In this document: positions 1-34,746 of the stretch, one piece after another
Numbering within the stretch: position 1 is the stretch's first letter
Layout of the letters: each line of letters opens with the position of its first letter
Assembly: GCA_027315105.1 (NCBI GenBank)
Contig: DAHUYP010000019.1
Coordinates: 1-34,746, forward strand
DNA length: 34,746 nucleotides
Reading direction: 5' to 3'
Origin: Gammaproteobacteria bacterium
Lineage (GTDB): Bacteria > Pseudomonadota > Gammaproteobacteria > Steroidobacterales > Steroidobacteraceae
Notes under the pieces: model-generated
Databases searched by the model: none
What the model saw: the letters and a program-made list of their open reading frames with translations, nothing else
What the model was told of the DNA's origin: nothing
Made by a program: the position numbers and the translations under genes

Positions 1-288
1 CGGCTCGGCCGCCGCGCGCGGCCGGCCGAGCTGCGATCCGAGGATTCCCGGCAGCAGGTATACCTTCAGGGCGGCCGCGCGCGCGCGGCCGGGCCGGGTG
101 CGGCGCGGACGCACCGGGTGCTGCCGGCGCTGCGCCTGCGCGGCCAGCGCGCGCAGCGTCGCGTATTCGCCCGCGCCCAGATAGGCCGTGAGCTCGCGCC
201 GGTGCGCGCCCGAGGCGAGCGCGCGCTCGAGCTCGCCTTCCGGCCAGCACATGCGGTCGTAGATGGAGACCTCGGACCCCGCGCTCAT
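1..288 (-). CDS. Lipase/esterase-like alpha/beta hydrolase, N-terminal part only
   Basis: This minus-strand frame starts with ATG at 288 and runs off the left edge, so about 96 residues are visible. The ATG overlaps the oxyR stop codon (ATGA), which suggests translational coupling downstream of oxyR. The first 65 or so residues are hydrophilic and Arg-rich. They are followed by VYLLPGILGSQLG, which resembles the first beta strand and oxyanion-loop region of lecithin:cholesterol-acyltransferase-like and other PGI(L/M)GS-type lipases. The catalytic serine, aspartate and histidine would lie outside the window. The reading frame is clear, but the family call rests on one short motif. No signal peptide is visible, so a cytoplasmic enzyme or a protein with an N-terminal helical domain is possible. 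Confidence 0.55.
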   Translation of the reverse strand, partial: MSAGSEVSIYDRMCWPEGELERALASGAHRRELTAYLGAGEYATLRALAAQAQRRQHPVRPRRTRPGRARAAALKVYLLPGILGSQLGRPRAAAEP

Positions 289-1205
289 CGGTGCGCTCCG
301 CGCTCGGCCAGGCCGCTGTGGCGTGCGAGCTGCTCGCAGACCGCGGCGATCGCGGCGGCACGTGCGCTGCTCTTGCGCCAGACCGCGCCGATCCTGCGGC
401 TCGGAACGGGGCGTGCGAACGGCCGCACTGCCAGTCCCTTGGCCGAGCCGTAGGCGCCATGGGTGGCCAGCGCGGGCAGCAGCGTGACTCCGACGCCGGC
501 CGCGACCATCTGCCGCAAGGTCTCGATGCTGGTGGCACGGAAGTCCTGCTTCTCGTGCATGCTGCTGCGGCTGCAGACCGCGAGCGCCTGGTCGCGCAGG
601 CAATGTCCGTCCTCCAGCAGCAGCAGCGTCTCGCCGTTGAGGTCCCCGATGCGCAGCTGCGCGCGCGCGGCCAGGCGGTGTGCTTCGGGCAGCGCGACCA
701 CGAACGGCTCCTCGTAGAGCGGGCGCGCGGCGAGCGCCTCGTCGTGCACCGGCAGCGCGAGCACACCGAGATCGATCTCGCCGTTGTGCAGCCGCTCCAG
801 CATGGGCCCGGTCTGGTACTCGTACAGCATCAATTCGAGCCGCGGCAGCGCCTTGCGGATCTTCAGCGCCACCAGCGGCAGCAGATACGGCCCGACCGTG
901 GGCAGCAGCGCCACGCGCAGCTGCCCGGCGAGCGGATCGCGGTGAGTCTGTGCCAGCGTGACGATGGCGTCACTGGTCTCGAGCATGCCGCGGGCGCGCT
1001 GCGCGATCTGCTCCCCGACCGGAGTCATGGTCACGCGGCGCGGGCGGCGTTCGATCAGCTGCACGCCGAGGTATTGCTCCAGCTTGCGCAGCTGTGACGA
1101 CAGCGTCGGCTGGCTGACGAAGCATTTGGCGGCCGCGCGCCCGAAGTGGCGCGTCTCGGCCACCGCGACCAGGTAGCGCAGATCCTTGAGTTTGAGATCG
1201 GTCAT
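285..1205 (-). CDS. oxyR: Hydrogen peroxide-sensing LysR-type regulator OxyR
   Basis: This 306-residue LysR-type regulator has an N-terminal winged helix-turn-helix (about residues 5-65, with RHFGRAA and SQPTLSSQLRKLE) and a C-terminal sensor domain. The sensor carries EDGHCLRDQALAVC, which puts cysteines at about 202 and 211, where E. coli OxyR has its redox pair Cys199/Cys208. The segment FRATSIETLRQMVAAG is also OxyR-specific. By homology, peroxide drives an intramolecular disulfide that changes DNA binding and activates antioxidant genes. The gene is divergent from ahpC-ahpD with a good OxyR site between them, which fits both activation of ahpCD and self-repression. I chose the ATG at 1205 because the protein then begins, as usual for the family, just before the first helix; an in-frame ATG at 1226 would add seven residues. 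Confidence 0.95.
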   Translation of the reverse strand: MTDLKLKDLRYLVAVAETRHFGRAAAKCFVSQPTLSSQLRKLEQYLGVQLIERRPRRVTMTPVGEQIAQRARGMLETSDAIVTLAQTHRDPLAGQLRVALLPTVGPYLLPLVALKIRKALPRLELMLYEYQTGPMLERLHNGEIDLGVLALPVHDEALAARPLYEEPFVVALPEAHRLAARAQLRIGDLNGETLLLLEDGHCLRDQALAVCSRSSMHEKQDFRATSIETLRQMVAAGVGVTLLPALATHGAYGSAKGLAVRPFARPVPSRRIGAVWRKSSARAAAIAAVCEQLARHSGLAERGAHR

Positions 1206-1215
1206 GCGGTTACCA

Positions 1216-1252
1216 ATATATGGCATCTATCGCCATCATAAAGTCAATTGAT
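1216..1252. promoter_or_regulatory. OxyR operator between oxyR and ahpC
   Basis: The OxyR consensus consists of two ATAGntnnnanCTAT units separated by 7 bases. Here 1216-1230 reads ATATATGGCATCTAT (9 of 10 defined positions), followed by 7 bases, then 1238-1252 reads ATAAAGTCAATTGAT (6 of 10). The total is 15 of 20 by hand count. The site ends 11 bases before the oxyR start and about 107 bases before ahpC. A weak ahpC promoter could follow it (TTGGAC at 1252-1257, 18 bases, CAGTAT at 1276-1281). That placement, with the operator abutting or overlapping a poor -35 element, is typical of OxyR-activated promoters. Confidence 0.75.
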
Positions 1253-1359
1253 TGGACCCCCTGCCTGCCGGACCGCAGTATGCGCCTGCGGGGGCCGCGC
1301 CGAGCGTGGCAACCGCAGCACGAGCACTCACCACTCATCGGTATTTCCCGGAGGTTGAC

Positions 1360-1899
1360 ATGTTGGGTATCGGACAGATGTTTCCCGCGTATGCGCTGAC
1401 CGGCGTGGTGTCGAGCGACCCGGCCAACGCATTCCGGCAGTTCAGCAGCGGCGATCGCGGCGAGCAGTGGCAGATCGTGTTCTTCTGGCCCAAGGATTTC
1501 ACCTTCGTGTGTCCGACGGAGATAGCGGCCTTCGGCAAGCTCAAGCGCGAGTTCGCCGACCGCGGCGCGCAGCTGTTCGGCGTCAGCACCGACAGTGAGT
1601 ACGTGCACCTGGCGTGGCGCCGCGACCGGGAAGAGCTGCGTAATCTGCCGTTCCCGATGCTGTCGGACATCAAGCGCGAGCTCAGCAGCGCGCTCGGCAT
1701 CCTCGACCCGCAGGCGGGCGTGGCACAGCGCGCGACCTACATCATCGATCCGCAAGGCGTGATCCGCTTCGTCTACGTGACGGATCTGTCGGTCGGCCGC
1801 AACCCGGCGGAAGTGCTGCGCGTGCTCGATGCGCTGCAGACCGACGAGCTGTGCCCGTGCAATTGGCAGAAGGGTCAGGACACCCTCGAGGCGGCCTGA
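1360..1899 (+). CDS. ahpC: Alkyl hydroperoxide reductase AhpC, AhpD-dependent type
   Basis: This 179-residue typical 2-Cys peroxiredoxin reduces hydrogen peroxide, organic peroxides and probably peroxynitrite in the cytoplasm. The peroxidatic Cys51 lies in FTFVCPTEI. The C-terminus has a resolving CPC motif (Cys165 and Cys167 in ELCPCNWQKG), which matches the three-cysteine AhpC known from Mycobacterium rather than the E. coli AhpC that works with AhpF. An AhpD gene follows directly, and no ahpF is in the window. The start is set by GGAGG at 1350-1354, five bases before the ATG; the open frame extends further upstream but lacks a comparable ribosome site. Transcription is probably OxyR-activated through the operator at 1216-1252. 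Confidence 0.95.
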   Translation: MLGIGQMFPAYALTGVVSSDPANAFRQFSSGDRGEQWQIVFFWPKDFTFVCPTEIAAFGKLKREFADRGAQLFGVSTDSEYVHLAWRRDREELRNLPFPMLSDIKRELSSALGILDPQAGVAQRATYIIDPQGVIRFVYVTDLSVGRNPAEVLRVLDALQTDELCPCNWQKGQDTLEAA

Positions 1900-1901
1900 G
1901 C

Positions 1902-2477
1902 ATGGACGGCAATGAACTCGAGGCGCTCCGGGCGGCGCTGCCCGACTACGCCCGCGATCTGAAGCTCAACCTCGGCAGCGTGCTGACGAGCGCCGGCGCA
2001 CCGGGCTTGAGCGAGCGGCAGATCTGGTCGGTGGCGCTGGCGGCAGCGATCGCTTCACGCAACGGCGCATTGACGCGCGCGATCGAAGCGGCCGCGCTCG
2101 GGCAGCTCGATGCAGCGCATCTGCAGGCGGCGCGTGCGGCCGCGGCGATCATGGGGATGAACAACATCTACTACCGCTTCCTGCACCTGGTCGAGGACGC
2201 CGAGTACCAGAGCATGCCGGCGCGGCTGCGCATGAACGTGCTCGCCAACCCCGGTATCGACCAGCTCGATTTCGAGCTGCTGTCGCTGTCGGTCTCGGCC
2301 GTGAACGGCTGCGGCCTGTGCATCAGCTCGCACGAGAAGAAGCTGCGACAGCATGGCATCACCCGCGAGATGATCCACAGCGCGGTGCGCATCGCCGCCA
2401 CCGTGCATGCGGTCGCCGGGGTGGTGGAGTACGCCCAGGGGAGTCTCGTCGGCAGCGCCGCGGCCCGGGCGGCCTGA
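1902..2477 (+). CDS. ahpD: Alkyl hydroperoxidase AhpD, reductant of AhpC
   Basis: This 191-residue all-helical carboxymuconolactone-decarboxylase-family protein carries NGCGLCISSHEKK, giving the CxxC pair Cys137/Cys140 with His144 behind it. That is the AhpD active site. In the Mycobacterium system, AhpD passes electrons from dihydrolipoamide (bound to lipoylated SucB, with Lpd) to oxidised AhpC. The gene begins two bases after the ahpC stop codon, so the two are co-translated or tightly coupled. The length is slightly above the usual 175-180 residues, with the extra residues mostly at the Ala-rich C-terminus. Given the CPC-type AhpC next door, this is most likely its dedicated reductant. Confidence 0.95.
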   Translation: MDGNELEALRAALPDYARDLKLNLGSVLTSAGAPGLSERQIWSVALAAAIASRNGALTRAIEAAALGQLDAAHLQAARAAAAIMGMNNIYYRFLHLVEDAEYQSMPARLRMNVLANPGIDQLDFELLSLSVSAVNGCGLCISSHEKKLRQHGITREMIHSAVRIAATVHAVAGVVEYAQGSLVGSAAARAA

Positions 2478-2566
2478 GTCCGGCCTGACCGTTGCCCGGC
2501 CGGCGCCGGCCGCGCGAGCCAAGATTCGGCGAAAGTAAGGCCTGCTTGGCGCTAAAATGGGGGCAA

Positions 2567-3481
2567 ATGCACCGATCTGCTGCGATCGTAGCCGTTTTAC
2601 CGCTGCTCTGCGCAGGTGCGCTGCTGCTGGCCTCAAACCCGCGCGAGCCCCGGGCGCAGGAGCGCCCCGTTCGCGCGCTGACGCTGCAGGACGACGAGCA
2701 GTACACCCTCGAGTTGGCCGGGCCTGCGCGCCGGATCGTCAGCCTGTCGCCCGGCGCGACGGCGATGTTGTTTGCCGCCGGCGCGGGTGATCGCGTGGTC
2801 GGCACCAGCGCCTATTCCGACGAGCCGGCGGCGGCGCGCGCCATCGAACGCATCGGCGACAGCCAGAGCTTCGACCTGGAGCGGATTCTGGCGCTTCGGC
2901 CGGACGTGGTGGTCGTTTGGAGCGGCGGTACCTCCGCCGTGCAGCTGGCACGGCTCGAGCGCGTGGGATTGCGCCTCTATCGCCACCGCCTCACGCGGCT
3001 CGACGACATCGCTCCGAGCCTGCGGCGGTTCGGCCGCCTGGCCGGCACCGACGTGGTGGCGCAGGCGGCGGCGGCCGGGCTCACACAGCGCATTGCGGCG
3101 CTCAGAAGCCGCTACGCGCGCTCCGATCCGCCCACGGTGCTGATACAGATCTGGGACCATCCCATCTACACGGTCGGCGCGACGCAGCTGCTGACCGATG
3201 TGATCAAAGCCTGCGGACTGCGCAATGCGTTCGAGGACCTTGCGGCGCCGGGTCCGGCGGTCACGCTCGAGTCGGTGCTGACGCGCGATCCGCAGGTCAT
3301 TCTGGCCCTGGCGCCCGATCCGCAGTCGGCGCGCGATTGGCTTGGAGCCTGGCGCGCCTATCCGTTCCTGCGGGCGGTGCGCACCGGGCGCCTCGTGGGC
3401 TGGACCGACCAGCGCCTGAGCCGCCTCGGGCCGGGCATCGTCGATGCGGCGGAGAACCTCTGCCGTGCGCTGCGGCGCTAG
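2567..3481 (+). CDS. Periplasmic BtuF-like (PeriBP_2) substrate-binding protein
   Basis: The protein has 304 residues. It starts with a Sec signal peptide (residues 1 to about 28, hydrophobic core IVAVLPLLCAGALLLA) and then shows the helical-backbone metal-receptor fold of vitamin B12 and siderophore binding proteins. Supporting stretches are RRIVSLSPGATAMLFAAGAGDRVVG, the Asp-rich LERILALRPDVVVVW, IWDHPIYTVGATQLLTDVIKACG and the C-terminal RTGRLVGWTDQRLSRLGP. The family usually feeds a BtuCD- or FhuBC-type ABC importer, but no permease or ATPase is nearby, so the ligand is uncertain; cobalamin or an iron chelate are the usual choices. The ATG at 2567 is chosen because it gives a proper signal peptide. 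A TAAAAT element at 2553-2558 could be a -10 box, but I see no convincing -35. Confidence 0.8.
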   Translation: MHRSAAIVAVLPLLCAGALLLASNPREPRAQERPVRALTLQDDEQYTLELAGPARRIVSLSPGATAMLFAAGAGDRVVGTSAYSDEPAAARAIERIGDSQSFDLERILALRPDVVVVWSGGTSAVQLARLERVGLRLYRHRLTRLDDIAPSLRRFGRLAGTDVVAQAAAAGLTQRIAALRSRYARSDPPTVLIQIWDHPIYTVGATQLLTDVIKACGLRNAFEDLAAPGPAVTLESVLTRDPQVILALAPDPQSARDWLGAWRAYPFLRAVRTGRLVGWTDQRLSRLGPGIVDAAENLCRALRR

Positions 3482-3543
3482 CGCGGCCCCGCGCGCGCTG
3501 CGCGGCGCCGTGCGATCGCCGCCGGGCGTCGCCGGGGGCCTGC

Positions 3544-3573
3544 TTGACGTGCCGCGCCGGCGCTGGCCATACT
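3544..3573 (+). promoter_or_regulatory. trp operon promoter
   Basis: TTGACG at 3544-3549 and CATACT at 3568-3573 are separated by 18 bases. They match the sigma-70 consensus at 5 of 6 and 4 of 6 positions. The predicted start of transcription, near 3580, is only a few bases before the leader-peptide ATG at 3583. The 5' untranslated region of trpL would therefore be almost absent. No clear operator palindrome overlaps the promoter. Confidence 0.6.
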
Positions 3574-3582
3574 CTGGCGCGT

Positions 3583-3669
3583 ATGCTGAACCACGTCCTG
3601 ACCGCCGCGCTGTGCTGGTGGCCGACTCCCCGAAGCGGAGTGGGCGCTGGACGTTGTTGCATGCCGTAA
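3583..3669 (+). CDS. trpL: trp operon leader peptide with tandem Trp codons
   Basis: This is a 28-residue open frame (ATG 3583, TAA 3667-3669) with two adjacent Trp codons at 3616-3621 (residues 12-13, in ALCWWPTP). It lies between a good promoter and an intrinsic terminator, directly upstream of trpE. Trp is rare, so tandem Trp codons in this position are strong evidence for a ribosome-sensing attenuator. The peptide's sequence is not expected to matter beyond the control codons. The start has no Shine-Dalgarno sequence and probably lies within a few bases of the RNA 5' end, so initiation may be leaderless-like. Such genes are usually missed by automatic annotation. Confidence 0.85.
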   Translation: MLNHVLTAALCWWPTPRSGVGAGRCCMP

Positions 3670-3731
3670 TCAGACCTTAAAAGGTACCTGCAGACACCAG
3701 AACCCATCTCCGGAAGCGTCCGGGATGGGTT
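3625..3731 (+). promoter_or_regulatory. trp attenuator: pause, antiterminator and terminator segments
   Basis: Four pairing segments can be read by eye. Segment 1 is ACTCC (3625-3629), just after the Trp codons. Segment 2 is GGAGTGGG (3637-3644), whose GGAGT pairs with segment 1. Segment 3 is AACCCATCTCCGG (3701-3713). Segment 4 is CCGGGATGGGTT (3720-3731). Segments 2 and 3 can pair as GGAG-TGGG with CCCA-T-CTCC, leaving one bulged base, and this excludes the 3:4 terminator. A ribosome stalled on the Trp codons covers segment 1 and frees segment 2, which is the classical logic. A further small hairpin, ACCTT-AA-AAGGT, lies between segments 2 and 3 (3674-3685). Confidence 0.8.
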
Positions 3732-3735
3732 TTTT
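3701..3735 (+). terminator. Intrinsic terminator of the trp attenuator
   Basis: The outer stem AACCCATC/GATGGGTT is perfect. After a bulged T it continues as CCGG/CCGG around a six-base loop, followed by six T residues (3730-3735). It ends only five bases before the trpE start codon, so it lies between trpL and trpE and acts in cis on the whole operon. Confidence 0.85.
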
Positions 3736-3740
3736 ACTAT

Positions 3741-5126
3741 ATGAAGCCGCCATTCGACATCGCCGGTGATTTCGACACGCCCGTGTCCGCCTTCGCCAAG
3801 CTCGCGCCGTTCGAGCCGCGATTCCTGCTCGAGAGCGTCGAGGGCGGCGAGCGTCTCGGGCGCTATTCGTTCATCGGCTTCGGCGATGCGCTGCACGTGC
3901 GGCTCGACGAGCACGCATTCCTGCTCGGCAACGAGCGCCGCGCCGTGCCACGAACGCGCGATGAGCTGCTGGACGGCCTGCGCAGCGCACTGCGCAGCGT
4001 GCCGCTGCCGCTGCCGGCGCTCGGACAGGTGCCTCTGGCCGGCGGCCTCGTCGGCTTCACTTCCTATGACGTGGTGCGCTATTTCGAGCGCTTGCCGCAG
4101 CGCGCCGCGCCGTTGCCGGGCGTACCGCTGCTGCATTACGTCGCGCCGCGATCGCTGCTGGTGTTCGATCACGTCAGCCGCGGCATCGCACTGCTGCACG
4201 CGGGCAGCGAATCCGAGCGCGAGTCGCTGCGCCGCGAGGTCACCGCGGCCCTGCGCGGCGCCGTGCCGCGCATCATGACGGGCGGGACATTCGCGCCGCC
4301 GACCGCGGCGCTGTCGCGCGCGGCCTACATGGCCGGCGTGCAGCGCGCGCAGGAATACATCGCCGCGGGGGACGTCTACCAGCTGGTGCTGGCGTCGCGT
4401 TTCGTCGGCCGGCACGCGCTCGACCCGTTCCAGGTCTATCGTGCGCTGCGGCTCATCAATCCCTCGCCCTATATGTTCTTCTGCCGGCTGGGCGACCTGA
4501 CCGTGGTCGGCTCCTCGCCCGAGGCGCTGGTCAAGCTGAGCCGCGGGCGGGCGGAGCTGCGGCCGATCGCCGGCACGCGGCGGCGCGACGACGACGCGCT
4601 GCGCGATGCGCAGCTGGAGGCCGAGCTGCGCGCCGACGTCAAGGAGAATGCCGAACACGTGATGCTGGTGGACCTGGCGCGCAACGACCTGGGCCGTGTC
4701 GCCAGCGCCGGCAGCGTGCGCGTCGAGCCGTACCGTTCGATCGAGCGCTATAGCCACGTCATGCACATCGTCAGCGGGGTGCACGGGCGGCTCGCGCCGC
4801 AGCGCGATGCCTTCGATCTGTTCGCGGCGGCCTTTCCCGCCGGCACGCTGGTCGGGGCGCCCAAGGTGCGCGCGATGGAGATCATCGAGGAGCTCGAGCC
4901 GGTGCGGCGCGGACTGTACGGCGGCACGGTCGGCTACTTCGGCGCGCAGGGCGACATGGATCAGGCCATCACCATCCGCACGCTGGTGTTTCACGGCGAG
5001 GAGTACAGCTATCAGGCCGGTGCCGGCGTGGTTGCCGACAGCGTCCCCGTGGCCGAGCACGATGAGATTCTCGCCAAGAGCGCGGCCCTGGTCGGGGCAC
5101 TCGAGCTCGCACAGGAGGGGCTGTGA
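3741..5126 (+). CDS. trpE: Anthranilate synthase component I
   Basis: This 461-residue chorismate-binding subunit makes anthranilate from chorismate with ammonia supplied by TrpG. The N-terminal domain has the LLES feedback-site motif (residues 29-32, followed by RYSFIG). The catalytic domain shows RPIAGTRRR (about 275), EHVMLVDLARNDLGRV (about 305) and GTLVGAPKVRAMEIIEELEP (about 370), all diagnostic. PabB is a close relative, but the attenuator, the LLES motif and the trp neighbours settle the assignment. The ATG at 3741 has no Shine-Dalgarno sequence at normal distance; the only purine-rich run, GGGATGGG, is part of the terminator stem 11-18 bases upstream. Translation may therefore depend on the antiterminated RNA conformation. 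The 3' end overlaps trpG by four bases. Confidence 0.96.
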   Translation: MKPPFDIAGDFDTPVSAFAKLAPFEPRFLLESVEGGERLGRYSFIGFGDALHVRLDEHAFLLGNERRAVPRTRDELLDGLRSALRSVPLPLPALGQVPLAGGLVGFTSYDVVRYFERLPQRAAPLPGVPLLHYVAPRSLLVFDHVSRGIALLHAGSESERESLRREVTAALRGAVPRIMTGGTFAPPTAALSRAAYMAGVQRAQEYIAAGDVYQLVLASRFVGRHALDPFQVYRALRLINPSPYMFFCRLGDLTVVGSSPEALVKLSRGRAELRPIAGTRRRDDDALRDAQLEAELRADVKENAEHVMLVDLARNDLGRVASAGSVRVEPYRSIERYSHVMHIVSGVHGRLAPQRDAFDLFAAAFPAGTLVGAPKVRAMEIIEELEPVRRGLYGGTVGYFGAQGDMDQAITIRTLVFHGEEYSYQAGAGVVADSVPVAEHDEILAKSAALVGALELAQEGL

Positions 5127-5731
5127 GCGCACGCCTGCTGCTGATCGACAACTACGATTCCTTCACCTACAACCTGGTGCAGGCGTTCCTGGTGCTCGGC
5201 GCCGACGTGCGCGTCTATCGCAACGACGCCATCGGCGTCGCTGAGGCGCGCGCGCTCGAGCCGACGCATCTGTGCATCTCCCCCGGGCCCGGCACGCCGC
5301 GGCAGGCCGGGGTGTCGATCGAGATGATCCGCGCGTTCGCCGGCCGCATCCCGGTATTCGGGGTCTGCCTCGGGCATCAAGCGATCGTCGAGGCCTTCGG
5401 CGGCAAGGTGGTGCGCGCGCCGCGGCTCATGCACGGCAAGACTTCATCGATCGAGCACGATCGCCGCGGCCTGTTCGATGCGATCGCGCTGCCGTGCGAG
5501 GTCGGCCGCTACCACTCGTTGATCGCCGAGCCGCAGTCGATACCGGCCGATCTGGAGGTGAGCGCGCGCACCGCCGAAGGCGAGATCATGGCCGTACGGC
5601 ATCGCCGCTGGACGGTCGAGGGCGTGCAGTTCCATCCGGAGAGCGTGCTGACGCCGGATGGGCCGGCGCTGATCGGCAACTTCCTGCGCCTCGCCGGCGG
5701 CGAGCGCGCGCGCATGGCGGCCGGATCATGA
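5123..5731 (+). CDS. trpG: Anthranilate synthase component II (glutamine amidotransferase)
   Basis: This 202-residue class I glutamine amidotransferase releases ammonia from glutamine for TrpE. Visible motifs are DNYDSFTYNL at the N-terminus, SPGPGTP (oxyanion region), the nucleophile Cys in GVCLGHQAI (about residue 80), MHGKTS, and the catalytic His-Glu in QFHPES near the C-terminus. The start is GTG at 5123, overlapping the trpE stop codon (GTGA), which favours equimolar coupled synthesis of the two subunits. Such proteins often serve PabB for folate synthesis as well; nothing here decides that. Confidence 0.95.
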   Translation: MSARLLLIDNYDSFTYNLVQAFLVLGADVRVYRNDAIGVAEARALEPTHLCISPGPGTPRQAGVSIEMIRAFAGRIPVFGVCLGHQAIVEAFGGKVVRAPRLMHGKTSSIEHDRRGLFDAIALPCEVGRYHSLIAEPQSIPADLEVSARTAEGEIMAVRHRRWTVEGVQFHPESVLTPDGPALIGNFLRLAGGERARMAAGS

Positions 5732-6783
5732 GCGAACCGCCGTTCCTGCGCGCCGCGCTCGAGCGCCTGCTCGAGGGCCAGCACCTGCAGGAAGCCGAGG
5801 CCGGCGAGTTGCTGACGGCGCTCACCGCGGAGGACCTGTCGCCGGCCCTGGCCGGGGCATTGCTCGCGGCGTTGCGCGCCAAGGGCGTCACGGCCGATGA
5901 GCTGCGCGGATTCGCGCGCTCGATGCGCGCGCTGGCGCGCAGGCCCGAGCTGCCGGACGCAGCCGACGCGGTCGACATCGTCGGCACCGGCGGCGATCGC
6001 TCCGGCAGCCTGAACCTGTCCACCGGCGCCGCGCTGCTGGCGGCCGCCTCGGGGCTGGCCGTCATCAAGCATGGCAATCGCTCGATCTCGAGCCGCACCG
6101 GCAGCGCCGACGTGCTGCAGGCGCTGGGATTGCCGCTGCCGCTCGAGGAGGCGGCAGCCGGCCGCTGCTTCGCGCAGCTCAATTTCACGTTCCTGTTCGC
6201 GCCCTATTACCACCCGGCCACCAGGAACATCGCCGCGGTGCGCAGCGCGCTCGGGGTGCGCACGGTGTTCAACATCCTGGGGCCGTTGAGCAATCCGGCC
6301 GCGCCGCCGTATCTGCTGATCGGCGTCTTCGATCTCGCCACGGCGGAGCTGATGGCGCGCGCGCTGATGGGCAGCGGCATCAAGCGCGCGTTCGTCGTGC
6401 ATGGCGCGCAGGGCTGGGATGAGCCGACACCGGTGGGGCCGTTCACGCTGTTCGATGTCGGCGCGTCCGGGGTGCGCCGCGAGCAACGCAGCGCCGCTGA
6501 CTTCGGATTGCCCGGCTGCGAGGCCGCCGAGCTGGCGGGCGGCGACGCCGCCTTCAATGCGCGCGAGCTGCAGCGCGCGCTGGCCGGCGAGGCGCGCGGT
6601 GCGCACCGCGATGCGCTGTTACTCGGAACCGCGCTGGCACTCGAGCTCACCGGCCGCGAGCCGTCGCCGCGGCTGGCGGCAGCGCGCGCCGCGCACACCC
6701 TCGACAGCGGCGCGGCCGCCGGGCTGTTGGCGCGTCTGCAGCGCTTCAGCGCGGATGAAAAGCGCCGCACGGGGTGCGCATGA
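5728..6783 (+). CDS. trpD: Anthranilate phosphoribosyltransferase
   Basis: This 351-residue enzyme transfers phosphoribose from PRPP to anthranilate, the second committed step of the pathway. The helical N-terminal domain (about residues 1-75) precedes the PRPP-binding GTGGDRSGSLNLSTGAA (about 89-105) and KHGNRSISSRTGSADVLQALG (about 115-135). RNIAAVRSALGVRTVFNILGPL lies in the middle. The start ATG at 5728 overlaps the trpG stop (ATGA), and an open frame extending upstream inside trpG is ignored. It is not fused to trpG, in contrast to the fused genes of enteric bacteria. Confidence 0.95.
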   Translation: MSEPPFLRAALERLLEGQHLQEAEAGELLTALTAEDLSPALAGALLAALRAKGVTADELRGFARSMRALARRPELPDAADAVDIVGTGGDRSGSLNLSTGAALLAAASGLAVIKHGNRSISSRTGSADVLQALGLPLPLEEAAAGRCFAQLNFTFLFAPYYHPATRNIAAVRSALGVRTVFNILGPLSNPAAPPYLLIGVFDLATAELMARALMGSGIKRAFVVHGAQGWDEPTPVGPFTLFDVGASGVRREQRSAADFGLPGCEAAELAGGDAAFNARELQRALAGEARGAHRDALLLGTALALELTGREPSPRLAAARAAHTLDSGAAAGLLARLQRFSADEKRRTGCA

Positions 6784-7658
6784 GCGCCGATTTCCTCGCG
6801 TCGATGGCGCGCTCGAGCCGCGAACGCGTGGCGCGCGCGCGCGCACGGCAGCCTGACGGCGAGCTGCGCGCCCAGGCGCGCGCGCTGGCCCCGGCCCCGC
6901 GCCTGCTGCCGTCCGGACTGGGTTTCGACCTGATCGCCGAGGTCAAGCTGCGCTCGCCGGCGCTCGGCCGGCTCGAGCACGGCCGCGAGGACGTCGGCGC
7001 ACGGGTGGTGCAGTACGCCGCGGCCGGTGCCGCGGCCATCTCGGTGCTGACCGAGCCGAGCCGCTTCGATGGCTCACTGGCGCACCTGGCGCGGGCGGCG
7101 CAGGCGCTCGGCGGACGCGCGCCGGTCATGCGCAAGGACTTTCTCGTCGACCCATACCAGGTGTACGAGGCGCGGCTGTCCGGCGCCGGCGGAGTGCTGC
7201 TGATCCTGCGGATGCTGGCGCGCACCGAACTCGAGGCGCTGATCGAATGTGCCGCCGAGCTCGGCCTGTTCATGCTGCTCGAAACCTTCGACGCCGCGGA
7301 CCTGGCGCTCGCCGGCGAGCTGGTGCGCCGGTACGGGCAGAGGGCATCGCTGCTGGTCGGCGTCAACAGCCGCGACCTGGCCACGCTCGAGGTCGTGCCC
7401 GGGCGCCTGGAGGCGCTGGCGGCGCTGTTGCCGCCCGGCGTGCCGCACGTGGCCGAGAGCGGCGTGGCGAGCGAGCGCGATGCCGCGCGCCTGGCCGCGG
7501 CCGGCTATGACCTGGCGCTGGTCGGCGGTGCGCTGATGCAGAGCGTCGATCCGGCCGGGCTGGTGCGCTCGATGCTCGCTGCCGGCCGCGGTGCTGCGGG
7601 CGGCAGCGGCGCCGGCGCGCCGCCCGCGGCTCCCGGAGAGCAGCGACGGCCGGCGTAG
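6780..7658 (+). CDS. trpC: Indole-3-glycerol-phosphate synthase
   Basis: This 292-residue (beta/alpha)8 barrel closes the ring of CdRP to give indole glycerol phosphate. Diagnostic stretches are LIAEVKLRSPALG (catalytic Lys), ISVLTEPSRFDGS, VMRKDFLVDPYQVYEAR (second catalytic Lys), LVGVNSRDLATLEV (Asn-Arg-Asp) and VAESGV near the phosphate site. EVKLRSPALG differs modestly from the common E(I/V)K(K/R)ASPSKG. The last 30 or so residues are Gly/Ala/Pro-rich and look disordered. The ATG at 6780 overlaps the trpD stop (ATGA). It is a monofunctional enzyme, with trpF as a separate gene. Confidence 0.94.
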   Translation: MSADFLASMARSSRERVARARARQPDGELRAQARALAPAPRLLPSGLGFDLIAEVKLRSPALGRLEHGREDVGARVVQYAAAGAAAISVLTEPSRFDGSLAHLARAAQALGGRAPVMRKDFLVDPYQVYEARLSGAGGVLLILRMLARTELEALIECAAELGLFMLLETFDAADLALAGELVRRYGQRASLLVGVNSRDLATLEVVPGRLEALAALLPPGVPHVAESGVASERDAARLAAAGYDLALVGGALMQSVDPAGLVRSMLAAGRGAAGGSGAGAPPAAPGEQRRPA

Positions 7659-7672
7659 GGCCGGGAGCGCGC

Positions 7673-8305
7673 ATGACCGAGGCATCGATATGGATCAAGA
7701 TCTGCGGCATGACGAGTGCCGAGGCGATCTCGGCGGCCTTGGACGCCGAGGTCGATGCGCTCGGCTTCGTCTTTGCGCCCTCGGTGCGCCGGCTCGAGCC
7801 CGCGCAGGCGGCGCGGCTTGCGCGCGGCGCCCGCGGCCGCGCAAGCTTGATCGCCGTGACCCTGCACCCGCCGCAGACGCTGGTGGACGAGATCGTGCGC
7901 CAGTTCGAGCCGGACGCGCTGCAGAGCGACCTGGAGGATTTCGCCGGCTTGCGCCTGCCCGAGACCCTGGCACGATTGCCGGTGCTGCGCCCGGGCCCGG
8001 CACTGCCCGAACACCTGCCGCGCCGGTTGCTGTTCGAAGGGCCGCGCAGCGGCAGCGGCAGCACCGCCGACTGGCGGCAGGCGAGCGAGCTGGCACGCTC
8101 GAGCGAGCTGATACTGGCCGGCGGCCTGCATGCGCGCAATGTCGCCGCGGCCATCCACGCAGTGCGGCCCCATGGAGTCGATGTGTCGAGCGGCGTCGAA
8201 TCGGCGCCCGGACACAAGAGCGCCGACAAGATCGCCGAATTCGTCTCAGCCGCGCGAGCGGCATCACGCGGGATGACTCATGAACGCAATCGATACCGCC
8301 GCTGA
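7673..8305 (+). CDS. trpF: Phosphoribosylanthranilate isomerase, divergent subgroup
   Basis: This 210-residue barrel enzyme isomerises PRA to CdRP. KICGMTS (Cys11, the general base), ALGFVFAPSVRR, ILAGGLHARNVAAAI and GVDVSSGVES (phosphate site) identify it. Two normally conserved stretches differ. The usual QLHG(D/N)E is LQSDLED here, and the segment that normally carries the general-acid aspartate before GGTG..DW reads LLFEGPRSGSGS, with Glu122 in place of Asp. I recall similar sequences in the Xanthomonas group, so this is probably a lineage feature rather than damage. GGGAG lies upstream of the ATG at 7673. The 3' end overlaps trpB by 26 bases. Confidence 0.9.
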   Translation: MTEASIWIKICGMTSAEAISAALDAEVDALGFVFAPSVRRLEPAQAARLARGARGRASLIAVTLHPPQTLVDEIVRQFEPDALQSDLEDFAGLRLPETLARLPVLRPGPALPEHLPRRLLFEGPRSGSGSTADWRQASELARSSELILAGGLHARNVAAAIHAVRPHGVDVSSGVESAPGHKSADKIAEFVSAARAASRGMTHERNRYRR

Positions 8306-9536
8306 GCGCGAGCGCGCACTGGCCGACGTGCTGGCCGGACGTTATCCGGACGAGCGCGGCCGCTATGGGCCGTTTGGCGGCCGCTACGTGCCCGAGACGC
8401 TGATCCCCGCGCACGAGCGGCTCGAGCGCGGCGCGCGGCGCTGGCTGGCCGACGCCGCGTTTCAGGCCGAGCTGAACCAGGAGCTGCGCGACTGGGTGGG
8501 CCGTCCGACGGCGCTCAGTCCGGCGCCGCATCTGTCGAGGCGATGGGGCGCGCAGGTGTGGCTCAAGCGCGAGGATCTCGCGCACACCGGCGCACACAAG
8601 ATCAACAACGCCCTCGGCCAGGCGATGCTCGCGCGCCGGCTCGGCGCGCGCCGCATCGTGGCCGAGACCGGGGCGGGGCAGCACGGCGTCGCCTGCGCGG
8701 CCGCGTGCGCCCGCGTCGGCTTGCCGTGCACCGTGTACATGGGTGCGCTCGACATGGAGCGCCAGGCGCCGAATGTCGGCCGCATGAGACTGCTCGGTGC
8801 CAAGGTGGTGGCGGTCAACAGCGGCGATCGCACGTTGCGCGCCGCGATCGACGAAGCGCTGCGCGACTGGGTCGCGGACCCGACGGGCACCTACTATCTG
8901 CTGGGGTCGGCGGTCGGCGGCCATCCTTACCCGTATATCGTGCGCGAGCTGCAGGCGGTCATCGGCCGTGAGGCGCGCGCGCAGATGCTCGAGCGCGCCG
9001 GCGCGCTGCCCGATGCGCTGATCGCCTGCGTCGGCGGCGGCTCCAATTCGATCGGACTGTTTCACGCCTTCCTGGGCGATGCCGGCGTCGACATCATCGG
9101 GGTGGAGGCGGGCGGGCGCGGCGCGGCTCTGGGCGAGAACGCCGCGACCGTGGTCTACGGCCGTCCCGGGGTGCTGCACGGCAGTTATTCGCTGCTGCTG
9201 CAGGATCGGCATGGCCAGATCCAGGAGACGCACTCGATCTCGGCCGGCCTGGACTATCCCGGGGTCGGTCCGGAGCATGCGCTGCTGGCGTCGATCGGTC
9301 GCGTGCGCTACGAGACCGTGGACGACGGCGAAGCGCTCGAGGCGGTGCGCGAGTGTTGCCGGCTCGAGGGTATTCTGCCGGCGCTCGAAAGCGCGCATGC
9401 GCTCGCTGGTGCGCGCCGCTGGGCGGCGACCCACGCCGGCGCGCGCGTGCTGGTCGGTCTTTCGGGGCGCGGCGACAAGGACATGCCGACCCTGTCGCAG
9501 ACGTTGCTGGCACAACCGGATGAGGCACAGCGATGA
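8280..9536 (+). CDS. trpB: Tryptophan synthase beta chain
   Basis: This 418-residue PLP enzyme condenses indole with serine to make tryptophan in an alpha2-beta2 complex with TrpA. It has GPFGGRYVPETL near the N-terminus, the PLP lysine Lys107 in HTGAHKINN, ETGAGQHGVA, the phosphate-binding GGGSNSIG (about residue 245) and GLSGRGDKDM at the C-terminus. It is the standard TrpB1 type, the partner of TrpA, not the stand-alone TrpB2. The start lies inside the end of trpF, and the stop overlaps the trpA start (ATGA). Confidence 0.97.
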   Translation: MNAIDTAAERERALADVLAGRYPDERGRYGPFGGRYVPETLIPAHERLERGARRWLADAAFQAELNQELRDWVGRPTALSPAPHLSRRWGAQVWLKREDLAHTGAHKINNALGQAMLARRLGARRIVAETGAGQHGVACAAACARVGLPCTVYMGALDMERQAPNVGRMRLLGAKVVAVNSGDRTLRAAIDEALRDWVADPTGTYYLLGSAVGGHPYPYIVRELQAVIGREARAQMLERAGALPDALIACVGGGSNSIGLFHAFLGDAGVDIIGVEAGGRGAALGENAATVVYGRPGVLHGSYSLLLQDRHGQIQETHSISAGLDYPGVGPEHALLASIGRVRYETVDDGEALEAVRECCRLEGILPALESAHALAGARRWAATHAGARVLVGLSGRGDKDMPTLSQTLLAQPDEAQR

Positions 9537-10339
9537 GCGAGGTGGCGCCGCGCACGGCGCGCACACTGCCGCGCGAGAGCATCGTGGCCGCACTGCGCGA
9601 GGCGGCCAAGAACGGCCAGCCGGCGCTGGTGGCCTTCCTGACCGCCGGTTTTCCGAGTCGTGAGCGCTTTCGCGAGGATCTGACGGCGATCGCGAGCGCG
9701 GCCGACGTGGTCGAGATCGGCGTGCCGTTCACCGATCCCATGGCAGACGGCGTCACCATCCAGCGCGCCAGCGAGCAGGCGCTGCGTGCCGGCGTGAGCC
9801 TGGAGTGGATCCTGAGCGAGCTCGCGGCGCTGCCATTGCTGGATACCCCGCTGCTGCTGATGAGTTATCTGAATCCGCTGCTTGCCTACGGCCTGGCGCG
9901 ACTGGCGGCCGATGCCGCGCGCTGCCGCGTCTGCGGGTTCATCGTCCCGGATCTGCCGTTCGACGAGAGCGATGACTTTCGCGCCGCACTCGCGCCGCAC
10001 GGCCTGGCGCTGGTGCAGATGGTGACGCCGGTGACGCCGCCTGAGCGGCTGGCGCGCGTGGCCGGCGCGAGCCAGGGCTTCGTCTATGCGGTGACCATGA
10101 CCGGCACGACCGGCAAGAGCGTGACGGCGCCGAAGGAGATCGCCGACTACCTCGAACGCGTGCGCGCCGCGGCGGCGGTGCCGGTCTGCGCCGGCTTCGG
10201 CATTCGCAGCGCCGAGCAGGTCGAGGCGCTGCGCGGCCTGGTCGACGGGGTGGTCGTGGGCTCGGCGCTGGTGGAAGTGCTGGAACGCGGGGAATCCCCG
10301 CAGCGGTGGCTTGCCGCGCTGCGGCCGCCGCGCCGATGA
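9533..10339 (+). CDS. trpA: Tryptophan synthase alpha chain
   Basis: This 268-residue barrel cleaves indole glycerol phosphate and channels indole to TrpB. LVAFLTAGFPS, VEIGVPFTDPMADGVTIQRA (catalytic Glu61 and Asp72), GFIVPDLPFDES and FVYAVTMTGTTGKSV (phosphate loop; GVTG is the commoner form) are all present. The N-terminus is about 10-15 residues longer than in E. coli. The ATG at 9533 overlaps the trpB stop. It is the last pathway gene of the operon; I see no T-tract terminator in the 141 bases that follow. Confidence 0.96.
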   Translation: MSEVAPRTARTLPRESIVAALREAAKNGQPALVAFLTAGFPSRERFREDLTAIASAADVVEIGVPFTDPMADGVTIQRASEQALRAGVSLEWILSELAALPLLDTPLLLMSYLNPLLAYGLARLAADAARCRVCGFIVPDLPFDESDDFRAALAPHGLALVQMVTPVTPPERLARVAGASQGFVYAVTMTGTTGKSVTAPKEIADYLERVRAAAAVPVCAGFGIRSAEQVEALRGLVDGVVVGSALVEVLERGESPQRWLAALRPPRR

Positions 10340-10480
10340 GCGCGGGCCGGCGCCCGCGGCGGCCGCTGCGGCTGCGAGCGGGTGGTTGCTGCCGCGTCCG
10401 GCTCGGCGTTACCGTGGCCGTGCCGCGGCGCCCCGCCTGATGCGCGACGGCAGCGGAACGCCGCCTGCGGAGGTCATGCC

Positions 10481-11218
10481 ATGCCGAGTCTCACGGTCGA
10501 TCAACGCTTCTGTGGCCCGCCCGGCTGCGCCAACGGCGGCTATCTGGCCGGACTGCTGTCGCGGTTCTCGGCCGACCTGCTGCGAGTCCGGCTCGAGCGG
10601 CCGATTCCGCTGCGGGTGCCGCTGGAAGTCATGGCGGGCGAGGCCGGTGCACTCGAGCTGGCGCACGACGGCCTGATCCTGGCGCGCGCGCAGCCGGTGG
10701 CCTTCGAGCTCGCGGTCCCGCAGCCGCCGGATTATCTGCAGGCGCTCGAGGCGTCGCGCCACTACGTCGGCTTCACCCGCCACGCCTTTCCGGCATGCTT
10801 CGTCTGCGGGCCCGACCGGGCGCGCGGCGACGGGCTGCGCATCTTCGCCGGCGAGCTCGGCGGGCGCGGTAGCGGGCGCGGCCTGGTGGCTGCGACCTGG
10901 GTCCCCGACGCTTCCCTGTCGGCGGGCAACGGCAAGGTGCGGCCCGAATTCATGAGCGCAGCGCTCGACTGCCCCGGCTACTTCGCGGCCCGCGGCGACG
11001 CCATGCCGATGCTGCTGGGGGAATTCACCTCGCACATCGATCGCTGCGTGCATATCGATGAGCCGTGCATCCTGATCGGCTGGAGGATCGCAGTCAGCGG
11101 CCGCAAGTACGACGTCGGCACGGCGCTGTTCGACGAAGACGGCGATCTCTGCGCGCGCGCCAGGGCCTTGTGGATCGAGCCGAAACCGGACTCGGCGGCT
11201 GCGAGCCCCGCGCCATAG
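10481..11218 (+). CDS. Conserved hypothetical protein, hotdog/thioesterase-like
   Basis: This 245-residue protein is preceded by a good GGAGG at 10469-10473, which decides the start over longer in-frame options. The N-terminal half ends in a strand-rich segment. The middle contains ACFVCGPDRARGDGLRIF (about residues 105-122), a motif I associate with predicted acyl-CoA thioesterase-like hotdog proteins. The C-terminal half has MLLGEFTSHIDRCVHIDEPCILIGW and a strand-rich end (YDVGTALFDEDGDLCARARALWIEP), also typical of hotdog folds. No catalytic residue can be named with confidence. It lies 141 bases after trpA on the same strand, but there is no clear functional link to tryptophan synthesis. 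It converges on ubiB, 14 bases away. Confidence 0.65.
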   Translation: MPSLTVDQRFCGPPGCANGGYLAGLLSRFSADLLRVRLERPIPLRVPLEVMAGEAGALELAHDGLILARAQPVAFELAVPQPPDYLQALEASRHYVGFTRHAFPACFVCGPDRARGDGLRIFAGELGGRGSGRGLVAATWVPDASLSAGNGKVRPEFMSAALDCPGYFAARGDAMPMLLGEFTSHIDRCVHIDEPCILIGWRIAVSGRKYDVGTALFDEDGDLCARARALWIEPKPDSAAASPAP

Positions 11219-11232
11219 CACCTGCGCCGGGC

Positions 11233-12903
11233 CTAGTGCCAGTCCGGGCGGCCGGCGCGCCGGCGCGGCCGCCGCGCCGACAGCCAGCAGACCAGCCCCG
11301 CGGCCGCGAGCGCCGCGCCGATCCAGGGGTGCTCGAGCCTGCCCGCGAACCAGAGCATGGCGCCGAGCGCCAGTGCGGCGCCGATCAGGATTCGATCGCG
11401 GCGCCAGGCCTGCTCGAGCAGCTCGACGCGCAGCCGGTCGAGCGCGCGCGTATCGTGGCGCAGCCGCAGCCGGCCATCCTGCGCCTGCTCCAGCGCGCGC
11501 GCGGCCAGCGGCGGCAGGGCCTTGAGAATCTCGATCGCGTCGGGCCAGCTGCGGCGCAGCTCGCGCATCACCGTGCGCGGCCGCACGCGCTCGCGCATCC
11601 AGCGCCGCAGCACCGGGCTGGCGGTCTGCCAGATATCCAGATCCGGGTACAGCTGGCGTCCGAGGCCTTCGACGTTGAGCAGCGTCTTCTGCAACAGCAG
11701 CAGCTGCGGCTGGATCTGGCCGTTGAAGCGCCGCAGCGCCTCGAACAGCCGCAGCAGCACCGTGCCGAAGGAAATCTGCTTGAGCGGTCGATCGAAGATC
11801 GGCTCGCAGATCGTGCGTACGGCCGATTCCATCTCGTCGATGCGCGTGTCGGCCGGAACCCAGCCGGACCGGACGTGCAGGGTCGCGACGCGCCGATAGT
11901 CGCGGTCGAATACCGCCAGGAAGTTCTCCGCCAGGTAGCGCTGATCGCGCAGGTCTAGCGTGCCGACGATGCCGAAATCCACCGCCGCATAGCGCGGCTG
12001 CGCCGGATTCTCCAGCAGCACGAAGATGTTCCCCGGATGCATGTCGGCGTGGAAGAAGTTGTGCCGGAACACCTGGGTGAAGAAGATCTCGACGCCGCTT
12101 TCGGCCAGCCGCCGGAAATCGGTGCCCAGCTCGCGCAAGCGCGCCAGATCACCGATCGGCACGCCGCGGATGCGCTCCATCACCAGCACGTCGGTGCGGC
12201 AATAGTCCCAGTGTATCTCCGGCACGTACAGCAGCGGCGAGCCGAAGAAATTGCGCTTCAGCTGCGAGGCGTTGGCCGCCTCGCGCAGCAGATCGAGCTC
12301 GTCGAGTATGGTCTTCTCGTATTCGCGCACGATCTCGAGCGGTTTGAGGCGGCGGCTTTCGCCCCACCAGCGCTCGGCCATGCCGGCAATGGTGTAGAGC
12401 ACCTCGATGTCGAGTGCGATCATGGCCTTCATGCCGGGCCGCAGCACCTTGACGATGACCTCGCGCCCGTCCTGCAGCTGCGCCGCGTGCACCTGCGCAA
12501 TCGACGCCGCCGCCAGAGGCGCCTCCTCGAAGGCGCGCAGCCGGCTCTCGAGCGGTGCGCCGTAGGAGCGCTCGATCATCGCGCGGGCGATGGTGCCCGG
12601 AAACGGCGGCACATTGTCCTGCAGCCTGGCCAGCTCGTCGGCGATGTCGTCCGGCAGCAGATCGCGCCGCGTGGACAGGGCCTGGCCGAACTTGACGAAG
12701 ATCGGACCGAGCTCCTCGAGGGCCAAACGCAGGCGTTGGGCGCGCGTCAGGCTCGAGCGCCGCTGGAACCAGGTCCACGGCGAGATCAGGTACACGAACC
12801 GCAGCGGCCGATACAGATGGGTCGCGCGCACGAAATCGTCGAGCCGGTGCCGGACCAGGACGCGCTGAATGCGTATCAGTCTGACGAGTACGCGTGGGCG
12901 CAT
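11233..12903 (-). CDS. ubiB: UbiB, ABC1/ADCK-family atypical kinase for ubiquinone synthesis
   Basis: This 556-residue protein shows the ADCK/UbiB signatures in order: KFGQ at 71-74 (the KxGQ motif, in [18 protein letters not shown]), the Ala-rich loop AAASIAQVH (131-139), the ATP-binding Lys152, the ExD-type motif [10 protein letters not shown] (about 202), HADMHPGN (285-292) and DFG (309-311). Two C-terminal transmembrane segments (about 505-545) anchor it to the inner membrane. UbiB is needed for aerobic ubiquinone synthesis, probably as an ATPase that helps extract lipid intermediates. Its ATG shares one base with the ubiJ stop codon, and the order ubiE-ubiJ-ubiB is the common gammaproteobacterial operon. 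Confidence 0.95.
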
Positions 12904-13550
12904 CAGGCCGGTCCCGTGCCGCCGGCCAGGATCAGGGCGCGCTGCTCCAGATGCTGCAGCCGGGCAGCGGCTCGATCGAGCTGCTCGCGCAGCGCCTCGA
13001 CTCCGCGCAGGAAATGCTCGGCCTCGGCACGCGAGACGAGATCGCCGCTCTCGTGGGCCAGGTACTCGGAGACGTTCAGCACCGAGCTCCAGGCCGCGGC
13101 GCGCGACCAGTCGAGCGCGCCGCGCATGGCGCGCATCGCGAGGTGCGCGGCGCTGCGCCCGAGCAGCCGCGCCATGGCGGCTTCCAGGTCCGGCCGCAGC
13201 AGCAACGCGAGCTCGCGAAACTGCTGCGCGAGCTCGGCGTCGCCCTCGATGCGCACGTCGCCGCGCCGGATGACCGCCTGCGCCTGCGCGCCGGCGAGCG
13301 CGAGCAGCGACAGCGGCGCGCCGATGATCCTGGCGTCGGCGTCGCCGGCGGGGCGAATCAGCCGGAGTCCCTGGCCCGAGCATTCGACCACCGTGGACCA
13401 GGATGTGCCGCTGACCGCGATCGCGAGCCGGCGTCCGCCGAGCGCGGTGAGCAGCGCCGCGGCCCGCGGCGAGTCGCTGCGCGCCTGCGCCACGGCCTTG
13501 TCGAGCAGCAGTTCCAGCACCAGGTCGGTCGCGGCCGCCACGGTCAGCAC
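12903..13550 (-). CDS. ubiJ: UbiJ, SCP2-domain ubiquinone-biosynthesis accessory factor
   Basis: About 215 residues. The N-terminal half is an SCP2-like lipid-binding domain (strands [54 protein letters not shown]). The C-terminal part forms a coiled coil (about 165-210, [26 protein letters not shown], divided by heptads). UbiJ with UbiK scaffolds the soluble Ubi complex and binds its lipid intermediates. It lies between ubiE and ubiB as in related genomes. The start is uncertain: GTG at 13550 overlaps the ubiE stop (GTGCTGA), and another GTG lies at 13541. The long open frame upstream of that belongs to the ubiE region and is not coding in this frame. Confidence 0.88.
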
Positions 13551-14299
13551 CGGTAGCCGCGATGCAGGGCCACGATACCCCCCGTCAGGTTGTGATAGCG
13601 GCAATGGCCGAGTCCGGCGGCCTGCATCATGCCGAGCAGCGTCTCCTGATCGGGATGGCGCCGGATGGATTCGGCCAGGTAGCGGTAGCTCTCGGCGTCG
13701 CCGGCAACGGTGCGCCCGAGCCATGGCAGGACATTGAAGGAATACAGATCGTATACGCGGCGCAGCGCCGGCACGACCGGCGTCGAGAACTCGAGCACCA
13801 GCAGCTGTCCGCCGCTCTTGAGCACGCGCCGCATGTCGGCCAGCGCGGCCGCCTTGTCGGTCACGTTTCGCAGGCCGAAGCCGATGGTGACGCAGTCGAA
13901 GCTGGCGTCGGCGAACGGTAGCCGTTCGGCGTTGGCCCGCACGTATTCCACGTTCGATACCAGCGCCTGATCCGTCAGGCGGTCGCGGCCGTGCTGGAGC
14001 ATGTTGGCGTTGATGTCGGACAGCACGACCAGCCCCGAGCGACCGACCTGGCGCGCGAGCCCGGCGGCGAGGTCGCCGGTGCCGCCTGCGATATCGAGCG
14101 CTCGAGCGCCCTCCGACAGGCCGGTCAGGGCGAGCGCGAATCGCTTCCATAGACGGTGCGCACCGCCGGACATCAGGTCGTTCATCAGGTCGTAGCGATC
14201 GGCCACGGAGTCGAAAACCGCGCGCACGCGCCGGGCTTTTTCCTTCCAGGGTACTTCCTGAAAGCCGAAATCCGTGGTCGGGGGGCCGTTATCGGTCAT
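13544..14299 (-). CDS. ubiE: Ubiquinone/menaquinone C-methyltransferase UbiE
   Basis: This 251-residue SAM-dependent methyltransferase adds the C2 methyl group in ubiquinone (or demethylmenaquinone) synthesis. [34 protein letters not shown], the SAM-binding [12 protein letters not shown] (about 69-80), [24 protein letters not shown] and the C-terminal [15 protein letters not shown] are all classic UbiE. The length is normal. It is the first gene of the ubiE-ubiJ-ubiB operon. Upstream, on the minus strand, a TAGAAT (14332-14327) could serve as -10 box, but the matching -35 is poor. Confidence 0.97.
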
Positions 14300-14446
14300 C
14301 TGGATACCATCGCCGCCGAAACCGGCATTCTATTTATGTCAGAGCCCGATAGCATGCGGCATGCCGCCGGGCGGCGGGCCGGAGGAGGCGCCGGGCCGAA
14401 TCGTAACGGACTGCCTGGCTATGCAGGGCCGGGGTTTGAAGCCCCT

Positions 14447-14618
14447 GATATATCTCGAACTTCCGGTGCGCATGAGCGTATCTAGATTCATTCAAAATCG
14501 CTGGCAATCCGGCGGCAGTTCGTTGAGAATCGCCATCCGGTTGATGGCCCAAAGGGCTCAACCGAGTGGGGGTCTTGTGAAGATTTGGCCGGGCGATTAT
14601 CGCCCGGCCTTTCTTTTT
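14447..14618 (+). ncRNA. Candidate structured small RNA ending in a strong terminator
   Basis: The interval 14300-14687 holds no convincing protein gene on either strand, but its plus strand is structured. Hairpins that can be seen are CCATC-CGGTT-GATGG (14533-14547), a competing stem CGGTTGA/TCAACCG (14538-14544 with 14558-14564) enclosing GCCC-AAA-GGGC, and a small TCTT-GTG-AAGA. They are followed by the terminator at 14587-14618. An extended -10 element, TGATATATC (14447-14455), would start an RNA near 14462 of roughly 155 bases. No protein-coding gene on the plus strand ends here, so the terminator needs some other transcript. I could not match the sequence to 6S RNA, tmRNA, SRP RNA, RNase P RNA or a known riboswitch. 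The promoter is the weakest part of the case. Confidence 0.45.
14587..14618 (+). terminator. Intrinsic terminator, plus strand
   Basis: A perfect ten-base-pair stem GGCCGGGCGA/TCGCCCGGCC with a three-base loop (14587-14609) is followed by TTTCTTTTT (14610-14618). Read on the minus strand the stem is followed by AAATC, not a T-tract, so it is directional and does not serve the DUF971 gene on that strand well. Confidence 0.85.
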
Positions 14619-14687
14619 CCGGCGACCCGATCGCGGCCTGCGCGGCGCCGCTGGCGCACGTCGATCGAGCAGCCGGCGAGCCGGCCC

Positions 14688-15047
14688 TCAACGCTGCCGC
14701 GAGTGGCCCGCGCTCGCTGCGCGGGCGAGATATTCCGACCACTTGCGTTCGCGCTGCGAGCCGAGCTCGTGCAGATACTTCCAGGTGAACAGGCCGGTGT
14801 CGTGCCCGTCATCGAACACCAGCCGGATCGCATATTGTCCAATCGGTTCGACCGCGCGGATGCCGACGTTCTGCTTGCCGAGCACGAGCAGCGGCGGGCC
14901 GTGCCCATGGCCCTGTACTTCCGCCGATGGGGAATGCACGCGCAGATATTCGAACGGCAGCTCGAAGCGACTGCCGTCCTCGAAGCTCACTTCGAGCAGC
15001 CGTGATCGCTGTCGCAACTTGATTTCGGTCACCGAAACTTCGGCCAT
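14688..15047 (-). CDS. DUF971 domain protein
   Basis: This 119-residue protein belongs to the DUF971 family, the domain also found at the N-terminus of gamma-butyrobetaine hydroxylase. Typical stretches are VTEIKLRQRSRLLEVSFEDG, FELPFEYLRVHSPSAEV, VGIRAVEPIGQYAIRLVFDDGH and the signature DTGLFTWKYLHELG. The fold is a small, strand-rich domain, and in some relatives it binds iron or an Fe-S cluster; the function is not established. It is divergent from the oxidoreductase cluster at 15106. The Cys/His set of metal-binding versions is not obvious here (a His lies in DDGHDTG). Confidence 0.85.
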   Translation of the reverse strand: MAEVSVTEIKLRQRSRLLEVSFEDGSRFELPFEYLRVHSPSAEVQGHGHGPPLLVLGKQNVGIRAVEPIGQYAIRLVFDDGHDTGLFTWKYLHELGSQRERKWSEYLARAASAGHSRQR

Positions 15048-15105
15048 TACTGATTCGCTTCCCGGCAGTTGATTTGTTATACAGAGTGATCTGGAGCTGG
15101 CTGCT

Positions 15106-16914
15106 ATGAGTTCGAGCGATACTTCGAACCCTGATTATTACCATCGCGTGGTCGACTGTCAGTGGGCCTGTCCGGCACACACCGACGTACCGGAATATAT
15201 CCGACTGATTGCGCAGCAGCGCTACACCGATGCCTACCTGCTGAACCGGCAGTCCAACGTCTTTCCGGGCATCCTCGGCCGGGTTTGCGATCGGCCCTGC
15301 GAGCCGGCCTGCCGCCGCGGCCGCGTCGAGGATAAACCGGTCGCGATCTGCCGTCTCAAGCGCGTGGCCTCGGACCTCAAGGGAGCGCTCGACGGACTCC
15401 TGCCGCGCGCGCCGGCGCTCAAGAACGGCAAACGCATCGCCTGCGTCGGCGCCGGTCCGGCGTCGTTGACGGTGGCGAACGATCTGGTGCCGCTGGGCTA
15501 CGAGGTCACGATATTCGAGCGGCACGCCGTGCCGGGCGGGCTGATGCGCAGCAACATCCCATCCTTCCGGCTGCCGCAGAACGTACTCGACGAAGAGATC
15601 GGCATGATCGTCGACATGGGCGTGGCGCTGCGCCTGGATTCACCGATTGCGAGCCTGCGCGCACTGCTCGACGGCGGCGGCTATGACGCCGTGTTCGTCG
15701 GTTCGGGTGCGCCCAAGGGCAGGGAACTGGAGCTGCCGGGCCGGCACGAGACCGATCGCATCCATATCGGCATCAGCTGGCTCGAATCGGTGGCTTTCGG
15801 CCATGTCAGCTCGATCGGCAAGCGCGTGCTCATCATCGGCGTCGGCAATACCGCGATGGATTGCTGCCGCAGCTCGCTGCGCCTGGGCGCCCGGAGAGTC
15901 AAAGTCATGGCGCGCAAGCCGCGCGGCTTCTTCAAGGCCTCGTCGTGGGAGCTCGAGGATGCGGAGGAGGAAAGCGTCGAGATCCTGGTCAAGCACGCGC
16001 CGAAGGCGTTCGTGGTACAGGACGGCCGGCTCGAGGGCATGCTGTTCGAGCAGCTGGAGTACGAATTCGACGGCGATCGCGTCACGCGCGAGCGCGTGAT
16101 CGGCGAGGTGACCATTCCGTGCGACGACGTGATCCTGGCCATCGGCCAGGAAAACGCGTTCCCCTGGATCGAGCGCGATATCGGCCTCGAGTTCGACCAA
16201 TGGGACCGGCCGGTGGTGGACGCGCGAACCTTTCAGTCGACGCGGCCGCAGGTGTTCTTCGGCGGCGACGCCGCGCAGGGCCCGAAGAACATCATCTGGG
16301 CGGTCGAGCAGGGGCATCAGGCCGCGCTGTCGATCCACAACTACTGCTGCGGCCGGGCGGTGACCGATCGGCCGGCAAGCGCCGTGACGCTCTCGAGCCG
16401 CAAGATGGGCATGCACGAGTGGGCCTACAAGAACGACTACGCGGCGCTCGAGCGCCGCCTGATGCCGCACGTGTCGCTCAAGGAGCGCTTCAAGAAGCTC
16501 GATATCGAAGTCGAGCTGGGCTTCAATGCCGAGCAGGCGGCGCAGGAAGCACAGCGTTGCCTGAACTGCGACGTGCAGACGGTATTCGATGCCAAGCTCT
16601 GCATCGAATGCGACGCCTGCATCGATATCTGCCCGGTCGATTGCCTGACGATCACGCATGGCGGCGACGATTCGGAGCTGCGCTCGCGCCTGCGCGCGCC
16701 TGCGCTCGTGGCGACCCAGCCGCTGTTCGTCTCGCCGCTGTTGAAGCAGACCGGACGCGTGATGGTCAAGGACGAGAACCTGTGCGTGCACTGCGGTCTG
16801 TGCGCCGAGCGTTGTCCCACCGCGGCGTGGGACATGCAGAAATCGACGATCCACTGGCCGCAAGCCGCCGACGGGGGCTCCACATGCCAACCAGCAAAGC
16901 TCAAGACCGCGTAA
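15106..16914 (+). CDS. GltD-like FAD/NAD(P) oxidoreductase fused to a 2x[4Fe-4S] ferredoxin region
   Basis: The protein has 602 residues. The N-terminal part (about 15-90) is the Fe-S domain of GltD-like proteins, with cysteines in DCQWACPAH, GRVCDRPCEPACRRG and ICRLKR. An FAD motif VGAGPASLTVAN (about 114) and an NAD(P) motif IIGVGNTAMDCC (about 245) follow, then FFGGDAAQGPKNIIWAVEQG (about 385). The C-terminal part has two ferredoxin motifs, CIECDACIDICP (about 500) and CVHCGLCAERCP (about 560), separated by some 45 residues. It overlaps the next gene by 31 bases and so belongs to the KOR module. I infer that it moves electrons between KorAB and NAD(P)H through ferredoxin-type clusters and FAD. 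GGAG at 15093-15096 supports the start. Confidence 0.88.
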   Translation: MSSSDTSNPDYYHRVVDCQWACPAHTDVPEYIRLIAQQRYTDAYLLNRQSNVFPGILGRVCDRPCEPACRRGRVEDKPVAICRLKRVASDLKGALDGLLPRAPALKNGKRIACVGAGPASLTVANDLVPLGYEVTIFERHAVPGGLMRSNIPSFRLPQNVLDEEIGMIVDMGVALRLDSPIASLRALLDGGGYDAVFVGSGAPKGRELELPGRHETDRIHIGISWLESVAFGHVSSIGKRVLIIGVGNTAMDCCRSSLRLGARRVKVMARKPRGFFKASSWELEDAEEESVEILVKHAPKAFVVQDGRLEGMLFEQLEYEFDGDRVTRERVIGEVTIPCDDVILAIGQENAFPWIERDIGLEFDQWDRPVVDARTFQSTRPQVFFGGDAAQGPKNIIWAVEQGHQAALSIHNYCCGRAVTDRPASAVTLSSRKMGMHEWAYKNDYAALERRLMPHVSLKERFKKLDIEVELGFNAEQAAQEAQRCLNCDVQTVFDAKLCIECDACIDICPVDCLTITHGGDDSELRSRLRAPALVATQPLFVSPLLKQTGRVMVKDENLCVHCGLCAERCPTAAWDMQKSTIHWPQAADGGSTCQPAKLKTA

Positions 16915-18719
16915 ACGATTTCGTCATCAAGATCGCCACGGTCAACGGCACCGGCTCGGCCAGCGCCAACGGCCTGCTGATGAAGGCGATCTTCCGCAGC
17001 GGCGTGCCGGTGGTCGGCAAGAACTACTTCCCCTCCAACATCCAGGGCTTGCCGACCTGGTACGAGATTCGCGTGACCCGCGACGCACATCGCGCGCGCG
17101 CCGGCCAGGTCGACATCATGGTCGCGCTCAATGCCGAGACCTACGCGCGCGATCTCCAGGAGGTGGCCTCGGGCGGCTACTTGATCTACGACTCGACCTG
17201 GCCGCGGCCGGCGCTGCTCAAGCGCGACGACATCAGCGTGCTCGAGGTGCCGCTCGCGCGGCTCTGCAACGAGCATTTCGACGGCGTGCGCACCCGCATC
17301 CTGATGAAGAACATCTGCTACGCGGGCGTGCTGGCGGCGCTCTGCAACCTCGACCTCGACGTCATCCATACGCTGCTGGCGCAGACCTATGCCAACAAGC
17401 CGCAGCTCGCCGACGCCAACATGAAGGCCATCCAGATCGGCTACGACCATGCGCGCGCGAGCTTCGGCTGCCCGCTGCCGCTGCGGATCGAGAAGATGAA
17501 TGCGACCGACGGCCAGATCATCATCGACGGCAATACCGCCGCCGCGCTGGGCTGTGTCTATGCCGGCGCCACCATCGGCGCCTGGTACCCGATCACGCCG
17601 TCGACGTCGCTCATGGACGCGTACAAGGGTTTTTGCGAGCGGCTGCGCATCGACCCCGAGACCGGACGCAGGAACTACTTCATGATCCAGGCCGAGGACG
17701 AGCTGGCTTCGATCGGCATGGTGATCGGCGCCGGCTGGAATGGTGCGCGCGCCTTCACCGCGACTTCCGGTCCGGGGCTGTCGCTCATGCAGGAGTTCCT
17801 TGGGCTCGCGTATTACGCCGAAGTGCCGGCGGTGGTGTTCGACGTACAGCGCGTCGGGCCCTCGACCGGCATGCCGACGCGTACCCAACAGGCCGACATC
17901 CGGGCGGCGGCCTATGCCTCGCACGGCGACACGCGCCAGGTCTGTCTGTATCCGGCCAACCCCGAGGAGTGCTTCGAATTCGCCGCCAAGGCCTTTGATC
18001 TGGCCGAGCGCCTGCAGACCCCGGTATTGGTGCTGTCGGACCTCGACATCGGCATGAACGACTGGATGTGCCCCGAGTTCAAATGGGATCCGGGCTATCA
18101 GCCCGATCGCGGCAAGCTGCTCGACGCCGAGCAGCTGCAGCACATGGAGCGCTTCTGGCGCTACTACGACCACGACAACGACGGCATCGCGCAGCGCAGC
18201 CTGCCCGGCATGCATCCGCGAGCGGCCTACTTTGCCCGCGGCTCCGGCCACACGCAATACGGTGGCTATACCGAGGATTCGAAGGAATACCAGGTGGTGG
18301 TCGACCGGCTGCGCAAGAAATGGATCACCGCTGCGCATCTGGTGCCGAAGGCCGTCATCGAGCAGGATGAGGGCACCGACGTGGCGATCGTGTCGCTGGG
18401 CAGCTGCGATGGCGCGGTGCGCGAGGCGCGCACCCGGCTGGCCGCGCAGGGAATCCGCACCAATTACCTGCGCGTGCGCGGGTTTCCGTTCGATGACGAA
18501 GTCGAGAAGTTCCTGCAGGCGCACCGCATCAACTTCGTGGTCGAGCAGAATCGCGATGCGCAGCTGCGCTCGCTGCTGATCACCGAGACCGGCGTCGACA
18601 AGACCCGCCTGCGCTCGATCCTGCACTACGACGGCATGCCGATTCCGGCCAGCTACGTGTTCAAGGGCGTGGCCTCGGTGATCACCCCCGAGCGGCCGGC
18701 GGCGCAATTGGTGAGCTGA
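16884..18719 (+). CDS. korA: 2-oxoacid:ferredoxin oxidoreductase, fused gamma-alpha subunit
   Basis: This 611-residue subunit begins with a gamma domain (about 1-190: KIATVNGTGSASANGLLMKA, FPSNIQGLPTWYEIRV). The alpha (pyrimidine-binding) domain follows: DGNTAAALGCVYAGATIGAWYPITPS divided around residue 215, then EDELASIGMVIGAGWNGARA, TSGPGLSLMQEFLGLAYYAE and VGPSTGMPTRTQQ. This is the KorA-type gamma-alpha fusion of 2-oxoglutarate or related 2-oxoacid ferredoxin oxidoreductases, which interconvert a 2-oxoacid plus CoA with the acyl-CoA, CO2 and reduced ferredoxin. The substrate cannot be read safely from sequence; 2-oxoglutarate is the usual guess. The ATG at 16884 follows GGGGG and lies inside the end of the upstream gene. 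Confidence 0.9.
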   Translation: MPTSKAQDRVNDFVIKIATVNGTGSASANGLLMKAIFRSGVPVVGKNYFPSNIQGLPTWYEIRVTRDAHRARAGQVDIMVALNAETYARDLQEVASGGYLIYDSTWPRPALLKRDDISVLEVPLARLCNEHFDGVRTRILMKNICYAGVLAALCNLDLDVIHTLLAQTYANKPQLADANMKAIQIGYDHARASFGCPLPLRIEKMNATDGQIIIDGNTAAALGCVYAGATIGAWYPITPSTSLMDAYKGFCERLRIDPETGRRNYFMIQAEDELASIGMVIGAGWNGARAFTATSGPGLSLMQEFLGLAYYAEVPAVVFDVQRVGPSTGMPTRTQQADIRAAAYASHGDTRQVCLYPANPEECFEFAAKAFDLAERLQTPVLVLSDLDIGMNDWMCPEFKWDPGYQPDRGKLLDAEQLQHMERFWRYYDHDNDGIAQRSLPGMHPRAAYFARGSGHTQYGGYTEDSKEYQVVVDRLRKKWITAAHLVPKAVIEQDEGTDVAIVSLGSCDGAVREARTRLAAQGIRTNYLRVRGFPFDDEVEKFLQAHRINFVVEQNRDAQLRSLLITETGVDKTRLRSILHYDGMPIPASYVFKGVASVITPERPAAQLVS

Positions 18720-18773
18720 TATGAGGACCGTTGCCGCCCGGCGCCGGGCCGGCAGCGGCTGGAGTACACGACG

Positions 18774-19829
18774 ATGACATTCATGGCCAAGCCCAACATC
18801 ATGCACCCGGAGCTGCCGAGGAACTCGCGCGGCATGACGCGGCGCGACTACGAGGGGGCGAGCTCGACGCTCTGTGCCGGCTGCGGCCACGACTCGATCA
18901 CCGCTGCGATCGTCGAGGCCTGCTGGGCGAATGCGCTCGAGCCGCAGAACGTCGTCAAGCTCTCCGGCATCGGCTGCTCATCCAAGACCACCGCCTACTT
19001 CGTGAGCGGCGGCCACGGCTTCAACTCGGTGCACGGCCGCATGCCCTCGATTGCGACCGGTGCCAATGCCGCCAATCCCGATCTGACCTACATCGGCGTC
19101 TCCGGCGACGGCGACACCCTCTCGATCGGGCTCGGGCAGTTCTGCCATGCGATCCGCCGCAATCTCGACATGGTGTACGTGATCGAGAACAACGGCGTCT
19201 ATGGCCTCACGAAGGGACAGTTCTCGGCCTCGGCCGACGTCGGCAGCAAGGCCAAGCGGGGCGAGACCAACAAGCAGCCGCCGATCGACCCGGTGCAGCT
19301 GGCCATCACGCTCGGCGCCTCGTTCGTCGCACGCAGCTTTTCGGGCGACAAGGCCCAGCTCGTGCCCTTGCTGCAGGCGGCGATGCACCATCGGGGTTTC
19401 GCGCTGATCGACGTGATTTCGCCGTGCGTGACCTTCAACGACCACGACGGCTCGACGCGCAGCTACGCCTACGCGCGCGAACACTATGAAGAGGTGGTGC
19501 ACGCCGACTTCGTGCCGCCGGCGCCGCAGATCGCGGTCGCATACGGCGAAGGCGAGACGCAGTCGGTGACCATGCACGATGGCAGCCGCATCCTGCTGCG
19601 CAAGATCGAGCCGGCCTACGACGCCACCGATCGCGCGGTCGCACTGGAGACGATCCAGCAGCGCCTCAAGCAGGGCGAATATCTGACCGGACTGCTCTAC
19701 ATCGGCAGCGGACAGCCCGAGTTCCATGCGCTCAACGGCACCAGCGAGGTGCCGCTGAACCGGCTGGCCTACGCCAAGCTCAATCCTGGCCCGCGGGCGC
19801 TGGCGACGACGCTGGCGAAGTTTCGCTGA
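18774..19829 (+). CDS. korB: 2-oxoacid:ferredoxin oxidoreductase, beta (TPP-binding) subunit
   Basis: This 351-residue beta subunit holds thiamine diphosphate and an Fe-S cluster. It has the cysteine pair LCAGCGHDSI (about 35), SGIGCSSKT, HGRMPSIATGANAANP, and the TPP/Mg motif GDGDTLSIG running to ENNGVYGLTKGQ (about 110-145). DVISPCVTFNDHDGST follows, which supplies the fourth cluster cysteine in relatives. GGAG at 18761-18764 sits nine bases before the ATG. It lies 54 bases after korA and completes the module. Such enzymes are oxygen-sensitive in anaerobes, but oxygen-tolerant KorAB occurs in some aerobes. Confidence 0.92.
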   Translation: MTFMAKPNIMHPELPRNSRGMTRRDYEGASSTLCAGCGHDSITAAIVEACWANALEPQNVVKLSGIGCSSKTTAYFVSGGHGFNSVHGRMPSIATGANAANPDLTYIGVSGDGDTLSIGLGQFCHAIRRNLDMVYVIENNGVYGLTKGQFSASADVGSKAKRGETNKQPPIDPVQLAITLGASFVARSFSGDKAQLVPLLQAAMHHRGFALIDVISPCVTFNDHDGSTRSYAYAREHYEEVVHADFVPPAPQIAVAYGEGETQSVTMHDGSRILLRKIEPAYDATDRAVALETIQQRLKQGEYLTGLLYIGSGQPEFHALNGTSEVPLNRLAYAKLNPGPRALATTLAKFR

Positions 19830-19885
19830 TCAGATGGGCGGCCGCCGCCGCCATCGTCGCGCTGCTCGTCACCGCGGCCTACCTG

Positions 19886-21172
19886 GTGCATACGCGGCTG
19901 CCGCGCGTCGAGACCACGGAGACGCTCGGGCCGGTACGGGTCTATCCGGCCTGGCTGCGGAGCTCCGGTTTCGTCTACCTGTTCTCCGGCGACCGCGGCT
20001 GGGGCGCGGCGGAAGAGGACGCGGCGCGCAATCTTGCGCGCGCCGGCCGGCTGGTGGTCGGCATCGATACACCGCGATTCCTGAGCTGGGAGAACGCGGC
20101 GTCCGGCGATTGCGTCTTCCTGCCGGGCCAGCTCGAGTACGACAGCCGCACGCGGCAGCGGGCCGCGAATGCCGCGCAGTATCTGGAGCCGGTGCTGCTG
20201 GGGTACGACGTCGGCGGCACGCTGGCGTACCTGTCGCAATTGCAGGCCCCGCCGCTGTCGTTCCGTGCGGTGGTCGCGATCGATCCGCAGGCCGAGATCA
20301 AGCTGCGCCGGCCGCTGTGCGATCACCCGGCAGCGGCCCGCACGGCCGAGGGCCAGAGCATCAGGCCCGAGCCGCTCGGCGGCAATGTGCCGGCGCGAAT
20401 ACTGCTGGATCGGCAGGCGGCACCGGCGGCACGCCGGTTCGTGACGGCGATCGCGGGCGATGCGGCGGGAACGGTAGTCGCGGGCAGCTCGGTGTTCGCC
20501 GCCTATGAGAGCGCCCTCGAAAGCCTCGAGGCCGAGCGGATGCGCAGCGACGTGGCGGATCTGCCGCTGGTGGAAGTGCCGGCGCCGGCGCCCAGCGGCG
20601 CTGCGTTCGCAATCCTGTATTCCGGCGACGGCGGCTGGCGCGACCTGGATCGAACGCTGGCCGACGTGCTTGCGTCCAAGGGCATGAGCGTGGTCGGAGT
20701 CGACGTGCTGCGCTACTTCTGGCGCGAGAAATCACCGGCCGACGCCGCGCGCGACCTGGGCCGGATCATTCGCCATTACCAGCAGCGGTGGCGGCAGCAG
20801 AAGGTCGTTCTGATCGGCTTCTCGTTCGGCGCCGACGTGCTGCCGTTCCTGGTCAGCCGCCTGCCGCCCGATCTGCGGGCCGACGTCGGCCTGCTGACGC
20901 TGCTGTCGCCGGAGCGCAGCACCGCGTTCGAAGTCGAGCCGACCGGCTGGCTCCACATACAGAGCCGCGCTGGCGTGCCGATCGCACCCGAGATGCAGAA
21001 GCTCGCCGATATTCGCCTGCAGTGCATCTACGGCGAAGACGAAGCGGCCGACAGCCTGTGCACGAGCGCCGCGGTGCCGCCTGCCGCGGTGCTCGCCAAG
21101 AGCGGCGGGCACCATTTCGACCAGAATTACGGCGAGCTCGCGGACCAGATCCTGGCGGCGCAGGCCGATTGA
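19886..21172 (+). CDS. AcvB/VirJ-family protein, two alpha/beta-hydrolase-like domains
   Basis: From GTG 19886 the protein has 428 residues. The C-terminal half is a VirJ domain (YSGDGGWRDLDRTLADVLASKG divided around residue 255, VGVDVLRYFWREKSP, nucleophile-type GFSFGADVLPF). The N-terminal half is a related, more divergent repeat (YLFSGDRGWGAAEEDAARNL; LLGYDVGGTLAYL). This is the AcvB/VirJ architecture. In rhizobia and Agrobacterium, AcvB-type proteins are periplasmic and hydrolyse aminoacyl-phosphatidylglycerol; no partner synthase is in this window. The real start is probably upstream. In frame from CTG at 19826, overlapping the korB stop, the sequence encodes a hydrophobic anchor, WAAAAAIVALLVTAAYLV, but no ATG, GTG or TTG is available there. 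Four bases separate it from the next gene. Confidence 0.8.
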   Translation: MHTRLPRVETTETLGPVRVYPAWLRSSGFVYLFSGDRGWGAAEEDAARNLARAGRLVVGIDTPRFLSWENAASGDCVFLPGQLEYDSRTRQRAANAAQYLEPVLLGYDVGGTLAYLSQLQAPPLSFRAVVAIDPQAEIKLRRPLCDHPAAARTAEGQSIRPEPLGGNVPARILLDRQAAPAARRFVTAIAGDAAGTVVAGSSVFAAYESALESLEAERMRSDVADLPLVEVPAPAPSGAAFAILYSGDGGWRDLDRTLADVLASKGMSVVGVDVLRYFWREKSPADAARDLGRIIRHYQQRWRQQKVVLIGFSFGADVLPFLVSRLPPDLRADVGLLTLLSPERSTAFEVEPTGWLHIQSRAGVPIAPEMQKLADIRLQCIYGEDEAADSLCTSAAVPPAAVLAKSGGHHFDQNYGELADQILAAQAD

Positions 21173-21176
21173 GGCC

Positions 21177-21989
21177 ATGGGTCGCCTCGCCGTCACTTCG
21201 GTGCTCGCGCTCCTGGCGCTCACGGGCGCTCTTGGTGCGTCGCAGGCGCGCGCCGTCGCGCAGCCCGGGAACTGGCATTGGGCCATGATCCACGGACACA
21301 GGATCTACTACGCCGTCGGCGGTAGCGGCTCGACGCTGCTGCTGCTGCACGGCGGCGGCGACTCCGGCGAGCATTCGTTCGAGCGGCAGATCGGTATCTT
21401 CTCGCAGCATCATCGCATCATTGCGCCCGACCAGGTGGGACAGGGACGTACGCCGGACGTTCCCGGGCCGTTGAGCTACACAGCCATGATGCAGGACACG
21501 GCGGCGCTGCTGCAGTTCCTGCGGTTGCGGCACGTCGATGTCATCGGCTTCAGCGACGGCGGCATCCTGGCGCTGATGCTCGCGGTGCGGCACCCCGAGC
21601 TGGTGCGCCGGATCGTGATCAGCGGCGTCAATATCGCGCCGGAAGGGCTGGGCGCGGATCAGCTGCAGGCGCTGCGTGCCGCGCAGACCAAGCGGCCCAT
21701 AACGGTCGATGAAAAACTCGCCCAGCTCTGGCTCAGCTCGCCGACCGGGGAAGAGCTCAATCCCGCGCTGCTGTCGAAGATCGAGCAGCCGGTGCTGGTG
21801 ATTTCCGGCGACCGGGACGCGATCACACTGGAGCATACGCTGCAAATATTTCACGCCTTGCCGCACGCGGAGCTGTGCGTGCTACCCGGGACCGACCACG
21901 GTACGTTCACGGGCCGCCCGGAGTGGGTCAATCCGATCATCGGCCAGTTCCTCGAACGCCCGGACGACGGCGGCCCGGCATTGCATTAG
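21177..21989 (+). CDS. Secreted alpha/beta hydrolase
   Basis: This 270-residue protein starts with a Sec signal peptide (MGRLAVTSVLALLALTGALG, cleavage likely after an Ala near 24-26). The alpha/beta-hydrolase fold shows the oxyanion HGGGDSG (about 55), the nucleophile elbow GFSDGG (about 120), the acid in ISGDRDA (about 215) and the catalytic His in GTDHGTF (about 240). All triad members are present, so it is probably active, on an unknown ester, lactone or carbon-carbon bond substrate. It begins four bases after the VirJ-like gene and may act with it in the periplasm. Confidence 0.82.
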   Translation: MGRLAVTSVLALLALTGALGASQARAVAQPGNWHWAMIHGHRIYYAVGGSGSTLLLLHGGGDSGEHSFERQIGIFSQHHRIIAPDQVGQGRTPDVPGPLSYTAMMQDTAALLQFLRLRHVDVIGFSDGGILALMLAVRHPELVRRIVISGVNIAPEGLGADQLQALRAAQTKRPITVDEKLAQLWLSSPTGEELNPALLSKIEQPVLVISGDRDAITLEHTLQIFHALPHAELCVLPGTDHGTFTGRPEWVNPIIGQFLERPDDGGPALH

Positions 21990-22161
21990 TGGATCCGGTG
22001 CGCAATCGGCCGCAGCCGCAGCCGCAGTCGCAATATTAAGATTTAGTTGCGGTTCGATTAACGGGCGTGAACAGTTCATGGCGGCGCGGAACTTCACCCG
22101 GCGCGCCGCGTCAGTCGACGTACCTATGCGACAGTCTTCGGCGCATCCAATGGAGGTCGAC

Positions 22162-22713
22162 GTGAACCCAGCGTTTCTGCTCGCGCAGCAGCGAGAGTCC
22201 ATCGTGGCCATGTCGCCGCGCACTCGGCCGCATCTGCCGCAGCTGAAGTTGAACGATCCTGCGGTGCGCGCGATGAACGATTTTCTGAGCGACCCGCCTC
22301 TGACGGTAGTCGAGGATATCGCGTTGGAGGCGGTGCTCGACGGCATGTTCCGGCTCGGCGTGCGCGCCATGCTGGTGGTGCGCGACCGTACGGTGGTGGG
22401 ACTGATCACGGCCGAGGACGCCCGCGGCTCGCAGCTGCCCAGGCAGCACCGCGGTGCGCGCGGCGACGGGTCGTTCCCGCGGGTCGCCGACGTCATGACC
22501 GCATCATTCGACGTCCCGGCAATCGACTGGCAGACGTTGCAGGAGTCGCGGATCAGCGATCTGATCGAGATCTTCGAAGGCATGCGCGTCGGCCATCTGG
22601 TCGTGTTGCAGAGCGAGTCAGCCAACCTGAGCACCGTCCGGGGCCTGATTCATCGCGATCGCCTGGAGCGCCAGCTCGGCTCGTTCAGCTGGGCGCGGCT
22701 GGGCATGGGATAG
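22162..22713 (+). CDS. CBS-domain-pair protein
   Basis: About 183 residues from GTG 22162, which has GGAGG at 22152-22156 and normal spacing. In-frame ATGs at 22078 and 22150 are alternatives with poorer ribosome sites. Two CBS motifs can be read: LTVVEDIALEAVLDGMFRLG followed by AMLVVRDRTVVGLITAEDARG, and ISDLIEIFEGMRVGHLVVLQ followed by VRGLIHRDRLERQLG. VADVMTASFDVPAI links them. CBS pairs bind adenosyl nucleotides and usually regulate a partner; with no fused enzyme domain, the target is unknown. The gene stands alone. Confidence 0.8.
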   Translation: MNPAFLLAQQRESIVAMSPRTRPHLPQLKLNDPAVRAMNDFLSDPPLTVVEDIALEAVLDGMFRLGVRAMLVVRDRTVVGLITAEDARGSQLPRQHRGARGDGSFPRVADVMTASFDVPAIDWQTLQESRISDLIEIFEGMRVGHLVVLQSESANLSTVRGLIHRDRLERQLGSFSWARLGMG

Positions 22714-22827
22714 TCGCCTGGCGGCGCGGGCCCCCCGGGGACGGCGCAGGACGCCGGAGCGCCGGGGCTGGCATTCGGGCGTGCGATATGTTTATCGTGC
22801 CGCAACGTGCGCTCCAGAGCCATCCAC

Positions 22828-23910
22828 ATGCCAGCAGACAGCCTGCGCGCCCGCCAGACGCGCGGGTTCCGGCAAACGCGGCGTTCCATGCTGGGCGCCG
22901 CCATGGCGGCGTGCCTGCCCGGCCTCTGGCCGCTCGTGCCGGCCGTGGGGCAGGCCAAGCCGCGGCGCCTGATCGACGTACACCACCATTTCCACACGCT
23001 CGAGCTCATGCGCTGGTGGGGCCGCGATTCGCTCGATCCCGCGTGGACCACGGCCGGCTCGCTCGCGGCCATGGATGGCGCCGGTGTGACGACCGCCTTG
23101 CTGTCGGTCACCCAGCCCGGAATCTGGCAGGCCAGCGACGCGGCCGGCTCGGTCAGCATGGCGCGCTCGTGCAACGAGCGCATGGCGCGGACCGTGCGCG
23201 ATCATCCTGGGCGTTTCGGCTTCTTTCTCGCTTTGCCGTTGCCGCAGGTCGGCGCCAGCCTGGCCGAGATCGGCTATGGGCTCGACGTGCTCAAGGCCGA
23301 CGGTGTCGGGCTGCTCTCGAGCTACGATGACAAATATCTCGGAGATCCGGCGTTCGCGCCGGTGTTCCAGGAGCTGAACCGGCGCCGCGCGGTCGTCTAC
23401 GTGCATCCGATGGCGCCGCGCTGCTGTTCGACGCTCGTGCCCGGCATCCCCGCCACCGCCTTCGAGGTGCCGACCGATACCACCCGGACCATCGAGAGCC
23501 TGCTGATCAGCGGGACACTGGCGCACTCGAGCGAGATCCGGTTCATCTTCGCACACGGCGGCGGCACGCTGCCGTTCGTTGCCGAACGCATCATCCGCGT
23601 GGCGACCCAGGCGCCGGCGAGCCCGGCGCCGGCGGGCCCGGCCCGCCCGTCGGCCGACGCGCTGCGCACGGCCTTGCGCGGCCTGCACTTCGACACCGCG
23701 AGTGTGGCCAACCCGGCGGCCTGGGCGGCGCTCACGAATTTCACCTCGCCGAACCGGATTCTGTTCGGCAGCGATTATCCCTATCAGCCCATGGACGCGA
23801 ACCTCGGCGCACTGCGCGCCATGGAACAGCGCTTCGAGCTCGGTCGCGCCGACATCGAGGCCATCGAATACGGCAACGCACGACAGCTGATGCCGGCACG
23901 GTCTGCCTGA
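22828..23910 (+). CDS. Exported amidohydrolase-2 (ACMSD-like) family protein
   Basis: This 360-residue metal-dependent hydrolase or decarboxylase belongs to the amidohydrolase-2 family. The N-terminus has QTRRSMLGAAMAACLPG (about 16-32), a twin-arginine-like signal, though it lacks the full RRxFLK consensus. The metal-site motif DVHHHFH (about 50-56) follows, then VYVHPMAP (about 195), IFAHGGGTLPFVAERI (about 235) and the final-strand Asp in LFGSDYPYQP (about 315). Relatives act on aromatic or carboxylated ring compounds (ACMSD, isoorotate decarboxylase types); the substrate here is unknown. The ATG at 22828 lacks a clear Shine-Dalgarno sequence. An in-frame GTG at 22807 would add seven residues. 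Confidence 0.82.
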   Translation: MPADSLRARQTRGFRQTRRSMLGAAMAACLPGLWPLVPAVGQAKPRRLIDVHHHFHTLELMRWWGRDSLDPAWTTAGSLAAMDGAGVTTALLSVTQPGIWQASDAAGSVSMARSCNERMARTVRDHPGRFGFFLALPLPQVGASLAEIGYGLDVLKADGVGLLSSYDDKYLGDPAFAPVFQELNRRRAVVYVHPMAPRCCSTLVPGIPATAFEVPTDTTRTIESLLISGTLAHSSEIRFIFAHGGGTLPFVAERIIRVATQAPASPAPAGPARPSADALRTALRGLHFDTASVANPAAWAALTNFTSPNRILFGSDYPYQPMDANLGALRAMEQRFELGRADIEAIEYGNARQLMPARSA

Positions 23911-23959
23911 CGACGGTGATCGCGCGCTACGCGCCGGTCCGGCGGCTGCGCGACGGCGC

Positions 23960-23968
23960 TGATACACT
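23960..23968 (+). promoter_or_regulatory. Extended -10 promoter element for the small membrane protein
   Basis: TGATACACT is an extended -10 (TGn plus TACACT, 4 of 6 matches). It predicts transcription from about 23976, 25 bases before the ATG at 24001. No good -35 is present, which is acceptable for an extended -10 promoter. Confidence 0.4.
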
Positions 23969-24000
23969 GCCGCCACACGGATGTCGAACAGGAACGCGGC

Positions 24001-24222
24001 ATGAGCGGCAGCAGAATTTTCGCCCTGATTCTGATCGCGGCTGGAATATTCGCACTGATCTATCACGGCTTCAGCTACACGCGGGACGAGCACGAGGCGA
24101 AGATCGGTTCGGTCGAGCTGTCGATCAGGCACGAGACGACGCTCGACATTCCGACCTGGCTGAGTGCCGGCGCGGTCGTCGCGGGCGTCGTGCTGCTGCT
24201 GACCGGCGGCCGGAAGCGCTGA
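24001..24222 (+). CDS. Small two-helix membrane protein, DUF3185-like
   Basis: The protein has 73 residues. A first membrane helix (about 5-22, RIFALILIAAGIFALIYHGF) is followed by a charged segment (SYTRDEHEAKIGSVELSIRHE) and a second helix (about 50-67, WLSAGAVVAGVVLLLTGG) with a basic tail. The pattern of Gly in helix one, then YTR-E, then a short soluble part and a second helix is what I know from DUF3185-type inner-membrane proteins of unknown function. An AGGA lies just upstream of the ATG. Confidence 0.75.
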   Translation: MSGSRIFALILIAAGIFALIYHGFSYTRDEHEAKIGSVELSIRHETTLDIPTWLSAGAVVAGVVLLLTGGRKR

Positions 24223-24346
24223 CGGCGCCGGAGGCGGGGCCGATGACGCGCCTGGCAGCGGGCGCGGATCTCTACGAATCCCAGGCGCACGGGCTGGAGT
24301 TGCCCGCCCTCGGCGCCCATGCGCCGCCATCGACGAGGAGCAGGTC

Positions 24347-25447
24347 ATGACCGAACAGGCAGCGAACATCGCGCGGACCAGAGGCTGGGCTGCGATCCTG
24401 GCGTTCTGTGCCGGCGCAGCTGCCGCGGGTGCGGTCGATGCCGCGGTCGTGCCGGCGCAGCAGACGGCAATCGTGCAGATCGGCCACGGCGGCCCGGAAG
24501 TGCTGCAGCGGCGGACGATTCCGGTGCTCGAGCCCGGCGCCGATCAGGTGCTGATCCGTGTCTATGCGGCCGCCGTCAATCCGCTGGACTGGAAGCTGCG
24601 CATCGGCATCGCCCCGGTGACGCCGGGCCCGGAGACATCCGGCGAGCGCGTCCCCGGCAGGGACGTCGCCGGCGTGGTGGCCAAGCTTGGCCCCGGCGTG
24701 ACGGGACTGAGAGTCGGCCAGGCGGTGTTCGCGATGCTCAGCCGCGGCGGCGGCACCGATGGTCTCAACGGCGCCTACGCCGAGTATGCGATCGCGCCGG
24801 CGGCGAACGTCGTGCCGAAGCCCGGCAAGCTGACCTACGCGCAAGCGGCCGGCATCGGTGTCGCCGGTGCGACGGCTGCCCGCTCCATCGATGCAGCCGG
24901 GATCGGCCACGGACAGCGTGTACTGATCACCGGTGTCGCCGGCGGCGTCGGCAGCTCGGCGGCGCAGATCGCGATCGCACGCGGCGCGCGCGTCATCGGC
25001 ACCGCCACGCCTCGTCACGCCGCGTTCCTCAAGAGCATTGGAGTGACGGATGTCATCGACTACCGGCAGGGCGACTGGATCGAGCGGGTCAGGGGCGCGG
25101 ACGTGGTGATCGACACGGTGGGGGCCGGCACCGCGCTGGCGGCCTTCAACGCGCTCAGGAAGGGCGGCACCTTCGTCAGCGTTGCGAGCAGGGACATCAC
25201 CCCCGACAAGTGCGCTGCCGCAGACGTGCGCTGTCCGGCCGCCGGCCCGCCGGGGCCGGCGGGCGGGCCGAGTGAAGGCGAGCTGCTCAGGCAAGTCGCG
25301 GCGCTGGCCGAACAGGGCAGATTCCGAGTCCACATCGACAAGAGCTTCCCGCTCGAGCAGGCGGCCGAGGCGCAGGAATGCAACCGTGCCGGTCACACCG
25401 AAGGCAAGGTGGTCCTGATCGTGACCGAGCAGGCGAGGCGGCGCTAG
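24347..25447 (+). CDS. Quinone-oxidoreductase-like MDR protein with hydrophobic N-terminus
   Basis: This 366-residue medium-chain dehydrogenase/reductase is of the zinc-free QOR type. The catalytic domain has IGHGGPEVLQ, VYAAAVNPLDWKLRIG and PGRDVAGVVAKLGPGVTG. The nucleotide-binding domain has the AxxGxxG-like GVAGGVGSSAAQIA (about 198) and GADVVIDTVG. It should reduce enones or quinones with NADPH. The oddity is the first 34 residues: RTRGWAAILAFCAGAAAAGA then VDAA reads as a signal peptide or membrane anchor. If exported, the enzyme would be away from NADPH, so either the helix keeps it attached on the inside or it has another role. A Pro/Gly/Ala-rich loop with two Cys occurs at about 285-305. 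GGAG precedes the ATG. Confidence 0.83.
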   Translation: MTEQAANIARTRGWAAILAFCAGAAAAGAVDAAVVPAQQTAIVQIGHGGPEVLQRRTIPVLEPGADQVLIRVYAAAVNPLDWKLRIGIAPVTPGPETSGERVPGRDVAGVVAKLGPGVTGLRVGQAVFAMLSRGGGTDGLNGAYAEYAIAPAANVVPKPGKLTYAQAAGIGVAGATAARSIDAAGIGHGQRVLITGVAGGVGSSAAQIAIARGARVIGTATPRHAAFLKSIGVTDVIDYRQGDWIERVRGADVVIDTVGAGTALAAFNALRKGGTFVSVASRDITPDKCAAADVRCPAAGPPGPAGGPSEGELLRQVAALAEQGRFRVHIDKSFPLEQAAEAQECNRAGHTEGKVVLIVTEQARRR

Positions 25448-25476
25448 AGCGCGCTCCCGGCCGCACCCCGCCGGGC

Positions 25477-25505
25477 TGGAATCACACCACCGGAATCACT
25501 AGACT
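25477..25505 (+). promoter_or_regulatory. Candidate promoter of the THX gene
   Basis: TGGAAT (25477-25482) and TAGACT (25500-25505) are separated by 17 bases, with 3 of 6 and 4 of 6 consensus matches. Transcription would begin near 25513, 38 bases before the GTG start codon. The match is moderate. Confidence 0.4.
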
Positions 25506-25550
25506 GCCCGCGCGCTCGCAGGGCGCGCAACGAGCAGGAGTACAGCACAC

Positions 25551-25679
25551 GTGGGTAAAGGCGATCGCAAGACCCGTCGCGGCAAGATCTACCGCGGCAG
25601 CTTCGGCAAGAGCAGGCCAAAGGATCCGAGCAAGGGCAAGAAGAAGACCACCGCCAAGAGCCCGATGACCAAGCGCTAG
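25551..25679 (+). CDS. 30S ribosomal protein THX (bTHX)
   Basis: This is a 42-residue, extremely basic protein starting with GTG and ending with TAG at 25677-25679. The N-terminal half, GKGDRKTRRGKIYRGSFGK, is the THX signature known from Thermus and many proteobacteria, where the peptide lies in a cavity at the top of the 30S head and stabilises RNA. The C-terminal half (PKDPSKGKKKTTAKSP) is Lys-rich, as in proteobacterial versions. AGGAG at 25536-25540 lies ten bases before the start. It is easy to overlook because of its size and GTG start. Confidence 0.85.
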   Translation: MGKGDRKTRRGKIYRGSFGKSRPKDPSKGKKKTTAKSPMTKR

Positions 25680-25707
25680 CAGCAGGCCGCCGGCCCGGGT
25701 CCGGGCG

Positions 25708-27036
25708 CTACAGGATGTAGCGGCTGAGATCCTCGTCCTTGGCCAGATTCGCCAGGTGCTCATCGACGTACTGCGCGTCGATGAGCAGCGCCGAGTCGCC
25801 GCGCTCGCTGGCTTCGAACGACACCGACTCGAGCAACCGCTCCATGACCGTGTGCAGGCGGCGAGCGCCGATGTTCTCGGTGCGCTCGTTGACCTGATGC
25901 GCGATCTCGGCGATGCGCCGCACCGCCTCCGGCGCGAATTCCAGCGACACCTTCTCGGTGCGCAGCAGCGCCCGGTACTGCGCCGTCAGCGATGCGTCCG
26001 GCTCGGTCAGGATGCGGACGAAATCCTCGACCTTGAGCGAATCGAGCTCGACGCGGATCGGGAAGCGGCCTTGCAGCTCCGGTATCAGGTCGGAGGGCTT
26101 GGACATGTGAAACGCCCCCGAGGCGATGAACAGCACGTGATCGGTCTTCAACGAACCGTACTTGGTGTTGACCGTGCAGCCTTCGACCAGCGGCAGCAGA
26201 TCGCGCTGCACGCCTTCGCGCGACACGTCGGCACCCACCGTTTCCTGCCGGCGCGCGATCTTGTCGATCTCGTCGATGAATACGATGCCGTTCTGCTCGG
26301 CGTTCTGCAGCGCGCGTGCCTTGAGCTCCTCCTCGTTGACGAGCTTCGAAGCCTCCTCCTCGAGCATGAGCTTGAGCGCTTCGCGCACCTTGACCCGGCG
26401 GGTGCGCGTGCGGTTGCCGCCCAGATTCGACAGCACCGACTGCAGCTGCTGCTGCATCTCCTCCATGCCGGGCGGCGCCATGATCTCGACGCCCATCGAC
26501 ATCGAGCGCACCTCGATCTCCACCTCGCGCTCATCGATCTCCCCGCGCGCGAGCATGTCGCGCAGCTTGTGGCGCGTCTCGGCATCACGCGGCTGGGGCG
26601 GCTCGTCGGTCGAGAAGCCCATCATGCGCGGCTTCGGCAGCAGCGCGTCGAGCACCCGCTCGAGCGCGGCTTCGCGCGCGCCGTCGCGCACGCGCGCCAG
26701 CTCCTGCTCGCGAGTCATCTTGACGGCGACGTCGGCCAGTTCCTTGATGATCGAATCGACCTCGCGGCCGACGTAGCCGACCTCGGTGAACTTGGTGGCC
26801 TCGACCTTCACGAACGGCGCCTGCGCCAGACGCGCCAGGCGGCGTGCGATCTCGGTCTTGCCGACGCCGGTCGGGCCGATCATCAGGATGTTCTTGGGCG
26901 TGATCTCCTGGCGCAGCGGCCCGTCGACCTGCATGCGCCGCCAGCGGTTGCGCAGCGCGATGGCCACGGCGCGCTTGGCGGCCGCCTGGCCGACGATGTG
27001 CTTGTCGAGCTCCTGGACGATGGCCTGCGGGGTCAT
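25708..27036 (-). CDS. hslU: HslU, AAA+ ATPase of the HslUV protease
   Basis: This 442-residue unfoldase feeds substrates to the HslV peptidase. Walker A GPTGVGKT (54-61), the pore loop GYVG (87-90), Walker [11 protein letters not shown] (about 255), sensor region [27 protein letters not shown] and the C-terminal LSRYIL, which docks into HslV, are all in place. The intermediate (I) domain occupies about 110-240. The ATG at 27036 overlaps the hslV stop (ATGA), so the two are co-translated. The length matches E. coli (443). Confidence 0.97.
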
Positions 27037-27578
27037 GGGCGCAATTCCTCGATCACGAGGTTGCGATTGGTGTAGATGCAGATATCGGCGGCGATGCCGA
27101 GCGAGCGTTCGACGATCGAGCGCGCATCGAGCGCGGTGTTCTCGCACAGTGCCCGGGCTGCGGCCTGCGCGTACGGCCCTCCCGAGCCGATTGCGACCGC
27201 GGGAACTTCGGGTTCGATGACGTCGCCGTTGCCCGAGATGACGAACAGGTTCTGCGGATCGCCGACCAGCAGCAGCGCCTCCAGGCGGCGCAGATAGCGG
27301 TCGGCGCGCCAGTCCTTGGCCAGCTCGATCGCGGCGCGGGTCAGGTTACCGTATTTCTCCAGCTTGCCCTCGAAGCGCTCATACAGCGTGAAGGCATCGG
27401 CCGTGCCGCCGGCGAAGCCGGCGAGGACCTTGCCGTTCGACAGCCGGCGCACCTTGCGCGCGTTGGCCTTCATGACCGTGTTGCCGAGGGTCACCTGGCC
27501 GTCGCCCCCGAGCGCGATCGCGTCGTCGCGCCGGACGGCCAGGATCGTGGTCGCGTGGGGATCGAAAGGCTCGCTCAT
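27033..27578 (-). CDS. hslV: HslV, proteasome-like peptidase of HslUV
   Basis: This 181-residue N-terminal-nucleophile hydrolase has [46 protein letters not shown] (divided by usual helices), [16 protein letters not shown] and [15 protein letters not shown]. The nucleophile should be the first Thr of TTI. Here it is residue 10, after MSEPFDPHA, whereas E. coli has it at residue 2. The extension must be removed for activity, or translation starts elsewhere, but no nearer start codon is visible. Similar HATTI extensions occur, as I recall, in the Xanthomonas group. It lies 37 bases downstream of xerC. Confidence 0.96.
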
Positions 27579-27615
27579 GTCTCGTTTTCGTGGCTCATCA
27601 GGCGCGTGCTGTGGC

Positions 27616-28518
27616 TCAACCGCGGCGCTTGGCGCGCGGGTGAGCCTGTTCGTATGTGCGGGCGAGGTGCTGGAAATCAAGGTGCGTGTACACCTGGGTG
27701 GTGTTGATGTTCGCATGCCCCAGCAGTTCCTGCACCGCGCGCAAATCGCGGCTGGATTCAAGCAGATGCGTCGCGAAAGAATGGCGGAACAGGTGCGGAT
27801 GCACGTGCTGCGGCAGACCGGCCGCGCGCGCGCGCGCCGCCACCCGCAGCTGTACGGCGCGCGCTCCGAGCGGCCGGCCGCGGCGGCCGACGAACAGCGC
27901 CGCCTGATCGGGCGCCGCGATCGCGGCGCGGCTCGAGAGCCAGCGCCGCAGCGCCTTGATCGCCATGGCGCCGACCGGTACCAGGCGTTCCTTGCGGCCC
28001 TTGCCGATGACGCGCACCTGGGCGCTGTCGAGGTCCAGGTCGCGGATCGTGAGCCCGGTGAGTTCGGCGAGCCGCAGGCCGCTCGAATAGAAGAGCTCCA
28101 TCAGCGCAAGATCGCGTGCGCCCAGCGCATCGTTCGGCGGCGCGGCCAGCAGCCGGGCCATCTGATCGGCGTCGAGCGTGTGCGGCAGGCGCTTGGCCGC
28201 CTTCGGTGCGCGCACGTCGAGCGCCGGATTGCGCGCCAGGGCGCCCTCGCGCAGCAGGAAGCCGAAGAAGCTGCGCAGCGCCGCGAGCCGGCGCTGGATG
28301 CTGCGGCCGGCCAGTCCGCCGGCGTGGCTGCGGGCCGCGAAACGCCGCACGTGCTGGTGATCGATGTCGGGCCAGTCGCCCACGCCGATGCGCTCGCACC
28401 AATCGCGCAGCGCCGCCAGATCGCGGCGATAGCCGGCGACGGTGTGGGCGGACAGCCGCCGCTCGGTCAGCAGATGACGCTCGAAGCGTGCCAGCCACCC
28501 GATCGCCTGCGGAGTCAC
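27616..28518 (-). CDS. xerC: Site-specific tyrosine recombinase XerC
   Basis: This 300-residue recombinase resolves chromosome dimers at dif together with XerD. It has the SAM-like N-terminal DNA-binding domain (about 1-95) and the catalytic set Arg149 (SSGLRLAEL), Lys173 (GKGRKER), His242 and Arg245 ([10 protein letters not shown]), His268 ([10 protein letters not shown]) and Tyr277 (VYTHLD). The dapF-DUF484-xerC context marks it as XerC rather than XerD or an integron or phage integrase. The start codon is GTG at 28518. DUF484 ends 12 bases upstream. Confidence 0.95.
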
Positions 28519-28530
28519 GCCGCCGCGATC

Positions 28531-29238
28531 TCAGGCGCGCGCGAGCGCGTCGGCGATCAACTCACCCATGCGCGACAGGAACTCGGTGCTCATGCCCGGA
28601 TGGAAACGGTCCCGATCGATGCTGCCGAGGGCCAGCAGGCCCATCGGCGGCTGGCCGGCAAGCGGGATCAGCGCCACCGAGCCGATGTTCGGCGCTTCGG
28701 TGCCGAACAGGAACTCGCGCTGCGAGTCGCGGATCTGGCCGCAGCGCGGTTTGCCGGCCGCGAACAGGCCGTCGAAGCTGCGAAATGCGGGATCCTCGGC
28801 GAGGACGTGACGCAGGAAACGCGGCGGCGCGGCTTCGGCGGGCGGCGGGCTCGCCGACGCCAGCGCCAGCACGGCATGAAAGGTGTCGAAGTCCTCGCGC
28901 AGGCTGGCTTCGATCTCGGCGATCGACTGCGCGGCCCCTTGGGTACGCAGCAGCCGGCGCGTGAAGCGATGTACCTTCTCCGCCAGCACGTTGTTGGCAC
29001 GCGCCACGCGCACGAACTCCGCCAGCTTCTGCTCCTGGGCCTGGAATTTCTCGCGCAGCACCTCGACCTGGCGCTCGATCAGCGACACGGTCGAGGCGTT
29101 GCGCGGATGCTGCAGCCGCAGGCGAGCCAGCAGCTGCGGGTGGCGTTCGAAGAAATCGGCGTTGTGCTGCAGATATTGGGCGACCGCCTGGTCTTCCATC
29201 GTCCCGGCCGCTATGCCGCGGACCTGATTGCTCGTCAT
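28531..29238 (-). CDS. DUF484 (GAF-like) protein
   Basis: This 235-residue DUF484 family member is found between dapF and xerC in most gammaproteobacteria. The N-terminus has VAQYLQHNADFFERHPQLL, followed by RNASTVSLIERQVEVLREKF and a coiled-coil (about 45-85). The C-terminal half is a GAF-like domain ending in GLLALGSIDRDRFHPGMSTEFLSRMGELIADALARA (split by its strands). The function is unknown; a sensor or dimerisation role is inferred from the GAF fold. The ATG at 29238 is preceded by GGAGGGAG, a strong ribosome site, so I prefer it over an in-frame ATG nine codons upstream. Confidence 0.9.
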   Translation of the reverse strand: MTSNQVRGIAAGTMEDQAVAQYLQHNADFFERHPQLLARLRLQHPRNASTVSLIERQVEVLREKFQAQEQKLAEFVRVARANNVLAEKVHRFTRRLLRTQGAAQSIAEIEASLREDFDTFHAVLALASASPPPAEAAPPRFLRHVLAEDPAFRSFDGLFAAGKPRCGQIRDSQREFLFGTEAPNIGSVALIPLAGQPPMGLLALGSIDRDRFHPGMSTEFLSRMGELIADALARA

Positions 29239-29319
29239 CCTGCTCCCTCCGCTGGGGATCGCCACCGATACCCGTTGCCGAACCGGCGAAGCCGCGCGAC
29301 GCCGCGGCCAATGCGGCCG

Positions 29320-30150
29320 TCAGATCTCGACCCGCCCTTCGAAAGCCTGCTGCGCCGGCCCGGTCAGCCAGACCGGCTGGCCGGGCCCGTCCCAGTGTAC
29401 GCTCAACACCCCGCCGGGCACACGTACCTCGACGTCCGGACCGAGCCATCCCAGGTTGCGGCCGATCACCGCCGCGGCGCACGCGCCGGTGCCGCAGGCC
29501 AGCGTCTCGCCGACGCCGCGCTCGTAGACGCGCAGGCGCACGCGCCCCGCATCCACGACCTGCATGAAGCCGACGTTGACCTGGCGCGGAAAGTGCGGGC
29601 TGCTCTGCAGCGCGCTGCCGATCCGGTTCACGGCTGCGCTCTCCACCGCCTCGACGCGCAGTACGGCATGCGGATTGCCGATCGACACCGCGCCGATCTC
29701 GAGCGTCTCGCCGGCGGCGGTTATGGTGTAGGTCGGGCTCTGCACCGGTGCATCGAACGGCAGCGCGGCCGGATCGAAATTTGGCACCCCCATATCGACG
29801 CAGACGCGGCCATCGGCGAGCACGCGCGCGCGCACCACGCCGCCGGCGCTGTCGAGCATGAGCGTACGGTCCTCGCCACGGCCGCGCCGATGCAGCAGCG
29901 CCGCGACGCAACGTGCGCCATTGCCGCATTGCTCCACTTCGCTGCCGTCGGCGTTGATGATGCGGTAGAACACGTCCGTGCCGCTGGCACGCGGCGGCAG
30001 CAGCACCAGCGCCTGGTCGAAGCCGATGCCGGTGTGGCGGTCGGCCAGGGCGCGCCATTGCTCGCGGCTCGGCCAGCGCGCATCGGCCGGCAGCTCGAGC
30101 ACGATGAAATCGTTGCCGAGGCCGTGCATCTTGGTGAAATCGATGCGCAT
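29320..30150 (-). CDS. dapF: Diaminopimelate epimerase
   Basis: This 276-residue enzyme converts LL- to meso-diaminopimelate for peptidoglycan and lysine. Two pseudo-symmetric halves each carry an active-site cysteine: Cys75 in EQCGNGARC and a second in LACGTGACAAAV (about 220). KMHGLGNDFIVLE at the N-terminus and GNPHAVLRVE in the middle are typical. The ATG at 30150 gives the family's usual N-terminus; the open frame upstream adds 13 residues without support. It heads the dapF-DUF484-xerC-hslV-hslU run. Confidence 0.96.
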   Translation of the reverse strand: MRIDFTKMHGLGNDFIVLELPADARWPSREQWRALADRHTGIGFDQALVLLPPRASGTDVFYRIINADGSEVEQCGNGARCVAALLHRRGRGEDRTLMLDSAGGVVRARVLADGRVCVDMGVPNFDPAALPFDAPVQSPTYTITAAGETLEIGAVSIGNPHAVLRVEAVESAAVNRIGSALQSSPHFPRQVNVGFMQVVDAGRVRLRVYERGVGETLACGTGACAAAVIGRNLGWLGPDVEVRVPGGVLSVHWDGPGQPVWLTGPAQQAFEGRVEI

Positions 30151-30189
30151 GCGCTGCAAGAATACTCGATCCGCGGCGCGGGCCGGCAC

Positions 30190-31071
30190 TCAGCCCGCGG
30201 GCCGCGCGTTGCGAAACAGCGCCGACTTCAGCCGGTAGATCGAGGATACGTCCTCGTCGCCGTGACCCTGCGCGATCAGCTGGGCGTAATCGTGCAGCAC
30301 CTCCTCCACCACCGGCAGCTCGACACCGCTGCGCGCGGCCATGGCGCGGCAGATCTTCAGATCCTTCTCGTGCAGGCGCACGCGAAACCCCGGCGGATAA
30401 TCGCCTTTCGCCATGTTGGGTCCGCGATTGCTCAGATACCAGCTGGCGGCCGCGCCGCGGCTCAAGGTGGCGATCACCTGCTCGAGCGGCAGCCCCTGCG
30501 CGGCGGCGAATGCCAGCGCCTCGGCGATCGCGCGAATGATGCCGGCGACCATGATCTGGTTGGTGGCCTTCGCCGCCTGACCGGCCCCGGTCGGGCCGAA
30601 ATGCGTGATCGTGCTGCCCATGGCCGACAGCAACGGCATGGCGCGCTGCACGCTGGCCGCCTCGCCGCCCACCATGATCGCGAGGCTCCCGGCCCTGGCC
30701 CCCTCGACGCCGCCGCTGATCGGCGCATCGAGGAAGCGCGCGTGGCGCTCGCCGAGCCGGGCGGCCGCCAATCGAGCCGTGTCGGCGCTGACCGTGGAGC
30801 AGTCGATGATCAGCTGCTCGCGCTCGACCACCGGCGCGATCGCGTCGATGATCGCGAGCAGATCGGGATCCGCCGACACGCAGATGACGACCGCGTCGAG
30901 GCCACGGGCCAGCGCGGCCGGGTCGGCGGCGTGCTCGCAGCCGAGCTCCGCGGCCAGCGCGGCGGCGCGGGCCGGGGTGCGATTCCAGATGCGCCGCAGA
31001 TATCCCGCCTTGGCGAGATTGCGGGCCATGTGCGCGCCCATGGCGCCGAGTCCGATGAATCCAGCCTGCAT
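30190..31071 (-). CDS. NAD(P)-dependent beta-hydroxyacid dehydrogenase (3-HIBADH/GarR/GLYR-like)
   Basis: The protein has 293 residues. The Rossmann motif GLGAMGAHMARNLAKAG occupies residues 6-22. The substrate motif DAPISGGVEGARAGSLAIMVGG follows at about 120-140, and the catalytic Lys lies in GQAAKATNQIMVAG (about 170). The C-terminal helical domain has LHEKDLKICRAMA. The family reduces or oxidises 3-hydroxyisobutyrate, tartronate semialdehyde, succinic semialdehyde and similar compounds; the exact substrate is not decidable here. AGGAGA lies ten bases before the ATG at 31071. It sits 39 bases upstream of dapF on the same strand, so co-transcription is possible. Confidence 0.88.
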   Translation of the reverse strand: MQAGFIGLGAMGAHMARNLAKAGYLRRIWNRTPARAAALAAELGCEHAADPAALARGLDAVVICVSADPDLLAIIDAIAPVVEREQLIIDCSTVSADTARLAAARLGERHARFLDAPISGGVEGARAGSLAIMVGGEAASVQRAMPLLSAMGSTITHFGPTGAGQAAKATNQIMVAGIIRAIAEALAFAAAQGLPLEQVIATLSRGAAASWYLSNRGPNMAKGDYPPGFRVRLHEKDLKICRAMAARSGVELPVVEEVLHDYAQLIAQGHGDEDVSSIYRLKSALFRNARPAG

Positions 31072-31168
31072 GCCAGTCTCTCCTGCCGGTAAGGGCGGAG
31101 ACTTTAGGGCAAATGCGCGGGTTGATGCGAGTGCCGGCGGGCGCGTGCGCTGCCGGCAGGCGTGGCCG

Positions 31169-31627
31169 CTATTGCGGCTTGCAGAGATCTTCCATCTGCT
31201 GGCGGGTATTGAGGCGCTGCTGGTCCGCCTCGGCATCGGAGAGGTACTGGCGCTGGCCATCCGCGCCCGTGGTGTAGATGCGGCGCGCCAGCACCTGCTT
31301 CTGGTAGTCGTCCTGGGCCTTCTGGCATTGCTCGGCGCGCGTCTGTGCGACGTCGCTATGCACTTCGCGCGCCAGGTCTTCCTTCGTCAGTTGCTCGTGG
31401 ATCTGGGCGTTCACCTTCGTCGGCGAGAAGCCGCTGTTGCCCGGCGGCGCATTGCTGGCCGGCGTGCTGCTGGGGCGCGAGCTGCTGACCTGAATGAGCT
31501 CGGCCCCGGGGCTGGGCGTGTCGCTGTACTGCACGTGTCCCTGCGCGTCCACCGAGCGGTAGACGTCGGCCTGGGTCGCGGACAGCGGCAGCCCGATCAG
31601 AATGGCGATCGCAGTGACACGGCGCAT
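31169..31627 (-). CDS. DUF4124 domain secreted protein
   Basis: This 152-residue protein has a Sec signal peptide (MRRVTAIAILIGLPLSATQA). The DUF4124 domain follows at about 20-55, with VYRSVDAQGHVQYSDTPSPGAE. The linker is Ser/Pro/Asn-rich (60-75). The C-terminus is helical and glutamine-rich with two cysteines (EQCQKAQDDYQKQ and MEDLCKPQ), plausibly disulfide-bonded in the periplasm. The function is unknown; members are common in gammaproteobacterial envelopes. GGAGAGC upstream of 31627 selects this ATG over one five codons earlier. Confidence 0.85.
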   Translation of the reverse strand: MRRVTAIAILIGLPLSATQADVYRSVDAQGHVQYSDTPSPGAELIQVSSSRPSSTPASNAPPGNSGFSPTKVNAQIHEQLTKEDLAREVHSDVAQTRAEQCQKAQDDYQKQVLARRIYTTGADGQRQYLSDAEADQQRLNTRQQMEDLCKPQ

Positions 31628-31665
31628 CGAATTGCTCTCCACTTCGAGGCCAAGTATCGGCCCTT

Positions 31666-31695
31666 ACTGTACGCCCGCGGGGTGAACTGCGTCAC
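31666..31695 (-). promoter_or_regulatory. Candidate promoter of the DUF4124 gene
   Basis: On the minus strand GTGACG (31695-31690) and TACAGT (31671-31666) are separated by 18 bases, each with 4 of 6 consensus matches. Transcription would begin near 31659, about 32 bases before the start codon. Confidence 0.4.
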
Positions 31696-31804
31696 ATTCG
31701 TGGCTCCGGGCGTGTTATCCGCGCCACAGCCGCCGCATGTGCTGCAGTGCGGGCATTCCGGCAGGGTGGCGGGCCGCCGCGCACGCCATCGATGCGGTGC
31801 CCGA

Positions 31805-33271
31805 TTACTCGATGCGCTCGCCGTGCTGCGAGAGGTCGAGACCCTCGCGCTCATCGTCGGTGGTGACGCGCAGGCCGATGGTCACGTCGACCAGCTTGAG
31901 GATGATCACGCTCATGATGAATCCGTAGAGCAGCGTCGTGCCGACACCCCAGAACTGCGTCAGCACCGAACCCTCGACGCCGCCGATGTCCTTGCTCGCC
32001 AGCGCGCCGGTCAGCAGCGCGCCGACGATGCCGCCGATGCAGTGCACGCCGAAGGCGTCGAGCGAGTCGTCGTAGCCGAAGGCCCGCTTGACCGAGGTCG
32101 CGCTGATGAAGCAGATGATTCCGGCGGCGATGCCGATGATCACCGCCGAGCTCGGGGCGACGAAGCCCGAGGCCGGCGTGATCGCGACCAGCCCGGCCAC
32201 CGCACCGGAGGCGATACCGAGCACGCTGGGCTTACCTTTGGCGATCCACTCCGTGAACATCCAGGCGAGCGCGGCGGCTGCGGTGGCGATCTGGGTGGCC
32301 GCAAACGCCATGCCGGCGCGCCCGTCGGCGGCCACGGCCGAACCGGCGTTGAAGCCGAACCAACCCACCCACAACAGCGAGGCGCCGATCAGGGTCAAGG
32401 TCAGATTGTGGGGTGCCATGGCCTCCTTGCCGAAGCCCTCACGCTTGCCCAGCATCAGCGCGGTGGCAAGGCCGGCGATGCCGGCATTGATGTGCACCAC
32501 GGTGCCACCGGCGAAGTCGAGCACGCCGAGCGCGTTGAGCCAGCCCGAGGGCTCCCACACCCAGTGCGCGATCGGGCAGTAGACCGCCAGCAGCCAGAGC
32601 GCCATGAACCACAACATGGCCGAGAATTTCATGCGCTCCGCGAACGAGCCGCAGATCAGCGCCGGGGTGATGATCGCGAACGTCAGCTGGAACATCGCGT
32701 ACACGCTCTCGGGGACCGTCGTGCCGAGGTGCGATACGCTGAGCTTCATGGCATCGTGCATGTAGACGACACCGTTCATGAAGGCGCGGTTCAGGCCGCC
32801 GAGAAACGCGGTGCTGCCCGGCGTGAACGCCAGCGAATAGCCGACCATCCACCACAGCATCGTCACCAGGCAGGCAATCGTGAAACTCTGCATGAGCGTC
32901 GCCAGCACGTTCTTCTTGCGCACCATGCCGCCGTAGAACAGCGCCAGGCCCGGTATGGTCATCATCAGCACCAGTGCGGAGGAGGTGAGCATCCAGGCCG
33001 TGTCGCCGGCGCTGATGTGGTCGAACGGCACGACGATCGGGGCGGTCGGGGCGGGCGGGCCGGCCGCCGTGGGGGCGGCGGTGGTCGATCCGGGGGCCGG
33101 CTCGCCGACCGCGGCGCTCGAGGCAGCGTCATCGGCGGCCGCGGCTTCGTGCGCGTACGAGGCGGCCGGCGGCGCGCACAAGGCCAGGGCCAGCGCCAGC
33201 GCCGCGAGCGGCGCGGCGCCGACTCGAAGCGCCCGGCGCCCGTATTGCTTGATCTTCAAATCCCGGTGCAT
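31805..33271 (-). CDS. amtB: Ammonium transporter AmtB
   Basis: The protein has 488 residues. A signal peptide (1 to about 40) is followed by an Ala/Pro/Thr-rich stretch (about 42-80) and then the 11-helix Amt domain. The twin histidines of the pore are His260 (GGTVVHINAG) and His410 (DAFGVHCIGG). Other landmarks are GLALFYGGMVRKKNVLATLMQS (split at its helix end), CGSFAERMKFSAM, WFGFNAGSA and the cytoplasmic loop KRAFGYDDSLD that meets GlnK in E. coli. It imports ammonium across the inner membrane when nitrogen is scarce. The gene follows glnK by 45 bases. The long low-complexity N-terminal part is greater than in E. coli AmtB. Confidence 0.96.
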   Translation of the reverse strand: MHRDLKIKQYGRRALRVGAAPLAALALALALCAPPAASYAHEAAAADDAASSAAVGEPAPGSTTAAPTAAGPPAPTAPIVVPFDHISAGDTAWMLTSSALVLMMTIPGLALFYGGMVRKKNVLATLMQSFTIACLVTMLWWMVGYSLAFTPGSTAFLGGLNRAFMNGVVYMHDAMKLSVSHLGTTVPESVYAMFQLTFAIITPALICGSFAERMKFSAMLWFMALWLLAVYCPIAHWVWEPSGWLNALGVLDFAGGTVVHINAGIAGLATALMLGKREGFGKEAMAPHNLTLTLIGASLLWVGWFGFNAGSAVAADGRAGMAFAATQIATAAAALAWMFTEWIAKGKPSVLGIASGAVAGLVAITPASGFVAPSSAVIIGIAAGIICFISATSVKRAFGYDDSLDAFGVHCIGGIVGALLTGALASKDIGGVEGSVLTQFWGVGTTLLYGFIMSVIILKLVDVTIGLRVTTDDEREGLDLSQHGERIE

Positions 33272-33316
33272 CGCATCCGACTCCCAGTCTCTTTATCCCA
33301 AGTCCGTTCGATGATC

Positions 33317-33604
33317 TTACGTGGCCGCGGTACCGGTTTCTCCGGTGCGAATGCGAATCGCCTGCTCGAGTTCTCCGACCAGGATTCGGCCATCCCCCGC
33401 CCGGCCGGTGCGGGAGATATTGGCAATGGCTTCGAGCACCGGCTCGACGATGGCATCATCGACCGCGATTTCGACTTTGGCTCGCGGCCCGTATTGTGCC
33501 TCGTACACCTCCGTCACCGTCACGCCCTGAACGCCGAGCTGCGCAATGGCCTGGCGCAGCTCGTCCAGCTTGAAGGGCCGCACGACCGCCGTGATCATCT
33601 TCAT
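33317..33604 (-). CDS. glnK: PII protein GlnK with the T-loop deleted
   Basis: The protein has 95 residues instead of the usual 112. The N-terminus MKMITAVVRPFKLDELRQAI, QGVTVTEV, the B-loop TGRAGDGRI and the C-loop AIRIRTGETG are typical of GlnB/GlnK. Between TEV (31-33) and KVEIAV (43-48), where E. coli GlnK has 24 residues (34-57), there are only nine (YEAQYGPRA). The missing 15 or so residues are most of the T-loop, including the uridylylated Tyr51 and the tip that enters the AmtB pore; the Gln39 equivalent that contacts 2-oxoglutarate-Mg-ATP is also gone. The frame is otherwise intact, and the operon and its nitrogen promoter look normal. An in-frame ATG at 33685 would add 27 residues and lies just after the predicted transcription start. 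Neither start has a clear ribosome site. Confidence 0.9.
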   Translation of the reverse strand: MKMITAVVRPFKLDELRQAIAQLGVQGVTVTEVYEAQYGPRAKVEIAVDDAIVEPVLEAIANISRTGRAGDGRILVGELEQAIRIRTGETGTAAT

Positions 33605-33705
33605 GAATGTGCATTTCGCAATGATCGAGCCGTGAATGCGCAATTCCGTGGTTCCAACGGCGCGCGTATCCTTGGTTTCATCCATGAATGGCGCTGGAGC
33701 GTAGG

Positions 33706-33721
33706 TGCAGAAACCGTGCCA
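33706..33721 (-). promoter_or_regulatory. Sigma-54 promoter of glnK-amtB
   Basis: On the minus strand 33721-33706 reads TGGCACGGTTTCTGCA. It matches the RpoN consensus TGGCAC-N5-TTGCA at all but one defined position, with the GG and GC doublets separated by exactly ten bases. Transcription should start near 33695, about 90 bases before the glnK ATG at 33604. Confidence 0.8.
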
Positions 33722-33773
33722 CGGGCGAAAGCGAGCAAATTCGGGCCTCCGTCCGAGGATTAGGCGCAGCGAC

Positions 33774-33806
33774 GCACCATTTTGGACGAATAGCATTCTC
33801 TGGTGC
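33774..33806. promoter_or_regulatory. NtrC-like enhancer sites upstream of glnK
   Basis: GCACCATTTTGGACG (33774-33788) resembles the NtrC site GCACCN5GGTGC with a strong left half. AGCATTCTCTGGTGC (33792-33806) has a perfect right half, GGTGC. They lie about 80-110 bases upstream of the predicted sigma-54 start, a normal distance for enhancers bound by phosphorylated NtrC. Confidence 0.5.
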
Positions 33807-33871
33807 TCGATTATAGGGTAAGCGGCCTCGAGCGGGTGGCTGCGTCGTGCAGCAAGCGAAGGGGAACAACG

Positions 33872-34147
33872 ATGGAAAACCGGCATATCGACGAGCTCGC
33901 GAAGCGCCTTTTCGAAGGGCTGCCCGAGGCGGCGCGCGCCATGCGACGCGATATCGAGAGCAACTTCCGCGCCGTGCTGCAGTCCGGCCTCGGCAAGCTC
34001 GACCTGACCACGCGCACCGAGTTCGAAGTGCAGGCCAAGGTGCTCGAACGAGCACGGGCGCGCATCGACGAACTGGAGCAGCGCCTCGCGACGCTGGAGC
34101 GGCGCCTGAAAGAGTTCGAGGAGACGATCCCTCCGGTCTCGGACTAG
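33872..34147 (+). CDS. ubiK: UbiK (YqiC/BMFP) ubiquinone-biosynthesis accessory factor
   Basis: This 91-residue protein has an amphipathic N-terminal half (IDELAKRLFEGLP, AARAMRRDIESNFRAVLQSGL) and a C-terminal trimeric coiled coil (about 45-85: FEVQAKVLERARARIDELEQ, divided into heptads). It is the UbiK/BMFP family. UbiK pairs with UbiJ, encoded at 12903-13550, to support the aerobic Ubi complex. GGGGAA precedes the ATG at 33872. A TATAGG at 33812-33817 may be its -10 box, which would place its promoter inside the region shared with glnK's NtrC sites. Confidence 0.9.
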   Translation: MENRHIDELAKRLFEGLPEAARAMRRDIESNFRAVLQSGLGKLDLTTRTEFEVQAKVLERARARIDELEQRLATLERRLKEFEETIPPVSD

Positions 34148-34168
34148 CCGTCGGCACGGGCGTGCGCG

Positions 34169-34746
34169 ATGGGCCTGGCGCGAATCCTGAGCCGCGCCGA
34201 GCTCGGCCTGGCGGCGCCGCTGGTGCACGTGGAACTGCATGTCGGCGGCGGACTGCCGAATTTCACCATCGTGGGGCTGCCTGCGCCGGTGGTGCGCGAG
34301 AGCCGCGAGCGCGTGCGCGCCGCACTGCTGAACTCCGGCTATGCGTTTCCGGCCGGTCGTATCACGGTCAATCTGGCGCCGGTCGAATTGTCCAAGCACG
34401 GCGGCCGCTTCGACCTGCCGATCGCGCTCGGGCTGTTGATGGCAAGCGGGCAGCTGCCGCCGTGCGCCCGAGTTTTCGAGTGCTACGGCGAGCTGGGGTT
34501 GGCCGGCGAGCTCAAACCGGTCGGCGGCCTGTTCCTGGCGGCGCTGCACGCCGGCGCGGCCGGGCACGCGTTGATCGTGCCGGCCGCGAATGGCGAGGAG
34601 GTCGCCCTGAGCGGACACGCGGAGGCCTATGGCGCCGCCAGTCTGCGCGAGGCCGCGGCCGGCCTGCGGGCAGGCGATGCGCGGCCGGGCTGCGCCATCG
34701 AGCCGTCGAGCGCCCGGCGCGCGGACCGCTCGCCGCCGCGCCCGCC
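34169..34746 (+). CDS. comM: ComM/YifB family Mg-chelatase-like AAA+ protein, N-terminal part
   Basis: The first 192 codons are visible, and the gene runs off the right edge. The N-terminal domain is typical of ComM/YifB: VHVELHVGGGLPNFTIVGLP (about 22-41), VRESRERVRAALLNSGYAFP, RITVNLAPVELSKHGGRFDLPIALG (split by a loop) and YGELGLAGELKPVGG. The AAA+ Walker motifs lie beyond the window. ComM is a hexameric helicase that promotes branch migration during natural transformation. It starts 21 bases after ubiK. Confidence 0.92.
   Translation, partial: MGLARILSRAELGLAAPLVHVELHVGGGLPNFTIVGLPAPVVRESRERVRAALLNSGYAFPAGRITVNLAPVELSKHGGRFDLPIALGLLMASGQLPPCARVFECYGELGLAGELKPVGGLFLAALHAGAAGHALIVPAANGEEVALSGHAEAYGAASLREAAAGLRAGDARPGCAIEPSSARRADRSPPRP

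Follow-up and report, generated by a model that had tools for sequence, protein, structure and literature searches.

In Escherichia coli, contact between the PII protein GlnK and the ammonium channel AmtB is made almost exclusively by the T-loops of GlnK, with Arg47 blocking the pore, and a Tyr51Ala variant of GlnK is not uridylylated, according to sections of PMC4274968. In an archaeal GlnK, part of PMC8395244 describes Gln39 as completing the magnesium shell and Lys58 and Arg9 as binding the 2-oxoglutarate carboxylate, with nucleotide contacts that include Thr29, Gly87, Asp88, Lys90, Arg101, and Arg103. A passage in PMC7196632 states that the majority of known PII interactions use the T-loop, and also reports that Azospirillum brasilense GlnZ lacking Q42-S54 still binds NadE2 and relieves its inhibition despite 2-oxoglutarate; the same variant still binds UmpH, without 2-oxoglutarate control and with docking on the lateral face proposed, according to a passage in PMC11617674. 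Such engineered T-loop deletions are found in open-licence PMC full text, where we found no natural T-loop-free PII and no described family of such proteins beside amtB, of which the original prediction had likewise known none.

The window analyzed here, a stretch of 34,746 nucleotides forming one entire contig (DAHUYP010000019.1) of a gammaproteobacterial genome in the family Steroidobacteraceae (2.79 Mb, 91 contigs, 86.7% complete), carries a glnK gene without a T-loop next to amtB (Table 1). From ATG to stop, the gene encodes the 95-amino-acid product MKMITAVVRPFKLDELRQAIAQLGVQGVTVTEVYEAQYGPRAKVEIAVDDAIVEPVLEAIANISRTGRAGDGRILVGELEQAIRIRTGETGTAAT, which is matched by Pfam P-II (PF00543) over the whole domain (profile 1-102) at 65.2 bits (cut-off 25). 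A gap of about 15 residues at the T-loop, filled by YEAQYGPRA, had been predicted here; location, replacement, and coordinates stood, and the size is revised to a net loss of 17 residues, 26 (residues 34-59 of a 112-amino-acid PII) having given way to nine. Residues named by type and number follow the 112-amino-acid PII. The canonical T-loop residues Gln39, Arg47, and Tyr51 are absent, and downstream of the gap a Pro-Arg-x-Lys stands at the position of Pro57-Lys58-x-Lys60. The 2-oxoglutarate ligands are affected throughout the group, with Gln39 deleted and Arg at the Lys58 position in all 15 short GlnKs compared. Since Arg47, Tyr51, and Gln39 are missing, the short GlnK is most likely unable to plug AmtB, to be uridylylated, or to bind Mg-ATP and 2-oxoglutarate in the normal way, and the known gating mechanism, considered unavailable in the original prediction too, would be closed to it, since the plugging residue Arg47 went with the T-loop. 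A residual carboxylate site is possible, because positions 9 and 58 are both Arg in the window protein.

Table 1. Features at the glnK-amtB locus of the window (positions on the forward strand).
Feature	Position	Strand	Basis
T-loop-free glnK (95 aa and stop codon)	33317..33604	-	ORF, Pfam, alignment, family profile search
YEAQYGPRA, residues 34-42, standing for residues 34-59 of a 112-aa PII	33479..33505	-	Alignments; predicted tight beta-hairpin
B-loop TGRAGDGR (66-73), with T and GDG conserved and Arg at the Lys90 position	33386..33409	-	Alignment
C-loop RIRTGETG, residues 84-91; Arg101 and Arg103 equivalents	33332..33355	-	Alignment
Putative sigma-54-type element TGGCACGGTTTCTGCA, beginning 117 nt upstream of the glnK start	33706..33721	-	Pattern match
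amtB, 488 aa, immediately 3' of glnK	31805..33271	-	ORF, PF00909, PDB sequence match
ubiK (YqiC)-like gene in divergent orientation; landmark of the glnK-amtB locus common to relatives	33872..34147	+	ORF; tentative name
comM-like gene, 5' part, truncated by contig end	34169..34744	+	ORF; tentative name

Set against canonical GlnK (PF00543; E. coli and the relatives G017, G032, and G033), the short protein shares the core fold and the B- and C-loop residues, and differs in having nine residues for 34-59. Engineered GlnZ-delta42-54 (5ovo, in complex with DraG) is alike in combining a PII core with a removed T-loop, but it is laboratory-made, loses 13 residues, and keeps those up to 41, Gln39 included, whereas the natural deletion takes the loop base as well. 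The best of five monomer models (pLDDT 83.1, pTM 0.70; the others 76.9 to 61.6) has two strands, residues 28-35 and 39-48, that a tight turn connects at the former T-loop site into a beta-hairpin, and a tail at residues 88-95 scoring below 50. The best 50 Foldseek rows for this model were all PII proteins or PII-containing complexes, with 5ovo at rank 23; the same entry was the second-best PDB sequence match, at 94.5 bits. The short GlnK is predicted to fold as a PII, and we propose that it is probably trimeric.

A profile built from 12 short sequences and run against 217 genomes of the family, the source genome included and with matches listed best first, matched over its entire length (1-95, 285 bases) in 17 genomes among the matches listed, namely 11 of the 15 genomes of the window's genus (g1) and six of the nine listed of genus g21. 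Read individually, all 17 encode 95 amino acids in an intact reading frame. Twelve of them align with zero gaps at identities down to 66%, and their replacement loop follows the pattern x-E-x-x-x-G-[PA]-R-x. An order-wide profile search (396 genomes, hits at E 1e-34 or better) returned 14 short forms, exclusively from g1 and g21, scoring at least 158 bits, followed by a full-length protein at 126 bits; a short PII very dissimilar to the 17 could escape both profile searches. A DNA pattern scan of 84,980 species genomes, which fixed the loop at nine residues together with flanking residues, such that other loop lengths could escape, found 15 loci, all in metagenome-assembled Gammaproteobacteria or Proteobacteria and 12 of them already in our locus set; it did not recover the short form of G253, where Lys60 is Arg. 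Within g1, the absence of short glnK is direct for G003 only. The other genomes of that genus without a listed match are G005, where amtB is a contig-edge piece, G013, where amtB lies at a contig edge, and G012, where the amtB profile search gave no match.

The short gene occupies a shared locus. A ubiK-like gene lies divergently upstream in 16 of 16 short glnK loci, and the G253 locus also has a ubiK match; the gene names ubiK (YqiC), comM, and, at the locus of a full-length PII, gshA are tentative. A putative sigma-54-type element, recognized by its likeness to the sigma-54 promoter consensus, has its first base 109-121 bases upstream of the start codon at 17 of 17 loci, in the form TGGCA[CT]-N5-CTGCA in 16 of them and degenerate in G011 (TGGTACGCTTCCTGCT). 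The window contains a single exact copy with TGGCACG, at the tabulated site, and with one mismatch allowed there are two matches against 0.47 expected, a count reached in 8 of 100 shuffles; the weight therefore rests on the constant place of the element in 17 genomes. Beside a ubiK match stand also the 112-amino-acid GlnKs of G017, G025, G029, G030, G032, G033, and G044, and the element is present at five of these seven loci (G032 and G033 among them) and was not found at those of G017 and G030; the canonical GlnKs of relatives share the downstream amtB as well. Because the ubiK locus and the sigma-54-like promoter are common to the short form and to these relatives, the short GlnK is, by its genomic context, an orthologue of the GlnK at the family glnK-amtB locus. 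Judged from sequence, it is a GlnK variant with the locus, linkage, and core of that protein and without its T-loop and 2-oxoglutarate ligands. Linkage to amtB is seen 3' of short glnK at 14 of 17 loci, with amtB running off its contig in G008 and G248. The contigs of G010 and G014 stop 168 and 239 bases downstream of the gene, respectively, and in G011 more than 5 kb downstream is without amtB. The short glnK of G011 lies at the ubiK locus (L043, 4401-5450) with no amtB before the next genes, and the amtB of this genome is found on a separate contig with a promoter element of its own.

Across 120 pairs from 16 sequences, short glnK has a median pN/pS of 0.22, and dN/dS ranges from 0.03 to 0.25 among the 12 pairs with the smallest pS. 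All 15 short GlnKs compared have unchanged equivalents of Thr29, Thr83, Gly87, Asp88, Gly89, Arg101, and Arg103. The Lys90 position, a nucleotide contact, is variable (R in eight, K in three, H in two, S and L in one each), and some members may therefore bind nucleotide less well. Columns of the replacement loop change faster than the others (median pN 0.29 vs 0.11). A pseudogene was rejected on the unbroken frame in all 17 genomes and on dN/dS values well below 1. The comparisons thus show a protein under purifying selection with its PII core and most nucleotide-site residues retained, and one that may bind ATP and ADP.

The explanation we consider best, at roughly even chances of being right, is that this protein is a GlnK orthologue that lost its T-loop, retained its nucleotide-binding body, and acts independently of the T-loop. 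We propose that the T-loop was removed from the GlnK of the glnK-amtB locus, the simplest course being a single event in an ancestor that the two related genera share; that the remaining body would still bind ATP or ADP at the subunit clefts; and that under nitrogen limitation it would act on a target that recognizes the PII body. Its signal would thus be decoupled from 2-oxoglutarate and glutamine, and a full-length PII paralogue would then gate AmtB in its place, or the channel would be ungated. GlnZ-delta42-54 offers an engineered precedent, by analogy, for action without a T-loop. A candidate target, again by analogy, is an NAD synthetase of the glutamine-dependent type: the source genome has a 642-amino-acid ORF with an NAD-synthase domain, on another contig than short glnK, and strong matches to that domain occur in 18 of 20 genomes searched. 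We assigned the type by length, 642 amino acids being what is expected for the glutamine-dependent enzyme. DraG was rejected as a target, PF03747 being present in 15 of 20 genomes and not specific. Membership of the metal-efflux-linked PII-like groups, weighed because the original prediction had mentioned metal-transport-linked forms, was likewise rejected, the neighbors here being ubiK, comM, and amtB.

These bacteria also possess ordinary PII signalling. Full-length PIIs are present in all 15 genomes of g1: the source genome and G011 have one each, G005 has one and a further piece at a contig edge, and the remaining 12 genomes have two apiece. Every one of the 27 full-length sequences keeps F36, Q39, R47, Y51, and K58. 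A GlnD_UR_UTase match was obtained in 19 of 19 genomes searched, strong (E <1e-48) in 17 and fragmentary in G005 and G014; in the source genome, ORFs of 908 and 962 amino acids are presumably GlnD- and GlnE-like, going by hit pattern. Both a second, full-length PII and a GlnD-type protein, for which the original prediction had suggested looking, are thus present in the source genome. The full-length protein there (contig C25, L001) belongs to the same PII family and has 112 residues with a canonical T-loop, at a different locus downstream of a gshA-like gene. Such a partner raises the possibility that the short GlnK is a mixing subunit, which would form heterotrimers with full-length PII and, with fewer T-loops per trimer, would tune both AmtB plugging and PII signalling as nitrogen starvation raises glnK expression. 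Heterotrimers of GlnB and GlnK are mentioned, with a citation, for E. coli in a passage of PMC5448240, and the role would call for a core that can form trimers but has no T-loop. The short GlnK and the full-length PII of the source genome, however, are just 48% identical, and we regard this arrangement as unlikely, if worth keeping in view.

The history of the locus bears on whether the gene matters at all. In a tree built without the T-loop columns, the short GlnKs fall on one side of a single branch, with support of 97/74, or 93/76 with more relatives included, both unstarred and drawn from 86 columns, which is few. Their neighbors are the 112-amino-acid GlnKs found in genus g12 and in G176, and the joint clade has starred support of 99/92. 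This sister group sits at the same locus and shares the core features, but its T-loop is present and eroded: mean identity over residues 36-56 is 0.67 vs 0.83 for the core (17 distinct sequences), compared with 0.85 vs 0.83 in canonical GlnKs (10 sequences) and 0.996 vs 0.81 in the full-length PIIs of g1 (27 sequences). Eleven of the 19 eroded GlnKs have lost Gln39, 16 carry Arg in place of Lys58, and all 19 carry Tyr in place of Phe36, with Arg47 and Tyr51 retained in every one, a count outside which G229 stands. In G229 (genus g12; L158, about 1495-1830), the eroded T-loop is also without Tyr51 (GYGTEDGHDEHYRGQHLQVEF). The series extends to loss of the gene, since no glnK match was obtained between the ubiK-side promoter element and amtB in G003, G018, G019, G021, G027, G031, or G035. 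These glnK-less loci, each with amtB and an upstream sigma-54-type element (L098 in G003; L110, L111, L113, L114, L115, and L119), comprise one in the window's genus and six in other family genomes. Canonical, eroded, deleted, and absent states of GlnK therefore coexist at one locus, and G003, having no glnK at this locus, can dispense with the gene. The pattern fits loss of the 2-oxoglutarate ligands before the T-loop, in an order that we only infer because the eroded and short groups are sisters.

Such a graded series might mean that the short GlnK is a remnant, in which the functions of the T-loop were given up first and the gene is slowly vanishing without an important role. Full-length PIIs of the genus have a median pN/pS of 0.14 (66 pairs, 12 sequences, paralogues mixed), so that constraint on the short form, at 0.22, is somewhat weaker; the branches of G007 (1.44) and G011 (0.62) are long, and the promoter element of G011 has degenerated. 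Against this stand purifying selection across two genera, the uniform length of 95 residues, the invariant B- and C-loop residues, and the exact promoter form in all genomes but G011, and we hold slow disappearance of a gene without a role to be distinctly unlikely.

That the short GlnK might still control AmtB, by another surface, is quite improbable. The amtB of the window (PF00909) scores 354.1 bits against 2nuu_A ('Ammonia channel', E. coli AmtB), and together with the alignments it bears out the original prediction of a T-loop-free GlnK beside an intact AmtB. Retention of amtB downstream at most loci would speak for continued control, as would the conservation of the AmtB cytoplasmic loops: loops and C-terminal region together score 0.86 vs 0.81 for the rest in one type (six AmtBs) and 0.83 vs 0.78 in the other (five), and the C-terminal region by itself scores 0.80 and 0.87, respectively, so the cytoplasmic docking face appears without sign of decay. 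Yet the E. coli contact, in the portion of PMC4274968 that describes it, is almost only by T-loops, and two unlike AmtBs accompany the short GlnK, one in the window itself and, at 78.5-80.6% identity to that copy, at five further loci, and one at eight loci (52-55% identical). Both types also adjoin 112-amino-acid GlnKs (for example in G016 and G033). A search for AmtB changes matched to a GlnK without the loop found no change of the cytoplasmic loops going with the short form in these 6 + 5 AmtBs, and the group compiled for eroded GlnKs, which included L096 with its canonical PII, was left out of the comparison; the insert that separates the two types does not track the T-loop state either, being present beside canonical GlnKs. 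In G011, moreover, short glnK has no adjoining amtB. The original prediction had suggested that the protein senses ATP/ADP only, touches AmtB by a different surface, or has lost its partner, and sequence comparisons single out none of the three. They gave nothing pointing to a new AmtB-binding surface on the short GlnK, and the evidence leans toward loss of the T-loop functions, AmtB gating included, because the T-loop of the sister group erodes, G003 has no glnK before its amtB, and the short glnK of G011 is without amtB.

Two further observations concern amtB itself. Within one genus, two unlike amtB types lie behind the same glnK (the window vs L037 and L044; 78.5-80.6% or 52-53% identity), which suggests that amtB was replaced in place. 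The source genome has a second amtB (G000:C86:34432-35622, L097), 51% identical to that of the window, with no PII match in the 4 kb examined around it; no further AmtB was found in G002, G004, or G009.

Loss of a 51-base stretch during assembly or sequencing has virtually negligible probability: although each of the 15 named records is a metagenome assembly, the 95-residue form is shared by 17 family genomes, and is therefore not a chance or sequencing deletion, always in frame with one length and a conserved replacement loop at divergences down to 66% identity, the carriers include records from several differently named isolate series, and where the original prediction had looked to relatives for extra bases, 16 other genomes carry the same deletion.

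Taken as a whole, we propose, tentatively and at somewhat short of even chances, that this is a natural PII without T-loop and 2-oxoglutarate sensing, kept as a nitrogen-starvation-induced, adenylate-only signal carried by the PII body (or as a subunit mixing with full-length PII), with a stepwise series of states at one locus. Its interest lies in a natural loss of the T-loop of which intermediate states are preserved. Laboratory deletions had hinted at a second, body-borne mode of PII action outside 2-oxoglutarate control, which, without natural cases, could be argued to be an artefact. A lineage in which the T-loop was deleted, the remainder stayed under selection, and the gene mostly remained in the ammonium-channel operon would amount to evolution's own deletion experiment, and the series suggests an order in which the channel-gating partnership may be dismantled: the 2-oxoglutarate ligand, then the T-loop, then the gene. 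This small group of uncultured bacteria may thus provide a natural test of what a GlnK is capable of without its pore-plugging loop.
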